From Gammaproteobacteria bacterium (GTDB lineage Bacteria > Pseudomonadota > Gammaproteobacteria > S012-40): DNA of 64,000 bases. The notes beneath the pieces were generated by a model. The model was not told the origin of the DNA. It was given only the letters and a program-made list of their open reading frames with translations, and did not search any database. This document shows, one piece after another, positions 1-64,000 of the stretch. The stretch spans positions 1 through 64,000 of the forward strand of contig WFPC01000055.1 in assembly GCA_015487785.1 (NCBI GenBank), given 5' to 3'. The stretch's first letter is position 1. The number at the start of each line of letters is the position of its first letter. The translations under genes were made by a program, and so were the position numbers.

Positions 1-5
1 AGCAA

Positions 6-60
6 AATACAGGCCGGGTATCGGTGTTTTTGCGACAGCCTGTATTCTCAAGTATAGGCC
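6..60. repeat. Three related short repeats forming inverted pairs
   Basis: AATACAGGC at 6-14 is the exact reverse complement of GCCTGTATT at 38-46, and TATAGGCC at 53-60 is a third, imperfect inverted copy. They lie about 100 bases upstream of the promoter candidate at 166-194. They could be the end of an upstream gene's terminator or a regulator-binding cluster; the sequence alone does not decide. Confidence 0.35.
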
Positions 61-165
61 ATCGATGCGCTAATGCCGTGGCACGCCAGGTTTATGATCA
101 AAAAAATACTCTTAAGATTTTTTTCAGCTAAACGAAATATTATTCATACCGTGGTAGTACGAAAC

Positions 166-194
166 TTGAGTTTTTCATAATTCCGTATTACGAT
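166..194 (+). promoter_or_regulatory. Candidate sigma-70 promoter for the outer-membrane gene
   Basis: TTGAGT at 166-171 and TACGAT at 189-194 match the -35 and -10 consensus at four of six positions each, with an ideal 17-base spacer. The surroundings are AT-rich in an otherwise GC-rich window. Transcription would start near 201, giving a leader of about 88 bases. Confidence 0.45.
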
Positions 195-222
195 ATTTGA
201 AAAGTTCATCTTCGTGGGACTT

Positions 223-250
223 CCGGCTTCCCCCTGGAGCGGGTTTTTTT
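223..250 (+). terminator. Terminator-like hairpin in the leader of the outer-membrane gene
   Basis: CCGGCT (223-228) can pair with AGCGGG (238-243) with one G-G mismatch across a 9-base loop, followed directly by seven T (244-250). The stem is weak but the T-run is clean. It lies between the promoter candidate and the start codon at 289, so it could be an attenuator, or the terminator of a gene upstream of the window if the true promoter is nearer 289. Confidence 0.35.
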
Positions 251-288
251 GAGTGCAATCAATTACTTTTATGTGGAGGTTTGTTTAG

Positions 289-1305
289 ATGTTGGGTAAC
301 ACATTGATGAAAAAGAGCTTGATTCCCGTGGCCGCGGGTATTTCCATGGTGCTGGCGTCGTCGGCCGCCTGGGCCCACGGTGAATCGATCCGTGGTGGTG
401 GTGCCGGTAGTATCAATGCCGTGGGTGCGGCCATCCTGGAAGAGAAGGTGCTTGGCCTGCGTTGGGATGCGCGCCGCTATGCGGTGTTTACCGACCAGCA
501 AATGGTCGACTTCAAGGCAGACGGTGAAGATGTCCACATGCACTCCAGCGAGGACGCCTATTTCATCACCTATGGTTTCCCGGTAAACGAGGACATGGAT
601 ATTGCCATCATGTGGCAATACAACAACTTCAAGGGGTTCAAGGACAATGGCGATGATTTTGCCAATGAATGTTTTGCCAAAAACCCGCCAAAGAAAGGTG
701 ATCCCAGTTCGATCAAGTGTCTCTCACCCACCAAGGAATCTCCTGGAGCCGGTGATACGCTGGTAACCGGCCGTTACCGCTTTTTCAACAATGGTGACCA
801 TCAGTTTGCATCGGTTTTCGGCATCATCATACCCACCGGTACCATCACCAACAGAACGGATAACGGCGAGATCATCGGTACCCACAACCAGCCGGGAAGC
901 GGCGCTCTCACCATCCAGGGTGGTATCGCCTACAGTGGTCACATTACCGAGAAGGTCGCCGTTGATGCCGATCTCATCCACCGCGCGAACACCATCGGTG
1001 CTAAGCAGTTTCGTCCGGGTAACTCCACCCAGTTCGATGTGGCCATCAGTTATGGTCACCACAACAAGTGGACCCCGGTGGTCGAGCTGAATATCATCGA
1101 TTTCAAGAAAGACATAGAGCAGTACGAGGTGAAGAAGAACAGCGGTGGCACTTCTTTCTATCTGTCGCCGGGTCTCACCTATCGGATCAGCAAGAGTCAG
1201 AGCATCTATGCCAACTACTCGTTCGTGTATAACAAGCTGGGCGGTATTTCCAACGATGAGAAATACCGTTTCAGCCTGGGCTGGAACTATGGTTTCGGCA
1301 GTTGA
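289..1305 (+). CDS. Outer-membrane beta-barrel protein, possible transporter/porin
   Basis: This predicted exported protein has 338 residues. Its signal peptide has a Lys-Lys n-region at residues 8-9, a hydrophobic core and a probable cleavage after AAWA near residue 29. The rest is rich in alternating polar/aromatic strands and contains just two cysteines (in a loop near 128-144), as expected for a beta barrel; the C-terminus is WNYGFGS. It resembles COG4313-type (phenol-degradation MetA-like) barrels, but the substrate is unknown. The start at 289 is preceded by GGAGG at 275-279 with ideal spacing; an internal ATG at 307 (MKKSL) gives a more typical signal peptide but no ribosome site. A strong terminator follows, so it is probably monocistronic. 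Confidence 0.6.
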   Translation: MLGNTLMKKSLIPVAAGISMVLASSAAWAHGESIRGGGAGSINAVGAAILEEKVLGLRWDARRYAVFTDQQMVDFKADGEDVHMHSSEDAYFITYGFPVNEDMDIAIMWQYNNFKGFKDNGDDFANECFAKNPPKKGDPSSIKCLSPTKESPGAGDTLVTGRYRFFNNGDHQFASVFGIIIPTGTITNRTDNGEIIGTHNQPGSGALTIQGGIAYSGHITEKVAVDADLIHRANTIGAKQFRPGNSTQFDVAISYGHHNKWTPVVELNIIDFKKDIEQYEVKKNSGGTSFYLSPGLTYRISKSQSIYANYSFVYNKLGGISNDEKYRFSLGWNYGFGS

Positions 1306-1354
1306 GACGAGTCGAAGCCACATGACTGATTTGTCGGTGGATTGAGACGCAACT

Positions 1355-1387
1355 GGCCGGTGGCGAGAGCCACCGGCCAAGTTTTTT
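1355..1387 (+). terminator. Rho-independent terminator
   Basis: A perfect 10-bp stem, GGCCGGTGGC (1355-1364) with GCCACCGGCC (1369-1378), closes a GAGA loop and is followed by AAG and six T (1382-1387). It ends the outer-membrane gene 50 bases upstream and separates it from the convergent kinase gene. Confidence 0.9.
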
Positions 1388-1446
1388 GGCCCGCTTTCGG
1401 GTCGCCGGTCAAATGGCTCTGCCAGGCCTGGATCCTGTTCCCTCTC

Positions 1447-3738
1447 TCATGCATTGTCCGGGTCTGGCAGGCCCCTTTCTTGTTCGCTGTTTTTCTTGTT
1501 GGGTCCGTGTTGGTAGCGGGGGAGATCGAAGAAAAAGCAGCTTCCCTTCTTGCGCCCGGGCGTATAGCCGATCTGACCCTGGTGCAGTTCGACGATGTTC
1601 TTGCTGATGGCCAGGCCCAGTCCGGTGCCACCTTTCTGGCGGCTGTCGGAGCTGTCGGCCTGCATGAATTTCTGGAAAATGCGTCGCTCGAATTGCTTCG
1701 GCACGCCAGGGCCCTGGTCACGGATGCTGAACCTCACCATTTGGCCGTGCTCGCTGACTTCGGCCTGCACCGTGCCGTGTTCCGGCGAGAATTTGATGGC
1801 GTTGGACAGCAGGTTGGAGAGAACCTGCTGGATACGGTCTTCGTCGGCGTAGACCCACAGGGGCTCTTCCGGTTTGTGGATCAGTTCGAGTTTGACGTTG
1901 TATTTGTCGGCATAGCCCTGGTTGTTTTCCATGGCTCGTTGCAGTAGCTGGTAGCTGTCCACCGGCTTGCAGTTGAGTTCGAAGCGGCCGGTCTGCAGTT
2001 TTTCCATGTCCAGCAAGTCGTTGATCAGGGTGCTCAGGCGCTCGGAGTTGCGATTGGCCACTTCCAGCAGTTCGGCCGACTTGGGGTCGAGCTTGCCGGC
2101 GAGCTGGTTGACCAGCAGGTTGAGTGAGCCACGAATGGAGGTGAGGGGGGTACGCAGTTCGTGGCTGACGATGGCGACGAATTCCTGCTTCAGGCGCTCG
2201 GTCTGGCGCTGTTCGGTGAGATCGCGCAGCACGCCACTGAATATGCGTTTGTTGCCGAATTGGATTTCCACTACGCTGATTTCCACCGGAAACACGTGGC
2301 CGTCTTTGTGCTTGGCCTCGATTTCCCGGCCGATGCCGAGGATGCGGGGCTTGCCGCTGTCGAGATAGTTGTGCAGGTACTGATCGTGATGATGTTGCAG
2401 AGTCTCAGGCATGAGCATGGAGACATTCCAGCCGATGACTTCGTCGGCGCGATAGCCGAACATCTTTTCTGCCGCCGGATTCATTGATTGCACGATGCCA
2501 TGGTCATCGATGATGATCAGGCCGTCGAGCATGGTTTCCATGATGGTTTTGTGTTTCAGGATGTTTTCTTCCAGCGCCAGTTCGGTTTGTTCATGGGACT
2601 TGATTTCCTGGTTGAGTTCCTCAATCTTGTGCTGTAATTCCTGGTGGGACTGGTTGAGCCGGTGGGTCATGTGGTTGAAACTCTGGGCCAGCTCGGCGAT
2701 CTCGTCCTGACTGTGGACCTTGGCCTGGAGGGTAGTCTCGCCCTGCTCGATGCGAGTGATGATATCTTGCAGTTGCCGGATGGGCTGGGTGAGGCGGTTG
2801 GCGAAAAAGGCACTGACCACCGCTACCAGAAACAGGATGGCGGTGATGAAGCCACCCTGGATCACGGCAAAACGATTGACCGGTGCCAGGGCTTCGGCAC
2901 GATCGATCTTGGTGACCACGGCCCAGCCGGTGGCTTCCAGGTATTGGGTGGCGGCAAATACCGGTTCGCCACGATAGTCCACCACGTCGGTATAGAGGCG
3001 GCTCTTGCCTTGCAGGGCCTGGATCACCGGACGGTCGATTTCATCGGCGGATACGTACAGGTCCATGGCGGCTTCGGGGGCGAAGCGCAGCGGGGTGATA
3101 TAGACCGCATCGCCGAATTCGTCGCGCATGGCCAGGGTGGTTTCACCGCTCTGGCCCAGGCCGGTATAGTCGCTGATGGTACGTATGAGGTTGTCGGCGC
3201 CGGCCTTGACGATGATCACGCCGATCAGCCTCTGGTCCATGTACAGTGGTCCGGACAGGCGTACGAACAGTTGCTCGTCCTCGTCGAGGGCGAAACTGCT
3301 GGCACTGAAGCTGCGCAGGCCGTTCTTGAAGGCATCGTCGAGACTGAAGTTCTGGCCCAGCAGCCTGTCGTCGGTGGAGGCCAGCACGTCGCCCTGAGGA
3401 TTGAGCAGGGCGATCTCCTGAAAGCTGTCGATGGAATTGAGAGCGTCGATGAGTGCCTGTTCCAGCAGGATGCGGGCTTCGGAGTCGGGGTCGCGCTGAA
3501 TCTCGGCGAACAGGTAGCGCATCTGGGTGCGTCCGGCAACGAGCCGCAGACGCTCGATGTTTTGGGTGTGGATGGCGGCGATGCGTTGTTTCTGGATCGC
3601 GGCCACGGATTCCAGGTGGTTGAGTGCCTGCTCGGTGGCCAGTTGCTTGGTGTAGAAGAAAGATACACCCGCGAAGGTGAGCAGGGCGGCAAAGAATACC
3701 GGCAAGAGGTGAATGAGCAGTTTGCTGCGGATCTTCAT
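1447..3738 (-). CDS. Membrane sensor histidine kinase with a FixL-like (candidate heme) PAS domain
   Basis: This 763-residue kinase has TM1 (about 11-30), an extracytoplasmic Cache-like sensor (32-290), TM2 (about 295-315), HAMP (316-370), a coiled coil, PAS (395-510), HisKA with phospho-acceptor His526 (SHELRTP) and HATPase (boxes NLLSNAIKF, DQGPGVP, GGTGLGLA). The PAS domain aligns closely by eye with rhizobial FixL: His451 falls on the heme-ligating His of FixL and Arg471 in GIGR on its oxygen-switch Arg, although the FixL Arg206 position is Asn457. This suggests an O2/NO/CO-sensing heme in addition to the periplasmic input. No receiver domain or adjacent response regulator is visible. A good AGGAAA site precedes 3738. 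It is the last gene of a minus-strand run, 77 bases after the DsbA-family gene. Confidence 0.85.
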   Translation of the reverse strand: MKIRSKLLIHLLPVFFAALLTFAGVSFFYTKQLATEQALNHLESVAAIQKQRIAAIHTQNIERLRLVAGRTQMRYLFAEIQRDPDSEARILLEQALIDALNSIDSFQEIALLNPQGDVLASTDDRLLGQNFSLDDAFKNGLRSFSASSFALDEDEQLFVRLSGPLYMDQRLIGVIIVKAGADNLIRTISDYTGLGQSGETTLAMRDEFGDAVYITPLRFAPEAAMDLYVSADEIDRPVIQALQGKSRLYTDVVDYRGEPVFAATQYLEATGWAVVTKIDRAEALAPVNRFAVIQGGFITAILFLVAVVSAFFANRLTQPIRQLQDIITRIEQGETTLQAKVHSQDEIAELAQSFNHMTHRLNQSHQELQHKIEELNQEIKSHEQTELALEENILKHKTIMETMLDGLIIIDDHGIVQSMNPAAEKMFGYRADEVIGWNVSMLMPETLQHHHDQYLHNYLDSGKPRILGIGREIEAKHKDGHVFPVEISVVEIQFGNKRIFSGVLRDLTEQRQTERLKQEFVAIVSHELRTPLTSIRGSLNLLVNQLAGKLDPKSAELLEVANRNSERLSTLINDLLDMEKLQTGRFELNCKPVDSYQLLQRAMENNQGYADKYNVKLELIHKPEEPLWVYADEDRIQQVLSNLLSNAIKFSPEHGTVQAEVSEHGQMVRFSIRDQGPGVPKQFERRIFQKFMQADSSDSRQKGGTGLGLAISKNIVELHQGQIGYTPGRKKGSCFFFDLPRYQHGPNKKNSEQERGLPDPDNA

Positions 3739-3815
3739 TCGCTTTTCCTGCGCGCTGCGCGTGGCGGATTAGTCATCCGGGATGTCGGCCCTGCGGCGGC
3801 CGACTTGAGTCCCTT

Positions 3816-4496
3816 TCAGCACCAACTGGCCTGTTCACCGTTGGGTTGCTTGAGCAGTTCCTGGACGTTGGCCTCGATCACCCGGTAGCCCACGTTGCCG
3901 TAGAGCTTTTGCCGGCCCTCGTTGAGCAACAGGGTGGGGCTACCCTCGATGCGGTGGTGTTCGCAGTCTTCCACGTCGCGGCAGAAGGCCGCCATGGCGC
4001 GCCCGTCGCGCAGATAGGGCTCCACCTCGCGATGTGGAATGCCTTGTTCTTCACCGATTTCGAACACGGTGTCCTGGTCGGCGATGTTGCGTGCATCGCG
4101 GAAGAAGGCCAGGCGCAGGGCCCAAGCGGCGTGCTCCAATACGTTGGCGGGCGCGTCGCCGGTTTCCTGCCACAGGCCTACCGCCTTGAGATAGTGGTGG
4201 GCAGTGCCGGAACTGGCCGGCTGCACCCGTTGCCACAGCTCAGGGTGAACCTCCACATGGGGAAAGCGGGCGGCGACTTCCTGGATGTGACGGTTGAAGC
4301 CGGTGAAGCCGCCACGCTCCCGCCAACCCTCACCAATGCGCTGCCCGGTGTCGCCGAAGACCGTCATGAAACGGGGGCGCACAGTGATGGCGTCGCCGAA
4401 CTGGCGCTGCAATTCGTCGATGCGGATTTGCGCGGCATAGGCCCAGATACACAGCAGGTCGGAGAAATAGTCGATGATCAATGGTGTCTGGCGCAT
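3816..4496 (-). CDS. DsbA-family (FrnE/HCCA-isomerase-like) thioredoxin-fold protein
   Basis: This 226-residue protein opens with a strand and the segment YFSDLLCIWAYAAQ, matching the active-site region of the DsbA superfamily, but only the first cysteine (Cys16) of the usual CxxC is present. Conserved C-terminal features are the cis-proline segment IEGSPTLLLN and the following strand with YGNVGYRVIE. Loss of the second cysteine resembles 2-hydroxychromene-2-carboxylate isomerase and glutathione-S-transferase kappa relatives, so a glutathione-dependent or isomerase role is as likely as disulfide exchange. No signal peptide is visible, so it is probably cytoplasmic. It follows the methyltransferase-like gene by 27 bases and is likely cotranscribed with it. 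Confidence 0.75.
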   Translation of the reverse strand: MRQTPLIIDYFSDLLCIWAYAAQIRIDELQRQFGDAITVRPRFMTVFGDTGQRIGEGWRERGGFTGFNRHIQEVAARFPHVEVHPELWQRVQPASSGTAHHYLKAVGLWQETGDAPANVLEHAAWALRLAFFRDARNIADQDTVFEIGEEQGIPHREVEPYLRDGRAMAAFCRDVEDCEHHRIEGSPTLLLNEGRQKLYGNVGYRVIEANVQELLKQPNGEQASWC

Positions 4497-4523
4497 GTTT
4501 TCTCCTGCCTCTGTGTGGGACGC

Positions 4524-5246
4524 TCAGTCCGCCCGCAGGCGGCCGGTTTTCTTCAGACGCCAGACGATGAAGTAGAGCACCAGCAGGCCGGCGAAGGCGG
4601 CGGGTATCCACTGGTTGTAGAGCTCAGCCTGGGCGTTGTCCAGCAGCGCCTGGTTTTCCCAGTAGATCAGGGCCAGGGCAGTGAGCAGCCAGGCGAAGGT
4701 GGTGTTGTATTCCTTGACCAGCACGCGTTTCCAGTTGAATTCCATCTCGGCGATGGAGTGGGAGAAACCCTTGAGGTTGGGCCACAGGCGGTTGACCCTG
4801 TTGCAGTAGTCGATATAGTCCTGGCCGAATTTCTTGCGCAGGAAATCTTCCTCTGCGGCGATGATGGCGGCGTAGACGAAAAAAGCCAGCGGAATGCCGA
4901 TGAGGTAGATGACGGGGGAGTTGATCACCATGGTCAGGCCGATGAACATCAGCAGGTTGCCAAGATACAGCGGATTGCGCGAATGGGAGAACATGCCGCC
5001 GGTTACCAGGCGGTCGGCGTGTATCTTGCGGTTGACGCCGCCGCGGCGGATGTAGTCGAAGCCGATGGTGACGATGCGCAGGGTCTGGCCGGCCAGGCTC
5101 ACCAGCAGACCGAGGATGTCCAGGGCCATGTCCCAGCTCTTGCTGCCGAAGGGGAAACTGGGGTGGCCGATGAGCACCAGGATCAGGAAGGCGACGGGGA
5201 AAATGCCGTTGCGATAGTGGAACAGGAAGTTGCCGATGCGAACCAT
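4524..5246 (-). CDS. Isoprenylcysteine carboxyl methyltransferase/PEMT-family membrane protein
   Basis: This 240-residue integral membrane protein has about five or six hydrophobic segments. The family signature is clear: a GGMFSHSRNPLYLGN segment followed downstream by EEDFLRKKFGQDYIDYCNRV, the SAM-binding region of ICMT/PEMT-like methyltransferases. The ATG at 5246 begins two bases after the stop of the CmoA-like gene, indicating tight coupling; an in-frame extension upstream would run through that gene and is rejected. The substrate cannot be told; bacterial members methylate lipids or small molecules. A C-terminal pair of hydrophobic helices extends the usual family length. Confidence 0.75.
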   Translation of the reverse strand: MVRIGNFLFHYRNGIFPVAFLILVLIGHPSFPFGSKSWDMALDILGLLVSLAGQTLRIVTIGFDYIRRGGVNRKIHADRLVTGGMFSHSRNPLYLGNLLMFIGLTMVINSPVIYLIGIPLAFFVYAAIIAAEEDFLRKKFGQDYIDYCNRVNRLWPNLKGFSHSIAEMEFNWKRVLVKEYNTTFAWLLTALALIYWENQALLDNAQAELYNQWIPAAFAGLLVLYFIVWRLKKTGRLRAD

Positions 5247-5248
5247 GC

Positions 5249-5971
5249 TCACTTGACCCCTATGAAGCCGCAGAAGTTGTACCATTTGAAAAAGATGTCC
5301 ACGTGTTCGAAGTGGTTCTTCTTCAGCAGAGCGATGTTCTCGTCCACCCGGTAGGGAATGAGCACGTTCTCCAGCGCCTCGCGCTTTTGCGCGATTTCCA
5401 TTTCGGAATAACCGTTGCGCTTTTTCATGTCGTAGTAGAACTTGATGAACTGGCGGTTGAACAGGGAGTCGTTGCCCAGCACTTTCTCTATCAGGATCAG
5501 GCAGCCGTTGGGCTTGAGGCCCTGGTAGATGTTGCTGATGAGCAGGTCGCGGTAGAGCGGGCGCACGAACTGGAGGGTGAGGTTGAGCACCACCACGGAC
5601 GCATTCTCGATACTGGCGCCTTCGTTGAGATCGCCGTAGACGAACTGGCAGTCCCGGGTAACCCCCAGCTTGCGGAAATTGTCCCGTGCTTTCTCCAACA
5701 TGGCCTCGGAGTTGTCCACGCCGATGAACTTGACGTCTTTCTCCACCGCATCGCACAGGGTCTTGAGGGTGATGCCGGTGGAACAGCCCAGGTCGTAGAT
5801 GTTGCTGCCGTCGACGGCGAATTCGTTGGCGATTTCGCCGGTCATGCGTTGTTGTTCGCGGTAGAGGGGGATGCTGCGTTCCAGCATGTTGTCGAACACC
5901 TCGGCGGTTTCCTCGCCGAAGTTGAAGTCGGTGATCTCCTTGGGCTCAGAGAATAATTTATCCTCTTTCAT
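5249..5971 (-). CDS. cmoA: Carboxy-S-adenosyl-L-methionine synthase (CmoA-like)
   Basis: This 240-residue protein is collinear with E. coli CmoA (247 aa), which makes carboxy-SAM from SAM and prephenate for the wobble base cmo5U34 of tRNA. Shared segments include the N-terminal FDNMLERSIP region, SAM motif YDLGCSTG, VDNSEAMLEKA, the VVLNLTLQFV strand and NGYSEMEIAQKREALENV. The residues aligned with carboxy-SAM contacts Tyr39 and Arg199 of E. coli are retained (Tyr37, Arg197). AGGAAG precedes the ATG. The usual partner CmoB is not adjacent; the next gene is an ICMT-like methyltransferase. TrhP, which makes the ho5U34 precursor, is encoded elsewhere in the window at 50896. Confidence 0.85.
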   Translation of the reverse strand: MKEDKLFSEPKEITDFNFGEETAEVFDNMLERSIPLYREQQRMTGEIANEFAVDGSNIYDLGCSTGITLKTLCDAVEKDVKFIGVDNSEAMLEKARDNFRKLGVTRDCQFVYGDLNEGASIENASVVVLNLTLQFVRPLYRDLLISNIYQGLKPNGCLILIEKVLGNDSLFNRQFIKFYYDMKKRNGYSEMEIAQKREALENVLIPYRVDENIALLKKNHFEHVDIFFKWYNFCGFIGVK

Positions 5972-6013
5972 GCAGCTTCCTCGCGCGCGTGGGCCGGTGT
6001 TGGAAAAGGCGCT

Positions 6014-6019
6014 ATTGTA
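6014..6019 (-). promoter_or_regulatory. Candidate -10 element upstream of cmoA
   Basis: Read on the minus strand, TACAAT (five of six consensus) lies in the 85-base gap between the ATPase stop and the cmoA start, followed by a GC-rich discriminator (AGCGCC). No convincing -35 is visible. A nearly identical TACAATAGC string precedes relA at 43603. Confidence 0.3.
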
Positions 6020-6056
6020 CTCGCAAAAACGCCATCGAGGCCACTGTTGCGCCGGA

Positions 6057-7970
6057 TCAGGCCTCCCTGTCGGGGTGGGCGGCGCGCAGGCCGTTGGCCA
6101 CGGCGAGAAGCTCGCTGGCCTCGTGTACCAGCACGGCGGTGGCGATGGTGATGTAACCCAGCACGCCTGAAGGAATCAGGATCACCAGGATCAGGATGGC
6201 GAACACGATGTTCTGGTAGCTGACCCTGCGGGCCTTGCGACCGAGACGCATGGCTTCGAGCAGCTTGCCCAGGTCGTCGGCCATCAGGGCGATGTCGGCG
6301 GCCTCGATGGCGGCATCGGTGCCGGCGGCGCCCATGGCCATGCCGCAGGTGGCCGCCGCCAGCGCGGGAGCGTCGTTGACGCCGTCGCCCACCATCAGCA
6401 CGGGGCCCGATTGCTGCAGTTTCTGCACCGCGGCGACCTTGTCCTCGGGCTTGAGGCCGGCGTGCACGTCGTCGATGCCCAGTTGCCGGGCGATGCGGCG
6501 GGCGGTGGCCTCGTTGTCGCCGGTGAGCATGACCGTGCGGATCCCCAGTGCATGCAGGCCGGCGATCACCTGCGGGGCGTTCTCGCGCAGCACGTCCTGC
6601 AGGGCGAGGATGCCGACGATGCGCGCTTCGGTGCCCACCAGCACCACGGTCTTGGCTTCTTCCTGCCAGCGGCGGATGGTCTCCGCCCAGAGGGTGATGT
6701 CGAGCCCCATGTTTTCGAAAAGCCCCGGCTTGCCCAGGTACCAGACGGTGTCGTCCTCCCGGCCCTGCACGCCGGCGCCGGTCAGCGCCTTGGTGTCGCG
6801 CATGGGGCGGGGCGCGATGGCCCGTTCCTCGGCCCGTTGGTGGATGGCCCGGGCCAGGGGATGTTCCGAATGCTGTTCGAGACCGGCGGCGATGCCCAGC
6901 AGGGTGGCCTCGTCGCCTTCGATGGCCAGCAGATCGGTGACCCGTGGCTTGCCATAGGTGAGCGTGCCGGTCTTGTCGAAGGCCACGGTGCGGATCACAC
7001 CCAGATGCTCCAGATGGGCGCCGCCCTTGATCAGGATCCCGCGCTTGCCGGCGCCGGAGATGCCGGCCGACATGGCGATGGGCAGGGAGATCACCAGCGC
7101 GCAGGGCGCGGCGGCCACCAGCAGGATCACCGCCCGCTCGCTCCACAGCAGCACGTCGAGATCGAACGCCCACGGCGCGATGAGCATGCCGATGGCAGTG
7201 ATGAGCACCACGGGGCTGTAGCGGCGGCCGAAGCGTTCCATCCACTGCTGGGCGCGGCCTTTCTGATCCTGGGCTTCCTCCACCAGATGAATGATGCGCG
7301 ACAGGGTGTTGTCGGCGAAGGCGGCGGTGGCTTCCACCACCAGCGCGGCCGGTCCGTTGATGCTGGCGGCGAATACCTTGTCACCCGGGCCCTTGTCCAC
7401 CGGCATCGATTCCCCGGTGACCGGCGACTCGTCCAGGCTGGACTCGCCCTCGACGATCACGCCATCGGTGGGCAGCGATTCGCCCGGGTGCACCACGAAG
7501 CGATCGCCGGGCTTGAGGGTGTCGGCGGGCACGGTGACGGTCTCGCCGTTTCCGTCGAGCTTGTGCGCCGTCTTCGGCGCCAGGTCCAGCAGGGCGCGGA
7601 TGGCGCGTCGGGTGCGGGCGAAGGTGAGTTCCTCCACGCCCTCGGCGAAGGCGTAGAGGATCACCAGCGCGGCGGCTTCTTCCCACAGCCCGAGAATCCC
7701 CGCGCCGAGGGTCGCCGCCAGCATCAGGATGCCGATGCCGATGGTCCGCTCGTGGAACAGTTCTTCCAGGGCTTCCCGCGCCCAGTACCAGGCGCCTACG
7801 GGAATGGCCAGCAGGTAGGCCAGGGTGGCGCCGTCAGCGGGAATCCAGCCCAGTGAGTACAGGGCAAAGCCCGCCAGCGCCATTGCGCCGGCGGCGAGAG
7901 CGTTGCGCAGGGGCGGAAAGCGCCACCAGGGGCCGTCGAAGTCCTCCTGGCTGGTGCAGCAGCTACTCAT
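6057..7970 (-). CDS. Heavy-metal P1B-type ATPase (Zn/Cd/Co exporter-like, no HMA domain)
   Basis: This 637-residue P-type ATPase has all catalytic motifs: TGES (185-188), the phosphorylation site DKTGT at Asp332, SEHPLA, TGDN and GDGVNDAPAL. There is no N-terminal HMA domain, only a short tail with Cys4-Cys5. The TM6 metal motif is APC (288-290) rather than CPC, and the last helices carry HEASELLAVANGLR, recalling the SPC plus HEGGT/S pattern of the P1B-4 (CzcP/CoaT) group. It is the last gene of the metal-efflux operon, its ATG overlapping the PII-like gene's stop in ATGA. Likely role: ATP-driven export of divalent metal to the periplasm, where the RND pump can pass it outside. Confidence 0.85.
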   Translation of the reverse strand: MSSCCTSQEDFDGPWWRFPPLRNALAAGAMALAGFALYSLGWIPADGATLAYLLAIPVGAWYWAREALEELFHERTIGIGILMLAATLGAGILGLWEEAAALVILYAFAEGVEELTFARTRRAIRALLDLAPKTAHKLDGNGETVTVPADTLKPGDRFVVHPGESLPTDGVIVEGESSLDESPVTGESMPVDKGPGDKVFAASINGPAALVVEATAAFADNTLSRIIHLVEEAQDQKGRAQQWMERFGRRYSPVVLITAIGMLIAPWAFDLDVLLWSERAVILLVAAAPCALVISLPIAMSAGISGAGKRGILIKGGAHLEHLGVIRTVAFDKTGTLTYGKPRVTDLLAIEGDEATLLGIAAGLEQHSEHPLARAIHQRAEERAIAPRPMRDTKALTGAGVQGREDDTVWYLGKPGLFENMGLDITLWAETIRRWQEEAKTVVLVGTEARIVGILALQDVLRENAPQVIAGLHALGIRTVMLTGDNEATARRIARQLGIDDVHAGLKPEDKVAAVQKLQQSGPVLMVGDGVNDAPALAAATCGMAMGAAGTDAAIEAADIALMADDLGKLLEAMRLGRKARRVSYQNIVFAILILVILIPSGVLGYITIATAVLVHEASELLAVANGLRAAHPDREA

Positions 7971-8278
7971 GGGATGGGCCAGGCCGCGTCGACCTCGCTG
8001 AGGTAGACCCAGCCCGCTGTTTCCTGGCCGGTGCGGCCATACTGGCGGATCAGGCGCACGGCCTCCTCGGCCTGATCGTCCTCACAGACCAGTTCCAGCT
8101 TGACCTCGGTAATGATGCTCTCGCCCAGTTCCAGCGAGTAGTTTCGCTCCTGGTTGTCCAGCGCCGGCAGGGTGCCGCGCACGTCCACCAGGGAGAGATT
8201 GCGGAAACCGGCCTGTTCCAGCGCGTGGACCACGTCGGCGGCCCGGTTGCAATGGATCAATGCCTTGATCTCTTTCAT
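7967..8278 (-). CDS. PII-like signalling protein of the metal-efflux operon
   Basis: This 103-residue protein has a GlnB/CutA-like ferredoxin fold: an N-terminal MKEIKALIHCNRAADVVHAL strand-helix, a central variable loop (about 35-52) and a C-terminal strand ending GWVYLSEVDAAWPI. It lacks the uridylylated Tyr51 T-loop signature of classical GlnB. Its start overlaps the RND stop and its stop overlaps the ATPase start, both as ATGA, so it is translationally coupled to both transporters. A PII subgroup adjacent to heavy-metal RND genes has been reported; its ligand is uncertain. It may sense metal or nucleotide and tune one of the pumps. I chose the ATG at 8278 because longer in-frame starts lie inside the RND gene. 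Confidence 0.75.
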   Translation of the reverse strand: MKEIKALIHCNRAADVVHALEQAGFRNLSLVDVRGTLPALDNQERNYSLELGESIITEVKLELVCEDDQAEEAVRLIRQYGRTGQETAGWVYLSEVDAAWPIP

Positions 8279-11200
8279 GATTTTTTCTCCTTGCGGGATT
8301 CCAGCCATTCGTAGATCACCGGTAAAAGTACCAGGGTGAGCAGAGTGGAGGTGATGAGCCCGCCGACCACCACCGAGGCCAGGGGGCGTTGGGTCTCGGC
8401 GCCCACACCGCTGGACAGCAGCATGGGAATCAGGCCGAGAATGGCCACGCTGGCGGTCATCAGTACCGGCCGCAGCCTCAGTTCGGCGCCGCGGCAGACC
8501 GCCTCGCGCACGCCCAGCCCCTTTTCCCGTAACTCGTTGATGAAGCTGATCAGCACGATGCCATTGAGCATGGCCACCCCGAACACGGCGATGAAGCCGA
8601 TGGCCGAGGGCACCGACAGGTATTGGCCGGAGATCCACAGCGACACGATACCGCCAATGGTGGCGAAAGGCACGTTGGCGATGATCAGGGTGGCGTATTT
8701 CACCGAGTTGAAGGCGGTGTAGAGCAGCACGAAGATGAAGAAGATGGTCAGCGGCACGATGATGGACAGGCGCTTGAGTGCGCGCTGCTGATTCTCGAAG
8801 GCGCCGCCCCATTCGATCCAGTAACCGGGAGGCAGCTTGAGATTCTGCTCCAGCAGGGCATTGGCTTCTTGCACGAAGCCGTCCACGTCACGTCCACGCA
8901 CGTCCATCTGGATCACCGCATAACGCTGCAATTGTTCCCGGCGCACGAAGGAATAACCCTCTGCCACCGAGATGTCGGCTACCCGCGACAGCGGTATGAT
9001 AGCGCCGGCGGCGGTGCGCAGGGGAATGTTGCGAATGGCCTCCACCGATTGCTTGGCGCTGTCGGCCAGGCGCACGGTGATGTCGAAGCGCTTGACGCCG
9101 TCGATCAGGGTGGAGACCGGTTCGTTGCCGATGCCGGTGCGCACCACGGTGAGCACCTCGTCGGCGTTCATGCCGTAGCGGGCCAGGCTGTCGCGGTCCA
9201 CCTGGATGCGCACCTGGGGCTTGCCGATGTTGGCCTCCAGCGACAGGTCGGCCACTCCGGGCACTTGGGCCACTACGTTCTTGATCTCCTGGCTGAGGCG
9301 GTCCAGTTCGGACAGTTCCTCGCCATAGAGCTTGATGGCCAGGGTGGCGCGCACGCCGGAGATCAGTTCCTCCACGCGCATCTGGATGGGCTGGGTGAAG
9401 GCGATCACCGCGGTGGGCACGGCTTTCTCCAGTACTTCGCGCATGTCGTCGGCCAGTTGCTCGATGCTGCGATCCGAATTCCATTCGTCATGCGGCTTGA
9501 GTTCGGTGTAGATCTCCATGTAGTTGACGTCGGCCGTTTCCCCCTTTTCCGCGCGCCCGATCATGGCCACGGTGGTCTTTACCTCGGGAAACTCACCCAG
9601 GGCGTGCTCGATTTTCTTGGAGATCTCGATGGACTCGTCCAGCGAGGTGGAGGGAATGGAAGTGACTCGCCACATGATGGAGCCCTCCTGCAACTCGGGC
9701 ATGAATTCCTTGCCCAGCAGGGGGAACAGGGCCAGGCTGCCCAGCAACAGGGCGATGGCGCCGCCCACCACGGTTTTCTTGTTGGCCAGCGACCACATCA
9801 ACAGTGGCAGGTAGCCGCGTTTGATCCAGCGCACCAGCAGGGTGTCGCGTTCTTCCTTGGGTTTGAGGATCAGCGCCGCCAGCACCGGGATGATGGTGAG
9901 GGTGAGAATCAGTGAGCCGGCCATGGCGAAACTGATGTTGAAGGCCATGGGCTTGAACAGCTTGCCCTCCAGGCCCTCCAGAGAGAACAGCGGCAGGAAC
10001 ACCACGATGATGATGAGAATGGCGAAGGCAATGGGGTTGGCCACCTCGCGGGCGGCGGTCAGCACTGCCGCGGTGCGGTCTACCTTTTCCCCTTGCGCGC
10101 GTCGCTCGGCCATGATGCGAAAGGCGTTTTCGGTCATCACCACGGCACCGTCCACCATCATGCCGATACCGATGGCCAGGCCCGCCAGCGACATCAGGTT
10201 GGCCGACAGTCCCGCCTCGCCCATCATGATGAAGGCGATCAGCATGGCCAGGGGCAGGGCGGCGATCACCACCAGGGCCGAGCGCAGCTCGCCCAGGAAC
10301 AGGAACAGTACGATGGCCACCAGGATGGAGCCCTCGATCAGCGCCCGGGTGGCGGTGTCGACCGCCTTCTCCACCAGGTCGGTGCGCTCGTACACGGGCT
10401 CCAGCACCACGCCCTCGGGCAGGGCGGAGCGGATGATGTCCACCTTTTCCTTTACCGCGTCCACCACGTTCTTGGCGTTCTCGCCGATGCGCGACAGCGC
10501 CATACCCAGTACCACCTCGCGGCCATCGCGGGTGACCGCGCCGAAGCGCAGCGAGGGAGCCTGCTCGATGCGGGCCACGTCGCGCAGGTAGACCGGGGTG
10601 CCGTCCTTGACCTTGACCACGATGTTGCCGATGTCGTGCTCGTCACGTACCAGTCCCAGGCCCCGCACCAGATATTGCTCCGGGCCGAGATTGATGTACT
10701 GGCCGCCCACCTGGCGGTTGTTACCGCTGATGAGTTCCATCACCTCGCGAAAGCTGAGGTCGTATTCGATCAGCTTCAGTGGCTCGAGGACAACCTGGAA
10801 CTGGCGCTCCTGGCCGCCCCAGGAAATCACGTCGTCCACCCCGGGGGCGGTGCGCATGATCAGGCGCACGGTCCAGTCCTGCAGGGTGCGCAGATCCATG
10901 TCGTCGATGCTGTCCCTGAGCTTTTCATCGGCCCGCTCCAGGGTATACCAGAACACCTGGCCCAGGCCCGAGGTGTTGGGGCCCATCTCCGGTGTGCCAT
11001 AGCCCTCGGGAATGCGGTCGGCCACCTCCTGCAGGCGTTCCATTACCAGGCGGCGGGCAAAATAGATGTCCATGTCATCTTCGAAATACACCGCCACGTA
11101 GGACAGGCCGAACAGGGATACCGAGCGGATCTCCTTCACCTTGGGCAGCCCGGCCATGCCGGACTCGATGGGAAAGGTAAGCAGTTGTTCCACGTCCTCG

Positions 11201-11373
11201 GCCGCCAGGCCCGGTGATTCGGTGTAGATGTTCACCTGTGCCGGAGTGACATCGGGGAAGGCGTCTATGGGCACGGTGGTGACCGCGCGCCAGCCCATGA
11301 AGGCCACCACCGCGAAGGCGACGATGACCAGAAACTTGTAGCGCAGCGACGCTTCAACGAGTTTGTTCAACAT
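8275..11373 (-). CDS. czcA: CzcA-family heavy-metal efflux RND transporter
   Basis: This 1032-residue inner-membrane pump has the full RND length and layout: TM1 near 14-30, a large periplasmic loop, TM2-6, a second loop and TM7-12. The segments VPIDAFPDVT, YTESPGLAAEDVEQ and MRVEELISGVRATLAIKLYGE are typical of the HME (metal) branch. In TM4 the sequence is GLAIGIGMMVDGAVVMTEN: the second Asp and the Glu of the proton relay are present, but the first Asp of the CzcA DFGxxxDGA pattern is replaced, so Zn/Co/Cd specificity is not certain. A strong AGGAGG precedes the ATG. It forms a tripartite pump with the CzcB- and CzcC-like products upstream. Confidence 0.9.
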   Translation of the reverse strand: MLNKLVEASLRYKFLVIVAFAVVAFMGWRAVTTVPIDAFPDVTPAQVNIYTESPGLAAEDVEQLLTFPIESGMAGLPKVKEIRSVSLFGLSYVAVYFEDDMDIYFARRLVMERLQEVADRIPEGYGTPEMGPNTSGLGQVFWYTLERADEKLRDSIDDMDLRTLQDWTVRLIMRTAPGVDDVISWGGQERQFQVVLEPLKLIEYDLSFREVMELISGNNRQVGGQYINLGPEQYLVRGLGLVRDEHDIGNIVVKVKDGTPVYLRDVARIEQAPSLRFGAVTRDGREVVLGMALSRIGENAKNVVDAVKEKVDIIRSALPEGVVLEPVYERTDLVEKAVDTATRALIEGSILVAIVLFLFLGELRSALVVIAALPLAMLIAFIMMGEAGLSANLMSLAGLAIGIGMMVDGAVVMTENAFRIMAERRAQGEKVDRTAAVLTAAREVANPIAFAILIIIVVFLPLFSLEGLEGKLFKPMAFNISFAMAGSLILTLTIIPVLAALILKPKEERDTLLVRWIKRGYLPLLMWSLANKKTVVGGAIALLLGSLALFPLLGKEFMPELQEGSIMWRVTSIPSTSLDESIEISKKIEHALGEFPEVKTTVAMIGRAEKGETADVNYMEIYTELKPHDEWNSDRSIEQLADDMREVLEKAVPTAVIAFTQPIQMRVEELISGVRATLAIKLYGEELSELDRLSQEIKNVVAQVPGVADLSLEANIGKPQVRIQVDRDSLARYGMNADEVLTVVRTGIGNEPVSTLIDGVKRFDITVRLADSAKQSVEAIRNIPLRTAAGAIIPLSRVADISVAEGYSFVRREQLQRYAVIQMDVRGRDVDGFVQEANALLEQNLKLPPGYWIEWGGAFENQQRALKRLSIIVPLTIFFIFVLLYTAFNSVKYATLIIANVPFATIGGIVSLWISGQYLSVPSAIGFIAVFGVAMLNGIVLISFINELREKGLGVREAVCRGAELRLRPVLMTASVAILGLIPMLLSSGVGAETQRPLASVVVGGLITSTLLTLVLLPVIYEWLESRKEKKS

Positions 11374-11385
11374 AGTGCTCGCCTC

Positions 11386-12588
11386 CTAGTGCGCGTGGCC
11401 TTCGCCCATTTGTGACTTCAGTAACAAGGACTTGAGCAGAAAGGCGCCCTGCACCACCACTTCTTCCCCGGTCATCAGCCCGCTGGTGATGGTGGTGTAG
11501 CCGCCACGGGTGATGCCGGTTTCCACCGGTTGCGGGTGGATTTCGTCGTCCTCCACCTTGAACACCGTGGGCGTGCCCTGCATCAGCAGCACCGCCGAGC
11601 TGGGCACCGCCACGCTGGCGGGGGCAGCGCCACTGTGCAGCATCACCTGCACGAATTGGCCGGGATGCAACAGATCCGCGCTGTTGTCCAGCTCGATGCG
11701 CACCGACTGGGTACGGGTGGTTTCGTCCAGGCTGTGATGACGCTGCACCACCTTGCCGGTGATCCAGTTGCTGCCGTCCACGCTGACGCGGGCCTCGCTG
11801 CCCAGGGCGATGCGGGCGGCATCCTCGGGGGCCAGGCGGGCCTCGATCCAAAGCGTGTTCTCATCGGTGATCTCGAACAGGATCCGTCCGGGCTCGGCCA
11901 TTTCGCCGACGATGAAGTCGTCACGGATCACGGTGCCGTCCTGGGGGCTGAGCAGGTCGAAGGAGCCGCTGGCCTTGGCCACGTCACCGCTCTTGAGCAG
12001 GGTACGGATCTGGCGATGGGTCATGCCGTAGGCGCGCACCCGTGCATAGGCCTGCTGGCGCTTTATCTCGGCCTCGATGTAGCGGCGTTCGGAGACCACC
12101 TTGCGGCCCAATTTCTTCACCCGGGCCCATTCACGGTCGGCCACCATCAGCTCGCCCTGGGCCTCGGCCATGGCCACGCTGGAGAGGGTGACCAGGGGCT
12201 GGCCCTTGCGCACGTGATCGCCCAGGCGGGCATGACGGCGGATGATCTGGGCGCTGATGCGGGGCGTGACCTGGCTGGAACGATAGGCGTTGATGGTGAC
12301 TTCGCCCGGCGCGCTGATCAGTCCCGACAGGGCACGCATCTCGGCCTTGGCGGTGACGATGCCCAGGGCGGCGCGCCGCTGGGCATCCAGGCCGGCCAGG
12401 CCCTCTTCATGGCCTTCGTCACCATGGCCGTGTTCATCCTCATGTTCCGCCTCATGGGCTTCTGCGTGGTCTTCTTCTCCGGTAGGGGCGGAGGCCGTTG
12501 CCTGTTCGTGGTCGTGATCTTCCGCGGCTCGGCTCAGAGGGGTGGTGGCGAGGCCGGCCAGTAGAAACAGCAAAGTAATGTAACGCAT
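11386..12588 (-). CDS. czcB: CzcB-family periplasmic adaptor (membrane fusion protein)
   Basis: This 400-residue protein has an N-terminal signal peptide (to about residue 21) followed by a histidine/acidic stretch (about 22-63) with repeated HDHE, HAE and HGHGDEGHEE motifs, a likely metal-capture tail. Then come the barrel-sandwich/lipoyl half-motifs (GLISAPGEVTINAYRSSQVT; DLLSPQDGTVIRDDFIVGEM), a helical hairpin (about 125-195) and a membrane-proximal beta domain, the standard HlyD/CzcB order. The ribosome site is AGAGAG. It links the RND pump to the outer-membrane factor and may deliver metal to the pump. The gene lies 12 bases before czcA and 39 bases after czcC. Confidence 0.88.
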   Translation of the reverse strand: MRYITLLFLLAGLATTPLSRAAEDHDHEQATASAPTGEEDHAEAHEAEHEDEHGHGDEGHEEGLAGLDAQRRAALGIVTAKAEMRALSGLISAPGEVTINAYRSSQVTPRISAQIIRRHARLGDHVRKGQPLVTLSSVAMAEAQGELMVADREWARVKKLGRKVVSERRYIEAEIKRQQAYARVRAYGMTHRQIRTLLKSGDVAKASGSFDLLSPQDGTVIRDDFIVGEMAEPGRILFEITDENTLWIEARLAPEDAARIALGSEARVSVDGSNWITGKVVQRHHSLDETTRTQSVRIELDNSADLLHPGQFVQVMLHSGAAPASVAVPSSAVLLMQGTPTVFKVEDDEIHPQPVETGITRGGYTTITSGLMTGEEVVVQGAFLLKSLLLKSQMGEGHAH

Positions 12589-12627
12589 GATGAGTCTCTC
12601 TAAATTCGGTTGGTCTTAATCAGTGGA

Positions 12628-13854
12628 TCAGCGGGCCGGGTGCTCGCTCAGGCCCAGCCAGGTTTCGGTCTGACCGGCGGCATCCAGCCAGGCAAGCCAA
12701 GCCTGCCAGTTGGCGCCGACCAGTTCGGCGGCGGCGATGCGGGTGTCCAGGGCCTGGCCCAGTTGCACCAAGTAGTCGGTGGTGCTGATCTCGCCGCTGC
12801 GCCAGAGTCGTTCCAGCGATTCCACGCGGCCCTGCAGGCTGGCCTGGCCGCCCTGTTGCCAGGCATCCAGCGCCGCCCGGTTGAGGCGGAATTGTTCCTC
12901 GGCCGCGGCCAGTTCGGCGCGGGCGCGCAGATAGGCGTTGCGATAGGCCTGCTGGGCCTGGGTGACCTCGGCCTGGGCGGCTTGCACCTCGGCACGGAAG
13001 GTGTTGCGCACATTCAGCGGCATGGAAAAGGTCAGCCCCAGCAGGGTGTCGCTGTCCTCCTTGCCGCCGCGCACGGCCAGGGTGGGATCGGCACGGCGCT
13101 GGCGTTTGGCCAGGGTGACCGCATGGCGGGCGGCCTGCAGGCGGGCAGCGAGCTGGCGCAGGGCGGGGTGGTTGCGCAGGAGTCGTTCCTGGTCCTGTTG
13201 TGCGATGGCCGCCGGCAGATCCGGCAGCGGAGGCCATTGGTCCACCGGTTCGCTGACCAGGGCGCGCAGGCGTGACTCGGCCAGGGCGCGCTCGGTGGCG
13301 CGGGCGGCAGCACGCATGCGTATCTCGGCCAGGCTCAGGCGGGCCAGATCCACGTCGGGCTGGCTGATGTCGCCGGCGGCGAAACGCTGCTGGGCCAGGT
13401 CGAGAAAATCCTCCAGCAGGTGGCTTTGCTGCCGGGTCAGCTCGGCGGTCTGGCGGGCGGTGTGGTACTGGTTGAGCAGGCCCAGCAGTTCACCGAGGAT
13501 CTGCTGGCGTACCAGTGCCAGTGTGTTCTCCGCTTCCTGCAGCGAGCTGGTGGCCAGCTCGGTGCGGGCACCACGCTTGTCGGTCCAGTCCAGGGTCTGG
13601 CTGATGCCCAGGGTACTGGTGCGTGCGGAGGCCTGTTCCAGATCCAGTTCCAGTTCGGGGTTGTACAAGGCCTGGCCGGCGGCATCGACCCGGGCACGCT
13701 CGGCTTCCACGCGGGCCTGGGCGGCCTGCACCTGGGGATGTTGCTGCCATACCTGCTGAACCAGTTTATCCAGAGACTCGGCCTGGGCCGTGTCCAGGCC
13801 GCACAGAACCAAGCCGGTGGCGAGGCAGGCACGGGCAAAAAAAGACTTCGACAT
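12628..13854 (-). CDS. czcC: CzcC-family outer-membrane efflux protein (TolC-like)
   Basis: This 408-residue protein has a signal peptide (cleavage near AQA, about residue 25) and two repeated alpha-helical OEP halves, with long heptad-rich helices and periodic Ala/Gln/Leu/Glu (VWQQHPQVQAAQARVEAERA; RAELAAAEEQFRLNRAALDA) typical of TolC-family trimers. Short barrel-forming segments include NPELELDLEQ and LLGLTFSMPL. It provides the outer-membrane channel of the metal pump. GGGAGTG precedes the ATG. It is the second gene of the minus-strand operon after the small CzcI-like gene, separated by 80 bases. Confidence 0.85.
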   Translation of the reverse strand: MSKSFFARACLATGLVLCGLDTAQAESLDKLVQQVWQQHPQVQAAQARVEAERARVDAAGQALYNPELELDLEQASARTSTLGISQTLDWTDKRGARTELATSSLQEAENTLALVRQQILGELLGLLNQYHTARQTAELTRQQSHLLEDFLDLAQQRFAAGDISQPDVDLARLSLAEIRMRAAARATERALAESRLRALVSEPVDQWPPLPDLPAAIAQQDQERLLRNHPALRQLAARLQAARHAVTLAKRQRRADPTLAVRGGKEDSDTLLGLTFSMPLNVRNTFRAEVQAAQAEVTQAQQAYRNAYLRARAELAAAEEQFRLNRAALDAWQQGGQASLQGRVESLERLWRSGEISTTDYLVQLGQALDTRIAAAELVGANWQAWLAWLDAAGQTETWLGLSEHPAR

Positions 13855-13934
13855 GAATCACTCCCAAAAACAACACGACAGGATTATTGACGATTGCGCA
13901 CGGCGCAATCTTTAGCTCAAGGGTGAAGAGTGAT

Positions 13935-14240
13935 TCAGGCCCGCGGAGGTTTGGCGGGTGGTGCGAAGCGAGGCGAATCGAAATGGCTGTCCGGCAGAGG
14001 ATAGGCCGGGCTGCCCTGAACCATCCGCTGGGGCCAGCCCGCGCAGTCCAGCCCCAGCATGTGGGCCGAGAAATGCCCGCTGTGATCGCAATGGGGGGGG
14101 TCTATGGTGCCGGTGTCGGTTTGTGCCACGGCGGCGGCCACGGTCTGGTCGATGAACTCGTCCAGTTGGCCGTTGTTGGCCCACACCAGGCTGCTGCCCA
14201 GGATGGTGAACAGAAGCAGATAGGAAATCAGCTTGCGCAT
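13935..14240 (-). CDS. Small exported Cys/His protein, CzcI-like
   Basis: This 101-residue protein has a clear signal peptide (MRKLISYLLLFTILGSSLVWA). The mature part carries a compact metal-ligand cluster, Cys51, His53, His56, His60 and Cys66 (HCDHSGHFSAHMLGLDC). Position and design match CzcI, the small periplasmic protein encoded immediately upstream of czcCBA in Cupriavidus, where it influences metal-dependent regulation; this assignment is by context and motif only. The ribosome site is weak and overlaps a small inverted repeat, CTCAA/TTGAG at 14244-14255, which might mask it. Confidence 0.6.
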   Translation of the reverse strand: MRKLISYLLLFTILGSSLVWANNGQLDEFIDQTVAAAVAQTDTGTIDPPHCDHSGHFSAHMLGLDCAGWPQRMVQGSPAYPLPDSHFDSPRFAPPAKPPRA

Positions 14241-14276
14241 GGGCTCAATGTTGAGTGAAGGGCTAAGGGATGTCAA

Positions 14277-14310
14277 GCCGTGCCGGCCGCGGCATTTCGG
14301 CCGGCACGGC
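14277..14310 (-). terminator. Strong hairpin after the membrane-protein gene
   Basis: A perfect 12-bp stem, GCCGTGCCGGCC (14277-14288) with GGCCGGCACGGC (14299-14310), closes a 10-base loop six bases past the stop of the minus-strand membrane-protein gene. On the minus strand it is followed only by TTGACAT, so there is no real T-run. It separates that gene from the metal operon; it may be a weak terminator or an RNA-stability element. Confidence 0.55.
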
Positions 14311-14316
14311 ACAGGA

Positions 14317-15144
14317 CTATGCCGCGGTGCCGGTTTCCATCGCGGTGGTTTTCACTGCCCGGGCCGGCGCATTGCTGGGCTCGCCCAGGAAAACGTGCCG
14401 GTAGCCCACATAGATGAAGGCACCCAGCAGGGGGAGCAGGGCCAGGCTCAGCAAGGGGGTGAACAACATACTGCCCAGCAGCAGCATGGCCCACACCAGC
14501 AGCACCAGGCTCATGGGCTGGATGTTGATCACGATGGCCCGGTGGCTCAAGGCCTGGGCGGCGTCGCCGTCGAGATCGTGGAACAGCATCAGGGGGATGG
14601 AGAAAAATACCCGCAGGGAAAACATGGCCAGTACCAGGAAATAGAGGAAACCCGCGGCCAGCTTGCATTCCAGCAGCCAGGGGGCGGCCTGTTCCGCCAG
14701 CATGCTGTCCAGTAGTCGCTGACTGCCGCTGAGCACACTCTTGTCCATCGCCACGGTGAGGCTCACCACCCAGAAAAATAGGCCGATGAACAGGGCGATG
14801 ACAGCGGTTTTGACCAGTGCCCGCTGTGAGCCCATGAGCGCGAACAGATGGGTCAGCGGGCGCACGGGGCGGCTGTGGTCGGCTTCGTGGGCGCCGATGA
14901 CCAGCTCGGCCACCACGAAATACAGCACGATGGCGCTGGCGCTGAAGAAGAAGGCCAGCAAAACCATGATGGGTGTGAAGGGGGCGATGGAAGCAGTGGC
15001 CTGGATGATGAGATAGAACAGGGCGAAAAAGATGAATTCGATGGCCAGGAAGCAGAGCGGGCGGCGTCGGATCAGCCGCGTCGCCTCGATGAACCAGAGG
15101 AGGATCTGGCCTGGCTCGATGCGATGGGGGTGCAAGGTCTTCAT
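14317..15144 (-). CDS. Integral membrane protein of unknown function
   Basis: This 275-residue protein has about six hydrophobic segments, an N-terminal HPHRIEPGQILLWFIEATRL motif before TM1 and a short polar C-terminus. The N-terminal pattern and the regular helix pairs recall the poorly characterised BPSS1780-type bacterial membrane family, but I cannot confirm this by eye. The ATG at 15144 has AGGAG nearby; an upstream in-frame ATG at 15210 adds a 22-residue segment with no ribosome site and is not preferred. It is transcribed divergently from the small membrane protein at 15316 and has its own promoter candidate. Confidence 0.6.
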   Translation of the reverse strand: MKTLHPHRIEPGQILLWFIEATRLIRRRPLCFLAIEFIFFALFYLIIQATASIAPFTPIMVLLAFFFSASAIVLYFVVAELVIGAHEADHSRPVRPLTHLFALMGSQRALVKTAVIALFIGLFFWVVSLTVAMDKSVLSGSQRLLDSMLAEQAAPWLLECKLAAGFLYFLVLAMFSLRVFFSIPLMLFHDLDGDAAQALSHRAIVINIQPMSLVLLVWAMLLLGSMLFTPLLSLALLPLLGAFIYVGYRHVFLGEPSNAPARAVKTTAMETGTAA

Positions 15145-15230
15145 GGTGAGACTCCTGTCTGTGTTTGTGCAGGACGCAAGACAGCTTCTGCTGACGAACA
15201 CAGCGGCCACACATCGCGACGATACATGCC

Positions 15231-15259
15231 ACTATAATTCAAAAGGTCATTGACTTCAA
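15231..15259 (-). promoter_or_regulatory. Candidate promoter of the membrane-protein gene, with an overlapping divergent -10
   Basis: On the minus strand, TTGAAG (15254-15259) and TATAGT (15231-15236) are separated by exactly 17 bases and match consensus at four and five of six positions. On the plus strand a perfect TATAAT occupies 15233-15238 and could serve the gene at 15316, though without a clear -35. The two -10 elements overlap, so the promoters would compete. Confidence 0.5.
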
Positions 15260-15315
15260 TGGGCGGCTTTCGCCGTCGGCTGCAACAGGGTAAGCTGCGC
15301 CGGCAAGGAGGGAGA

Positions 15316-15681
15316 ATGAAGGCTTTTGGCTGGCAGCGGCAGTATTTTCTGGCCACCGCAGTGATCGCCGGGCTGGGCCTGGCTGATGCCTTGTTGCTGG
15401 GGCTGGCGGGCGGGCATGTTTTCCGGCAGGCCTTCTCTCTGCTGGAAATGCTCTGGGTGCCGGTGTCGCTGCTGTTTGTCGCGGCCAATGTCACGCGGCG
15501 TGACGCGTGGGCCGTGCCGTTGTTGTTCCTGGCCTATCAGGTTGCAGTCTGGTTCTATGGGCGCTGGTTGTTGCTCACCACGGGGAAGTTGGTGATTCCC
15601 GCCGGCCTGGTCGTGTTGGCGGTGCTGGTCTATGGGGGGCTGCTAGTGTTGAGCTGGCGCGCCGCCAGGCCATCTGGTTAA
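15316..15681 (+). CDS. Small integral membrane protein of unknown function
   Basis: This 121-residue protein consists of four predicted transmembrane helices (about 9-29, 35-52, 59-83 and 90-113) with short basic ends, and no recognisable catalytic motif. The ATG at 15316 is preceded by AAGGAGG (15305-15311) at a short but usable distance; an in-frame start at 15250 would add a 22-residue basic extension and lacks a ribosome site. It runs convergent to ypjD, whose stop lies 22 bases downstream. Confidence 0.6.
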   Translation: MKAFGWQRQYFLATAVIAGLGLADALLLGLAGGHVFRQAFSLLEMLWVPVSLLFVAANVTRRDAWAVPLLFLAYQVAVWFYGRWLLLTTGKLVIPAGLVVLAVLVYGGLLVLSWRAARPSG

Positions 15682-15703
15682 AGTTTCCCCGGGGCTGACC
15701 GTT

Positions 15704-16504
15704 CTACCTTGCCAACAGGATCTCGAGCACGTACTTGCTGCCGAAATAGGCCAGCAACAGAGTAATGAAGCCGCTGATGGTCCAGCGTACGGCGGTGCGG
15801 CCGCGCCAGCCGTAGCGCCAATGGCCCCACAGCAGGATGGCGAACACCATCCAGGCGAGGATGGAGAGCACGGTCTTGTGCACCAGGTGCTGGGCGAACA
15901 TGTCGTCGAGATAGACTACGCCGCTGGCCAGGGACATGCTCTGCAGCACGAAGCCGATGATGATCATCTGGAACAGCAGGTTCTCCATGGTCTCCATGGG
16001 AGGCAGGGCGCGGATGAAACCGCCGGGGTTGCGGTTGTGCAGGTGGCGTTCCTGCACCGACAGCAGCAGGGCTTGCACCGTGGCCATGCCGAGCATGCTG
16101 TAGGCCAGGATGGAAAACAGGATGTGCACGCCGATGCCTTTTTCGTGCTCGGTGGAGAGTACGTGCACGGTGGGCAGGAGTTCCTGCAACAGCAGGCTGA
16201 GGGCGGCGATGGGCAGGATGACGATGCCCAGGTTTTCCACCGGTTTTCGCCAGGCGGAGAGCAGCAGCAGGCCGGCCACGAACCAGGCGGCCAGCGAACC
16301 CACTTCGGTGAAGCCGAAATTGAGGCCGGCCGGCGTGAACATGCTGGTTTGCAACAGGTAGGCGTGCACGACGATGCCGATGGTGCCGATCAGGAGGGGC
16401 TTCGACTTGGGTTGTTCCACACGTCGTGTGAGGCGCTGGATCAGTAACCAGGTGGCGGCGAGATAGCCGGCCACGGCCAGCAGGGTTGCGGCGAAATCGA
16501 TCAT
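15704..16504 (-). CDS. ypjD: Cytochrome-c-assembly-type membrane protein YpjD
   Basis: This 266-residue protein has eight hydrophobic segments and the CcmC/CcsA-like pattern with conserved histidines in GIGVHILFSILAYSML and AQHLVHKTVLSILAWMVF, flanking a loop with the RALPPMETMENLLFQ signature of the YpjD/HemX subgroup. It lacks a full tryptophan-rich WWD heme-handling motif. In many gammaproteobacteria, including E. coli, this gene sits beside ffh, as here (one gene away, divergent). The family is thought to act in heme or cytochrome c handling; the exact role is not established. Confidence 0.85.
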   Translation of the reverse strand: MIDFAATLLAVAGYLAATWLLIQRLTRRVEQPKSKPLLIGTIGIVVHAYLLQTSMFTPAGLNFGFTEVGSLAAWFVAGLLLLSAWRKPVENLGIVILPIAALSLLLQELLPTVHVLSTEHEKGIGVHILFSILAYSMLGMATVQALLLSVQERHLHNRNPGGFIRALPPMETMENLLFQMIIIGFVLQSMSLASGVVYLDDMFAQHLVHKTVLSILAWMVFAILLWGHWRYGWRGRTAVRWTISGFITLLLAYFGSKYVLEILLAR

Positions 16505-16515
16505 ATTGTATTTGG

Positions 16516-16569
16516 CACCCCGGGATATTGCCTGAAATCAAAGGGCGAATGATGGCATATCCGGGGGTG
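16516..16569. repeat. Long imperfect inverted repeat between divergent ypjD and the MBL gene
   Basis: CACCCCGGGATAT at 16516-16528 and ATATCCGGGGGTG at 16557-16569 are reverse complements at 12 of 13 positions, with a 28-base spacer. They lie in the 120-base divergent intergenic region, close to ypjD, where an operator for a dimeric regulator would be placed. No T-run follows either arm, so it is not an intrinsic terminator. Confidence 0.5.
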
Positions 16570-16624
16570 GCATTGAAGAGGCAAGGATACGGGGTGAGAC
16601 CCGGGAGCGGCGAGTAACGACGAC

Positions 16625-17392
16625 ATGAAGATCCGGATTCTCGGTTGCAGCGGCGGTATCGGCGCCGGCCTGCGTACCACTTCCCTGTTGATAGACGACG
16701 ACATCCTGCTCGATGCGGGCAGTGGCGTGGGCGATCTGTCCCATGCGGAAATGGGCCACATCAAGCATATTTTTCTCACCCACAGTCATCTCGATCATCA
16801 TGCTTTCATCCCCTTGCTGGTGGACAGTATTTTCGAGCGTTTGGTGGGCGAGCCCATCGTGGTGCATGCCCATCCCGACACCATCGAGGTATTGCGCAAG
16901 CATATTTTCAACTGGGCCATCTGGCCGGACTTCACCGAGCTGCCCAAGCGCGAGCAGGGGGTGTTGCGCTTCCAGCCCATGTTGCCTGGAGAGGTGGTGA
17001 CGGTGGGGGGGCGCGAGCTGGAGATGATTCCGGTCAATCACATCGTGCCCAGCGTGGGTTACCGGGTGGCCAGCGGGCAGGCCGCCTTCGCCTTCAGTGG
17101 CGACACCGGTGCCAACGATACCTTCTGGCAGGCCCTCAATGCCCATCCGGGGTTGGATCTGCTGATCGTGGAAACCGCTTTTGCCAATCGCCAGAAGGAC
17201 CTGGCGGCCCTGTCCAAGCATTATTGTCCCGCCACCCTGGCCGAGGACCTGGCCAAGTTGCGGCACGCGCCCGAGGTCTATCTCACCCACCTCAAGCCAG
17301 GCGAGGAAATGGCCATTCTCTCCGAGGTTCGCGTCGCCATCCAGCGTTTCGAGCTGAAAGCCTTGGTCGGCGGCGAGGTTTTCCAGCTATAA
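16625..17392 (+). CDS. MBL-fold hydrolase, class-II cAMP phosphodiesterase-like
   Basis: This 255-residue metallo-beta-lactamase-fold enzyme has the zinc motif THSHLDHH (about 56-63), an N-terminal RILGCSGGIGAGLRTTSLLI strand-loop, a downstream ligand-bearing His in IPVNHIVPSVG, the FSGDTGAND aspartate and a C-terminal LTHLKPGEE His. The GCSGG opening and overall length fit the class-II cyclic-nucleotide phosphodiesterase (PDE1/CpdP) branch rather than RNase Z or glyoxalase II. The substrate is unproven. It has no signal peptide. The stop codon overlaps the -10 element proposed for ffh. Confidence 0.75.
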   Translation: MKIRILGCSGGIGAGLRTTSLLIDDDILLDAGSGVGDLSHAEMGHIKHIFLTHSHLDHHAFIPLLVDSIFERLVGEPIVVHAHPDTIEVLRKHIFNWAIWPDFTELPKREQGVLRFQPMLPGEVVTVGGRELEMIPVNHIVPSVGYRVASGQAAFAFSGDTGANDTFWQALNAHPGLDLLIVETAFANRQKDLAALSKHYCPATLAEDLAKLRHAPEVYLTHLKPGEEMAILSEVRVAIQRFELKALVGGEVFQL

Positions 17393-17393
17393 T
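17388..17393 (+). promoter_or_regulatory. Candidate -10 element of ffh
   Basis: A perfect TATAAT overlaps the stop codon of the MBL gene, 56 bases before the ffh ATG. A clear -35 is lacking; TTGGTC at 17363 is the nearest, with a 19-base spacer. A start near 17400 would give a leader of about 49 bases. Confidence 0.45.
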
Positions 17394-17448
17394 GGCGTGC
17401 CGGTGCGCCGGCGTCCGATCCCATAACTCATTTTTTCTTAGGTGGTGT

Positions 17449-18813
17449 ATGTTCGATAGTCTCAGCGATCGCCTGGGTCATACCCTGAAGAAGATCCGCG
17501 GCCAGGGCCGTATCACCGAGGACAACATCAAGGACACCCTGCGCGAGGTGCGCATGGCCCTGCTGGAGGCCGATGTGGCTTTGCCGGTGGTGAAGGAATT
17601 CGTCAGCCGGGTCAAGGAACGGGCGGTGGGCCAGGAAGTGCTCAAGAGTCTCACCCCGGGCCAGGTGTTCGTCAAGATCGTCAACGACGAGCTGGTGCAT
17701 GTGATGGGCGAGGCCAACGAGGCGCTCAACCTTAACGTGCAGCCGCCGGCAGTGATCCTGATGGCTGGTCTGCAAGGGGCGGGCAAGACCACCAGCGTGG
17801 CCAAGCTGGCCCGCTGGCTGAAGGAGCGCCAGCAGAAGAAGGTGCTGGTGACCAGCGCCGATGTCTATCGGCCGGCGGCGATCAAGCAGCTGGAGACCCT
17901 GGCGGACGAGGTGGGGGTGGAATTCTATCCCAGCGAGGCCAGCCAGGACCCGGTGGACATCGCTCGCGCGGCGGTGGCTCACGCGCGCCGGCATTTCATC
18001 GACGTGGTGCTGGTGGACACCGCGGGGCGTCTGCACATCGACGACGAAATGATGGCGGAGATCAAGCGGCTGCACCAGGCCATCGACCCTGCCGAGACCC
18101 TGTTCGTGGTCGACAGCATGACCGGCCAGGATGCGGCCAACACCGCCAAGGCCTTCAACGATGCCCTGCCGCTGACCGGGGTGGTGCTCACCAAGACCGA
18201 TGGGGATGCCCGAGGCGGTGCGGCGCTTTCGGTGCGTTACATCACCGGCAAGCCCATCAAATTCATGGGGGTGGGAGAAAAGACCACCGCCCTGCAGCCC
18301 TTTCACCCCGACCGGGTGGCCTCGCGTATTCTCGGCATGGGCGACGTGCTCACCCTGGTGGAAGAGGCCGAGCACAAGCTAGACAAGCGTGAAGCCGAGA
18401 AACTGGTCAAGAAACTCAAGAAGGGCCGGGGCTTCGACCTGGAGGATTTTCTCAGCCAGATCCAGCAGATGAACAAGCTCGGCGGGATCACTGCCCTGAT
18501 CGACAAACTGCCGGGCATGGGCAACCTGCCCGAGGCGGCCAGGGACAAGGTCAACGACAAGGAGGTCAAGCGGGTGGAGGCCATCATCTACTCCATGACC
18601 CGGGAAGAGCGTCGTCGTCCGGAGATCATCAAGGGTTCGCGCAAGCGCCGCATCGCCGCCGGCTCCGGCACCCAGGTGCAGGATGTCAATCGCTTGCTCA
18701 AACAGTTCACCCAGATGCAGAAAATGATGAAGAAAATGAACAAAAAGGGCGGCCTGGGCCGGATGATGAAGCAATTGGGCGGGGGATTGCCCGGGGGGTT
18801 GCCCTTCAAATAG
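17449..18813 (+). CDS. ffh: Signal recognition particle protein Ffh (SRP54)
   Basis: This 454-residue SRP GTPase binds 4.5S RNA and signal sequences and delivers nascent membrane proteins to FtsY. The order is N domain (1-90), G domain with P-loop [15 protein letters not shown] (about 104-118), [26 protein letters not shown] and [12 protein letters not shown], then the methionine-rich M domain from about 325 ([21 protein letters not shown]). The length matches E. coli Ffh (453). The ATG at 17449 follows an AGGTGGTGT ribosome site; longer in-frame readings overlap the MBL gene out of frame and are rejected. A short terminator-like hairpin follows. Confidence 0.97.
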
Positions 18814-18818
18814 CCAAA

Positions 18819-18836
18819 AAAGGCCATTTGGCCTTT
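18819..18836 (+). terminator. Short hairpin between ffh and rpsP
   Basis: AAAGGCC (18819-18825) pairs perfectly with GGCCTTT (18830-18836) around an ATTT loop and is followed by AATT. The stem is only 7 bp, so partial read-through from ffh to rpsP is likely. Confidence 0.65.
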
Positions 18837-18851
18837 AATTCCAGCGCGGCA

Positions 18852-18860
18852 TGGTATAAA
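18852..18860 (+). promoter_or_regulatory. Extended -10 promoter of the rpsP-rimM-trmD-rplS operon
   Basis: TGGTATAAA combines an extended -10 TGn with TATAAA (five of six consensus), just past the ffh terminator hairpin. The -35 is weak, as expected for an extended -10 promoter. A start near 18867 leaves a leader of about 57 bases. Confidence 0.6.
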
Positions 18861-18923
18861 ATCCGCCGCTTCCTTTGGGCAGCCACTGCAGGCTGCACGA
18901 GACGATTTGAGGATTTACAGCAT

Positions 18924-19166
18924 ATGGTAACGATTCGTTTGGCACGTGGGGGCGCAAAGAAACGTCCCTTCTATCACCTGGTGGTGACCGACAGTCGCAG
19001 CCGGCGTGACGGCCGTTACATCGAGCGGGTTGGGTTCTTCAACCCGGTGGCGACGGGCAAGGAGGTTCGCCTGAACGTCAACAAGGAACGGGTCGACTAC
19101 TGGGTCGGACAGGGCGCGCATACCTCCGAGCGGGTGGCCAAGCTGCTGAAAGAGGCCGGCGCCTGA
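18924..19166 (+). CDS. rpsP: 30S ribosomal protein S16
   Basis: This 80-residue protein is a full-length S16, with the family opening [20 protein letters not shown] followed by [18 protein letters not shown] and the C-terminal [16 protein letters not shown]. It is a primary 16S rRNA-binding protein of the small subunit body. TGAGGAT precedes the ATG. It is the first gene of the conserved four-gene operon with rimM, trmD and rplS; the gap to rimM is 22 bases. Confidence 0.98.
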
Positions 19167-19188
19167 AACCAGTGGCCGGGGTGCGCGC

Positions 19189-19731
19189 GTGGCGGTGACA
19201 CGGCGGCGATCCGACGAGGCACGACATGACGACGGCGTCGTCCTCATGGGCCATATCGCCGGCATCCATGGTGTCAGGGGTTGGGTGAAGATCCACTCCC
19301 ATACCTCGCCCCGGGAAAACATACTGAACTACAACCCCTGGCTGCTGGACCTGGAAGGGCAGGGCTGGCAGGCGCGGGAATTGCTCGGTGGCCGGCGCCA
19401 GGGCAAGGGTGTCGTCGCCCGCATCGAGGGCATAGACGACCGTGAGCAGGCACGGGCCCTGATCGGCACCGAGATTGCCATTCGCCGCGAGCAGTTGCCG
19501 CCGCTGGGCGAGGGCGAATACTACTGGCATGAGCTGATCGGGCTGCGGGTGGTCAATCTGCAGGACGTGGAGCTGGGCACCGTGGACCACCTGTTCGAGA
19601 CCGGTGCCAACGACGTACTGGTACTGCGTGGCCAGAGGGAGCGTCTGATTCCCTATGCCGTGGGACCCATCGTCAAGGACATCGACCTGGTGGCCGGCCG
19701 CATGCGGGTCGACTGGCAGGAAGACGACTAG
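19189..19731 (+). CDS. rimM: 16S rRNA processing protein RimM
   Basis: This 180-residue 30S maturation factor binds S19. It has the N-terminal beta-barrel domain ([20 protein letters not shown] near 20-39; GLLRQ-type segment [11 protein letters not shown]) and the C-terminal PRC domain ([20 protein letters not shown], ending [20 protein letters not shown]). The probable start is GTG at 19189, with a second in-frame GTG two codons later at 19195; neither has a strong ribosome site. The ATG at codon 20 would remove a strand and is unlikely. The PRC region PxxxxxVxxID is intact. It lies between rpsP and trmD as in E. coli. Confidence 0.95.
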
Positions 19732-19747
19732 GCGCCAAGGAACCGTC

Positions 19748-20497
19748 TTGCGTATCGATGTGGTCAGCATTTTCCCGGGGATGTTCCATGCCATCCGGGA
19801 CTATGGCGTGGTGGGCAGGGCCATCCAGCGGGGATGCTTGCAGCTTGGGCTGCACGACCCCCGTGATTTCACCCGCGACCGCCATCGCACGGTGGACGAC
19901 AGACCCTATGGCGGTGGTCCCGGCATGGTGATGATGGCCGGGCCGCTGCAGGGAGCCATTGCCCAGGCCCGTGCGGCGGGGCCCGCGGGGCGGCCGGTGA
20001 TCTATCTTTCGCCCCAGGGCGAGCGCCTGAACCAGGCCTTGCTGCGGGAGCTGGCCGCTGGCGAGGGTTTGATCTTGCTGGCGGGGCGCTATGAAGGCGT
20101 GGACGAACGTCTGATCGAGCTGGAGGTGGAGCGCGAGATTTCGCTGGGCGATTTCGTGCTCAGCGGTGGTGAGCTGGCGGCCATGGTATTGATCGACGGC
20201 CTCAGCCGCCTGTTGCCCGGGGTGCTGGGGCACCAGGATTCCGCTGCGCAGGATTCCTTCGCCGAGGGTCTGCTGGATCATCCGCACTATACGCGCCCGG
20301 AGGACTTTGCCGGTCGCGCGGTGCCCGAGGTGTTGCTCAGCGGAAACCACCGGGCCATCGCCCGCTGGCGTCTGAAACAGGCCCTGGGGCGCACCTGGGA
20401 GCGGCGTCCGGATCTGCTGGAGCAACTGCAGCTCGACGAGGAACAGCGCGAACTGCTGGACGAATACCGCCGGGAACGGCAACGACGGAACAACTGA
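19748..20497 (+). CDS. trmD: tRNA (guanine-37-N1)-methyltransferase TrmD
   Basis: This 249-residue enzyme methylates G37 of tRNAs to prevent frameshifting. The SPOUT trefoil-knot signatures are present: [39 protein letters not shown] and [15 protein letters not shown], and the C-terminal helix region carries [16 protein letters not shown] and LLSGNHRAI. It is collinear with E. coli TrmD from the first residues. The start is TTG at 19748, well spaced after AAGGA (19737-19741); no ATG or GTG fits the conserved N-terminus. The rare start may hold expression below that of the flanking ribosomal genes. Confidence 0.97.
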
Positions 20498-20520
20498 CAC
20501 TAGAGTGAATGGGGTGTGCC

Positions 20521-20865
20521 ATGAGCAACATTATCGATCAACTGGAAGCCGAACAACTGAAAACCGACATTCCGGAATTCGGTCCGGGCGACACCGTCAC
20601 CGTACAGGTGAAGGTAAAGGAAGGTAACCGCGAGCGTCTGCAGGCCTTCGAGGGCGTGGTCATCGCCAAGCGCAATCGCGGCCTGAACTCCTCGTTCACC
20701 GTGCGCAAGATGTCCTATGGCGAGGGCGTGGAACGGGTGTTCCAGACCCACAGTCCCCTGATCGCCAGTATCAAGGTCAAGCGCCGTGGCGCGGTGCGCC
20801 GGGCCAAGCTGTACTACCTGCGCGAGCGTACCGGCAAGGCGGCGCGGATCAAGGAAAAACTCTGA
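20521..20865 (+). CDS. rplS: 50S ribosomal protein L19
   Basis: This 114-residue full-length L19 lies at the interface of the ribosomal subunits. Family segments are [56 protein letters not shown] and the basic tail [23 protein letters not shown] (given here in part). The ATG at 20521 gives the standard MSNIIDQLE start; an in-frame ATG four codons earlier is not preferred. A strong terminator follows, closing the operon. Confidence 0.98.
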
Positions 20866-20885
20866 TTCGCCGATTCCGGTGCCAG

Positions 20886-20914
20886 GCAAAAGGCCGCTTT
20901 ATGCGGCCTTTTGC
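20886..20914 (+). terminator. Rho-independent terminator of the rpsP-rplS operon
   Basis: A perfect 12-bp stem, GCAAAAGGCCGC (20886-20897) with GCGGCCTTTTGC (20903-20914), closes a TTTAT loop 20 bases after rplS. The T-run lies inside the descending arm (TTTT) with TTTG just after. Confidence 0.9.
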
Positions 20915-20995
20915 TTTGCTGGGCCACGCATGCCGGCATTGTTTCCGTTGCGGGATGGGGCTACATTGGAGTTTCCGCGCCGACCGGTATCCTTC

Positions 20996-21502
20996 ATGCA
21001 GAGCACACCACAGTCCCTCGCCACCTATCAGGCCATACTCGCTACCGATGGTCTGCCCCTGAGCCTGGGGATACGCTGCCCCGAGGAGTGTCTGCTGGGT
21101 ATTGATTTCCTGCCTGTGACGACGGCTTCACTGGCGCCGCTCACGCTGCTGGCCGCGGAGACGGTGGGCCAGCTCGAAGCCTACCTGGCGGGCCGGCTGG
21201 CGCGTTTCGATCTACCCCTGCAGACGGGAGGCACCTCCTTCCAGCGCCGGGTGTGGAGTGCTTTGCAGGCTATTCCCGCCGGTCGGCAACGCACCTATGG
21301 CGAATTGGCGGCGATGCTGGGCAGCAGTCCACGGGCCGTGGGAGGGGCTTGCCGGGCAAATCCACTGCCACTGGTGGTTCCCTGTCATCGGGTGGTGGCG
21401 CGCACGGGTCCGGGTGGTTTCGCCGGCCAGCGGGGAGGTGAGCAAGTAGCGCTCAAGCAGTGGTTGCTGGCCCACGAGAAAAGGTTTTTCCATGGCCCAT
21501 GA
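20996..21502 (+). CDS. ogt: Methylated-DNA-protein-cysteine methyltransferase
   Basis: This 168-residue DNA repair protein transfers the methyl group of O6-methylguanine to its own cysteine. The active site LVVPCHRVVARTGPGGFAG is intact, preceded by the helix-turn-helix region FQRRVWSALQAIPAGRQRTY and followed by the C-terminal helix GEQVALKQWLLAHEK. It lacks the Ada regulatory domain. The start is uncertain: ATG at 20996 is chosen because it fits Ogt length (171 in E. coli), while an in-frame ATG at 20930 would add 22 residues; neither has a clear ribosome site. The 3' end overlaps xerD by 11 bases. Confidence 0.92.
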   Translation: MQSTPQSLATYQAILATDGLPLSLGIRCPEECLLGIDFLPVTTASLAPLTLLAAETVGQLEAYLAGRLARFDLPLQTGGTSFQRRVWSALQAIPAGRQRTYGELAAMLGSSPRAVGGACRANPLPLVVPCHRVVARTGPGGFAGQRGGEQVALKQWLLAHEKRFFHGP

Positions 21503-22379
21503 GCCCTGCCCCGAGTTGGCCCGTTTTCTCGACGCCCTGTGGTTGGAGCATGGCCTGAGCGACAATACCCTGGCCGCCTACCGGCGCGACTTGCAGGGTC
21601 TGCAAGATTGGCTGGCGAAGCGGGATGTGGCGTTGGTGGCCGCCCGGCGCGAGCATCTGCTGGCCTATATGGGGCAGCGCCGGGTGAGTTCGCGCTCGCT
21701 GGCGCGCTTCTTGTCCAGCGCGCGGCGTTTCTATCGTTATCTGTTGCGCCAGGGCCTGCGCCAGGACGATCCCACCCGGCTGATCGACAGCCCCAGGCTG
21801 GGCCGGCCGTTGCCTGCCAGTCTCGGCGAGAGCCAGGTGGAGGCCTTGCTGGCGGCGCCCGATGTGACCACCGAACGGGGACTGCGCGACCGTGCCATGC
21901 TGGAACTGCTCTATGCCACCGGCCTGCGGGTATCGGAATTGACCGGCCTGCGGCTGGAGCAGATCAACCCGCGCCAGGGCGTGGTACGGGTGCTGGGCAA
22001 GGGGGACAAGGAGCGCCTGGTGCCCATGGGCGACGAAGCCTGGCACTGGCTGGAATGTTACCTGCGCCAGGCCCGCCCCGTATTGCTGGGGGCGCGGCGC
22101 TGCGACGACTTGTTCGTCACCGCGCGCGGCAAGGCCATGACGCGCCAGGCTTTCTGGCAATTGATCAAGCGCCATGCACGCAACGCCGGCATCGAGACCG
22201 GGCTCTCGCCCCATACCCTGCGTCATGCCTTCGCCACCCACCTGCTCAACCACGGTGCCGACCTGCGGGTGGTGCAATTGCTGCTGGGGCACAGCGATCT
22301 CTCCACTACCCAGATCTATACCCACGTGGCGCGGGAGCGTCTCAAGGCCCTGCACGCCAGACATCATCCACGGGGATAG
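21492..22379 (+). CDS. xerD: Site-specific tyrosine recombinase XerD
   Basis: This 295-residue recombinase has an N-terminal SAM-like core-binding domain (1-105) and a catalytic domain with the six-residue active set: Arg in GLRVSELTG, Lys in GKGDKERLVP, His-x-x-Arg in HTLRHAFATHLL, His in LLGHSDLSTT and Tyr in IYTHV. It resolves chromosome dimers at dif with XerC and FtsK. XerD is favoured over XerC by the segment LYATGLRVSELTGLRLEQIN and by the dsbC neighbour, as in E. coli (xerD-dsbC). It overlaps the end of ogt. Confidence 0.93.
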   Translation: MAHEPCPELARFLDALWLEHGLSDNTLAAYRRDLQGLQDWLAKRDVALVAARREHLLAYMGQRRVSSRSLARFLSSARRFYRYLLRQGLRQDDPTRLIDSPRLGRPLPASLGESQVEALLAAPDVTTERGLRDRAMLELLYATGLRVSELTGLRLEQINPRQGVVRVLGKGDKERLVPMGDEAWHWLECYLRQARPVLLGARRCDDLFVTARGKAMTRQAFWQLIKRHARNAGIETGLSPHTLRHAFATHLLNHGADLRVVQLLLGHSDLSTTQIYTHVARERLKALHARHHPRG

Positions 22380-22397
22380 CCGGCGACCCCGAGATAT

Positions 22398-22406
22398 TGC
22401 TAGAAT
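22398..22406 (+). promoter_or_regulatory. Extended -10 promoter of dsbC
   Basis: TGCTAGAAT combines an extended TGn with TAGAAT (five of six consensus) in the 117-base xerD-dsbC gap. No clear -35 is present. The same nine-base string precedes trhP at 50854, suggesting a common housekeeping promoter form in this genome. Confidence 0.5.
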
Positions 22407-22496
22407 GGCCCGCTTTCGCGGCAACCATTGTCGCCGGCGAAGGTCCAACTTGGGTATCCGAAACAATGGCGTGGCCGTGCCGGCCGGGAGAAAAGT

Positions 22497-23231
22497 GTGT
22501 TGAAAAGAGTTTTACTGGTTATTTTGCTGTTCTCGCTCGGGCTGTCTGCCTGGGCCGGTGAAAAGCAGGACATGGACACGGTGCGGGCAGTGCTCGCCAA
22601 GATCATTCCGGGGGAGCGGCCCGACAGTATTCGCGTCTCGGCTCTGCCGGGCATGTACGAGGTGGTGATGGGAGCCCAGGTGATGTATGTCTCCGGCGAT
22701 GGCCGCTACATCGTCCAGGGCGACATCATCGATCTCGAGGCGCGGGAGAATCTCACCGAGAATGCCCGTGCCAAACAGCGGGCCAGGCTGATCCACGAGG
22801 TGGACGAGGCCGACATGATCATCTTCTCTCCCAAGGACCGGCCGGCCAAGTACCGGGTCAACGTCTTCACCGATATCGACTGTGGCTATTGTCGCAAGCT
22901 GCACCGGCAGATCGACGACTACCTGGCCGAGGGTATCGAGATCCGCTATCTGGCCTTTCCCCGCTCGGGCCTGAACACCAAGTCCTATTACAAGGCGGTG
23001 ACCGTGTGGTGCTCCAAGGACCGCAAGCGTGCGCTCACCGAGGCCAAGGCGGGCAAGCCCCAGCCCCGTATCGATTGTGACAATCCGGTGCGCGAGCAAC
23101 TGGAGCTGGGTGACCGCTTCGGCGTCACCGGCACACCCACCCTGGTCTTGGAGAGCGGTGACGTGATTCCGGGCTATGTGCCGCCCAGGCGCCTGCTGAG
23201 CATCCTGCAGAGTAGCCAGGCCCGTCTCTGA
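22497..23231 (+). CDS. dsbC: Thiol:disulfide interchange protein DsbC (periplasmic isomerase)
   Basis: This 244-residue precursor has a signal peptide ending AWA (about residue 20), an N-terminal cystatin-like dimerisation domain (21-85), a linker helix and a thioredoxin domain with catalytic CGYC (Cys129, Cys132 in TDIDCGYCRKLH). A second cysteine pair near 175 and 195 forms the structural disulfide, and the cis-proline lies in GVTGTPTLVLE. It isomerises wrong disulfides in exported proteins. The probable start is GTG at 22497 with GGGAG six bases upstream; TTG at 22500 is an alternative. It is convergent with cnoX. Confidence 0.93.
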   Translation: MLKRVLLVILLFSLGLSAWAGEKQDMDTVRAVLAKIIPGERPDSIRVSALPGMYEVVMGAQVMYVSGDGRYIVQGDIIDLEARENLTENARAKQRARLIHEVDEADMIIFSPKDRPAKYRVNVFTDIDCGYCRKLHRQIDDYLAEGIEIRYLAFPRSGLNTKSYYKAVTVWCSKDRKRALTEAKAGKPQPRIDCDNPVREQLELGDRFGVTGTPTLVLESGDVIPGYVPPRRLLSILQSSQARL

Positions 23232-23250
23232 TCTCCTCGCGGGGGCGGCT

Positions 23251-24114
23251 TCAGTGCAGCGCCCGCGCCATCCGGGCACGGTAGCGGGACACCAGCGGAT
23301 CCTTGTTGCCCAGGATGTCGAATACCTTCAGCATGGCCTTGCGGGCACCGTCGTCGGCGTAGCCGCGGTCGCGCTGCAGCAGTTCCAGGAAGCACTCCAG
23401 GGCCTGCTCGAAATCCCCGTCCAGAGTGTAATAGGCGCCGAGCTGGTACAGGGTGGCACTGTCGGCTTCGCCCCGCTGGCGGCGCTGGACGAGATCTTCT
23501 TTGGGCGCGGCCTGGTCCACGATATGGATGAACTCCAATTGGGCCTTGAGGGCCCGGGCCTGGGGATCGTCCACCGCCGCCGGGCCCAGACCGCGCAGGA
23601 TGGCTTCTACTTCTTCATGATTTCCCCGGCGCAGGTGGAGACGGGCCAATTCCAGGGCGATGGGCTTGTTCTGCGGATTCATGTCATGGGCCTGGCGCAA
23701 TTTTTCCAGGCCAGTGTCTTCGTCGCCGGCGGCCAGGGCAGCGAGGGCTTCCTGGTAGACGGGAACTTCCTCGTGCTCGATGTGACGCTCGATCATTTCG
23801 CGAACGCTGGATTCGGGCACCACGCCCATGAATTCGTCCACCACCTCGCCATCGCGAAACATGCGCACCGTGGGCAGGCTGCGAATTCCGTAGCGGGCGG
23901 CCAGTTCCTGTTCACGGTCGGTGTCCACCTTGGCCAGCAGGAACTTGCCCTGGTATTCCTCGGCCAGGCTGGCCAGGATGGGCATCAGCATCTTGCAGGG
24001 TGCGCACCAGCCGGCCCAGAAGTCCACCATCACGGGAACCTGGCGGGACTTTTCCACTACCTCGCGATCGAAAGTCTCGGCGCTGACATCGATGATATAG
24101 GGTGATTGAGACAT
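23251..24114 (-). CDS. cnoX: Co-chaperone thioredoxin-TPR protein CnoX/YbbN
   Basis: This 287-residue protein joins an N-terminal thioredoxin domain (1-110) to a tetratricopeptide region (about 118-285) with repeats such as YQEALAALAAGDEDTGLEKL. The active site is a full WCAPC (Cys37, Cys40), whereas E. coli CnoX has lost one cysteine, so this form can probably do redox chemistry as well as hold unfolding proteins for GroEL. The cis-proline lies in GIRSLPTVRMF. It has no signal peptide. The AT-rich 65-base gap upstream probably holds its promoter, with a perfect ATACCGGTAT palindrome at 24167-24176. Confidence 0.92.
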   Translation of the reverse strand: MSQSPYIIDVSAETFDREVVEKSRQVPVMVDFWAGWCAPCKMLMPILASLAEEYQGKFLLAKVDTDREQELAARYGIRSLPTVRMFRDGEVVDEFMGVVPESSVREMIERHIEHEEVPVYQEALAALAAGDEDTGLEKLRQAHDMNPQNKPIALELARLHLRRGNHEEVEAILRGLGPAAVDDPQARALKAQLEFIHIVDQAAPKEDLVQRRQRGEADSATLYQLGAYYTLDGDFEQALECFLELLQRDRGYADDGARKAMLKVFDILGNKDPLVSRYRARMARALH

Positions 24115-24179
24115 GATGGTTCAAGCCTTTGTCGTGTAGTATGGGTATAAATCAGTATTTAATGATATACCGGTATTTT

Positions 24180-27100
24180 TCAAGTATCCAGGTGCAGCGG
24201 GTAGAGTTCGGCGCAGTGTGTGAACAGCAGGGAGGCGCGCACCGCCGTGCCGGGCCAGAGTTGCCGCACTCCCTCGACGTAGCGTGCCATTTGCTGGTGA
24301 TAGGCCTCGGCCAGGCGGGCGAGGTCTGCGGGGCGGGCCTGGGCATGGGTTTTGTAGTCGATGATGTGAATGCCCTGATGGTCGAATACCAGGCGGTCGA
24401 TGATGCCGTGCACGGGCTTGTCTTCCCGGGCGTCGTGGTAGTGGATGGGCACTTCGTTGAGTGCGCGGATGAAATGCCCGGGCTCGAATACCGCGGCCAG
24501 TTCAGGGCGGCTGAGTACCTGCGTCACTTCGTCCCAGCACGCCTGTAGCAGGGGCGTATCGTCCACTCCCAGTTCGAAGCCGAGCTGGTGCAGCACGGCC
24601 TGCCGTGGCGGCGGTTGGTCTTGGGTCAACAATTCCAGCAGGCGGTGGATCAGCAGCCCGCGGCGGCGGGCGCTGGGATCGTCGTATTCCGGGTCGTGTT
24701 GTTCCTGGCTGGGGCTGATGCTGTCCGTGGTGGTTTCCGAGGCCCGTGTCAGCCGGGGGTAGGGGGGGAAGAGTTCTTGTGTGGCCGGGGCGGATGGGGT
24801 GGCCGGACGATCTGGTTCTTCCACGCCCGAGCGCAGGATGCGGGGCTGGTCTTGTTCGTCGCGGGGCCAGGCTTGCAGCAGGGCTTGATACCAGCTCTCG
24901 TCGGCATGGGCCTGTTCGGCGGCGGAGATGTAGAGCCGCTGGCGGGCGCGGGTCATGGCCACGTAGAGCAGGTTGGCGCTTTCCTGCTGTTCGCGTTGCT
25001 GTTGCTTGGCCAGCAGTTTGCGGCTGAGGCGGTCGTGTTCGGCACGGGTGCCGGTGAGCAGGAAGTGGCTCGGCCGGGACTGCTCGGTGGGCCAGTCCAC
25101 CAGGGCCTGGTAATGACTGCGGCTGTGGGGTCTACTGCCGGTGCCGATGAGGAACACCACCGGCGCCTCCAGCCCCTTGGCGGCGTGAATGGTCAGCAGG
25201 CGCACCGCCTGGCGGCTGGCGGGGCTGGCTTCGTCGGGAGCCTCGTCGGCATGTTGGCGCAATTGGGCCAGGGCGGCCAGGAAGCGGCCCATGGCCGGAT
25301 AGCGGCCACTGTCGATCTCCAGCGCCAGTTCCAGCAGCCGCTCCAGATTGGCCTCGGCGCGCGGGCGCAGGTGGGGCGGGTAGCTGGCCCGGTAGCGTTC
25401 AATCACCTGGCCCTGGTGGATGATGTGGTCCAGCAGGTCGTGTACCGGTAGCCTGCCGGCCAGGTCTCGCCAGGCCCGCAGTTTTTGCCAGGCCTGGCGT
25501 AGGGGGTGTTCCGCGGGCAGTTCCGGGGCCAGGCCCGCCAGGCGTTCCAGCCAGTCGCGGCCGTGCCGGCCGGCCTGGGCCAGGCGCAGCAGGTCCTCGT
25601 CGGCGCAGCCGAAGATCGGCGAGCGCAGTGTCTGGGCCAGGGCCAGGTTGTCGAAGGGCATGGCCAGCAGGTTCAGCAGGGCCAGCAGGTCGTCCACTTC
25701 CTGGCTGCTCAGCAGGGTGCCGCGGTCCATGCCCAGGTAGGGAATGCCGGCCTCGCGCAGGGCGCGTTCCATGTGTGGTGCGTGCCTGCGCGAGCGCATC
25801 AGGATCATGATGTCGCCGGCGGTGAGTTCATGTGCCTGTTCGCCGCTGCCCAGCAGCGGGCTCTGGCTCAGTAGCTGGCGGATTTTTTCCGCCACCTGCC
25901 GGGTTTCGAGTTCCTCCATGGATGGCGCGTCCTGCCGGCGGGGTTGCTGCAGGGGGTTACGCAGTTTGTCAGGCGCTTCCTTGGTCGCCGGCCGTTCGGG
26001 CTGACGAACCAGCGGCAACAGTTCCACCCAGCCGGGGAGTCCTTCCTGGAAGGTCTGGTGGGACTGAAAATTCTCCAGCAGGCGGTCCAGGGGAGGCTGG
26101 CCGAAGGCCTGGTTGACGATGTCCATGATGGCGCTGGCGGAGCGTCGCGATTTGGCCATGGGGAAGGTCTGGGCATGCATGTGCCGGCGCAGCCAGGTGT
26201 CGGCGTATCCGAACAGGGCGGGATCGGCGCGGCGAAAGCCGTAGATGGACTGTTTCTCGTCCCCCACCAGGAATACGCTGCGCAGACGTTGTGCATCGCT
26301 CTGGGCCATTTCTTCCAGCAGGGGTAGCAGCAGGCGCCACTGGGTGGGATTGGTGTCCTGGAATTCGTCCACCAGCAGGTGGTCGATGCGCTGGTCCAGC
26401 TTGTATTGCACCCATTGGGCATTGTCGTCGCGCCGCAACAATTGGTAGGCCTTCCATTCCAGGTCGGCGAAGTCCAGCAGGCGTTGCTCGCGCTTGAGTC
26501 GTTGATAGTGCGTCAGCAGGGCCTGACCGGCCCGGTACCAAGCGCGGTTGCGGCGCAGGGTCTGCTGGGCATTGAGATGTTCCTGGATGGCTTCCAGCCG
26601 CTCCAGGGCTTGTTGCTGCAGTTGCTGGAAGCGGCTCAGAGCCTGTTCGCCGCCGAGACTTCTTTGCAGGCTTTTGTTGGGGCTGTAGTCACGCGGTTTG
26701 CCGCTCTTGGTCAACAAGGCCTGGCGGCAGGCCTCGAGTAGTGCTTCGGGCGTGCCATCGGCCAGGCCAGCGGCCAGGGCGCGGGCGGCGTTCTGGAAGC
26801 GCTGGCTGCCGTGCTTGCCCAGCAGGTGGGCGAACTCCGTCAGTTCAGCGCGGGTTTCGGACTGGCGTAGGGGGGCCAGGGCATCGTCTTCCAGGCTGAT
26901 GTCCAGCGCCCGTTCCAGCAGGGCCTCGGCATGCGCGGCAGGATGGGAGGCGTGTTCGCAAAAGGCCCACCAGTCACCACGGTGCTCGAGGAACTGTTGC
27001 AGGGCCTGGCGCAGGTTGTCCAGACCGTTGCAGCTATCCATCAATTCTTCCAGGGCCTGGGCCAGTTCGCCGTCGGGTTGCCGGCTGGCCTCGCTGTAGA

Positions 27101-27560
27101 GGGCTTCCCAGGCCTCGTCTACCAGCAGGGCGGTGGTTTCCACCAGCTCGAAGCCCGGCGGCACGTCGGCCTCCAGGGGAAAGCGGCGCAGGATGTCCTG
27201 GCAGAAGGCATGGAAGGTGGTGGTGCGCACCGTCTGTTCGGCGCACAGCAGCATTTCGTAGAGCTGGCGCGCGCGAGCGAGGGTGGCGGCGTCTGCCTGC
27301 AGGCCCATTTGAAGCAGCAGCCGGGGCAGTTGTTCATCGTCGGCACTGGCCAGTTCCAGCAGGCGTTCGCCCAGGCGGGTCTGCATTTCGGCCGCCGCCT
27401 TGCGGGTGAAGGTGATGGCCAGGATGGCATCGGGCCGGGTTCCGGCCAGCAGCAGGCGGACCAGGCGGGTCACCAGCAGGTAGGTCTTGCCGACGCCGGC
27501 GGAGGCCCTGACCACGGCATTGCGTTGCGGGTCGGCGGCAAGCAGGGGATCGGCGCTCAT
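24180..27560 (-). CDS. UvrD-type helicase-nuclease, AddA/RecB-like
   Basis: This 1126-residue superfamily-1 helicase with a C-terminal PD-(D/E)xK nuclease is probably one subunit of a double-strand-break resection enzyme. Helicase motifs in order: Walker A ASAGVGKT (19-26), motif Ia ITFTRKAAAEM, Walker B LLVDEFQDTNPTQW, motif III LVGDEKQSIYGFRRADP, motif V LLTIHAAKGLEAPVVFLIG and motif VI YVAMTRARQRLYI. Near the C-terminus, HGIIDRLVFDHQGIHIIDYKT supplies the nuclease core D..DYK. AddA fits better than RecB in length and nuclease layout. No AddB/RecC partner is adjacent: upstream is an intergenic region and a divergent gene. Confidence 0.85.
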   Translation of the reverse strand: MSADPLLAADPQRNAVVRASAGVGKTYLLVTRLVRLLLAGTRPDAILAITFTRKAAAEMQTRLGERLLELASADDEQLPRLLLQMGLQADAATLARARQLYEMLLCAEQTVRTTTFHAFCQDILRRFPLEADVPPGFELVETTALLVDEAWEALYSEASRQPDGELAQALEELMDSCNGLDNLRQALQQFLEHRGDWWAFCEHASHPAAHAEALLERALDISLEDDALAPLRQSETRAELTEFAHLLGKHGSQRFQNAARALAAGLADGTPEALLEACRQALLTKSGKPRDYSPNKSLQRSLGGEQALSRFQQLQQQALERLEAIQEHLNAQQTLRRNRAWYRAGQALLTHYQRLKREQRLLDFADLEWKAYQLLRRDDNAQWVQYKLDQRIDHLLVDEFQDTNPTQWRLLLPLLEEMAQSDAQRLRSVFLVGDEKQSIYGFRRADPALFGYADTWLRRHMHAQTFPMAKSRRSASAIMDIVNQAFGQPPLDRLLENFQSHQTFQEGLPGWVELLPLVRQPERPATKEAPDKLRNPLQQPRRQDAPSMEELETRQVAEKIRQLLSQSPLLGSGEQAHELTAGDIMILMRSRRHAPHMERALREAGIPYLGMDRGTLLSSQEVDDLLALLNLLAMPFDNLALAQTLRSPIFGCADEDLLRLAQAGRHGRDWLERLAGLAPELPAEHPLRQAWQKLRAWRDLAGRLPVHDLLDHIIHQGQVIERYRASYPPHLRPRAEANLERLLELALEIDSGRYPAMGRFLAALAQLRQHADEAPDEASPASRQAVRLLTIHAAKGLEAPVVFLIGTGSRPHSRSHYQALVDWPTEQSRPSHFLLTGTRAEHDRLSRKLLAKQQQREQQESANLLYVAMTRARQRLYISAAEQAHADESWYQALLQAWPRDEQDQPRILRSGVEEPDRPATPSAPATQELFPPYPRLTRASETTTDSISPSQEQHDPEYDDPSARRRGLLIHRLLELLTQDQPPPRQAVLHQLGFELGVDDTPLLQACWDEVTQVLSRPELAAVFEPGHFIRALNEVPIHYHDAREDKPVHGIIDRLVFDHQGIHIIDYKTHAQARPADLARLAEAYHQQMARYVEGVRQLWPGTAVRASLLFTHCAELYPLHLDT

Positions 27561-27639
27561 GGGTTGAGCATAACACGGGCCGCCGTCGCGCGGAATGTAG
27601 CCTGAAGGTAGGTCATACTTGGCTCATACGCTCGTTGTA

Positions 27640-27667
27640 TTGACAATATTCCCTTATGGGTTACGCT
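27640..27667 (+). promoter_or_regulatory. Weak promoter candidate for the di-iron sensor operon
   Basis: A perfect TTGACA at 27640-27645 is followed after 16 bases by TACGCT (27662-27667), only three of six matches to the -10. It lies in the 139-base divergent region, 33 bases before the ATG at 27700. A poor -10 behind a perfect -35 can indicate activator dependence. Confidence 0.35.
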
Positions 27668-27699
27668 GGATTGGCCTTGCCAAATGTCCAGATGACGCT

Positions 27700-28446
27700 A
27701 TGAAAATCGACTATGACAGCCCGGTGGCGGTGACCCGGGATATCCACTGGGTGGGCTTCTACGACGATGCCGCCCACCTGCATTGCAATCCTTACCTGCT
27801 GATCGACGACGAGGACATCGTGCTGGTCGATCCGGGCTCCATTCCACATTTTCCGGTGGTGATGCGCAAGGTGATGGAGCTGGTGAACCCGGAGGACATC
27901 ACCCATGTGGTGGTGCAGCACCAGGATCCGGACGTGTGCGGCAATCTCGCCGTGGTGGAGGACGTGATCAACCGCAACGACCTGAAGATCGTCACCCATA
28001 CCAGCACGGCCCGCCTCATTCGCCATCTGGGCCTGCGTTCGGAATTCTATCTGGTGGATGAGCACGACTACCGGCTCGGCCTGCAGAGCGGACGGGAGCT
28101 GAGGTTTCTGTTCACCCCCTATCTGCATTCACCGGGCGCCATCGTCACCTATGACGTGCGTTCCCGCAGCCTGTTCACCAGCGATATCTTCGCTGCGATC
28201 TCCAAGGACTGGTCGCTGTTCGCCGAGGGGGATTTCCTTACGCCCATGGATCCCTTTCACCAGCACTACATGCCCAGTAACCGCATCCTGAAGCACTGTA
28301 TGGAACGCTTCGAGAAAATGGACCTGGAGCGGGTTCTGCCCCAGCACGGGTCCATTCTGGAGGGGGAGGACATCGCCAGGGCCATTGCGCATCTGAAGGC
28401 TCTGCCCTGCGGTATCGACCTGATGGACGATCAGCCCACGCTATGA
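27700..28446 (+). CDS. MBL-fold di-iron protein, oxygen-binding (ODP-like) domain
   Basis: This 248-residue protein has the beta-lactamase-like domain of flavodiiron proteins without flavodoxin or rubredoxin parts. Candidate iron ligands follow the flavodiiron pattern: His74, Asp76 and Asp78 in VVQHQDPDVCGN, His143 in YLHSPGA, Asp162 in LFTSDIF and His216 in VLPQHGSIL. The usual Glu of HxExDH is Asp76 and the second His is Val79, so a sensory rather than catalytic site is plausible, as in stand-alone ODP domains that bind O2 or NO. Its stop overlaps the start of a hybrid kinase that has no recognisable sensor of its own. An in-frame start at 27619 would add 27 residues across the promoter candidate and is not preferred. 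Confidence 0.75.
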   Translation: MKIDYDSPVAVTRDIHWVGFYDDAAHLHCNPYLLIDDEDIVLVDPGSIPHFPVVMRKVMELVNPEDITHVVVQHQDPDVCGNLAVVEDVINRNDLKIVTHTSTARLIRHLGLRSEFYLVDEHDYRLGLQSGRELRFLFTPYLHSPGAIVTYDVRSRSLFTSDIFAAISKDWSLFAEGDFLTPMDPFHQHYMPSNRILKHCMERFEKMDLERVLPQHGSILEGEDIARAIAHLKALPCGIDLMDDQPTL

Positions 28447-29954
28447 CCGAGAACATCGTCCAGGCCGGTTCCCGGCATGTCGCCGACATCCAGGGCATCA
28501 ATCGCGAATTGATCGAAAAGGCCTTGCGCATGCGCTGTCTGGCCTATTTGTCCCAGGTGAAATCGGAGTTGCTGGTGGAGACCATCCGGGACATGAACCA
28601 CAGCCGTCACGAGAAGGCGGTGTTGAGTGAAACCCTGGCCAGCCGTGGTGAGGAACTGGAGCGGCAGAAGCGCATCATCGAACAGCAGCGTCGCCAATTG
28701 GCAGAGCAGAATGTCCGCCTGCGCCGGGAGCGCGACCAGTTGCAGGTGGACGTGCAGGAGAAGAGCGCGGCCGAGCGCCAGGCCCGGGAGATTCTCGCGC
28801 GCACCCAGAAGCTGGATTCCCTGGGTGAGTTGAGCAGCGGTATCGCCCATGATTTCAATAACATACTCAATGTAATCAATGGCTATGCGGCGGAGCTGGA
28901 AAAAGCCCTGGCCGCCTGGCCCGAGCTGGCGCGCCATGCCCGGGAGATTCTCAGCGCCGGCACCCGTGGCGCCGGACTCACTCGCAAGTTGCTGGCATTC
29001 TCAAGAAAGACGGCCAGCGCGCCCGCGGTGGTGGACCTGAATACCGTGCTGCGGGAGTTGCACGACATGTTGCAAAAGACGCTCACCGCGCGCATCAAAC
29101 TTGAACTGGCGCTGGCGGAGGACCTGTGGCCGGTGTTGCTCGATGCCGCTGAGCTGGAGGATGCCGTGGTCAACCTGGTGGTCAATGCCATGCACGCCAT
29201 CGAGGGGCAGGGACATATCGTCATCGAGACTCAGAACCGCAAGTTGACTGCCAGGCAGGCCGCCATCCTGCAGCTCGGGGCCGGTGACCATGTGGCACTG
29301 TGCGTGCGCGACGACGGGGTGGGCATGACCGCTGCCGTGCGCAAGCGTATCTTCGAGCCCTTTTTCACCACCAAGGGTGACAAGGGCACCGGCCTGGGCC
29401 TTAGTCAGGTCTATGGCATGGTCAAGCGCGCCGGCGGGTCCATCGAGGTGGAATCGGCGCCTGGCAAGGGGGCGAGCTTCTGTCTCTATTTTCCCCGCCA
29501 CCACGGGGTGGTCGCGAGGAGGCCGGCGCCGGTATCCGGGGAACAAGGGGGCGATGCGCCGGCTGGCAACGAGACCATCCTGGTGGTGGACGACGAGCCC
29601 GCCTTGCGCGAACTGTGCCAGCTCATTCTCGAGCAACAAGGCTACCGGGTGCTGGTTGCGGGAAGCGGCCGCGAGGCGTTGGAGATCCTGGCGCGTGAGG
29701 CGGTGGATCTATTGTTGTCCGACGTGGTCATGCCGGAACTGAACGGCTTTCAGTTGGCCGCCCTGGTGCGCCAGCAATATCCCCGGGTGAAGGTACAGCT
29801 GGCCAGCGGGTTCACCGATCGCTGGAACAGCGGCGCCGACGACGAGGCCCTGCGCGAGCGCATGATCTGGAAGCCCTACCGGGCGCAGGAGTTGTTGCGG
29901 CGGGTGCGTCGCCTGCTCGACGCGGATCAGGCCGCCGGTGGCGAGACCCGGTAG
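28443..29954 (+). CDS. Soluble hybrid histidine kinase with C-terminal receiver
   Basis: This 503-residue kinase has no transmembrane segment and no PAS or GAF domain. An N-terminal helical region (1-60) leads to a long Gln/Arg/Glu-rich coiled coil (60-120), then an NtrB-type HisKA domain with His136 ([12 protein letters not shown]), HATPase (about 230-355; [31 protein letters not shown]) and a receiver domain (about 377-495) with acceptor Asp in [17 protein letters not shown] coupling to the ODP protein suggests that protein is its sensor, bound through the N-terminal region. The 3' end overlaps the convergent HD-GYP gene by 28 bases. Confidence 0.85.
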
Positions 29955-31564
29955 CCGGTGATCCGTTCGGGATCGACGTCGTCGATCTGTTCCGGGCGCA
30001 GGTATTTCAGCGCATAGTCCAGGTACACCTTTTGTTCCACGAAGATGTCGAACAAGTCGGGGTCAATGTGGCCGTCCAGCTTCATCTTGCCGAGAATGTC
30101 CAATGCCTGGGACAGGGTCATGGGCTTTTTGTAGGGGCGATCGGCGGCTGTGAGGGCCTCGAAGATGTCGGCGATGCCCATCAAGCGCGCCTGGACCGAC
30201 ATCTCTTCGCGGGTGAGGCCGCGCGGATACCCCTTGCCATCCATGCGTTCGTGGTGACCGCCGGCGATCTCGGGCACGTTTTTCAGGTGCCGGGGAAAGG
30301 GCAGGGATTCCAGCATCTTGATGGTGCGCACGATGTGGTTGTTGATGATCTCGCGTTCTTCCGGTGTGAGGGTGCCACGGCTGACCTGCAGGTTGTAGAC
30401 CTCTTCCTCGGTGAGCAGGGGGTGCAGGGTGCCGTTGTGGTCGCGCCATTGCCGGCGGGCGATGGTTTCCACCCGTGCCTGATCGGCGGGCTGCATGAAC
30501 TCGCCGCCCAGGTTGACTCGCGCAATGAAGGCCTGTTCGTCGGCCAGCTGTTCCATCTGCTCGTGATAATGCCGTTCCGCCTGGGGGTCGGCGGGGTGGC
30601 CCTGTTCCAGGGCCTCCAGTCGCTGGCGCAGATAGGCGATCTCGGCGTCGCGGCGCAGGATCTCGAAGCGGGCGTCCACCAGGTGGCGACGGTCGAAAAT
30701 GGTTTCCAGCTTGGTGGCCTTGTCCACCACGTGCACCGGTGTGGTGATCTTGCCGCAGTCGTGCATCAGGGCGGCGATTTTCAGCTCATAGTGTTGTTCC
30801 TCGGTGAACTTCAATTCGGCCAGCGGGCCACTGTCGGTGCGATCTATGGCTTCGGCCAGGCGTATGGCGATCTCCGGCACGCGACGGCAATGGCCGCCGG
30901 TATAGGGTGATTTTTCGTCGATGGCCTCGGCGATCACTTCGATGAACTTCTCCAGCAGATGGCGCAACTCGCCGATCAGGCGGTCGTTGGTCAGGGCCAC
31001 CGCCGCCTGTGAGGCAATGGATTCCGCCAGTTGCTGGTCGGCGCTGGTGAAGGGGATGGTGGCGCCATTGACCGGGTGTCTGGCATTGATGAGTTGCAGC
31101 ACGCCGATGAGTTCGTTTTCGTGGTCGCACATGGGAATAGCCAGGAAGGACTGCGAGCGGTAGCCGGTGTTCTGGTCGTAGGCCTTGGTGCCGGCGAAAT
31201 CAAACCCCTCGGCGGTATAGGCATCGGGGATGTTCACCGGCTGGCCGGTGAGCGCGGTATAGGCGGCGATGTTTTGCATGTTGGGCCGGCCATCGGCATG
31301 GTACAGGGGCACCGGTGCCAGGGGCACCGGCTGGCCGCTGCTGCCACCGAAGGCCACACCCATGGAGTCGTTGCGCATGATGGCGAAGCGCAGATGTTTG
31401 CGTTCCTCGTCGATCAGGTAGACGGTGCCGGCATCGGCATGGGTGATCTTCTGGGCGCTGACGAGTATGCACTCCAGCAGTTTGTGGGGGTCTTTCTCGG
31501 CCGATAGCGAGATGCCGATCTGGTTGAGCATCTCGATGCGCTGGAGGATATCGGGGTGGTCCAT
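29927..31564 (-). CDS. GAF-HD-GYP cyclic-di-GMP phosphodiesterase
   Basis: This 545-residue protein has a GAF domain (about 18-195; AIPMCDHENELIGVLQLINA) followed by an HD-GYP phosphodiesterase domain. The metal-binding set is visible: His in SPYTGGHCRRVPEIA, the HD pair in ALMHDCGKITTP, paired His in GGHHERMDGKGYPRGL (full GYP motif) and D in GIADIFEALTAADRPYKK. An insertion of about 110 residues rich in Gln/Glu/Arg separates the HD half from the GYP half. It hydrolyses c-di-GMP to GMP or pGpG. It converges on the hybrid kinase gene with a 28-base overlap, so the two are probably functionally linked and may repress each other by antisense transcription. Confidence 0.88.
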   Translation of the reverse strand: MDHPDILQRIEMLNQIGISLSAEKDPHKLLECILVSAQKITHADAGTVYLIDEERKHLRFAIMRNDSMGVAFGGSSGQPVPLAPVPLYHADGRPNMQNIAAYTALTGQPVNIPDAYTAEGFDFAGTKAYDQNTGYRSQSFLAIPMCDHENELIGVLQLINARHPVNGATIPFTSADQQLAESIASQAAVALTNDRLIGELRHLLEKFIEVIAEAIDEKSPYTGGHCRRVPEIAIRLAEAIDRTDSGPLAELKFTEEQHYELKIAALMHDCGKITTPVHVVDKATKLETIFDRRHLVDARFEILRRDAEIAYLRQRLEALEQGHPADPQAERHYHEQMEQLADEQAFIARVNLGGEFMQPADQARVETIARRQWRDHNGTLHPLLTEEEVYNLQVSRGTLTPEEREIINNHIVRTIKMLESLPFPRHLKNVPEIAGGHHERMDGKGYPRGLTREEMSVQARLMGIADIFEALTAADRPYKKPMTLSQALDILGKMKLDGHIDPDLFDIFVEQKVYLDYALKYLRPEQIDDVDPERITGYRVSPPAA

Positions 31565-31641
31565 GTCGTGTTACCGGGCTGTCCTGTCAGGGGTCGACTC
31601 TATAGCGGCGGATGGTGGATTTTTTTGAGCATCGTGCGGCC

Positions 31642-31666
31642 AAGCCCCTCTAAGTCAAAGGGGTTT
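31642..31666. repeat. Small inverted repeat between apaG and the HD-GYP gene
   Basis: AAGCCCCT (31642-31649) pairs with AGGGGTTT (31659-31666), one pair being G-T, around a 9-base loop. It lies in the 138-base gap after apaG. On the minus strand it is not followed by T residues, so it is at best a weak terminator of the tal-pgl-glk-apaG operon. Confidence 0.35.
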
Positions 31667-31702
31667 TGGGGTGCCAGCCTGAATACTGGTGAAATAGCCG
31701 GC

Positions 31703-32086
31703 TCAATGCAGGGTATGGGGTACCGAGAGGGTGAAAGGTGGAATGGGGGCCTCGAACTCCGTGCCATCGTCGGCCAGCATCTGGTAGCTGCCTTCCATGC
31801 TGCCCACGGGGGTTTCCAGCACCGTGCCGCTGGTGTACTGAAAGGCCTCGCCGGGGCGCAGATAGGGTTGTTCGCCCACCACCCCCAAGCCCTTGACCTC
31901 CTGTACCTTGCCGTTGGCATCGGTGATGATCCAGTGGCGCGAGATCAGTCGTACAGCCTGTTCGCCAGCGTTGCGTATGGTGATGGTATAGGCGAACACG
32001 TAGCGATCCAGTTCCGGCGCCGATTGTTCCTCGACGAAGGTGGTCTGGACCTCGATTTCGATTCGGGGTGGGGATGGTGTGGTCAT
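31703..32086 (-). CDS. apaG: ApaG protein (FnIII-like fold)
   Basis: This 127-residue protein matches the ApaG family throughout: [67 protein letters not shown] and the C-terminal [10 protein letters not shown]. In E. coli it lies with ksgA and apaH; here it is the last gene after glk, with an ATGA overlap. Its role is not established; it has been linked to Co/Mg handling and, as a domain, to protein-protein interactions. The ATG at 32086 gives the standard length. Confidence 0.93.
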
Positions 32087-33063
32087 GGGGGTGTCCTTTT
32101 CTGTTCCTTTGCGATTCGGGCCGCGACGCGCAGCGCCCCCAGCAAGCCGGTGGTTTGCTCGCGCACCAGGGTGATGGGGATGTTGCGCAACAGCGCCTGC
32201 ATGGGGCTCTTGGCGATGAAACTTTGTACGAAGCGTTGGCCCAGTGCGCCACGCAACAGCTTGGGCGCGATGCCGCCGGCGATGAACAAGCCGCCTTCGG
32301 GATGACTGCTCAGGGCCAGGTTGCCGGCCTGGGCGCCGTAGAGGTCGACAAATAGCTCCACGGCCTGACGGGCCGGGCCGGGTGCGTCGGCCTGGGCGGT
32401 GATGGCTGCGGGGTCGTCGAGGACCGGGGCGCCGGGATGAGTGCGGGCGAGGAAGCGGTAGATGCGTACCAGGCCCGGGCCGGAGACCAGGTGTTCCCAG
32501 CTCACGCGGGCCTGTTGCCGGCGCAGGTCCTGCCACAGGGCACACTGGGTGTCGTCGGCAGGGGCGAAATCGGCATGGCCTCCCTCGGTGGCGTGCACCT
32601 GGTAGCCGCCGTCACACCAGTACATGAGACTCTGGCCCAGGCCGGTGCCGGCGCCGATGAGCGCGCGCAGGCCGCGGGCCCGGGGCTGGCCCTGTTGCAG
32701 TGTTTCCAGGGCGTCTGTGGGCAGGGCGTCGATGCCATGGCCCACGGCCTCGAAGTCGTTGATCAAGCACACCCGGGTGATGCCGCTGTGTTTTTGGAGC
32801 TGCTGGCTGTGCAGCGTCCAGGGCAGATTGGTGAGTGCCACGCGCTGGCCTTCGTCGCGGTACTCGATGGGGCCGGCCACCGCCAGTACCGCCACGGCGG
32901 GGCGGGGTTGATCGCGCAGGAAATCCTGCAGGATGGGCAGCAGATCGTCGTAGTGCGTGCTGGGGTAGTCGCGCTGGCGCAGGATGTGCGGCTGGTCTCC
33001 GGCCTCGCGCGCCAGGGCCAGGCGGCTGTGGGTGCCCCCGATGTCCGCTGCCAGCAAGATCAT
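32083..33063 (-). CDS. glk: Glucokinase
   Basis: This 326-residue enzyme phosphorylates glucose to glucose-6-phosphate with ATP. It is of the proteobacterial Glk type: phosphate-1 motif [36 protein letters not shown] (catalytic Asp), [13 protein letters not shown] and [11 protein letters not shown]. The adenosine motif is [14 protein letters not shown]. The ATG lies one base downstream of the pgl stop, and the product feeds the oxidative pentose phosphate and Entner-Doudoroff routes together with neighbours pgl and tal; zwf is not in the window. Confidence 0.95.
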
Positions 33064-33064
33064 T

Positions 33065-33802
33065 TCAGCGCAGCAGCAGGCGGCCCGCGGCGGCGTCCAG
33101 ATACCAACGGAATTCGCCGGCCGGCTGGATGCCGTTGATGGGATAGGGCTCGGGGCCGGGGGCGGCCCGGCTCACGGCGCTCAGGATCTCGGCCTTGCTT
33201 TCGCCCTCGGCCAGCAGCCAGACTTGGCGTGAACGGTTGATCACGGGATAGCCGAGGGTGATGCGCCAGCTATGTAGCTTGTCCACATAGACGGCGAGGC
33301 AATCGTGCTCGGTATCGTGCAGGGCGCTGGTGCCGGGAAACAGCGAGGCGGTATGGCCGTCGGTGCCGATGCCGAGAAAGATCAGGTCGAAATAGGTCTG
33401 GCCTAGTTCGTTGCGAGGCAGGTAGTCGCGCAACAGTTGCCGGTAGTCCAGGGCAGCCTTTTCGGGGTCGTTCTCGGCCTCGATGCGATGGATGTTCTCC
33501 TCCGGGCAGGCCACCTTGTCGAGCAGGCTCTCTCGGGCCAGGCGGTAATTGCTGTCGGGGTGATCGGGAGGCACGCAGCGTTCGTCACCGAAATAGACGT
33601 GGATGTGCGGCCAGTCGATACGCGACTGGTAGTCGGCTTGTGCCAGTTGTTCGAACAGGCGCTTGGGGGTGCGACCACCGGAGAGGGCCACGTGAAAGCT
33701 GCCCTCGCTGGCGATGACCCTGCACGCCAGTTCGATGAAATCCTCGGTGGCGGCCCGCGCCAGCGCCTCGGGGTTATCGAAAATGTGAATATCGCGTTCC
33801 AT
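33065..33802 (-). CDS. pgl: 6-phosphogluconolactonase
   Basis: This 245-residue DevB/SOL-type lactonase opens 6-phosphogluconolactone in the pentose phosphate pathway. Family motifs are FHVALSGGRTPKRLFEQL, VYFGDERCVPPDHPDSNYRL and the LIFLGIGTDGHTASLFPGT segment with its catalytic acid/base residues, plus SRQVWLLAEGESKAE near the end. A perfect 14-bp stem-loop sits 12-44 bases before its ATG, between it and tal, and may affect translation or message stability. Confidence 0.95.
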   Translation of the reverse strand: MERDIHIFDNPEALARAATEDFIELACRVIASEGSFHVALSGGRTPKRLFEQLAQADYQSRIDWPHIHVYFGDERCVPPDHPDSNYRLARESLLDKVACPEENIHRIEAENDPEKAALDYRQLLRDYLPRNELGQTYFDLIFLGIGTDGHTASLFPGTSALHDTEHDCLAVYVDKLHSWRITLGYPVINRSRQVWLLAEGESKAEILSAVSRAAPGPEPYPINGIQPAGEFRWYLDAAAGRLLLR

Positions 33803-33813
33803 GCCCCATTTAA

Positions 33814-33846
33814 GACACAGGGTTGCAAGGACTGCAACCCTGTGTC
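33814..33846 (-). other. Perfect 14-bp stem-loop between tal and pgl
   Basis: GACACAGGGTTGCA (33814-33827) and TGCAACCCTGTGTC (33833-33846) are exact reverse complements around a 5-base loop (AGGAC). The hairpin starts 13 bases after the tal stop and ends 11 bases before the pgl ATG. No T-run follows on either strand, so it is not a classical terminator; in the transcript it would stand directly before the pgl ribosome site. Confidence 0.7.
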
Positions 33847-33859
33847 CGATGTGGGTGCT

Positions 33860-35017
33860 TCAGGCGGCGCTGGAGGACTGCTGTTGCAGCCGGGTCAGCT
33901 TTTCGCCCAAGCTGGCCAGCAGCGTGTCGAAGGACTTGGCGAACGCGGCCACGCCCTCATCTTCCAGTTGTTGCATCAGCGGAGGCAGTTCGATGCCCAG
34001 TTCGGCAAAGCCGGCCAGCCGGCTGTCGGCCTGCTCCAGGTCTTGCAGCAGGGTGTCGGCGACCTGGCCGTGGTCCTTGAAGGCCTGGTAGGTGGCCGGT
34101 GGAATGGTGTTGACGGTTTCCGGACCAATCAGGGATTCCACGTACAACACGTCGCTGTAATCAGGGTTTTTGGTGCCGGTGCTGGCCCACAGCAGGCGCT
34201 GGGGGTGGGCGCCGTGACGGGCCAGCTCGGCGAAATCACTGTCTTGCTTGAACAGCTCTTGGTAACGCAGGTAGGCGCTCTTGGCGTTGAGAATGGCGCC
34301 CTGGCCCTGCAGATCGCGGATGACGGCAGCCTGTTCCTCGGTGGCGCGGATGAGTTTTTCGCCCAGTTTCTTGTCGAGCAGGGTGTCGACCCGGCTGATG
34401 AAGAAGCTGGCCACCGAGTGCACGTTGTCGATGCGATGTCCTTTGGCATGGCGCTTCTGCAGGCCACGGACGAAGGCCCGGGCCACTTCCACATAGCGCT
34501 CCACCGAGAACAACAAGGTGGCGTTGACGTTGATGCCGTCGGCGATCAGGGTCTCGATCACCGGCAGGCCCTCGCGGGTGGAGGGAATCTTGATCATGGC
34601 ATTGGGCCGGTTGATGCGAATGAACAACTGCCGCGCCTCGTCGATGCTGGCCTGGGTGTCGTAGGCCAGATCGGGGGAAACCTCCAGGCTGACATAGCCG
34701 TCCACCCCCTGGCTGCTGTCGTAGACCGGGCGCAGGCGGTCGGCGGCCTGCTGGATGTCGGCAATGGCCAGCTCGTAGAAATAGGCGCGGTTGTCCGCGT
34801 CGGGCTGACTGCGGGCCAGTTGGGCCAGTGCCAGGTCATAGTCGCTGCCGCTGTTGATGGCCTTTTCGAAAATACTGGGATTGGAAGTGATGCCGCGCAG
34901 ATCGTCCTCGCTGATCATGCGGTCGAGCTCGCCGGAGCCCAGCATGCCGCGTTGAATATTGTCGAACCAGAAGCTCTGGCCGTGTTCACGTAATTGAGTC
35001 AAGGGATTCTTTTCCAT
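33860..35017 (-). CDS. tal: Transaldolase (long, Tal-subfamily form)
   Basis: This 385-residue aldolase transfers dihydroxyacetone units in the non-oxidative pentose phosphate pathway. Signatures are ITSNPSIFEKAI, the early YVSLEVSP strand and the Schiff-base lysine in NAMIKIPSTREGL; further FISRVDTLLDKKL and LLWASTGTKNPDYSDVLYVE are typical of the longer (about 370-390 aa) transaldolases common in Actinobacteria, cyanobacteria and some Proteobacteria rather than E. coli TalB (317 aa). It is the first gene of tal-pgl-glk-apaG. Its promoter lies in the divergent region at 35018-35193. Confidence 0.94.
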   Translation of the reverse strand: MEKNPLTQLREHGQSFWFDNIQRGMLGSGELDRMISEDDLRGITSNPSIFEKAINSGSDYDLALAQLARSQPDADNRAYFYELAIADIQQAADRLRPVYDSSQGVDGYVSLEVSPDLAYDTQASIDEARQLFIRINRPNAMIKIPSTREGLPVIETLIADGINVNATLLFSVERYVEVARAFVRGLQKRHAKGHRIDNVHSVASFFISRVDTLLDKKLGEKLIRATEEQAAVIRDLQGQGAILNAKSAYLRYQELFKQDSDFAELARHGAHPQRLLWASTGTKNPDYSDVLYVESLIGPETVNTIPPATYQAFKDHGQVADTLLQDLEQADSRLAGFAELGIELPPLMQQLEDEGVAAFAKSFDTLLASLGEKLTRLQQQSSSAA

Positions 35018-35107
35018 GCTGTCGTGGTCCTTCTCTGGTTGGGGGCGGTGGCTGCCGCCACAAGTAAAGCGATATCTTGTGATCGTCGGGATGGGGATAA
35101 TCTTTAG

Positions 35108-35139
35108 CCATCATAGCACTTCGGCTTGAGGTATGATGG
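35108..35139. promoter_or_regulatory. Inverted repeat carrying divergent -10 elements between tal and the lipoprotein gene
   Basis: CCATCATA (35108-35115) and TATGATGG (35132-35139) are exact reverse complements separated by 16 bases. Each arm contains TATGAT, five of six matches to the -10 consensus: 35132-35137 on the plus strand and 35110-35115 on the minus strand. Neither has a good -35. A dimeric regulator binding here would control both genes at once. Confidence 0.45.
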
Positions 35140-35193
35140 TTCAATTCCTTGAGACAGGAAAAATCGCTTCGTGTTACAACGCCGGTTTTGTCC

Positions 35194-37431
35194 ATGTTTA
35201 TTGTTGCAATGTCACGTTTGTCAGTTCCGTCGCTGGTCCTCGTCCTGTCGTTCTTGCTGCCGGCCTGTGCTCCGCCACCGGAAGGTGAGGATGGCGGGGT
35301 TCGGCAGGCCCGGCCACAACAGGTGAAAGCCCTGCCCAGCGTGTTCGAAGTGCCGGTGGGGCGGCCTTTCGGTGTCGAGGTGACGGGGGTGTTCTCCGAT
35401 GGTGAGCGCCGGCTGGTCGACGATGTCCAGTGGCTGGTGGATGCGGGTCGGATGGAAGCCCTGGGGCAGGCTGACGAGCTGGGGCGTCCCCTGTTGCGGG
35501 CCGTCGAGACCGGGGAACTGGTGTTGCGGCCCAGCTATCGCGGGGTGGTGGGCGAGCCGGTGCGATTGAAAGTGACCGAGGAGGTGCTGGAGAGTATCCG
35601 CATCGTGGTGGTGGACGACACCCGCCTGCGTTGGCCCCAGGGCAGCGAGGTGCAACTGCGTGCCATTGGCCGCTACAGTCTGCGGGGCAATTGGGACGTG
35701 AGCGAGCAAGTGGAGTGGTCCAGCGCGGACGAGAGCGTGGCCCGGGTTACACCGGAAGGGCGCCTGCAGGCGCTGGCAGTGGGACAGACCCGGGTGAACG
35801 CCCGCCTGGGAGAGCTCAGTGCCGAGCGGGAGGTGAGCATCGATCCACCGGCCCTGGTGGAGGTGATATTGCAAGCCACCGGTGATATGCCGGTGACGGT
35901 GGGAGGCGTGTTGGAGTTGCAGGTGAACGGGCGCTACAGCGATGGCCGCGATCTGCCTCTGGATGACTACACGGTGGTCGTGGCGGACGGAACGGCCCAG
36001 GTGGCGGTGGAGGGTGGCCGTGTGGTGGCGCTGAGCGCCGGCGAGGTGAGCCTGGTGGCGCGCAGCGGTCGCCTGGAGAGTGCCCCCCTGGTATTGAATG
36101 TCACGGGGGCCACCCTGGCACGCTTGGAAATAGGGCTTGCCTCCACTCTATTGCCGGCGGGGGTAAGCCTGCCGTTGGAGGCGAGGGCCTGGCTGAGTGA
36201 TGGCACCCCTTATACCCAGCCCTTGAATTTGGACTGGAGTCTGAGCGGGGAGGGCGTATTGGCCCTGCGAGAGAGCGGCGAGACCGGCATGGCGGTCGAG
36301 GCGCTGGCGCCGGGTACGGTGGAATTGCGGGTTGCCGTGGCCAACGCAGGTATTTCTGCCAGTCTGCCGGTGACGGTGGTGGAGGCCGGACAGAGCACCG
36401 TGCAGTTGAGTGGTGAGCGCAGTCCCTTGCGGGTCACGGAGTTGCGTCGGCTGGGCGTGGTCGGGATGTCGGCCGATGGGGAGATAGGCCCGGTGAGCGG
36501 GGTGAGTTGCCGGTCCAGCGATAGCACGGTGATTTCGGTGATGCTTTCCCCCGGTGGTTGCGATCTGTTGGCGGTGGCGCCCGGCGAGGCGAGTATCAGC
36601 GTGGAAGACGAACAGGGCGGGCGCGTGGGCGGTAGCGTGGTGTTGCAGGTGGAGGCGTTGCCGGAAATCGGCGACCTGCGCCGCGACAGCAGCTTCATGC
36701 TGGAGTCATCCGCCCTGGCCATCGATGCGCGCAACAGCCGGCGCCTGCAGGCGGTGATCACCGGTGCCGAGCCGGGCCAGGATTATCTGCTGCATGCCCG
36801 GCCGCTGAACGGTGTCCTCGATTCTGCCACGCGCCTGTGGGTCTCGCCGGAGCCGGCCCTGGTCAAGGGCGGAGGCGCCTGCCTGTCTTATGCCGCGGCG
36901 GGGCGCGCGCGCCTGAGCTGTGTCCTGCGGGCGGGTGACGATGGTCGGATCCATGTGGGCGTGGAGGACAGCCAGGGCGGCACGCCCCTGCGCCTGTGGC
37001 TGAGCGCGGGTACTTATGCCAACCAGGGCCGGCCCGATGCGCCTTGGCCGCTGGAACTGGATCAGCCCGTGGATGGCGAGGTCTCGGCCAATGCCTTCAA
37101 CTTCGAATCCCTGAGCCATTATCGCATCGACGGTCTCGCCATCACCGATGGCAGTGGCAACCAGGTGCGCTACCGGGTGAGTCTGCTGGAGCCCACTGAA
37201 ACCGTGGTTCTGCGGGTGGGCCGGCCCGGTGGCGAGGAATTGTGCGCGGCGCCGGCCAAGGTGACCGAGCATCTTCCCGGACAGGCCATCGAGTGCCTGG
37301 TGGATGCGGGGCGTCAGGGCGCTCTGTCGATCCGGGTCTATGGCTTCGACCCTTATTCGCCGGTGCTGGGCGCTTCCGCCGATGGCGGCGCGCGCTATCG
37401 CCTGGTGGTGAGCCAGGAGCCGTACCATTGA
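35194..37431 (+). CDS. Large lipoprotein with Ig-like (BIG2-type) repeats
   Basis: This 745-residue predicted lipoprotein has a hydrophobic signal followed by lipobox LLPAC (Cys25). The body is a row of about five beta-rich units of 80-95 residues, each with a pattern like the bacterial Ig-like group 2 fold: V.V.....DG..... V.W...D..VA.V...G...AL..G...V.A. Examples are WSSADESVARVTPEGRLQAL and VVALSAGEVSLVARSG. A final region of about 240 residues with four cysteines shows no recognised domain. It is probably surface- or periplasm-anchored, perhaps adhesive. The start is uncertain: ATG at 35194 or 35209, neither with a clear ribosome site. It lies just upstream of the Wsp-like operon on the same strand. 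Confidence 0.65.
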   Translation: MFIVAMSRLSVPSLVLVLSFLLPACAPPPEGEDGGVRQARPQQVKALPSVFEVPVGRPFGVEVTGVFSDGERRLVDDVQWLVDAGRMEALGQADELGRPLLRAVETGELVLRPSYRGVVGEPVRLKVTEEVLESIRIVVVDDTRLRWPQGSEVQLRAIGRYSLRGNWDVSEQVEWSSADESVARVTPEGRLQALAVGQTRVNARLGELSAEREVSIDPPALVEVILQATGDMPVTVGGVLELQVNGRYSDGRDLPLDDYTVVVADGTAQVAVEGGRVVALSAGEVSLVARSGRLESAPLVLNVTGATLARLEIGLASTLLPAGVSLPLEARAWLSDGTPYTQPLNLDWSLSGEGVLALRESGETGMAVEALAPGTVELRVAVANAGISASLPVTVVEAGQSTVQLSGERSPLRVTELRRLGVVGMSADGEIGPVSGVSCRSSDSTVISVMLSPGGCDLLAVAPGEASISVEDEQGGRVGGSVVLQVEALPEIGDLRRDSSFMLESSALAIDARNSRRLQAVITGAEPGQDYLLHARPLNGVLDSATRLWVSPEPALVKGGGACLSYAAAGRARLSCVLRAGDDGRIHVGVEDSQGGTPLRLWLSAGTYANQGRPDAPWPLELDQPVDGEVSANAFNFESLSHYRIDGLAITDGSGNQVRYRVSLLEPTETVVLRVGRPGGEELCAAPAKVTEHLPGQAIECLVDAGRQGALSIRVYGFDPYSPVLGASADGGARYRLVVSQEPYH

Positions 37432-37487
37432 CCCGGCCTGGCGGTGGGGCAACAACCCCGCCTGGCGGCGCAAGCTGCCTGAAACAC

Positions 37488-37514
37488 TCATCTTTTTCCT
37501 CTAGCGGCCGATAA
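37488..37514 (+). promoter_or_regulatory. Candidate sigma-28 (FliA) promoter of the chemosensory operon
   Basis: GCCGATAA at 37507-37514 is identical to the FliA -10 consensus, and TCATCTTT at 37488-37495 matches the -35 consensus TAAAGTTT at five of eight positions with the standard 11-base spacer. It lies 89 bases before the chemoreceptor ATG. A 7-bp inverted repeat, AACCTGT/ACAGGTT at 37539-37558, falls in the resulting leader. Confidence 0.55.
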
Positions 37515-37602
37515 CGACAAGAGATTGCCGGTTTTGTGAACCTGTTCCCGGACAGGTTTGCGGAGGGCGTTTGTTGCCTGGCTAAAGTCAATACCTTTTG
37601 TA

Positions 37603-39579
37603 ATGAAATTGACCGTATTGAGCATTCGAACCAAGCTGAGCCTGCTGTTCGCCGGTCTTTTCCTGCTCGCGATGCTGGCGGTGACCGTGGCCACCGTGAT
37701 GCATGAACGCAGGCACATGTTGGCGCTGGTCCAGCGTCAGGCGGTGGATCTCACCACTTGGTATTTCGACAGCCTCAATACCCTGATGCTCACTGGCAGT
37801 ATGGAACAACGGTCGATCCTGCGTGACAAACTTCTACAGCGGAAGGGTGTGGTCGAGGCGCGGGTGATACGCGGTGAACCGGTGAAGCGCCAGTTTGGTC
37901 CCGGACTGGAACACGAGCAAGCCCGCGACGAGCTGGACCGGCGTGCCTTGCGGGGTGAGCAGGTGATCGAGTTCGGCGAGGGCCCAGCGGGCCGCGTGCT
38001 GACGGTCGTGACGCCCTTCCGCGCCACTGCCGACACCCGCGGGGTAAATTGTCTGCGTTGCCACCAGGTGGAGCCGGGAGCGGTCAATGGGGCGGTGCGC
38101 ATCGGCTATTCCCTGGCCGAGGTGGATGCCGACATCCAGCGTAGCCTGCAACATTATCTGGCCATCAACCTGGCGGTGTTCGGGGTCGGTTTTCTGCTGG
38201 CCAATCTGTTGTTGAGGCGCTGGGTCACCCAGCCCCTGCAGCATTTCATGGATGTGATCGAGCGTCGCGCCGACGGCGACGACACGGCCTGGGTGGCTTT
38301 CGATGGCGAGGATGAGATGGGACAACTGGGTCGGGCCTTCAACCAGATGGCGGAAAACATCAAGGCAGTCAGTCTGCGCGAGCGCGAGAATGCGATGCAG
38401 TTGCAGAAGAAGGTCGATCAGTTGTTGCATGTGACCCGGCGCGTGCGGGCCGGTGATTTCGATGTGCAGGTGGGTTTTGCCGGCGAGGATGCCATCGGTG
38501 AACTGGCCAGCAGCCTGCAGGCCATGATCGATGCCATTCGCCAGAACATGCTGGAGAAGAAACAGGCCATGGAGCATCTGCAACGCCGGGTGGATGCCAT
38601 TCTCGCGCAGGTGGAGGCGGTGGCGAGAGGAGACCTCGGTCGCCGCGTCAGCTTGCAGGGTGACGATGCCCTGGCGCAATTGGCGCGGGGCGTACAGGAC
38701 ATGATCGACAATCTCGCCCAGTTGGTGCGCCAGCTCCAGTCGGCCGGTGTCCAGGTGGCCACCACGGCAAACGAGATATCATCGAGCATGCTACAGGTCG
38801 AGCAATCGGCCCTCAAGCAGGCCGCGGCCACCGAGCAGATCACCGCCACCGCCACCGAGATTTGTGCCACCACCGGGGAGTTGGTGGACACTATGGACGA
38901 AGTGGCCCAGGTGGCCGAGCAGGCCTCCACCACGGCGGTGCACAGCCATGCCGGTCTGGCTCGCATGGAGGCCATGATGCGCCAGTTGGTGGAGCATTCC
39001 AGCCTGGTGGCCGACCGCCTCGACGGCCTGAGTGAAAAGGCCAGTGGCATCGGCGCCGTGGTCACCACTATTGGCAAGGTGGCGGATCAGACCAATCTGC
39101 TCTCTCTCAATGCCGCCATCGAGGCGGAAAAAGCGGGCGAGGCAGGACGCGGTTTTGCGGTGGTGGCGGCGGAGATTCGTCGCCTGGCCGACCAGAGTGC
39201 GGTGGCCACCCTGGACATCGAGCAGATGATCCGGGAAGTACAGGGGGCGGTGGATTCCGGTGTACGCAGCGCGCAGGATTTCACCGCACTGGTGCAACAG
39301 GCGGTGGACGAGGTCAAGGAGGTCAGCCGGCAGCAGACCGAGATCATCAACCAGGTGGAGACCCTGGGTCCGCGTTTCGAGAGCGTGCGCCAGGCCATGC
39401 ATTTCCAGTCCGAGGGCGGCGAGCAGATCAATGCGGCCATCAGCCAGCTCAACAACGACAGCAAGCGGGCGGTGAAGTCCCTGCGCCTGGTCAAGCTGGA
39501 GGTGCAGAAACTCGGTGCCGCCGCGCGTGCCCTGCATGCCAGTGTATCCCGTTTTTTCACCGGGGAGCACAAGGCATGA
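37603..39579 (+). CDS. WspA-like chemoreceptor with periplasmic c-type heme motif
   Basis: This 658-residue methyl-accepting chemotaxis protein has TM1 (about 11-33), a periplasmic domain (34-185) containing CLRCH (Cys150, Cys153, His154), TM2 (about 186-205), then HAMP units near 206-258, 275-327 and 335-390 and a signalling hairpin to the end. CxxCH in an exported domain is the covalent heme-c signature, as in heme-c receptors described from Geobacter. The hairpin tip QTNLLSLNAAIEAEKAGEAG and the following IRRLADQSAVATLDIEQM closely match WspA. ATG at 37603 is preferred over an upstream TTG. No strong ribosome site is seen. It overlaps the CheW-like gene by ATGA. Confidence 0.85.
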   Translation: MKLTVLSIRTKLSLLFAGLFLLAMLAVTVATVMHERRHMLALVQRQAVDLTTWYFDSLNTLMLTGSMEQRSILRDKLLQRKGVVEARVIRGEPVKRQFGPGLEHEQARDELDRRALRGEQVIEFGEGPAGRVLTVVTPFRATADTRGVNCLRCHQVEPGAVNGAVRIGYSLAEVDADIQRSLQHYLAINLAVFGVGFLLANLLLRRWVTQPLQHFMDVIERRADGDDTAWVAFDGEDEMGQLGRAFNQMAENIKAVSLRERENAMQLQKKVDQLLHVTRRVRAGDFDVQVGFAGEDAIGELASSLQAMIDAIRQNMLEKKQAMEHLQRRVDAILAQVEAVARGDLGRRVSLQGDDALAQLARGVQDMIDNLAQLVRQLQSAGVQVATTANEISSSMLQVEQSALKQAAATEQITATATEICATTGELVDTMDEVAQVAEQASTTAVHSHAGLARMEAMMRQLVEHSSLVADRLDGLSEKASGIGAVVTTIGKVADQTNLLSLNAAIEAEKAGEAGRGFAVVAAEIRRLADQSAVATLDIEQMIREVQGAVDSGVRSAQDFTALVQQAVDEVKEVSRQQTEIINQVETLGPRFESVRQAMHFQSEGGEQINAAISQLNNDSKRAVKSLRLVKLEVQKLGAAARALHASVSRFFTGEHKA

Positions 39580-40253
39580 CGCCTGAATTCGCCGAACGCC
39601 TGGCAGACGAATCCTGCTGGCGCCAGCAGGGCGTGTGGGGTCGGCAGCGTCCCCGTTGTGCGCGCCTGGACGAGGTGTTGCACTGCCGCAATTGCGAGGT
39701 GTTCGCGCTGGCGGCGCGGCGACGTTTCAGCGACCGGGCATCGACCGGCATATTGGCCGTGGGCAGCGATGAGCTGGAGGCCCGCCGCCGGGGTGACGCG
39801 GCAGTATTGCCCTGCCTGGTCGCCGGCCACTGGCTGGGTTTTCCGCTGGCGGTGGTGGCCTCGGTGGAGCCCTTGCCGGCGGTGCATTCCCTGCCGCGGC
39901 TCGGGACCACTGCCATACAGGGCCTGACGGCGCTGCAAGGTGCGCTGGTACTGGTGATTTCGCTGGCGGCCCTGCTGGGCCTCGAGGCCGGTGCCACGAT
40001 CTTGCCGAAACATGAGAAATTCTATTGCACACGCTGCCTGCAACTGGAGCTGGCAGGCAGGCGGGTGGCCTTTGCCGTGGAACGGGTGTTGGATCCTCAA
40101 CGTTATTACCGGCGGAAGCTGGTACCGGTGAGTGAAATGTCGGCGGAGTATCCTGAACTATGGCAGGGCGTGCTCGAGGATGAGCAGGGGCGGCACATCC
40201 TGGTATGTGATCCGGGACGCCTGAGCAGACGGCTGCAAGAGGTCTTGGCATGA
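39576..40253 (+). CDS. CheW-domain coupling protein, WspD-like
   Basis: This 225-residue protein has an N-terminal cysteine module, Cys14, Cys28, Cys37 and Cys40 (ending LHCRNCEVF), characteristic of the WspD-type CheW proteins, followed by a CheW fold (about 70-222). It would couple the receptor to the CheA-type kinase in the array. The cysteine module may bind a metal; the full set is retained. It is coupled by 4-base overlaps to the receptor gene upstream and the kinase gene downstream. No second CheW (WspB) is encoded nearby. Confidence 0.82.
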   Translation: MTPEFAERLADESCWRQQGVWGRQRPRCARLDEVLHCRNCEVFALAARRRFSDRASTGILAVGSDELEARRRGDAAVLPCLVAGHWLGFPLAVVASVEPLPAVHSLPRLGTTAIQGLTALQGALVLVISLAALLGLEAGATILPKHEKFYCTRCLQLELAGRRVAFAVERVLDPQRYYRRKLVPVSEMSAEYPELWQGVLEDEQGRHILVCDPGRLSRRLQEVLA

Positions 40254-42514
40254 GTGAAGATGATAAAACCGAAGACCTGAGTGGTTATTCCATGCTGGAG
40301 CTGTTCCGCATGGAGGTGACCACGCAACTGGCGGCGTTCAGTCGCCATCTGCTGGCCATGGAACATGCCGCCCCGAATTCCGCTGACTGGGAGGCCCTGT
40401 TGCGCGCGCTGCATTCCATCAAGGGGGCTGCGCGCATGGTGCAGGCCGGCGCCGTGGTGCGTATCGTCCACGGCCTGGAGGAATTCCTGCTCGCGGCGCA
40501 ACGGGGAGAGGTCGCGCTGGATGCGCGCGCCATCGACCTGTTGCTGGTCCAGGGTGATGCGATCCAGCACATCGTCGGACACGACGAACAACAGATCCTG
40601 GCCTGGGAACAGACCCATGAAACCGAACTGGCGCAGCTGCAGGAGCAACTCGAACGCCTGTTGCAGCGGGGCGACGCCGGGCCCGTGGCAGGGGATGGCG
40701 TCTCTGTCGTGCCCGAGGGCGAGATCGGGAAAAGAGTAGCGGAGAGCGAGTTGCGTATTCATACCAGCCGCCTGGACCGCATACTTGGCCTGGCCAGCGG
40801 CGTGTTGGTGGAGAGTCATCGTTTCCGGAGTCATCTCGATCGCCTGGGACAGATGAAGCAATTGCACTTCGCCCTGGTGGCCGAGCTGGACCGCTTGCGT
40901 CAATGTGCCGCCACCGCCCGCCTGGACGAGGCGGCTCGTGGCCACCTGCAGCGACTGGAGCGGCTGGCGGCCGATTGTCGACAACAGTTCGCCGATCTGT
41001 TGGCCGAGCTGGAGGCTTTCGATCGTCGCAGCGTCACTCTCAACGAGCAATTGCATCAGGAAGTCCTGTCCAGCCGCATGCGGCCTTTCGCCGACCTGGT
41101 GGCGGGCTTGCCCCGGCTGGTGCGCGACCTGGGACGTCAACTGGGCAAGGAAGTGCGCCTGGAAATGCAGGGCACCGAGACCCTGGTAGAGCGCGATGTC
41201 CTCGAACGCATCGACGTATCGCTCAAGCATCTCATCCAGAATGCCATCGATCATGGCATCGAACCGCCCGATGTCCGCCGCGCCATGGGTAAGCCGCCCT
41301 GGGGCACCCTGCGCCTGGAAGTGAGCCAGGGCGCCGGCATGCTGTTCCTGCTGGTGGCCGACGATGGTGCCGGTGTGGATCTGGCCGCGCTCGGTGAACG
41401 GCTGGTGCAGCAGGGCTTGTGCAGCCCGGAGGAACTTCTGCGCCTCGACGAGATGGCCTTGCTGGATTATCTCTTCGTGCCCGGCTTCAGCTCCCGCGAC
41501 GAGGCCACCCATTATTCGGGACGTGGTATCGGGTTGGATGTGGTCAGGGAAACCATAGAATCCCTGCGGGGCAGCATCCACGCCGCCACCGACCCGGGCC
41601 AGGGCACGCGCTTCCAGATCCTGCTGCCATTGAGCGTATCGGTGCTGCGGGCCCTGCAGGTGCGGATCGCTGGCGAGCCCTATGCTTTCCCCCTGGCCGA
41701 CATTCACCGCCTGCTGCGGGTACCGGCGCGGGTGTTGTGCCGTCCCGATGGCGGCAATGTGGACAGTATCGAGGTGGATGGCGAGCCGGCCCGCCTGTGC
41801 CATGCCTGCAGCGCCTTCGGGCGCCCCTTGCCGCGGCACTTCGACGACGAGCTGGTGGTGCTGGTGATCGGCAGGCAGCCGCCCTATACGGCGCTGGTGG
41901 TGGAACAGGTGCTGGGCGAACAGGAACTGGCCCTGAGTTCCCTGGAACCGCTACTGGGGGAATTGGCGGGAATCAGCGCCGCCGCCCTGCTGGAGGATGG
42001 CAGTGTCACCCTGGTGGTGGATTGCGATCGACTGGGGCAATTGATCGCCGAAGGCTTCGAGCGTGGAGAGATTCCGGCATTCATGCCCTGCCGGCAGGAC
42101 GGGCCTGCCCGTCCCCGCGTGCTGGTGGCCGATGAATCGATGACGGCTCGGGTTTTGCAGAAAAATTTGCTCGAGGCGCAGGGTTACGAGGTTATCCTGG
42201 TGGCCGATGGCGCACATGCCCGGCGGGCCCTGGAAGCGCAGACGTTCGATCTTCTCGTCTGCGACGAGGACTTGCCGGAGATGGGAGGGCGGGAACTGCT
42301 GGGCTGGTTGCGCACGCGGGAAGCGACGACACATTTGCCGGTGATCCTGTTGCGTGACAGTGATCCCGGTGGGGAGAGCAGGGTGGCAGTGGACGAGGCC
42401 GCCGTCTGGCACATGGATAAAACCGATTTCGATGCACAAGGATTCATCACCACAGTGGCCGGAGCCCTCCAGCAGGGCGTTCGTCATGGCGAGCGGCACG
42501 ACCGTCCACAGTGA
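40250..42514 (+). CDS. CheA-type hybrid kinase with receiver, WspE-like
   Basis: This 754-residue kinase has an HPt/P1 domain with His55 (ALHSIKGAARMV), a linker, a P3 dimerisation region (about 165-265), HATPase/P4 (LKHLIQNAIDHGIEPP, DDGAGVDLAALG, YSGRGIGLDVVRETI), a CheW/P5 domain (about 470-600) and a C-terminal receiver (about 622-745) whose acceptor Asp lies in LLVCDEDLPEMGG. P2 is not evident. This is the architecture of WspE, which phosphorylates the cyclase WspR. The receiver here may act as a phosphate sink, since no CheB-like or CheY-like protein is encoded alongside. Confidence 0.87.
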   Translation: MSEDDKTEDLSGYSMLELFRMEVTTQLAAFSRHLLAMEHAAPNSADWEALLRALHSIKGAARMVQAGAVVRIVHGLEEFLLAAQRGEVALDARAIDLLLVQGDAIQHIVGHDEQQILAWEQTHETELAQLQEQLERLLQRGDAGPVAGDGVSVVPEGEIGKRVAESELRIHTSRLDRILGLASGVLVESHRFRSHLDRLGQMKQLHFALVAELDRLRQCAATARLDEAARGHLQRLERLAADCRQQFADLLAELEAFDRRSVTLNEQLHQEVLSSRMRPFADLVAGLPRLVRDLGRQLGKEVRLEMQGTETLVERDVLERIDVSLKHLIQNAIDHGIEPPDVRRAMGKPPWGTLRLEVSQGAGMLFLLVADDGAGVDLAALGERLVQQGLCSPEELLRLDEMALLDYLFVPGFSSRDEATHYSGRGIGLDVVRETIESLRGSIHAATDPGQGTRFQILLPLSVSVLRALQVRIAGEPYAFPLADIHRLLRVPARVLCRPDGGNVDSIEVDGEPARLCHACSAFGRPLPRHFDDELVVLVIGRQPPYTALVVEQVLGEQELALSSLEPLLGELAGISAAALLEDGSVTLVVDCDRLGQLIAEGFERGEIPAFMPCRQDGPARPRVLVADESMTARVLQKNLLEAQGYEVILVADGAHARRALEAQTFDLLVCDEDLPEMGGRELLGWLRTREATTHLPVILLRDSDPGGESRVAVDEAAVWHMDKTDFDAQGFITTVAGALQQGVRHGERHDRPQ

Positions 42515-42533
42515 ATCACAAGGGAAACCCGGC

Positions 42534-43571
42534 ATGCCCTGGCGCGAGCACAAGATTACCTGCATCCGCTCACCGGTGGTGATGATGGTGGACGACCAAG
42601 CCATCTTCGCCGAGTCGGTGCGCCGCATGCTCGAGGCCGAGGGTGATATCGTGTTCCATTATTGCAGCGACCCCACCAAGGCCATCGACATGGCGGCCGA
42701 GGTCAAGCCCACCGTGATCCTGCAGGATCTGCGCATGCCCGAGATCGATGGTCTCACCCTGGTGCGTTTCTTCCGCGCCAACCCGGCCACCGAGTTGGTA
42801 CCGGTGATCGTGCTGTCCTCGGAGCAGGAGGCACAGGAAAAGAGCAAGGCCTTCAGCGCCGGCGCCAGTGACTACCTGGTGAAACTACCCGACCGGGTGG
42901 AACTGATCGCGCGCATCCGCGCCCACTCCAAGAACTATCTCACCCACCTGGAACGCGACGAGGCCTACCGCAAGCTGCGCGAACTGCAGAAAAAACTGGA
43001 ACAGAAGAATGCCGAGCTGCAACGCCTGACCAATCTCGACGGCCTGACCACCATCGCCAACCGGCGGCGCTTCGACGAGGCTCTGCGCACCGAATGGATG
43101 CGCGCGGTGCGCAAGAAGACCATGCTGTCGCTGATTCTCATCGACATCGATTGCTTCAAGGCCTACAACGACAACTACGGCCACCAGGCCGGCGACGACT
43201 GCCTGCGCAAGGTGGCCCAGGCACTCAATTCCCGCTTCCGCCGTCCCACCGACCTGCTGGCCCGTTACGGCGGCGAGGAATTCGTGGTCTTGTTGCCCGA
43301 CACCCTGCTCAGTGGTGCCACCAAGCTGGCGCTGGAACTCAACGAATACATCAACCGCATCCATATTCCGCATCAGTTCTCCGACGTGGCCGACCACGTC
43401 ACTATCAGCCTGGGCGTGGCCTGTTGCCAGCCGGGGGCCGATGGCTATGATGCCAACAGTCTGATCGAGGCCGCCGATCGCGCCCTCTACGAGGCCAAGC
43501 GTGCCGGTCGCAACCAGGTCTCGGTGAGCCAGAGCTGCAGCAAGCGGGCGGAATCAGCCAGCGGCGATTGA
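42534..43571 (+). CDS. wspR: WspR-type response regulator diguanylate cyclase
   Basis: This 345-residue protein joins an N-terminal receiver (about 14-135; acceptor Asp65 in ILQDLRMPEIDG) to a helical linker and a GGDEF domain. The active site is GGEEF (246-250), with an intact inhibitory RxxD (Arg237 to Asp240) five residues before it. Length and sequence follow Pseudomonas WspR (347 aa), including the VVMMVDDQAIFAESVRR opening and the AGASDYLVKLPDRVELIARI segment. It makes c-di-GMP when phosphorylated. ATG at 42534 has AGGGA well placed; an in-frame ATG at 42486 would overlap the kinase gene. It ends the operon, 44 bases before relA. Confidence 0.93.
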   Translation: MPWREHKITCIRSPVVMMVDDQAIFAESVRRMLEAEGDIVFHYCSDPTKAIDMAAEVKPTVILQDLRMPEIDGLTLVRFFRANPATELVPVIVLSSEQEAQEKSKAFSAGASDYLVKLPDRVELIARIRAHSKNYLTHLERDEAYRKLRELQKKLEQKNAELQRLTNLDGLTTIANRRRFDEALRTEWMRAVRKKTMLSLILIDIDCFKAYNDNYGHQAGDDCLRKVAQALNSRFRRPTDLLARYGGEEFVVLLPDTLLSGATKLALELNEYINRIHIPHQFSDVADHVTISLGVACCQPGADGYDANSLIEAADRALYEAKRAGRNQVSVSQSCSKRAESASGD

Positions 43572-43602
43572 ACCCCGCGCCCATCTCGGCCTCCAAGGCG
43601 GG

Positions 43603-43608
43603 TACAAT
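43603..43608 (+). promoter_or_regulatory. Candidate -10 element directly before relA
   Basis: TACAAT (five of six) is followed by AGCCGCC and the relA ATG at 43616. Transcription would begin near 43615, giving an almost leaderless message, which is unusual; alternatively relA is read through from the wspR operon. No clear -35 is seen. Confidence 0.3.
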
Positions 43609-43615
43609 AGCCGCC

Positions 43616-45691
43616 ATGACGACACATACCGTGAGCAAAATCCAGCCTACCCTGCAGGAACACGTCCGTGCCTGGCTGCGCGAGCATGCCGACGAGACGG
43701 GGTGGGAAGCCGCCGGTGAATTGGCGCGACTGCTGGACACGCTGGGTGCCGACGAGGCGGTGATCGCCGCCGGCATGCTCAGCGAGGGCCTGGGCAGCCT
43801 GGCCGACGAGCGTCCGCTGCAACAGGCCTTTGGTGACGAGGTCTGCAAGCTGTACCGGGAGATTCGCCGTTTCATCGACGACCCCGCCGGCTGGCTGCAG
43901 GCGGCGGAGCAACACAGCGAGCCGGCCGAAGACCGTCAGTGGTTGTTGCTGGCCCTGTTGGACGACATTCGCGTGGTCTTCGTGCTGTTGGCCCACCAGG
44001 TCTTGCTGATGCGTGGACTCAAGCAACATCCGCCCGAGCAACAGCGCCAGATCGCCGCCCAGACCCGCAGCCTGTTCGCTCCGCTGGCCAATCGCCTGGG
44101 CATCGCCCGGCTCAAATGGGAACTGGAAGACCTGGCCTTTCGCTACCTGGAGCCGGTGCGCTATCACGAGATCGCCCGTGCCCTGGAGGAACGCCGCAGC
44201 GACCGCGAGCGCTACATCGAACAGGTGGTGGAGCAACTGCGCCAGGCCCTGCGGGAGGCGGGTATCGAGGCCGAGGTCTATGGCCGGCCGAAGCACATCT
44301 ACAGCATCTGGCGCAAGATGCAGCGCAAGCAGCTCGATTTCGACCAACTCTACGACGTGCGGGCCCTGCGGGTGATGGTGGATACGCTGGAGCAGTGCTA
44401 TGGCGCGCTGGCGGTGGTGCATGGTCTATGGCATTTCATTCCGGGTGAATACGACGACTATATCGCCGCGCCCAAGCCCAATGGCTACCAGTCGCTGCAC
44501 ACCGCGGTGGTCGGTCCCGGGGAGAAGACCCTGGAAGTCCAGATCCGCACCCGCGCCATGCACCGCCATGCCGAGCTGGGGGTGGCCGCCCATTGGCGCT
44601 ACAAGGAGGGCGGGCGTCACGATGCCTCGCTGGAGAGCCGCATCGAAAGTCTGCGTGCCCTGATCCGCGGCGAGGGCGACGGCCTGGCGCCCCCGGCGAC
44701 GGCAGATATCTATGTGCTCACCCCCCAAGGGCGGGTGGTGGAGCTGCCCGCCGGGGCCACGCCGCTGGATTTCGCCTATCGCGTTCACACCGAGCTGGGA
44801 CACCGCTGTCGAGGTGCCAGGGTGGACGGGCAGATGGTTCCTTTGACCACACCGCTGCGCAGTGGCCAGCAGGTGGAAATCCTCACCGCCAAACAGGCCC
44901 GTCCCAGCCGCGACTGGCTCAACCCGGAGCTGGGTTACCTCAAGAGCCGCCGGGCGCGTGCCAAGGTGCGTCACTGGTTCAAGCAGCAATACCGTGACGA
45001 GCACATCGCCGCTGGCCGTGCCGCCCTGCAGCGGGAGCTGGGCAAGGCGCGTGTCGCCGAACTGGATCTGGCGGCCCTGGCCACGCAGTTCAACTACCAA
45101 GAGGCCGACGACCTGCTGGCGGCCCTGGGGCGAGGGGAATTGGGCCTACACAGCCTGCACAACGCCATCGCCCGCGATGAACACGTGCCAGAAGATGCAC
45201 AGGCCCTGCCGGCGCCCGTGCCGCGGACGGCGGCGTCACAAGACGAACCGGGTCACTTCATCGGTGTCGAAGGCCTGCTCACCAAGTTGGCCCGCTGCTG
45301 CAAGCCCATGCCCGGTGATGACATCGTCGGCTACGTCACCCAGGGGCGTGGGGTGAGCATCCACCGGCGCCACTGCCGCAATCTCGCCCATCTGATCAAG
45401 CGGCATCCCCGGCGCCTGCTGGAAGTGGACTGGGTGGTGGGCTCGCGCGGGCATTATCCGGTGGATGTGGAGGTGGAAGCCATGGACCGTCCCGGTCTGT
45501 TGCGTGACGTGACCTCGGTGCTGGCCGGTGAGGAGGTCAACGTGCTGGCCGCCAATACCCACAGCAACCGCCAGCGTCACACCGCGCGCATGCGCCTGAG
45601 TCTGGAGGTGGCCGACGGCGCCCAGTTGCGCCGGGTGCTGGCGCGCCTGCTGCAGGTGCACAGTGTGTTCGAAGCGCGGCGGGTGGATTGA
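43616..45691 (+). CDS. relA: GTP pyrophosphokinase RelA
   Basis: This 691-residue (p)ppGpp synthetase has a degenerate HD region (1-180) lacking the His-Asp metal pair, so it is RelA-like rather than bifunctional SpoT. The synthetase domain follows (YGRPKHIYSIWRKMQRK near 222; DVRALRVMVD; PKPNGYQSLHTAVVG; EVQIRTRAMH), then TGS (ADIYVLTPQGRVVELPAGAT), a helical region, a conserved cysteine segment (LTKLARCCKPMPGDDIVGY) and a C-terminal ACT domain. It responds to uncharged tRNA on stalled ribosomes. The neighbour mazG, directly downstream with TGATG overlap, confirms the assignment. Confidence 0.93.
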   Translation: MTTHTVSKIQPTLQEHVRAWLREHADETGWEAAGELARLLDTLGADEAVIAAGMLSEGLGSLADERPLQQAFGDEVCKLYREIRRFIDDPAGWLQAAEQHSEPAEDRQWLLLALLDDIRVVFVLLAHQVLLMRGLKQHPPEQQRQIAAQTRSLFAPLANRLGIARLKWELEDLAFRYLEPVRYHEIARALEERRSDRERYIEQVVEQLRQALREAGIEAEVYGRPKHIYSIWRKMQRKQLDFDQLYDVRALRVMVDTLEQCYGALAVVHGLWHFIPGEYDDYIAAPKPNGYQSLHTAVVGPGEKTLEVQIRTRAMHRHAELGVAAHWRYKEGGRHDASLESRIESLRALIRGEGDGLAPPATADIYVLTPQGRVVELPAGATPLDFAYRVHTELGHRCRGARVDGQMVPLTTPLRSGQQVEILTAKQARPSRDWLNPELGYLKSRRARAKVRHWFKQQYRDEHIAAGRAALQRELGKARVAELDLAALATQFNYQEADDLLAALGRGELGLHSLHNAIARDEHVPEDAQALPAPVPRTAASQDEPGHFIGVEGLLTKLARCCKPMPGDDIVGYVTQGRGVSIHRRHCRNLAHLIKRHPRRLLEVDWVVGSRGHYPVDVEVEAMDRPGLLRDVTSVLAGEEVNVLAANTHSNRQRHTARMRLSLEVADGAQLRRVLARLLQVHSVFEARRVD

Positions 45692-46476
45692 TGGCCGTGA
45701 TCGAGCGTTTGTTGGCCATCATGGCGCGCCTGCGTGATCCCGAGCACGGTTGCCCCTGGGATCGTCAGCAGACCCTGGCCAGCATTGTGCCCCACACCCT
45801 GGAAGAGGCCTATGAGCTGGCCGAGGCCATCGAGACCAACGATGCCGACGCTATACGCCAGGAACTGGGCGACCTACTGTTCCAGGTGGTGTTCTATGCC
45901 CAGCTCGGGCGTGAACTGGGGCTGTTCGATTTCGACGACGTGGCGGCGGCCATCGCGGACAAGATGATTCGTCGTCATCCCCATGTGTTCGGCGATGCCC
46001 GGGTCGCCGACGCCGAGGACCAGAGTGCCCAGTGGGAAGCCATCAAGGCCGCCGAGCGCGGCGATGACAGCGATGACTCCGCCCTGGCCGGCGTGAGTCA
46101 TGCCCTGCCGGCCCTCTCCCGCGCACACAAGCTGCAGCAGCGGGCCGCCCGCAGTGGTTTCGACTGGCCGGGCCATCACGGCGTGCTGGTCAAGTTGGAA
46201 GAAGAATTGGACGAAGTGCGCGAGGCGCTGGAGACGGGTGAGACTGCGGCCATCGAAGAGGAACTGGGTGATCTGCTGTTCGTTTGTGTCAACCTGGTGC
46301 GTCACGCGCGGCTGGATGCGGAAGCCGTGCTGCGGCGAGCCAACCGCAAGTTCGAGCGACGCTTCCGCAGCATGGAACGTCTGGCCCGTGAACGACACGG
46401 CCGGGCGCTGGATACACTGGACTTGGCGCAACAGGAAGCCCTCTGGCAACAGGCTAAACGCGAGGAGAAGGCCTGA
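45691..46476 (+). CDS. mazG: Nucleoside triphosphate pyrophosphohydrolase MazG
   Basis: This 261-residue two-domain MazG hydrolyses NTPs to NMPs and can lower (p)ppGpp in E. coli. Both halves show the EExxE metal motif: TLEEAYELAEAIETND with QELGDLLFQVVFYAQ in the first, and KLEEELDEVREALETG with EELGDLLFVCVNLVRHAR in the second. The start codon shares one base with the relA stop, so relA and mazG are translationally coupled. Unlike E. coli, no mazEF toxin-antitoxin pair lies between them. Confidence 0.96.
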   Translation: MAVIERLLAIMARLRDPEHGCPWDRQQTLASIVPHTLEEAYELAEAIETNDADAIRQELGDLLFQVVFYAQLGRELGLFDFDDVAAAIADKMIRRHPHVFGDARVADAEDQSAQWEAIKAAERGDDSDDSALAGVSHALPALSRAHKLQQRAARSGFDWPGHHGVLVKLEEELDEVREALETGETAAIEEELGDLLFVCVNLVRHARLDAEAVLRRANRKFERRFRSMERLARERHGRALDTLDLAQQEALWQQAKREEKA

Positions 46477-46485
46477 ACCGCCCCT

Positions 46486-49400
46486 ATGAGTTTTCCCTAC
46501 AACCGTCTGAAACGGCAGATAGACCAGGCCATGGCCTGTGACCGGCATCGCCTGCTGCGACGCCTGCGGCAAAGGCCCGCGGGCGATGAGCTGGAGCGCC
46601 TGCAGACCGACATCGAGGCCTCGGTGGCGCGCCGGGCCCGGCGCGCGGCGCAGCGGCCGCGGCCCAGGTTCAGCGCCGAGCTGCCGGTAATCGAACGCCG
46701 CGACGACATCGCCGAGGCCATTGTGCACCACCAGGTGGTCATCGTCTGTGGCGAGACCGGCTCGGGCAAGACCACCCAGCTACCCCAGATCTGTCTCGAG
46801 CTAGGGCGTGGCGTGGCCGGCCTGATCGGCCATACCCAGCCGCGCCGGCTGGCGGCTCGCAGCGTGGCTCGGCGCATCGCCGAGGAGCTGGGCAGTCCCC
46901 TGGGCGAGGCGGTGGGCTACAAGGTGCGTTTCAGCGACCAGGTGGGAGAGCAGAGCTACATCAAATTGATGACCGACGGCATCCTGCTGGCCGAGACACA
47001 GAACGATCGTTTTCTCGAACACTACGACACCCTGATCATCGATGAAGCGCACGAGCGCAGCCTCAACATCGATTTCCTGTTGGGCTACCTCAAGCAGCTT
47101 TTGCCGCGGCGCCCGGATCTGAAACTGATCATCACCTCGGCCACCATCGACCCGCAGCGCTTTTCTCGCCACTTCGGTGATGCGCCCATCATCGAGGTGT
47201 CCGGGCGCACTTACCCGGTGGAAATCCGTTATCGTCCCCTGGCGGGCGAGGACGAGCGCGACGAGGTGCAGGCCATCGTCGAGGCGGTGGACGAGCTGGC
47301 GCGGGAGGGGCCGGGTGACGTGCTGGTGTTTCTCGCCGGCGAGCGCCAGATCCGCGAGACCGCCGAGGCCCTGCGCAAGCACCATCCGCCAGCCACCGAG
47401 ATCCTGCCCCTGTACGCCCGTCTCAGTGCCGCCGAACAGGCGCGGGTATTCCGCCCCCATCGCGGGCGGCGCATCGTGCTGGCCACCAACGTGGCGGAAA
47501 CCTCGCTCACCGTGCCCGGTATCCGTTACGTGGTCGACACCGGGCGGGCGCGCATCAGCCGCTACAGCTACCGCAGCAAGATCCAGCGCCTGCCCATCGA
47601 GCCCATATCCCAGGCCTCGGCCAACCAGCGCAGCGGGCGCTGCGGACGGGTCAGCGCGGGCATCGCCATTCGCCTGTACGCGGAAGAGGATTTCCAAGCC
47701 CGGCCCGTCTTCACCGAGCCCGAGATCCAGCGCACCAGCCTGGCCAGCGTGATCCTGCAAATGGCCGCACTGAAGCTGGGCGAGGTGGACGATTTCCCCT
47801 TCGTCGATCCACCCGATCCCCGTTACATACGCGACGGCTACAAGCTGCTGCAGGAACTGGGCGCGGTGGATGCCTCCCGTGCCATTACCCCCCTGGGGCG
47901 GCGCTTGGCGCGCCTGCCTCTGGATCCCCGTCTGGGGCGCATGATCCTGGCCGCCGAGCAAGAAGGTTGTGTGGAAGAAGTGCTGGTGATCTGCGCCGCG
48001 CTCAGCATTCAGGATCCCCGCGAGCGTCCCTTCGACAAGCAGCAGGCGGCCGACGAGCAGCACTGCCGCTTCAACGAGCAAGCCTCGGATTTCCTCGCCT
48101 ACCTGGCGCTGTGGCGTTACTACCGCGAGCAGGAACGTCACCTGAGCCAGAACAAGCTGCGCAAGCTGTGCAAGAAGGAGTTTTTGTCCTACAACCGCCT
48201 GCGTGAGTGGCGCGACATCTGGGGTCAGCTCAGGCGCGTGGCCGGCGAACTGGGTCTGCGTCGCAACACTCAGCCGGCCCAGGCCGATGCCATACACCGT
48301 GCCCTGCTCAGCGGCCTGCTGGCCAATGTGGGGCTCAAGCATGAAAAACACGAATATCTCGGTGCCCGCAACAGCCGCTTCCATCTGTTTCCCGGCTCGG
48401 TGCTGGCGAAAAAGCCGCCTAACTGGCTGATGGCGGCGGAAATTGTCGAGACCCGCAAGGTCTACGCCCGCACCGTGGCGCGCATTGAACCAGCCTGGAT
48501 CGAACAGGTGGGCGCGCATCTGCTCAAGCGCAGCTACCATCAACCGCACTGGGAGAAACGCGCCGGCCGGGTAGTGGCGTTCGAACGCGTCACTCTCCAT
48601 GGCCTGGTGCTGGTCGCCCGGCGCAAGGTGAACTATGGTCCGCTGTATCCCGCCGAGGCACGGCGTATTTTCATTCGCGCGGCCCTGGTGGACGGAGAGC
48701 TGGACACCCGGGCCGAATTCCACCGCCACAACCGTGCCCTGCTGGCGCAGATCGAGGGTCTGGAGGCCAAGGCCCGGCGCCAGGACGTACTGGTGGACGA
48801 GGAGGCCCTGGTCGCCTTCTTCGAGCAACGCCTGCCCCAGGAGATCTACTCGGCGATACAACTGGAACGCTGGCTGAAGCAGGATCCTGCCCATGGGGAG
48901 CGGCTCAAGCTCGATCGCGCCACGGTGATGCGCGAAGATGCCACCCTGGTGAGTGGCAAGCAGTTCCCCGATCATCTGGAGATCGACGGCCTGTCGCTGC
49001 CCTTGCAGTATCGGTTGGACCCCGGCAGTGAACAAGACGGAGTCATCGTGCGCATCCCTCTGGCGGCGCTGGCGCAATTGCGGCCGGAGCCCTTCCAGTG
49101 GCTGGTGCCGGGCTTGCTGGAAGAAAAAGTGGCCTGGCTGATCAAGTCCCTGCCCAAACGATTGCGGCGCCATTTCGTGCCGGTACCCCACTATGCCCGC
49201 GCCTGTGTCGAGGCCATGGAACCGGGCGAGGGCAGCCTGACGGAGGCGCTGGCCCGACAACTGAAGCGCATCGGCGGGGTCGAGCTGTGCGCGGACGACT
49301 GGCGCGAGGAAGACCTACCGACGCATCTGCGCATGTATTTCGAAGTGGTGGACGCTCAGGGCCAGGTGGTGGGTGGCGGCAGCGATCTTGCCGCCTTGCA

Positions 49401-50325
49401 GGTACAACTGAAGGCGCAAGCCGGAGAAGGCTTTGCCCGGGCCAAGCAACACGAGCTGGAGCGCCAGGGCCTGCGAAGCTGGGATTTCGGCCAACTACCG
49501 GAACGTCTCGTCCTGAGCGATGGCGGGCTGGAGCTGATCGCCTATCCTGCCCTCATCGACAAGGGTGATGCGGTGGATCTGTGCCTGTTCAACGATGCCG
49601 GTGAGGCGCGCCGCGAGACCCGTGCCGGCGTGCGGCGCCTGTTCATGCTGAGCCTGGCGCGGGAGCACGCCTATCTCATGCGCAACCTGCCGGGTATGGA
49701 ACGCCTGTGCCTGGATTACCACAAACTGGGTAATTGCCAGGCCTTGAAGCAGGATATTGTCGCTGCCGTGTTCGACCAGCTCTTCCTCGCGGAGGGCGTG
49801 GTGCGCGACCAGCAGACCTTCGAGCAGCGGCTGGCGGCGGGCAAGGGCAAACTGGTGGAACGGGCCAACGAGCTGTGCCGGCTGCTGGGTGAGATCCTGC
49901 CGCTTTACCGCGAACTGGACAAGCGGCTTTCCGGCAAACTGTCGCCGGCCTGGCTCAATGCCGTGGCCGACATGCGCGAGCAATTGCAGCACCTGGTCTA
50001 TCCCGGTTTCGTACTGGCCACTCCGGCCCAGTGGCTGGGCCAGATACCGCGTTATCTCAAGGCCCTGGGGCGACGCCTGGACAAGCTGCCCGGGGGCGAG
50101 GCCCGTGACCGCCAGGCCATGCTCACGGTGGCGCCCTTCTGGCAGCGCTACCGGCAACGCAGCGAGTCCCCGGCCCGGCCATTGCTGCCGGAGCTGGTGC
50201 ATTTTCGTTGGATGATCGAGGAGCTGCGGGTATCGCTGTTCGCCCAGGAACTGAAAACCCGCTTTCCGGTCTCCGCCAAGCGGCTGGAGAAATACTGGGC
50301 GGAGCTGGAACGAGAGGGGCGTTGA
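46486..50325 (+). CDS. hrpA: ATP-dependent RNA helicase HrpA
   Basis: This 1279-residue DEAH-box helicase has Walker A GETGSGKTT (89-97), DEAH (186-189, IIDEAHERSLNIDFLLGYL), SATIDPQRFSRHF, a motif V region TNVAETSLTVPGI and motif VI QRSGRCGRV, followed by the HA2/winged-helix region and a long C-terminal domain (DUF3418) typical of bacterial HrpA (1300 in E. coli). HrpA resolves stalled or collided ribosomes and processes some mRNAs. It starts 9 bases after mazG. It ends 76 bases before the PilZ gene. Confidence 0.96.
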   Translation: MSFPYNRLKRQIDQAMACDRHRLLRRLRQRPAGDELERLQTDIEASVARRARRAAQRPRPRFSAELPVIERRDDIAEAIVHHQVVIVCGETGSGKTTQLPQICLELGRGVAGLIGHTQPRRLAARSVARRIAEELGSPLGEAVGYKVRFSDQVGEQSYIKLMTDGILLAETQNDRFLEHYDTLIIDEAHERSLNIDFLLGYLKQLLPRRPDLKLIITSATIDPQRFSRHFGDAPIIEVSGRTYPVEIRYRPLAGEDERDEVQAIVEAVDELAREGPGDVLVFLAGERQIRETAEALRKHHPPATEILPLYARLSAAEQARVFRPHRGRRIVLATNVAETSLTVPGIRYVVDTGRARISRYSYRSKIQRLPIEPISQASANQRSGRCGRVSAGIAIRLYAEEDFQARPVFTEPEIQRTSLASVILQMAALKLGEVDDFPFVDPPDPRYIRDGYKLLQELGAVDASRAITPLGRRLARLPLDPRLGRMILAAEQEGCVEEVLVICAALSIQDPRERPFDKQQAADEQHCRFNEQASDFLAYLALWRYYREQERHLSQNKLRKLCKKEFLSYNRLREWRDIWGQLRRVAGELGLRRNTQPAQADAIHRALLSGLLANVGLKHEKHEYLGARNSRFHLFPGSVLAKKPPNWLMAAEIVETRKVYARTVARIEPAWIEQVGAHLLKRSYHQPHWEKRAGRVVAFERVTLHGLVLVARRKVNYGPLYPAEARRIFIRAALVDGELDTRAEFHRHNRALLAQIEGLEAKARRQDVLVDEEALVAFFEQRLPQEIYSAIQLERWLKQDPAHGERLKLDRATVMREDATLVSGKQFPDHLEIDGLSLPLQYRLDPGSEQDGVIVRIPLAALAQLRPEPFQWLVPGLLEEKVAWLIKSLPKRLRRHFVPVPHYARACVEAMEPGEGSLTEALARQLKRIGGVELCADDWREEDLPTHLRMYFEVVDAQGQVVGGGSDLAALQVQLKAQAGEGFARAKQHELERQGLRSWDFGQLPERLVLSDGGLELIAYPALIDKGDAVDLCLFNDAGEARRETRAGVRRLFMLSLAREHAYLMRNLPGMERLCLDYHKLGNCQALKQDIVAAVFDQLFLAEGVVRDQQTFEQRLAAGKGKLVERANELCRLLGEILPLYRELDKRLSGKLSPAWLNAVADMREQLQHLVYPGFVLATPAQWLGQIPRYLKALGRRLDKLPGGEARDRQAMLTVAPFWQRYRQRSESPARPLLPELVHFRWMIEELRVSLFAQELKTRFPVSAKRLEKYWAELEREGR

Positions 50326-50401
50326 ATTACGGCATCACCTGTGCATGGGAAGGGATAGTGGACTATAGTTCTACTGGAACCGTGCCTGAGGAGGCGGGGC
50401 G

Positions 50402-50833
50402 ATGCGTTTGTATATCCGGCATCCGGTGGAGATTCCCATCGAATGCGAGCCGGCCGAGGCCGGCGAAGTCCTGCAGGAACACCTGGCCAATATCAGCCTG
50501 GGTGGCCTGGCCTTCCATTCCGGCCGGCCCTTCCAGCCGCAGACCATCGTCACCGTGCGCATACCCCTCATCGATGAAAGATTCCAGGCCACCGGGCAGG
50601 TGGCCTGGTGCATCCCCCGCGGCGAAGGTTTCGAGGTGGGTATGAAACTGCTGGAACAGAACGAGGCCTTCCAGGCGCGCATGATCGAGCAGTTGTGCTA
50701 CATCGAGCGATACCGTCAGGACATCCTGCGTGAACAGGGGCGGCGGCTGGATCCCGAACAGGCGGCGAGGGAGTGGATCTCCCGCTATGCGGCCGATTTT
50801 CCCGGTGCCAGGGAGCGGGAGACCAGCGCCTGA
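50402..50833 (+). CDS. PilZ-domain cyclic-di-GMP-binding protein
   Basis: This 143-residue protein has a PilZ domain at 1-95 with both c-di-GMP motifs: RxxxR at Arg2-Arg6 (RLYIR) and the NxSxxG signature in NISLGGLAF. A helical C-terminal tail (96-143; MIEQLCYIERYRQDILREQG) follows. It is probably a small cytoplasmic effector; the output target is unknown. A GAGGCGGGG ribosome site precedes the ATG. It lies a few kilobases from the WspR cyclase and may read its product. Confidence 0.88.
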   Translation: MRLYIRHPVEIPIECEPAEAGEVLQEHLANISLGGLAFHSGRPFQPQTIVTVRIPLIDERFQATGQVAWCIPRGEGFEVGMKLLEQNEAFQARMIEQLCYIERYRQDILREQGRRLDPEQAAREWISRYAADFPGARERETSA

Positions 50834-50853
50834 TTCAGCCGCGGGGCATTATC

Positions 50854-50862
50854 TGCTAGAAT
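50854..50862 (+). promoter_or_regulatory. Extended -10 promoter of trhP
   Basis: TGCTAGAAT combines TGn with TAGAAT and is identical to the dsbC promoter element at 22398. It lies 33 bases before the trhP ATG, in a 62-base gap. Confidence 0.5.
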
Positions 50863-50895
50863 CCGTTGCCCCCTGATCTGTTATTGGTTCCCGTC

Positions 50896-52209
50896 ATGTC
50901 CATCGAGTTGTTATCGCCCGCCGGCACCCTGAAAAACATGCGCTATGCCTTCGCCTATGGGGCCGACGCGGTCTATGCCGGTCAGCCGCGCTACAGCTTG
51001 CGGGTGCGCAACAACGACTTTGATCTGCACAACCTGGGCGTGGGCATCGCCGAGGCCCATGCCCAGGGCAAGAAATTCTTCGTCGCCAGCAACATCCTGC
51101 CCCACAACGCCAAGCTCAAGACCTACCTGGACGATATGGCCCCCATCGTGGAGCTGGGCCCCGATGCCTTGATCATGGCCGACCCCGGGCTGATCATGCT
51201 GGTGCGTGAGCGCTGGCCACAGTTGCCCATACATCTTTCCGTCCAGGCCAATACCATGAACTATGCCGCGGTACGTTTCTGGCAATCGGTGGGCATCGAG
51301 CGGGTGATCCTGTCGCGTGAACTGTCGCTGGACGAGATCGCCGAAATCCGTCAGCAATGTCCGGACATGGAGTTGGAGGTCTTCGTGCACGGGGCCTTGT
51401 GCATCGCCTATTCCGGGCGCTGCCTGCTGTCGGGTTACATGAACCACCGTGACCCTAACCAGGGCACCTGCACCAATGCCTGTCGTTGGGACTACAAGCT
51501 CAAGCCGGCGCGGGAGGATATCAGTGGCGATATCACCCTGGCGCGGGACCTGAGCCAAGACAATACATTGGCGGCGAGCAGCCAGGTGTTTCTGCTGGAG
51601 GAGCCCAATCGTCCCGGTGAACACATGCCCATCTTCGAGGATGAGCACGGCACCTATATCATGAACTCCAAGGATCTGCGCGCGGTGCAACACGTGGCGC
51701 GCCTGATCGAGATCGGCGTCGATTCGCTGAAGATCGAGGGCCGCACCAAGTCCCATTACTACGTGGCGCGCACGGCGCAGATCTATCGCCGCGCCATAGA
51801 TGACGCCCTGGCGGGGCGGCCCTTCGACATGGGGCTGATGCGCGAACTGGATGGCCTGGCCAACCGTGGTTACACCGAGGGCTTCTATCGGCGCCACGTG
51901 CCGGAGGAATACCAGAATTACCAGGCCGGCAGCTCCACCAGCAGCGTGCAGCGTTTCGTGGGCGAGATCACCCACTGTGCCCATGGCCTGGCCGAGGTGG
52001 AGGTGAAGAACAAGTTTGCCGTGGGTGACTCGCTGGAGCTGATACTGCCCACGGGCAACCGGCGTTTCGTGCTGCAGCACATGGAAGACCTGCAGGGCCG
52101 GCCCATGCGGGAGGCGCCGGGCGGCGGTTACCGCGTGCGCATTCCATTGCCCCAGGCCACGACCGGCGAACTGGGATTGTTGCTGCGCGACTTGCCCGAT
52201 ACCGCTTGA
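50896..52209 (+). CDS. trhP: U32-family tRNA hydroxylation protein TrhP (YegQ)
   Basis: This 437-residue peptidase-U32-fold protein corresponds to YegQ/TrhP, which uses prephenate-derived chemistry to form 5-hydroxyuridine at tRNA position 34. The U32 signature VFVHGALCIAYSGRCLLSGY is present, with downstream cysteines in NQGTCTNACRWDYK forming the probable four-Cys Fe-S site, and ESLKIEGR-like SLKIEGRTKSHYY. The N-terminal LLSPAGTLKNMRYAFAYGAD and the C-terminal beta domain are complete. The product ho5U34 is the substrate for carboxymethylation with CmoA-made carboxy-SAM; cmoA lies at 5249 in this window. Confidence 0.92.
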   Translation: MSIELLSPAGTLKNMRYAFAYGADAVYAGQPRYSLRVRNNDFDLHNLGVGIAEAHAQGKKFFVASNILPHNAKLKTYLDDMAPIVELGPDALIMADPGLIMLVRERWPQLPIHLSVQANTMNYAAVRFWQSVGIERVILSRELSLDEIAEIRQQCPDMELEVFVHGALCIAYSGRCLLSGYMNHRDPNQGTCTNACRWDYKLKPAREDISGDITLARDLSQDNTLAASSQVFLLEEPNRPGEHMPIFEDEHGTYIMNSKDLRAVQHVARLIEIGVDSLKIEGRTKSHYYVARTAQIYRRAIDDALAGRPFDMGLMRELDGLANRGYTEGFYRRHVPEEYQNYQAGSSTSSVQRFVGEITHCAHGLAEVEVKNKFAVGDSLELILPTGNRRFVLQHMEDLQGRPMREAPGGGYRVRIPLPQATTGELGLLLRDLPDTA

Positions 52210-52271
52210 TATTACACGGGGCTGCGCGCATCCTAGAGTATGTGGAGACAACAACGAAGGGGGGTAAGTCC

Positions 52272-52520
52272 ATGGTCAGCAAGCAACAACCCGCCCGGGT
52301 CGGCGCGCCGGATCCTGAATTGCGCACCTCACCCATCGTCGAGCCCAACGACGAACAGGTCGAGGGCATCTCTCCCGAGCTGGATGAGCACACCGTGTGC
52401 TATTTCAACAACGTGAGCTATCGCCGGGGCGACTATGTGTGCAGCGGCAGCGGCGAGCTACTGCGCTGTGAGCGGGGCGTCTGGTTACAGATGGGGGGCT
52501 GTGACCCCGACAACCCGTGA
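52272..52520 (+). CDS. Small cysteine-containing protein (DUF1496-like)
   Basis: This 82-residue protein has a disordered polar N-terminus (1-40; Pro/Glu/Asp-rich) and a compact C-terminal module with four cysteines in CYFNNVSYRRGDYVC followed by LLRCERGVWLQMGGC. The CYxNxxxYxxG pattern resembles the DUF1496 family, but that assignment is tentative. There is no signal peptide. AAGGGGGG (52257-52264) is a strong ribosome site 7 bases before the ATG. The gene lies between trhP and the patatin gene with short gaps and may be cotranscribed. Confidence 0.6.
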   Translation: MVSKQQPARVGAPDPELRTSPIVEPNDEQVEGISPELDEHTVCYFNNVSYRRGDYVCSGSGELLRCERGVWLQMGGCDPDNP

Positions 52521-52542
52521 GCGCGGCAGTGGTGATACGCAA

Positions 52543-53472
52543 ATGACCCGCCATGGCGTGCGTATCGGTCTGGCCCTGGGTAGTGGCGCGGCCAAGGGCT
52601 GGGCGCATATCGGTGTCATCCGCGCACTCGAGGCCATGGGGGTGCAAATCCACGTGGTCAGTGGCAGTTCCATCGGCGCCCTGGTGGGCGCGGCCTATGC
52701 CGCCGGTCGGCTCGATGCACTGGAAGAGTGGGTGCGTCGCCTCACCTGGCGCGATGTCCTGCAGAACATGGATATCAGCCTGCAGGGTGGCGGCTTCATC
52801 CATGGCGACAAGGTGATGCAGGTGTTTCGCCGGCATGTGGAAGGTGAAACCATCGAGGGTTTGTCGCGCCCCTTCGCCGCCGTGGCCACTGACCTGCACA
52901 CGGGGCAGGAGGTCTGGCTGCGCGAGGGCTCTCTGCTGGAGGGGGTACGCGCCTCCATTGCCTTGCCGGGCCTGTTCACCCCGCTGAGACATGGGGATCG
53001 CTGGCTGGTGGACGGCGGGCTGGTCAACCCGGTTCCCGTGTCCCTGTGTCGGGCCATGGGCGCCGACGTGGTGATCGCGGTCAATCTCAACGACGATATC
53101 CTCAAGAAACGCCGTGCCCGCGAGCAACCCGCGCCCCGGCCCCTGCCGGCCAAGGTGGAGGCCGATCTGTGGGAGCAGTTCAGCCAGCGGGTCTCCGAGT
53201 TGGTCAACGCCCAGGTGGACAAGCTGAACCTGCCCCTGTTGCGCAACAATCGCGATGCCCCCGGTCTGCTGGACGTGGTGCTGGGCTCGCTCTACATCAT
53301 GCAGGACAGGCTCACCCGCAGCCGCATGGCGGGCGATCCGCCGGACATCACCCTCAGCCCCCGCCTGGCCCATATCGGCCTGATGGAGTTCCACCTGGCT
53401 GAAGAAGTGATCGCGGTAGGCGAGGCCACGGTGGAACGCCTGGCACCAGCCATCCGTGACGTGCTGGGATGA
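52543..53472 (+). CDS. Patatin-like phospholipase (RssA/NTE family)
   Basis: This 309-residue patatin-fold serine hydrolase has an oxyanion-loop segment GLALGSGAAKGWAHIGVIRA, the nucleophile elbow GSSIG (Ser in VVSGSSIGALVGAAY) and the catalytic DGG in WLVDGGLVNPVPVS, so the Ser-Asp dyad is complete. The SGAAKGWAHIGV wording and length match the RssA branch. No signal peptide or barrel domain is present, so it is cytoplasmic. The substrate is probably a phospholipid or lysophospholipid. A C-terminal extension (about 255-309) of unknown role follows the catalytic core. Confidence 0.87.
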   Translation: MTRHGVRIGLALGSGAAKGWAHIGVIRALEAMGVQIHVVSGSSIGALVGAAYAAGRLDALEEWVRRLTWRDVLQNMDISLQGGGFIHGDKVMQVFRRHVEGETIEGLSRPFAAVATDLHTGQEVWLREGSLLEGVRASIALPGLFTPLRHGDRWLVDGGLVNPVPVSLCRAMGADVVIAVNLNDDILKKRRAREQPAPRPLPAKVEADLWEQFSQRVSELVNAQVDKLNLPLLRNNRDAPGLLDVVLGSLYIMQDRLTRSRMAGDPPDITLSPRLAHIGLMEFHLAEEVIAVGEATVERLAPAIRDVLG

Positions 53473-53505
53473 AACTCCGCATGGTTTGCCAGCGGGGCAG
53501 AAGGG

Positions 53506-53532
53506 TTTAAAAAGAAGATTTCATTCCCATTA
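53506..53532 (+). promoter_or_regulatory. Candidate sigma-32 promoter of htpX-like/psiE/degQ
   Basis: TTTAAA (53506-53511) and TCCCATTA (53525-53532), 13 bases apart, match the heat-shock consensus TTGAAA and CCCCATTT at five of six and six of eight positions. It lies 36 bases before the protease ATG and 34 after the patatin stop. Confidence 0.5.
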
Positions 53533-53567
53533 TTGCAGCATGAAGACCAATGCTGCCAGGAGATTGC

Positions 53568-54545
53568 ATGAACCAGACCATCGATGAGGCGCAATGGCGC
53601 CGTCATGCCTTGCAGAATCGTCTGCATACCCTTGTCCTGTTGGCGGTGATGGTGGCTTTCCTGGCGTTGTTGGGCTGGTTCATCGCCGGCGATACCGGAT
53701 TGGTCGTGTTGTTGATCGGGGGCGTGGTGTTGGTTTTGTTCAGCCCGGTGTTGTCACCGCGCCTGGTGATGCGGCTCTATCGCGCCCAAGCCTTGCCGCA
53801 GAACCAGTTCCCCGAGTTGTACCAGGCGCTATCCCTGCTCAGCGAGCGCGCCGGCTTGCCGGCACGCCCGGCTCTGTTCTATGTGCCCAGCGCCATGGTC
53901 AATGCCTTTGCCGTGGGCCGGCCGGAGGATGCCGCCATCGGTGTCACCGATGGTTTGCTGCGCAACCTGAATCTGCGCGAGGCCATCGGTGTGCTGGCGC
54001 ACGAGGTGAGCCATATTCGCAGCAACGACATGTGGGTGATGGGGCTGGCAGATCTGTTCAGCCGCCTCACCAGTGCCCTGTCGCTGTTCGGGCAATTGTT
54101 GTTACTGGTCAACCTGCCACTGTTGTTATGGGCGCCGGTGAGCATCAACTGGTTCGCCATCGCCTTGCTGGTGTTTGCGCCCACCCTGAGTGCCCTGGCC
54201 CAGCTCGGGCTGTCGCGCACCCGGGAGTACGATGCCGATCTCAATGCCGCCCGGCTCACCGGTGATCCCGATGCCCTGGCCAGCGCCCTGCGCAAGATCG
54301 AGCAGATCCAGGGCGCTTGGTTGGAACGGGTCTTCCTGCCGGGGCGGCGAGTGCCCGAGCCCTCCCTGTTGCGCACTCATCCGCCCACCGAGGAGCGGGT
54401 GCGGCGGCTGATGGAATTGAAGAAACAGGAGACATCGCCCTGGCAGCGTCTTCCCTTCGATGCCGAGCAGGTCTCCAGCTACCTGGCGAACCTGCCGAGC
54501 GGGGCGCGCGCGCCACGCTGGAAATGGACGGGACTGTGGTATTGA
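53568..54545 (+). CDS. HtpX-like M48 membrane metalloprotease
   Basis: This 325-residue zinc protease has two N-terminal membrane segments (about 22-60), the active site HEVSH at 145-149 and a second hydrophobic pair (about 170-205), followed by the third-ligand Glu in SRTREYDADLNA. The C-terminal segment LRTHPPTEERVRRL is typical of HtpX-type M48 proteases. It degrades misfolded inner-membrane proteins in known members. AGGAG lies 5 bases before the ATG at 53568. A heat-shock promoter candidate precedes it, consistent with HtpX regulation elsewhere. Confidence 0.87.
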   Translation: MNQTIDEAQWRRHALQNRLHTLVLLAVMVAFLALLGWFIAGDTGLVVLLIGGVVLVLFSPVLSPRLVMRLYRAQALPQNQFPELYQALSLLSERAGLPARPALFYVPSAMVNAFAVGRPEDAAIGVTDGLLRNLNLREAIGVLAHEVSHIRSNDMWVMGLADLFSRLTSALSLFGQLLLLVNLPLLLWAPVSINWFAIALLVFAPTLSALAQLGLSRTREYDADLNAARLTGDPDALASALRKIEQIQGAWLERVFLPGRRVPEPSLLRTHPPTEERVRRLMELKKQETSPWQRLPFDAEQVSSYLANLPSGARAPRWKWTGLWY

Positions 54546-54557
54546 ACGGGAGTCGAG

Positions 54558-55073
54558 ATGCTGAAGAAACTACGTGAAAAATGGTTGCAGGAAATCGGTG
54601 AGCAATGGCCGCGGATGACGATCTACGAGCGCTTCGAGCAGATCGTTGCGCTGATCCTGTCCGTGCTCATCATGGTGGTGATCGTAGTGGCCCTGATCGA
54701 GCTGACGGGGCGGGTGGTGCGCATGTTGCTTCTGGGCGCGCTGGACCCGTTGGAACACGAGGTGTTCCAGAACGTGTTCGGCGCCATCATGACCCTGTTG
54801 ATTGCCATGGAATTCAAGCATTCCATCGTGCGGGTGGTGGAGCGGCGTGACAGCATAATCCAGGTCAAGACCGTGGTCCTGATCGCCATCCTGGCGCTGA
54901 CCCGCAAGTTCATCATCATCGATGTGAGCAAGACCGGGGCCGATGTCCTGTTCGCCCTGGCCGGTGTCGTTCTGGCCCTTGGCGTGGTCTATTGGTTGAT
55001 GCGTGAACGGGATGACCGCCTGCTGGCGCTGCAAAACCAACAGCCTGATGAGAGACCACGGAACCCTGGCTGA
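54558..55073 (+). CDS. PsiE-family membrane protein
   Basis: This 171-residue protein has four transmembrane helices (about 25-50, 70-88, 100-118, 130-148) and the PsiE family core MEFKHSIVRV and QVKTVVLIAILALTRKFIII. The N-terminal 22 residues are amphipathic and the C-terminus is polar. PsiE was named as phosphate-starvation-inducible in E. coli, but its biochemical role is unknown. It lies 12 bases after the protease gene and 46 bases before degQ, probably in one operon. Confidence 0.85.
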   Translation: MLKKLREKWLQEIGEQWPRMTIYERFEQIVALILSVLIMVVIVVALIELTGRVVRMLLLGALDPLEHEVFQNVFGAIMTLLIAMEFKHSIVRVVERRDSIIQVKTVVLIAILALTRKFIIIDVSKTGADVLFALAGVVLALGVVYWLMRERDDRLLALQNQQPDERPRNPG

Positions 55074-55119
55074 AAAAACGCATCTTACCAGACTCACAAA
55101 ACAAGAAAGGAACCTTCCC

Positions 55120-56490
55120 ATGATGATTCGACTGCAACGGCAATCCCTCGTTTTTTCCCTGTTGGTGTTTTTGTTGGCCTGGTCCGCCAGCGGCCTGGCG
55201 GCTCTGCCGCTGAACAATGGTCGCCCCAGCCTGGCGCCCATGGTGAAGAAGGTCTTGCCCGGCGTGGTGAACATCTCCACCCGCTCGAAGGTACAGATGG
55301 AGATGAACCCCCTGTTTCGTGATCCCTTCTTCCGGCGGTTCTTCAATCTTCCGGACCGGCCGGCCCAGCGCCAGCGCCAGAGCCTGGGCTCGGGCGTGGT
55401 GGTGGATGCCGAGAAGGGCTATATCCTCACCAATAACCACGTAATCGCCAATGCCGACGAGATATCGGTGACCTTCCGTGACGGCCGTCATTACGAGGCC
55501 AAGTTGGTGGGGGCCGACCCGGAAGTGGATCTGGCCGTGCTGCAGATCGAGGCGGAGGATCTCACCGCGGTGCCGTTCGGTGATTCCGACCAGATGGACG
55601 TGGGGGACTTCGTGGTGGCCATAGGCAACCCCTTTGGTCTGGGGCAGACGGTGACCTCGGGTATCGTCAGTGCCCTGGGGCGCAGTGGCCTGGGGATAGA
55701 GGGTTACGAGAATTTCATCCAGACCGATGCCTCCATCAACCCGGGTAACTCCGGTGGGGCACTGGTCAACCTGGATGGTGAACTGATCGGCATCAATACC
55801 GCCATCGTCGGTCCCAGTGGCGGCAACGTGGGCATAGGCTTCGCCATTCCCAGCAACATGGCGGCCGACATCATGAAACAACTCATCGAATACGGCGAGG
55901 TGCATCGGGGCCAGCTCGGTGTCTACATCCAGGACATCACCCCGCCACTGGCCGAGGCCCTGGGACTGGATCGCCTGCAGGGCGCGGTGATCAGCCAGGT
56001 GATCAAGGGCTCGCCGGCGCAGCAGGCCGGGCTCAAGCCGGGTGACGTGATCGTGGGCGTCAATGGCAAGAGCATTCGCAACGGTTCCCAGTTGCGTGCC
56101 GCCATCGGCTTGTTGCGTGCCGGTCAATGGGTGGTGCTGGACGTGATACGCGATGGCCGTGAAAAACAGTTCCGCGTATTGATCAGCGAGCGCACCGGCG
56201 AGGCGGTTGCCGCTGGGGGATTCAGCGATTACCTCAAGGGCGCGACCCTGGGCACCATCCAGGAAGACCATCCCTTGGCCGGGCAGATCGAGGGTGTGCA
56301 GGTGCTCAAGGTGAAGCCGGGTTCTCCGGCAGCGGCCGCCGGCCTGCGCAAGGACGACATCATCGTGTCGGTCAATCGCATGCCGGTGAAGAACCTGGCC
56401 GATGTAAAAAAGGCCGTCAAGCGTACCCGCAAGGGGCTGTTGCTGAATATCCGGCGTGGAGACGGCGCCTTGTTCCTGGTCATCCGCTGA
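55120..56490 (+). CDS. degQ: Periplasmic serine endoprotease DegQ (HtrA family)
   Basis: This 456-residue precursor has a signal peptide (about 1-30), a trypsin-like domain with the triad His in ILTNNHVIANAD, Asp in DPEVDLAVLQ and Ser in NPGNSGGALVNLDG, then PDZ1 (about 255-345; GVYIQDITPPLAEALGL) and PDZ2 (about 370-450). The LA loop after the first strands is shorter than in DegP (MNPLFRDPFFRRFF), which favours DegQ. It is a quality-control protease and chaperone of the periplasm. AAAGGAA precedes the ATG at 55120. A terminator follows. Confidence 0.93.
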   Translation: MMIRLQRQSLVFSLLVFLLAWSASGLAALPLNNGRPSLAPMVKKVLPGVVNISTRSKVQMEMNPLFRDPFFRRFFNLPDRPAQRQRQSLGSGVVVDAEKGYILTNNHVIANADEISVTFRDGRHYEAKLVGADPEVDLAVLQIEAEDLTAVPFGDSDQMDVGDFVVAIGNPFGLGQTVTSGIVSALGRSGLGIEGYENFIQTDASINPGNSGGALVNLDGELIGINTAIVGPSGGNVGIGFAIPSNMAADIMKQLIEYGEVHRGQLGVYIQDITPPLAEALGLDRLQGAVISQVIKGSPAQQAGLKPGDVIVGVNGKSIRNGSQLRAAIGLLRAGQWVVLDVIRDGREKQFRVLISERTGEAVAAGGFSDYLKGATLGTIQEDHPLAGQIEGVQVLKVKPGSPAAAAGLRKDDIIVSVNRMPVKNLADVKKAVKRTRKGLLLNIRRGDGALFLVIR

Positions 56491-56504
56491 GAAAAGACGA
56501 TTCG

Positions 56505-56537
56505 ATCTCCCCGGCAAGTCCGGGGAGATTCTTTATG
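56505..56537 (+). terminator. Rho-independent terminator of degQ
   Basis: A perfect 10-bp stem, ATCTCCCCGG (56505-56514) with CCGGGGAGAT (56520-56529), closes a 5-base loop and is followed by TCTTTAT. It separates degQ from the hsp20 operon. Confidence 0.85.
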
Positions 56538-56542
56538 GGGTA

Positions 56543-56570
56543 TTGAAAAACACCTCTGTCATACCCACTT
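56543..56570 (+). promoter_or_regulatory. Candidate sigma-32 promoter of the hsp20-cbpA-trxC operon
   Basis: TTGAAA (56543-56548) is a perfect -35 core, and ACCCACTT (56563-56570) matches the heat-shock -10 CCCCATTT at six of eight positions, with a 14-base spacer. It lies just after the degQ terminator. Transcription near 56578 gives a leader of about 39 bases ending in AGAGGAGGT. Confidence 0.6.
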
Positions 56571-56616
56571 CAACTGATGAGTGAAGCTATTGGCAGGACA
56601 ACAGAGGAGGTGTGTC

Positions 56617-57123
56617 ATGGCAGAGGTAAAGAATGTAAACGAAACCAAAAAAACGGTTGCCCGTCCACAGGCGACGCGGGCCTTGAGTCCCTTCGAGGAA
56701 ATGGACCGTCTGTTCGACAGTTTCTTTTCCACGGGTGGTCTGCGGCCCCTGCGTTGGGACTGGCCGGCCTGGCCCCGGGTGGAGGCGGAGCTGAATGAGC
56801 GCATGCCCAGGATCGATGTGGTCGATCGTGACGAGGATATCGTGGTGCGTGCCGAGTTGCCCGGCGTCGACAAGGACAATCTGGACATTTCCCTGAGCGA
56901 GGACACGCTCACCATCAAGGCCACCACGCGTCACGAGAGCCGTGAGGACGAGGGCGACTATCACCGGCGGGAGATATCCACCGGCAGCTTTGCCCGCAGC
57001 ATCGCCTTGCCGGCACCGGTGGACGGTGACAAGGCCAAGGCCAGCCTGAAGGACGGTTTGCTGGAGCTGACCCTGCCCAAGGCGGCGCCGGCACGGCGTC
57101 ATTCCATCAAGGTCGAGTCCTGA
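56617..57123 (+). CDS. Hsp20/alpha-crystallin small heat-shock protein
   Basis: This 168-residue ATP-independent holdase has a flexible N-terminal arm (1-60) including FEEMDRLFDSFF, an alpha-crystallin domain (about 63-155; PRIDVVDRDEDIVVRAELPG, DKDNLDISLSEDTLTIKA) ending in the DGLLELTLPKA segment, and a short tail. The A/G-x-L motif is DGLLEL. A very strong AGAGGAGGT ribosome site precedes the ATG. It is the first gene after the sigma-32 candidate. It probably forms mixed or separate oligomers with the second Hsp20 encoded 13 bases downstream. Confidence 0.93.
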   Translation: MAEVKNVNETKKTVARPQATRALSPFEEMDRLFDSFFSTGGLRPLRWDWPAWPRVEAELNERMPRIDVVDRDEDIVVRAELPGVDKDNLDISLSEDTLTIKATTRHESREDEGDYHRREISTGSFARSIALPAPVDGDKAKASLKDGLLELTLPKAAPARRHSIKVES

Positions 57124-57136
57124 GGAGGGTCGTCGC

Positions 57137-57622
57137 ATGTCTACCCTGGAAGAATTGCGCAGCGGCCTGGGCCGGGTATGGAACAGCGTGGCCGAGGGCT
57201 GGCGCCAGATCATGGCGCGGGCATCGGGGGCGCTCACCCGCTTCCGGCCCGGCCGGCGCCAGGACGAAGAAACGGCCGTGCCGGTAGGGCGCGAAAGCTG
57301 GGGCTTGTTGACCGCCGATGTGTTCGAGGAGGGTGACAAGCTGGTGGTGCGCCTGGAGGCGCCGGGCATGGAAGCCGACGACTTCGACATCACGGTGCTG
57401 GACAACATGTTGGTTGTGCGTGGCGAGAAGCGCTACGAAAGCCAGCGCCAAGAAAAGGGCTATCACATCGCCGAATGTGCCTATGGCGTGTTCGAGCGGG
57501 CCATTCCCCTGCCGTTGGAGGTCGATGGCGATCAAGCGCGGGCGAAATACCGCCGCGGTGTGTTGCGCGTGGAACTGCCCAAGCACTCCCGTGGCAGGCG
57601 CATTCATATCAGTGCCCACTGA
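57137..57622 (+). CDS. Second Hsp20-family protein
   Basis: This 161-residue small heat-shock protein has a basic helical N-terminal arm (1-50; GRVWNSVAEGWRQIMARASG) unlike the first Hsp20, then an alpha-crystallin domain (about 60-150; DVFEEGDKLVVRLEAPGMEA, DNMLVVRGEKRYE, GVFERAIPLP) ending in RRGVLRVELPKHS. The two proteins share only the domain core, so they are old paralogs. Gene order with cbpA, cbpM and trxC suggests a client-handover chain from small holdases to the DnaK system. Confidence 0.9.
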   Translation: MSTLEELRSGLGRVWNSVAEGWRQIMARASGALTRFRPGRRQDEETAVPVGRESWGLLTADVFEEGDKLVVRLEAPGMEADDFDITVLDNMLVVRGEKRYESQRQEKGYHIAECAYGVFERAIPLPLEVDGDQARAKYRRGVLRVELPKHSRGRRIHISAH

Positions 57623-57638
57623 TCTGTGGAGGTCCTGA

Positions 57639-58607
57639 TTGAAATATAAAGACTATTATCAAATTCTGGGCGTCGGCCGCGAGGCTACCCAGGATGAGAT
57701 CAAGCGAGCCTACCGCAAGCTGGCCCGCAAGTATCACCCGGATGTGAGCAAGGAGCCCGATGCCGAGGAGCGCTTCAAGGAAGTGGGCGAGGCCTACGAG
57801 GTGCTCAAGGATCCGGAGAAACGCGCGGCCTATGACCGCCTGGGCATGAACTGGAAGATGGGCGAGGATTTCCAGCCGCCACCCGACTGGGATGCCGGCT
57901 TCGAATTCAGCGGCGGTGGGTTCACCGGTGCCGATGCCTCGGCCTTCAGCGATTTCTTCGAGAGCCTGTTTGGGCGTTGGGCCCATGCGCCGGGCGCGGG
58001 TACACACCGGGCGGGTGCGCATGGCAGTGGTTTTGCCGGGCGTGGCGAGGATCATTTCGCCAAGATCCTGTTGGACATCGAGGACGCCTATCGCGGTGGG
58101 ACCCGGCAGATCACCCTGCAGGTACCCGAGCTGGGGCCCGATGGCCATGTGCAATTGCATCCCCGCACCCTGAACGTGAAGCTTCCCGCCGGTGTGCGTC
58201 CCGGCCAGCAGATCCGTTTGCGCGGCATGGGTGGCAAGGGTATCGGAGGTGGACCCGACGGCGATCTCTATCTGGAGGTCCAGTTCAAGCCTCATCCCTT
58301 GTACCGGGTGGATGGCGCCGATATCTACCTGGATGTGCCGCTGACGCCCACCGAAGCTGCCCTGGGGGCGCGTATCAAGGTGCCTACGCCGGGAGGCATG
58401 GTGGAGTTGAGCATACCGCCGGGCTCGGCGGCCGGACGCAGGCTCCGCCTCAAGGGCAAGGGGCTGCCGGGCAAGCCACCGGGTGATTTCTATGCGGTGT
58501 TGCAGATCGTCCTGCCACCGGCAGACAGCGAGCGGGCCAAGGAGGCCTATCGCCGCCTGGCCGAGGCGGCGCCTCTGGATCCACGGCGTCATTTTGGAGT
58601 GCGATAA
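57639..58607 (+). CDS. cbpA: DnaJ-type co-chaperone CbpA
   Basis: This 322-residue class-B J-protein has a J domain (1-70) with the HPD triad (ARKYHPDV), a Gly/Phe-rich linker (about 85-135) and two C-terminal substrate-binding domains (about 140-310), without a zinc-finger domain. The C-terminal wording [20 protein letters not shown] is typical of CbpA. It stimulates DnaK and binds DNA in E. coli. The start is TTG at 57639 with TGGAGG nearby; the conserved [11 protein letters not shown] opening leaves no alternative. The 3' end shares a base with cbpM. Confidence 0.93.
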
Positions 58608-58927
58608 TGAAAGACAAGGCCTTGATGATTTGCGAATTGATGGACGAGGCGATGTACGAGTTGAGTTTCGCCGAGCTGGCCCGCCGTTGTCATCTCAATG
58701 CCGAGCAATTACTGGATTTCATCGATGAAGGCGTGGTGGAACCGATGGGGCGTGGTCCGGCAGACTGGCGTTTCTCGCCCCTGAGCATCCGGCGTATCCA
58801 CGTGGCCTTGAGCCTGCAACGTGATCTGGGGGTCAACCTGGCAGGTGCGGCCCTGGCCATGGACCTGCTCGATGAATTGGAAACCCTGCGGCGGCGCTTG
58901 CGCCTGCTGGAAGGAGGTGGTGTATGA
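58607..58927 (+). CDS. cbpM: Chaperone modulator CbpM
   Basis: This 106-residue MerR-like winged-helix protein without a DNA-regulatory role in known cases: CbpM binds the J domain of CbpA and blocks its action. The sequence fits: SFAELARRCHLNAEQLLDFI (helix-turn-helix-like), WRFSPLSIRRIHVALSLQRD and a C-terminal coiled segment LDELETLRRRLRLLEG. Its ATG shares one base with the cbpA stop, and its own stop overlaps trxC by ATGA, so expression is tightly coupled. Confidence 0.92.
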   Translation: MKDKALMICELMDEAMYELSFAELARRCHLNAEQLLDFIDEGVVEPMGRGPADWRFSPLSIRRIHVALSLQRDLGVNLAGAALAMDLLDELETLRRRLRLLEGGGV

Positions 58928-59358
58928 GTGATGCGGTACATGTGGTTTGCCCTCAGTGTGGCGCGGTCAATCGCATTCCCGCCCAGCGCCTGGCGCAGGC
59001 CCCGCGTTGCGGGAAGTGTAAGCAGCCCCTGTTCCAGGGCCTGCCCATAAACCTCGATGCGACAAATTTCGAGCGCCACCTCGCGCGCAACGATATTCCC
59101 TTGCTGGTGGATTTCTGGGCGCCCTGGTGTGGTCCCTGCAAGATGATGGCGCCGGCCTTTCAGCAGGCGGCGGCGCAACTGGAGCCCCGGGTGCGCCTGG
59201 CCAAGGTGAATACCGAAGACGAACCCGGCCTGGGTGCGCAATTCGGCATTCGCAGTATTCCCAGCCTGGTCTTGTTCCGGCACGGGCGGGAGGTGGCCCG
59301 CCAGGCGGGTGCCATGGGCGCGGCCGATATCGTGCGCTGGACTCAGTCGATGCTGTGA
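58924..59358 (+). CDS. trxC: Thioredoxin 2 (zinc-binding)
   Basis: This 144-residue protein has an N-terminal zinc ribbon with two CxxC pairs (Cys9, Cys12, Cys29, Cys32) and a thioredoxin domain with WCGPC (Cys69, Cys72) and cis-proline in GIRSIPSLVLF. This is the TrxC layout. It reduces cytoplasmic disulfides, notably under oxidative stress. It closes the hsp20-cbpA operon. Its 3' end overlaps the convergent kinase gene by 16 bases, leaving no room for a separate terminator. Confidence 0.95.
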   Translation: MSDAVHVVCPQCGAVNRIPAQRLAQAPRCGKCKQPLFQGLPINLDATNFERHLARNDIPLLVDFWAPWCGPCKMMAPAFQQAAAQLEPRVRLAKVNTEDEPGLGAQFGIRSIPSLVLFRHGREVARQAGAMGAADIVRWTQSML

Positions 59359-61013
59359 TCGGGTGATGCCAGCAAGGGTGTGGGCGCCAGAGTGAAGAAG
59401 AAACTGGCGCCGCGGCCGGGTTCGGCCTGGGCCCAGATACGGCCCTGATGACTGTGGATGATGCGGGCCACGGTGGCCAGGCCGATACCTGTACCGGGAA
59501 ATTCGTCGTCGCGGTGCAGGCGCTGGAAGGCGCCGAACAGTTTGCCGGCATAGCGCATGTCGAAACCCACGCCGTTGTCGCGCACGAAATATATCCTCTG
59601 TCCCTGTTGCTGTGACATACCCACCTCCACTCGGGCGTCCTGTTTCCTGGCGGTGTATTTCCACGCATTCTCCAGCAGGTTGAACAGGGCGATGTGCATC
59701 AGGTGAGGGTCGGCGTGAGCGGGCAGGGTTTTCTGGATGTGGAAGCTGACCGTGCGCTGTGGCTCGTTTTCCTGTAGTTGACGGCCGATATCGCGGGCCA
59801 GTTCGGCCAGATCCACCGCTCTGGGTTGCAGGGGATGGCGGCTGATGCGCGAGAGCTTGAGCAGGTCGTCGATCAGCTCCGACATGCGGCCACAGGCCCG
59901 CCGTACCCGACGCAGATAGTCCAGGTGCATCGGTTCCAGCTTTTCGGCCAGGTCTTCTTCCAGGGCCTGGCTGAAACCGTCGATGGCGCGCAGGGGCGCG
60001 CGCAGATCATGGGATACCGAATAACTGAAGGCCTCCAACTCCTTGTTGGCCGCGGCCAGGGCCGCGGTGCGTTCGGCTACCCGTTGTTCCAGTTCCTGCT
60101 GATGCCTGCGCAGTTCGTCCTGTGTGGCCAGACGCTCGCTGATGTCCAGGAAGGTGATCACCGAGCCCATGAGTTCGCCCTCGCTGTATATGGGATGGAT
60201 CCAGTATTCCACCGGAAAACACTCGCCGCTGCGGCGTGAGAAGAGGTCGGATTCGCAGTGCAGACGCTCGCCATGCCGGAGGCTGCACAAGCCGTTCGGT
60301 GCCGCATCCTGCAAGGCTTGATTCCGGTAGAGGATGTGGCATGCGTCCTGGCCCAGCAGTTCCCGTTCGTCCTCATAGCCCAGCATGCGCAGGCAGGCGG
60401 CATTGGCAAAGCTGAAACACCCTTGGGGGTCCAGGCCCAGGATGCCTTCGGCGGTGGATTGCAGGATGAGTTGCAGCAAACGCTCGCGCTCCCGTTTTTC
60501 CGACTCGGCGCGGGCGCGGTCCTGCTCCAGGCGTTTGAGATAGGCCTCGTGGTGACGACACAACTGCAGGGCCTTGGCGAAGTTCGCCAGTACCGGCTGG
60601 AACAAGGTGTCGACGGGTAAATTTTCGTCGGGCGGATTGATGCCCAGAAGCAGAAACAGACTATGTGCCTCCACCGGTAACACCAGTGCGAAACGGTAGT
60701 GCGATGGAAGCGCATGTGCCTGTTCTTCAGAACCATCCAACGTGACAAGGCGGGGCTTGCCGCCGAGTAGGTGGGATGGCAGGGAGATGAAACGGTCTTC
60801 CTGCTGTTTCAACCGTTGGCTGCCGATGGCGCGCAGCAGTGTACCACCGCCGCGCTCGTCGTGGCTCAAGCCGTCTATGAACAGGCCGCAGGGAAACGCA
60901 GTATGAAACATCAGTCGCTGCAGCATTTTGTCGATCAGTCCCTGTTCACGGGTCTCGCCTCCCATGCTCAGCGACAGGTCGTAGAGTATATTGAGCAGAT
61001 AGGCCTGTTTCAT
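59343..61013 (-). CDS. Histidine kinase partner of the FIST protein (NahK-like)
   Basis: This 556-residue soluble kinase has an N-terminal region of GAF-like character (1-160), a coiled coil (161-182), PAS (about 183-295), a second coiled coil, HisKA with His335 (YSVSHDLRAPLR) and HATPase (NLLENAWKYT, VRDNGVGFDM, GTGIGLATVARII). There is no receiver domain and no membrane segment. The PAS domain lacks the FixL-type His and Arg, so it is probably not a heme domain. The start ATG at 61013 overlaps the FIST gene stop, the arrangement of the NO sensor NosP with NahK in pseudomonads. The cognate phosphotransfer partner is not in the window. Confidence 0.82.
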   Translation of the reverse strand: MKQAYLLNILYDLSLSMGGETREQGLIDKMLQRLMFHTAFPCGLFIDGLSHDERGGGTLLRAIGSQRLKQQEDRFISLPSHLLGGKPRLVTLDGSEEQAHALPSHYRFALVLPVEAHSLFLLLGINPPDENLPVDTLFQPVLANFAKALQLCRHHEAYLKRLEQDRARAESEKRERERLLQLILQSTAEGILGLDPQGCFSFANAACLRMLGYEDERELLGQDACHILYRNQALQDAAPNGLCSLRHGERLHCESDLFSRRSGECFPVEYWIHPIYSEGELMGSVITFLDISERLATQDELRRHQQELEQRVAERTAALAAANKELEAFSYSVSHDLRAPLRAIDGFSQALEEDLAEKLEPMHLDYLRRVRRACGRMSELIDDLLKLSRISRHPLQPRAVDLAELARDIGRQLQENEPQRTVSFHIQKTLPAHADPHLMHIALFNLLENAWKYTARKQDARVEVGMSQQQGQRIYFVRDNGVGFDMRYAGKLFGAFQRLHRDDEFPGTGIGLATVARIIHSHQGRIWAQAEPGRGASFFFTLAPTPLLASPDHSID

Positions 61014-62155
61014 GGCGTCCTCCAGCGCGAGCACAACAGACTGGCATTGTGGAACAGGGGATAGTCTCCCTCGCGCGCGGGGGCGATTTCTCCCAGCGAC
61101 AGGGCGCCGGCGAGCGTGGCCGGGCTGACGCGCCGTTGCAGGGTGGCCAGTTCGTGGGCAGCCTTCTCGCCCAGGTGCAGGCGACGCCCGGCACAGTAGA
61201 AGTGCAACAGGATCTCGTCTTGTGTCATGGGGCCAAGCCGCTGGGTGAGAGCCTCGATGGTATGGCCGGAGTCGGGCTCCACCGCTTCCATCAGAGTGAG
61301 TACGGCGTTCTCCGGTACCTCGCCCACGCAGAACAGGGAACCGTCCGGTTCCAGCCTCACTGGGATGCGCACCACGGTTTCGCCGTTGGCCCGCAGCATG
61401 CCGAAGGGAAAATGTACGCTCAAGCGGTAGAAATTGTCGCGTGTCAGTCGCTGGCCATAGTGTTTTGCCACGTGCTCGGTGTAGACTTCGAAGGCCGGGC
61501 GCCAGTCGATGCTGATGATGCGGTTGCCTTCGGTGGCGGTGGCGGCCACCGGTTCGTCCGGGGCGGTGTAACCGTGTTCCAGCAGGGCCTCGCCACTGTC
61601 TTCCAGCAGCATGGCCAGCAGGGCGTTGCCATAGCGGTGTTGCTGATCGAACAGGCAGGCCATGGGCTGGAAACTTTCGCTGCCGGCATTGGCGCCAAGA
61701 TAGCGTACCTCGTCACCCAGCGTGGCGTATAGACAGGCCAGCTGGCTGGCGATGGTGGGTACCAGGGCATCATAGAGCAGGAACAAGGTGCGCTTGCCTT
61801 TGCTGTCGTCTCGCGTTGCGAGCAGCCGATTGACGGGTTCGACCACGGTCTGCGGCGAGGCATGGGCATGCAGGTTCTCGACGATGCAATGGGCCGGCAT
61901 GGGGTCGCGGGTCAACAGCAGTAGGCCTTCCTGCCTGAACCGGCCCTGCCAGATGAGTTCGGGAAACACGGCGCCGAGCAAGGGCAGGCCTCTTTGCCGG
62001 CATTGCTGCTGGAGCCAGGGGATGCTGGCCGTATCGCTCTCCGCAACCCAGGCGAAGACGCCGCCCGTGCTGTGTTGTGACAGCCACTGGGTGAGCTGCC
62101 TGGCCTGTTCGGGCTGTGCGGGTCGCTGGAAGAATTGCACTGCTTCGGGAGCCAT
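61010..62155 (-). CDS. FIST-domain sensor protein (NosP-like)
   Basis: This 381-residue soluble protein has FIST_N (about 15-215) and FIST_C (about 216-375), recognisable from the IISIDWRPAFEVYTEHV junction segment, HFPFGMLRANGETVVRIPVR and the late GEIAPAREGDYPLFHNASL, a GEIxP-type FIST_C ending. FIST proteins of the NosP group bind heme and report nitric oxide to the adjacent kinase; other FIST proteins may bind amino-acid ligands, so the ligand is not fixed by the sequence. ATGA coupling to the kinase supports a sensor role. Confidence 0.82.
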   Translation of the reverse strand: MAPEAVQFFQRPAQPEQARQLTQWLSQHSTGGVFAWVAESDTASIPWLQQQCRQRGLPLLGAVFPELIWQGRFRQEGLLLLTRDPMPAHCIVENLHAHASPQTVVEPVNRLLATRDDSKGKRTLFLLYDALVPTIASQLACLYATLGDEVRYLGANAGSESFQPMACLFDQQHRYGNALLAMLLEDSGEALLEHGYTAPDEPVAATATEGNRIISIDWRPAFEVYTEHVAKHYGQRLTRDNFYRLSVHFPFGMLRANGETVVRIPVRLEPDGSLFCVGEVPENAVLTLMEAVEPDSGHTIEALTQRLGPMTQDEILLHFYCAGRRLHLGEKAAHELATLQRRVSPATLAGALSLGEIAPAREGDYPLFHNASLLCSRWRTP

Positions 62156-62233
62156 GGCATCACCTCGCTGCCCGTGGCGGTTGGAATCGCCGTGTTGGTT
62201 GAGCCCCGATTGTATGCCTTTTTGGTGGCAGGG

Positions 62234-63382
62234 TCAGTTTATTTTTCCAGGACGTAAATCGGATGGTTGCCTGTCACCACCATGGCGGTGCTGATGCAGG
62301 TCGCTCAGCAAGCGATGCCATCGCTCCACGTTGACCTCTATGGAATAAGGCTGGGCGCTTTCCGCAGCGCGCCGGGCCAGTTTTTGGTACGTCGCTGCAT
62401 CGAGTTCGAGCATTTGTTGCAGACGTTGCTGGAAGGCGACATGGTCGTCGACGGGCACCAGAAAACCGTTTTGGCCGTCACACAGGTAGTTGCCAATGCC
62501 ACCGGCAGCGGTGGACAATACCACCTTACCACTGGCCATTGCCTGTAACACAGCGCCGGCGATGCCTTCCGAGCGCGAGGCGAACACGAAATAGTCGGCT
62601 GCCTGCAGCAGTTGTTCCACGTCGTTGCGAAAGCCCAGGCCGAGGACGCGCTGTTCCAGCCCCAGTCGGGCAAGGGTATCGCGAGCCTCGGGTGAATCGG
62701 TTTGCTGGCCTACCAGCAGCAGCTTGCATTCACCCGGCAGTTGCCGGAAAGCTTCCAGTAGCAGATCCTGTCCCTTGCGCCAGGGCTGCCAGTTGGCCAC
62801 GTTGATGAAAACCCGCTCTGTTTCAGCCAGCCCCAGCTCCTGTCTTTTGATCTGGCGGTATTCATTGCCAGGGCGGAAGCGCGACAGATCGATCCCGCTG
62901 GGAATGGAAACCAGTTTCCCGGGCCAGAAACCGTGTTGTTTCAATTGCGCGGTGACCTCGTCGGAAACCACCACGATCTTGTCGGCAAAGCGGTATTTGA
63001 GATGCTTAGAGAAGGCATTGGGCAGGTAACCTGAACGGCGCATGGCGATCACCAGGGGGCGGCGGGACAACCATGGCAATACACCCAGAAGTTGCTGGTA
63101 GGATCTGGCGGAATTGGCCACCACGGCGTCAAAACGACCCTGCTGAAGAATGTGATACAGGCGTCGGCCGATGCGCAGGCGGGTCAGTGGGTTGCGGCGG
63201 TCGCCAGGTTGCTCGTATTGATGAATGGCCACGATGCCCTGCAGGCGTTGGCGCATCTCGTGTTGCTCGCTGTGCAGGGCAATCTCCACCTGGTGGCGCT
63301 GGCTCAATCCGCGGGTGACGAGATAGGTCTGTTCCTTGGTGCCGCACCAACCGGGCCCGTCGATCAATTCGAGTATTTTCAT
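62234..63382 (-). CDS. GT4-family glycosyltransferase
   Basis: This 382-residue GT-B enzyme has an N-terminal acceptor domain (opening MKILELIDGPGWCGTKEQTY) and a C-terminal nucleotide-sugar domain with SIPSGIDLSRFRPGNEY, INVANWQPWRKGQDLLLEAF, LLLVGQQTDSPEARD and the E-x7-E region ASRSEGIAGAVLQAMASGK. Wording and length fit lipopolysaccharide or exopolysaccharide glycosyltransferases, but donor and acceptor are unknown. It stands alone on the minus strand, so it is not part of a visible polysaccharide cluster. A TATAAT-containing palindrome lies just upstream. Confidence 0.87.
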   Translation of the reverse strand: MKILELIDGPGWCGTKEQTYLVTRGLSQRHQVEIALHSEQHEMRQRLQGIVAIHQYEQPGDRRNPLTRLRIGRRLYHILQQGRFDAVVANSARSYQQLLGVLPWLSRRPLVIAMRRSGYLPNAFSKHLKYRFADKIVVVSDEVTAQLKQHGFWPGKLVSIPSGIDLSRFRPGNEYRQIKRQELGLAETERVFINVANWQPWRKGQDLLLEAFRQLPGECKLLLVGQQTDSPEARDTLARLGLEQRVLGLGFRNDVEQLLQAADYFVFASRSEGIAGAVLQAMASGKVVLSTAAGGIGNYLCDGQNGFLVPVDDHVAFQQRLQQMLELDAATYQKLARRAAESAQPYSIEVNVERWHRLLSDLHQHRHGGDRQPSDLRPGKIN

Positions 63383-63402
63383 GCATTACAACCTGGGAGT
63401 GA

Positions 63403-63420
63403 GAGCGATATTATACGCTC
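63403..63420 (-). promoter_or_regulatory. -10 element inside a small palindrome before the glycosyltransferase gene
   Basis: GAGCG and CGCTC arms (63403-63407 and 63416-63420) flank an AT-rich centre that reads TATAAT on the minus strand (63410-63415). It lies 28 bases upstream of the ATG. The -35 is poor. A regulator bound to the palindrome would block this promoter. Confidence 0.4.
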
Positions 63421-63522
63421 AAGAAGAGCTTTGATATACCCATGAGATTCCGGCCTGGCGCCAGGCTGTGCTATGGTTGGCCTAGGGTGGCCACCGTGCC
63501 ACGGGATTTCACGAGGTTGCGC

Positions 63523-63825
63523 ATGTATATCGCCATGAACCGGTTTCGCATCGCGCGTGGGCGCGAGCAGGATTTCATCGACATCTGGAAGAACCGTGAC
63601 AGTCATCTGGAGCAGGTGCCGGGGTTCAAGTCGTTTCATCTGTTGCAGGGGCCCAGTGACGAGGAGGCCACCTTGTTCGCTTCTCACAGCCAATGGGAAT
63701 CGGAGCAGGCCTTCATCGACTGGACCCACTCCGAGGCCTTTCGCAAGGCTCATGCCCAGGCCGGCTCGGCTAAAGACATTTATTTGGGGCCGCCCCAGTT
63801 CGAAGGTTTCACCGTGGTGTTGTGA
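63523..63825 (+). CDS. Antibiotic-biosynthesis-monooxygenase-domain protein, IsdG-like
   Basis: This 100-residue ferredoxin-like ABM protein has all three residues of the IsdG/IsdI heme-degrading site at the right places: Asn6 (IAMNRF), Trp67 (FIDWTHS) and His77 (RKAHAQ), compared with Asn7, Trp67 and His77 in IsdG. This makes a heme monooxygenase plausible, though many ABM proteins have other roles. The ATG at 63523 follows a GAGG site; a longer in-frame reading from 63442 has no such support. It probably forms a dimer. It may be cotranscribed with the patatin gene 34 bases on. Confidence 0.75.
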   Translation: MYIAMNRFRIARGREQDFIDIWKNRDSHLEQVPGFKSFHLLQGPSDEEATLFASHSQWESEQAFIDWTHSEAFRKAHAQAGSAKDIYLGPPQFEGFTVVL

Positions 63826-63859
63826 ATCATCGTCGCAGGGAGGCGGGGGTGCAGGGAGC

Positions 63860-64000
63860 ATGATCCGAAGGCTCTGGTTGCTTTTAATCTTGTGCACACT
63901 GTTGCTGGGCAGCCAGGGCTTGCGGGCGCAGGTGGAGCGGGAGATTCCCTACGCCCTCACCATCAGTGGTGGCATCAGCCTGGGAGCCTACGAGGCCGGT
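63860..64000 (+). CDS. Patatin-like phospholipase, N-terminal fragment cut by the window edge
   Basis: The first 47 codons are visible. They encode a signal peptide (MIRRLWLLLILCTLLLGSQG, cleavage near RA-QV) and the start of a patatin domain with the oxyanion-loop motif ALTISGGISLGAYEAG. The exported form and the SGGISLGAYEAG wording differ from the cytoplasmic RssA-like protein at 52543; they recall secreted or surface patatins. The gene continues past the window. Confidence 0.75.
   Translation, partial: MIRRLWLLLILCTLLLGSQGLRAQVEREIPYALTISGGISLGAYEAG

Follow-up and report, generated by a model that had tools for sequence, protein, structure and literature searches.

Soluble ODP proteins with a di-iron site are known as oxygen sensors from chemotaxis, where the ODP is described as binding its receptor directly and in a conformation-dependent manner (PMC6978683). 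In the Thermotoga ODP, the Gln beside the last His acts as a replacement ligand (PMC7785958). That ODPs occur in operons together with signal transduction genes, or fused to signalling domains, is already on record (PMC7319448), and the pairing is as such not new. A census of the sensory inputs to c-di-GMP signalling (PMC8846402) does not list ODP. Little is known about the means by which a stand-alone gas sensor recognises its partner and switches it; the characterised ODP works with chemoreceptors. Here we compare these systems with a locus on contig WFPC01000055.1 of a Gammaproteobacteria bacterium (GCA_015487785.1), of which a stretch of 64,000 nucleotides, called the window throughout, was analysed. 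The locus encodes an ODP-family protein and a hybrid histidine kinase whose N-terminus carries a short conserved block. In the literature searched we found no description of such a shared block, of a strict pairing between it and a single ODP clade, or of the swapping of outputs behind it.

Results

The ODP-family protein and its kinase

By its sequence, the 248-aa protein is a true member of the ODP family. The Pfam scan matched PF19583 with 215.5 bits (cut-off 27.2, E 8.2e-64) in addition to the generic Lactamase_B, and the best sequence matches in the PDB were the ODPs 6qrq (E 6.8e-34) and 6qnm, with an identity of approximately 30% to the solved ODPs. The ligand set comprises H74, D76, D78, H143, D162, Q215 and H216, with V79 following the second Asp. 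The initial annotation had named His74, Asp76, Asp78, His143, Asp162 and His216, all of which are present, and had noted the lack of a flavodoxin domain, which the Pfam scan confirmed: the protein ends after the metallo-beta-lactamase domain, and neither a flavodoxin nor a rubredoxin partner domain for electron supply was detected in it. The same annotation had correctly identified Val79 but took it for the loss of a ligand and overlooked Gln215. We rejected the lost-ligand explanation, as position 79 is Val, Leu or Ile in 46 of 46 ODPs from five clades, which makes it a family-wide trait. All seven ligand positions, including Gln215, are likewise invariant in 46 of 46 ODPs from the five clades, and Gln215, which is given as the substitute ligand in ODP (PMC7785958), makes up for the ligand that seemed to be missing.

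The fold was modelled with AlphaFold2 on a clade-A relative (G332, 57% identical) and not on the window protein itself, with the ODP read through into the kinase. In G332 both genes lie in one frame, and the TAG stop was read as a residue for modelling only; the alignment was used without partner-only rows, which MAFFT had placed on the ODP part. The first ten PDB matches of the G332 ODP model were all ODP chains (6qrq, 6qwo, 6qnm, 6r9n; TM-score by target 0.81-0.84), and ODP entries ranked before every flavodiiron protein. Among these matches, 6r9n is the entry of a peroxy di-iron ODP. By analogy with the characterised ODP, the window protein very probably senses oxygen, and it would be expected to bind iron and O2.

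In the kinase, the Pfam scan identified HisKA (28.3 bits, cut-off 26.9), HATPase_c (residues 234-352) and REC (379-488), and the catalytic motifs of all three domains are intact (HDFNN H-box at 136, NLVVNA at 244, DDGVGM at 290, GTGLGL at 315 and SDVVMP at 426). No sensor domain was found, and the scan recognised no domain before residue 127. According to an AlphaFold2 model (11 sequences, pTM 0.49, monomer only), residues 2-155 form one uninterrupted helix that leads into the phospho-acceptor helix. The N-terminus had previously been described as sensor-less and helical, which fits these results, but also as a coiled coil only, which does not, as its residues 19-50 are conserved. All three genes of the locus are present as originally annotated (Table 1), including the convergent arrangement in which the kinase and HD-GYP genes overlap tail to tail by 28 bases. 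The ATGA overlap between the ODP and kinase genes, judged from the gene layout, likely leads to translational coupling, and the same 4-base overlap between ODP and partner is found at L002-L005.

Table 1. Annotated features of the locus in the window and partner proteins carrying the N-terminal block at related loci.
Feature	Positions	Strand	Length or type	Basis or remark
ODP-family di-iron sensor protein, predicted	27700..28446	+	248 aa	PF19583, PDB matches, ligand set
ATGA overlap, ODP stop / kinase start	28443..28446	+		sequence
Sensor-less hybrid histidine kinase	28443..29954	+	503 aa	Pfam, motif positions, AlphaFold2
N-terminal block, kinase residues 19-50, proposed ODP docking tag	28497..28592	+	32 residues	alignment A1, conservation profile, HMM matches
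GAF-HD-GYP phosphodiesterase gene, convergent	29927..31564	-	545 aa	Pfam, motifs
Tagged partner, L002 and L006			GGDEF-EAL	scanned; tubeworm symbionts and Methyloprofundus
Tagged partner, L003-L005			GGDEF-EAL	near-copies of L002
Tagged partner, L007			hybrid kinase	
Tagged partner, L008			kinase	start frameshifted
Tagged partner, L009			kinase	ODP with internal TAG
Tagged partner, L010			PAS kinase	
Tagged partner, L011			PAS	
Tagged partner, L012			PAS-PAS-GGDEF	
Tagged partner, L013			PAS-PAS-hybrid kinase	
Tagged partner, L014				only 108 residues present
Tagged partner, L080			plain kinase	

A conserved N-terminal block on ODP partners

Scanning genome contigs with the window ODP yielded 25 loci. 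Next to the 13 nearest ODPs (55-84% identity), the product of the following gene begins in every case (13/13) with the block that the window kinase carries at its N-terminus. Across 17 non-redundant partners, residues 19-50 show a mean identity of 49%, which drops to 15% before and 21% after this segment; Glu25 and Thr47 are invariant, and Met30, Arg31 and Lys40 are nearly so. The block recurs on hybrid, plain, PAS and membrane-bound kinases as well as on PAS-GGDEF and GGDEF-EAL proteins, and two further tagged partners are hybrid kinases of 1485 and 1707 aa in which the block is followed by a hydrophobic, membrane-like stretch. Since partners with unrelated outputs have the block in common, it appears to serve the ODP rather than the kinase. 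Furthermore, the coil behind the block diverges among the partners while the block itself is kept. The distances of ODP and block co-vary (Mantel r 0.69, p 0.0002), a correlation that common descent alone can give and that co-inherited operon neighbours would show as well.

To determine how specific the block is, a profile (HMM) built from alignment A1 was searched against genome samples. It gave two matches in 369 Gammaproteobacteria genomes and 12 strong matches (E below 1e-12) in 399 Pseudomonadota genomes, and in 12 out of 12 of the latter an ODP lies directly upstream. Three weaker matches among the 399 genomes (E above 0.002) were discarded as noise, with neither an ODP nor the block seen on rescan. 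An ODP search in the same 399 genomes detected some ODP in 118, of which only 12 contained a match of at least 50% identity. These 12, which hold a clade-A ODP, are exactly the genomes in which the block occurs; it is absent from the remaining 106 genomes with an ODP, and it was never found on kinases without an ODP in the 399 genomes. Seven of the 12 genomes are independent, and in these block and clade-A ODP coincide without exception (seven out of seven); the remaining five comprise the window genome and four whose matches lie at the same contig and coordinates as loci from which the profile was built. Beyond the 12, no block match came from samples of two other classes (78 and 48 genomes).

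ODP clades, fusions and changing outputs

In the ODP tree, clade A is a single group of 20 ODPs (support 98/95) that stands apart from the fused ODPs and from a further two groups of stand-alone ODPs; within it, the outputs must have switched between kinase and c-di-GMP types at least three times. The ODPs of clade B have a Cys-containing insertion, and the kinases or GGDEF proteins encoded after them have another N-terminal segment in common. Homology of the clade-A block to the N-terminal segments found on partners in clades B and C was considered and rejected, with probabilities below 1% in profile comparison. That the partners in a sister ODP clade carry another N-terminal segment, with no detectable homology, counts against the docking proposal discussed below. 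The fused ODPs carry GGDEF, SpoIIE, HK-REC or class III (adenylate/guanylate) cyclase domains; L097 is a direct ODP-HK-REC fusion, and in a sister clade most of the ODPs examined are fused to GGDEF.

The convergent HD-GYP gene

The HD-GYP protein has a GAF domain and intact HD and HHE-GYP motifs. Pfam detected no receiver domain in it, and the kinase therefore has no site to phosphorylate on this protein. Homologues with 57-64% identity are present in 10 of 12 genomes of the same family, none of which contains a clade-A ODP. In one relative (G008) the gene order is glk-apaG-HD-GYP-UvrD-like, with approximately 400 bases and one small ORF at the place of the ODP-kinase pair, from which it is likely, on the gene order of this one relative, that the pair came in beside a pre-existing HD-GYP gene. 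No close HD-GYP homologue was found near the ODPs of the relatives; at L009, a REC-HD-GYP response regulator is encoded upstream of the ODP. The initial annotation had expected a conserved trio, which the comparison does not bear out: the HD-GYP gene is common in the family and is not conserved beside the ODP-kinase pair, and we rejected it as a member of the unit.

The c-di-GMP output proposed in the same annotation fared better, although not by way of the HD-GYP neighbour. The GGDEF-EAL partners of the nearest relatives and the PAS-PAS-GGDEF partner of another, together with the GGDEF fusions, lend indirect support, by analogy, to a link between the ODP-kinase unit and c-di-GMP. Control of c-di-GMP by another route than the HD-GYP neighbour is possible, because 21 GGDEF and six Hpt matches are found elsewhere in the window genome.

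Discussion

Taken together, the comparison makes it reasonably probable that the ODP and the co-translated hybrid kinase form a bipartite O2/Fe sensing unit, in which the ODP docks on the N-terminal block of the kinase. The two-protein unit suggested in the initial annotation thereby gains substance, with a tagged partner after all of the 13 nearest ODPs and the block found nowhere else in the genomes searched; the direct ODP-HK-REC and ODP-GGDEF fusions, and the receptor binding described for the chemotaxis ODP, speak for the unit as well. In such a unit, the stand-alone ODP would shift its conformation when its diferrous site meets O2, and it would bind the kinase at the block, at about residues 19-50. 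Binding may then alter the dimeric helix and so switch autophosphorylation, which is possible because a single long helix extends from the block into the phospho-acceptor helix; the output would pass to the receiver domain of the kinase itself, to an Hpt protein and on to a response regulator. A continuous signalling helix cannot be the general mechanism, because in two partners a membrane-like stretch separates block and kinase. Comparative genomics points to a probable physical docking of the ODP at the block; iron and O2 binding by this protein, the direction of regulation and the downstream target are likewise putative. In the single-chain model of the G332 read-through, the ODP is folded well and the block lies, at lower confidence (pLDDT 71-77), in a long helix, with no clear docking of the two.

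This last observation would also suit a reading in which the block serves dimerisation or signal transmission in the effectors and travels with the ODP gene in the operon, while the ODP acts elsewhere or loosely on the kinase. The predicted helix, continuous with the phospho-acceptor helix, is in line with such a role, and co-inheritance in an operon is sufficient to give both the co-occurrence and the correlated distances. Yet the block persists across kinases, GGDEF-EAL and PAS-GGDEF proteins and membrane kinases while the coil that follows it diverges, and in 399 genomes it did not turn up on any kinase lacking an ODP; a generic dimerisation segment should not be so restricted. We consider this reading unlikely, and docking of the ODP at the block the better account of its distribution. 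Other doubts concern the ligand. Flavodiiron relatives include NO reductases, and NO or the redox state might be sensed instead of O2, as the initial annotation had suggested for NO; the characterised ODP, however, senses O2 and Fe(II), as stated in PMC6978683 and in the title of Muok 2019 cited in PMC7666581. The proposal of NO sensing is left unsupported, and the whole alternative is quite improbable.

It is more improbable still that ODP, kinase and HD-GYP protein work as a functional trio, with the kinase output directly altering the degradation of c-di-GMP by its neighbour. The 28-base tail-to-tail overlap, the recurrence of c-di-GMP enzymes elsewhere as partners, fusions or neighbours of ODPs, and the REC-HD-GYP gene upstream of the ODP at L009 would agree with it, but the GAF-type protein of the window is without a receiver domain, homologues of it occur in 10 of 12 genomes of the family, none of them with a clade-A ODP, G008 keeps the gene order without the pair, and the ODPs of the relatives have no close homologue of it nearby. 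We give the least credence of all to the view that the ODP is an enzyme (an O2 or NO reductase, or a hydrolase) placed beside the kinase for regulatory convenience. Although the protein belongs to the flavodiiron-like branch of the metallo-beta-lactamase fold, it is without a flavodoxin or rubredoxin domain to deliver electrons, its ligands are those of the ODP sensors with Gln replacing His, and among its relatives there are fusions to GGDEF, SpoIIE, HK-REC or cyclase outputs.

Returning to the bipartite sensing unit, we lean slightly towards a broader interpretation in which the block is a portable docking tag that couples one soluble di-iron O2 sensor to interchangeable effectors (hybrid and membrane kinases, GGDEF-EAL, PAS-GGDEF) and is kept while the outputs swap, with clade B using another segment in the same manner. 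Found on very different effectors and only beside a clade-A ODP, the block offers a specific 32-residue candidate for the docking target. If this interpretation is true, the locus represents a simple two-part oxygen switch that has been attached in nature to kinases and c-di-GMP enzymes alike, and the non-haem di-iron ODP would join the oxygen inputs of c-di-GMP signalling as a further class.

Among known systems, the flavodiiron proteins (FprA, ROO, flavorubredoxin) have the metallo-beta-lactamase fold and most metal ligands in common with the window ODP, which differs in the absence of a flavodoxin domain, the Val in place of one ligand His, the additional Gln215 and the lack of a visible electron partner. 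The hemerythrin-based c-di-GMP enzymes (Vibrio cholerae Bhr-DGC and Ferrovum Bhr-HD-GYP; PMC8846402) likewise tie non-haem di-iron sensing of O2 or redox state to c-di-GMP, but with an unrelated fold and a covalently attached sensor, whereas for the window a link to c-di-GMP is suggested by its relatives only. The fused ODPs with GGDEF, SpoIIE, HK-REC or adenylate/guanylate cyclase domains have the same sensor domain, the same ligands and the same logic of output control; in contrast to the window pair, they are single polypeptides in a separate clade of the tree, and no clade-A block turned up in those fused-ODP genomes that were searched. The ODP that serves as oxygen sensor for chemotaxis in Treponema denticola and Thermotoga maritima (6qnm, 6r9n, 6qrq, 6qwo) belongs to the same family, has the same fold and seven ligand positions, and is likewise a soluble stand-alone sensor whose partner lacks a sensing module of its own. 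There, the partner is a chemoreceptor and its binding has been reported, whereas the window system, known by sequence, pairs the ODP with a hybrid histidine kinase, and the clade-A block on the partner, a putative docking site, is common to many types of output.

Signalling genes in the window

In the GAF-HD-GYP protein (545 aa) encoded convergently to the ODP-kinase pair, a long insert spanning residues about 295-395 parts the HD from the GYP half, and Pfam places the end of HD near residue 297 and the start of the GYP half near residue 387. About 8 kb from the pair, a Wsp-like chemosensory operon represents a c-di-GMP output; nothing found ties it to the pair.

Coordinates of the features discussed (window positions, or positions local to each L-numbered ODP locus of another genome)
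Feature	Position	Strand	Content
HD-GYP protein, window	29927-31564	-	GAF-HD-GYP
Wsp-like operon, window	37558-43571	+	MCP with HAMP, CheW, CheA with REC, then REC-GGDEF
RelA/SpoT gene, window	43568-45691		next after REC-GGDEF of Wsp-like operon
L008	2877-3000		frameshift inside partner's block
L009	7995-8732		ODP with internal TAG codon
L075	4820-10989		in order: ODP; hybrid kinase, membrane-like and with Hpt; REC-GGDEF, its gene overlapping that of kinase
L097	1378-3717		HisKA-HATPase-REC fused to ODP
L100	1372-3714		adenylate/guanylate cyclase domain fused to ODP

ODP loci in other genomes

Distant homologues of the oxygen-binding di-iron protein (ODP), with 25-32% identity, were found at L024, L025, L026 and L028-L038, where the available flanking sequence, short for many of these loci, revealed no evident signalling partner directly downstream of the ODP. 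The broken reading frames at L008, within the conserved N-terminal block of the partner, and at L009 may each reflect either mutation or assembly error.

Elsewhere, ODPs are fused to output domains (L097, L100), and the gene set of L075 could plausibly form a phosphorelay from the ODP to a diguanylate cyclase. A second clade of stand-alone ODPs (L110-L114, L119) carries an insertion of ~27 residues with several cysteines, and is followed by genes for kinases or GGDEF proteins that have a common N-terminal segment, different from the block on partners encoded after clade-A ODPs. We consider this clade a separate second case of the same logic as in clade A, namely an ODP combined with an N-terminally marked partner.
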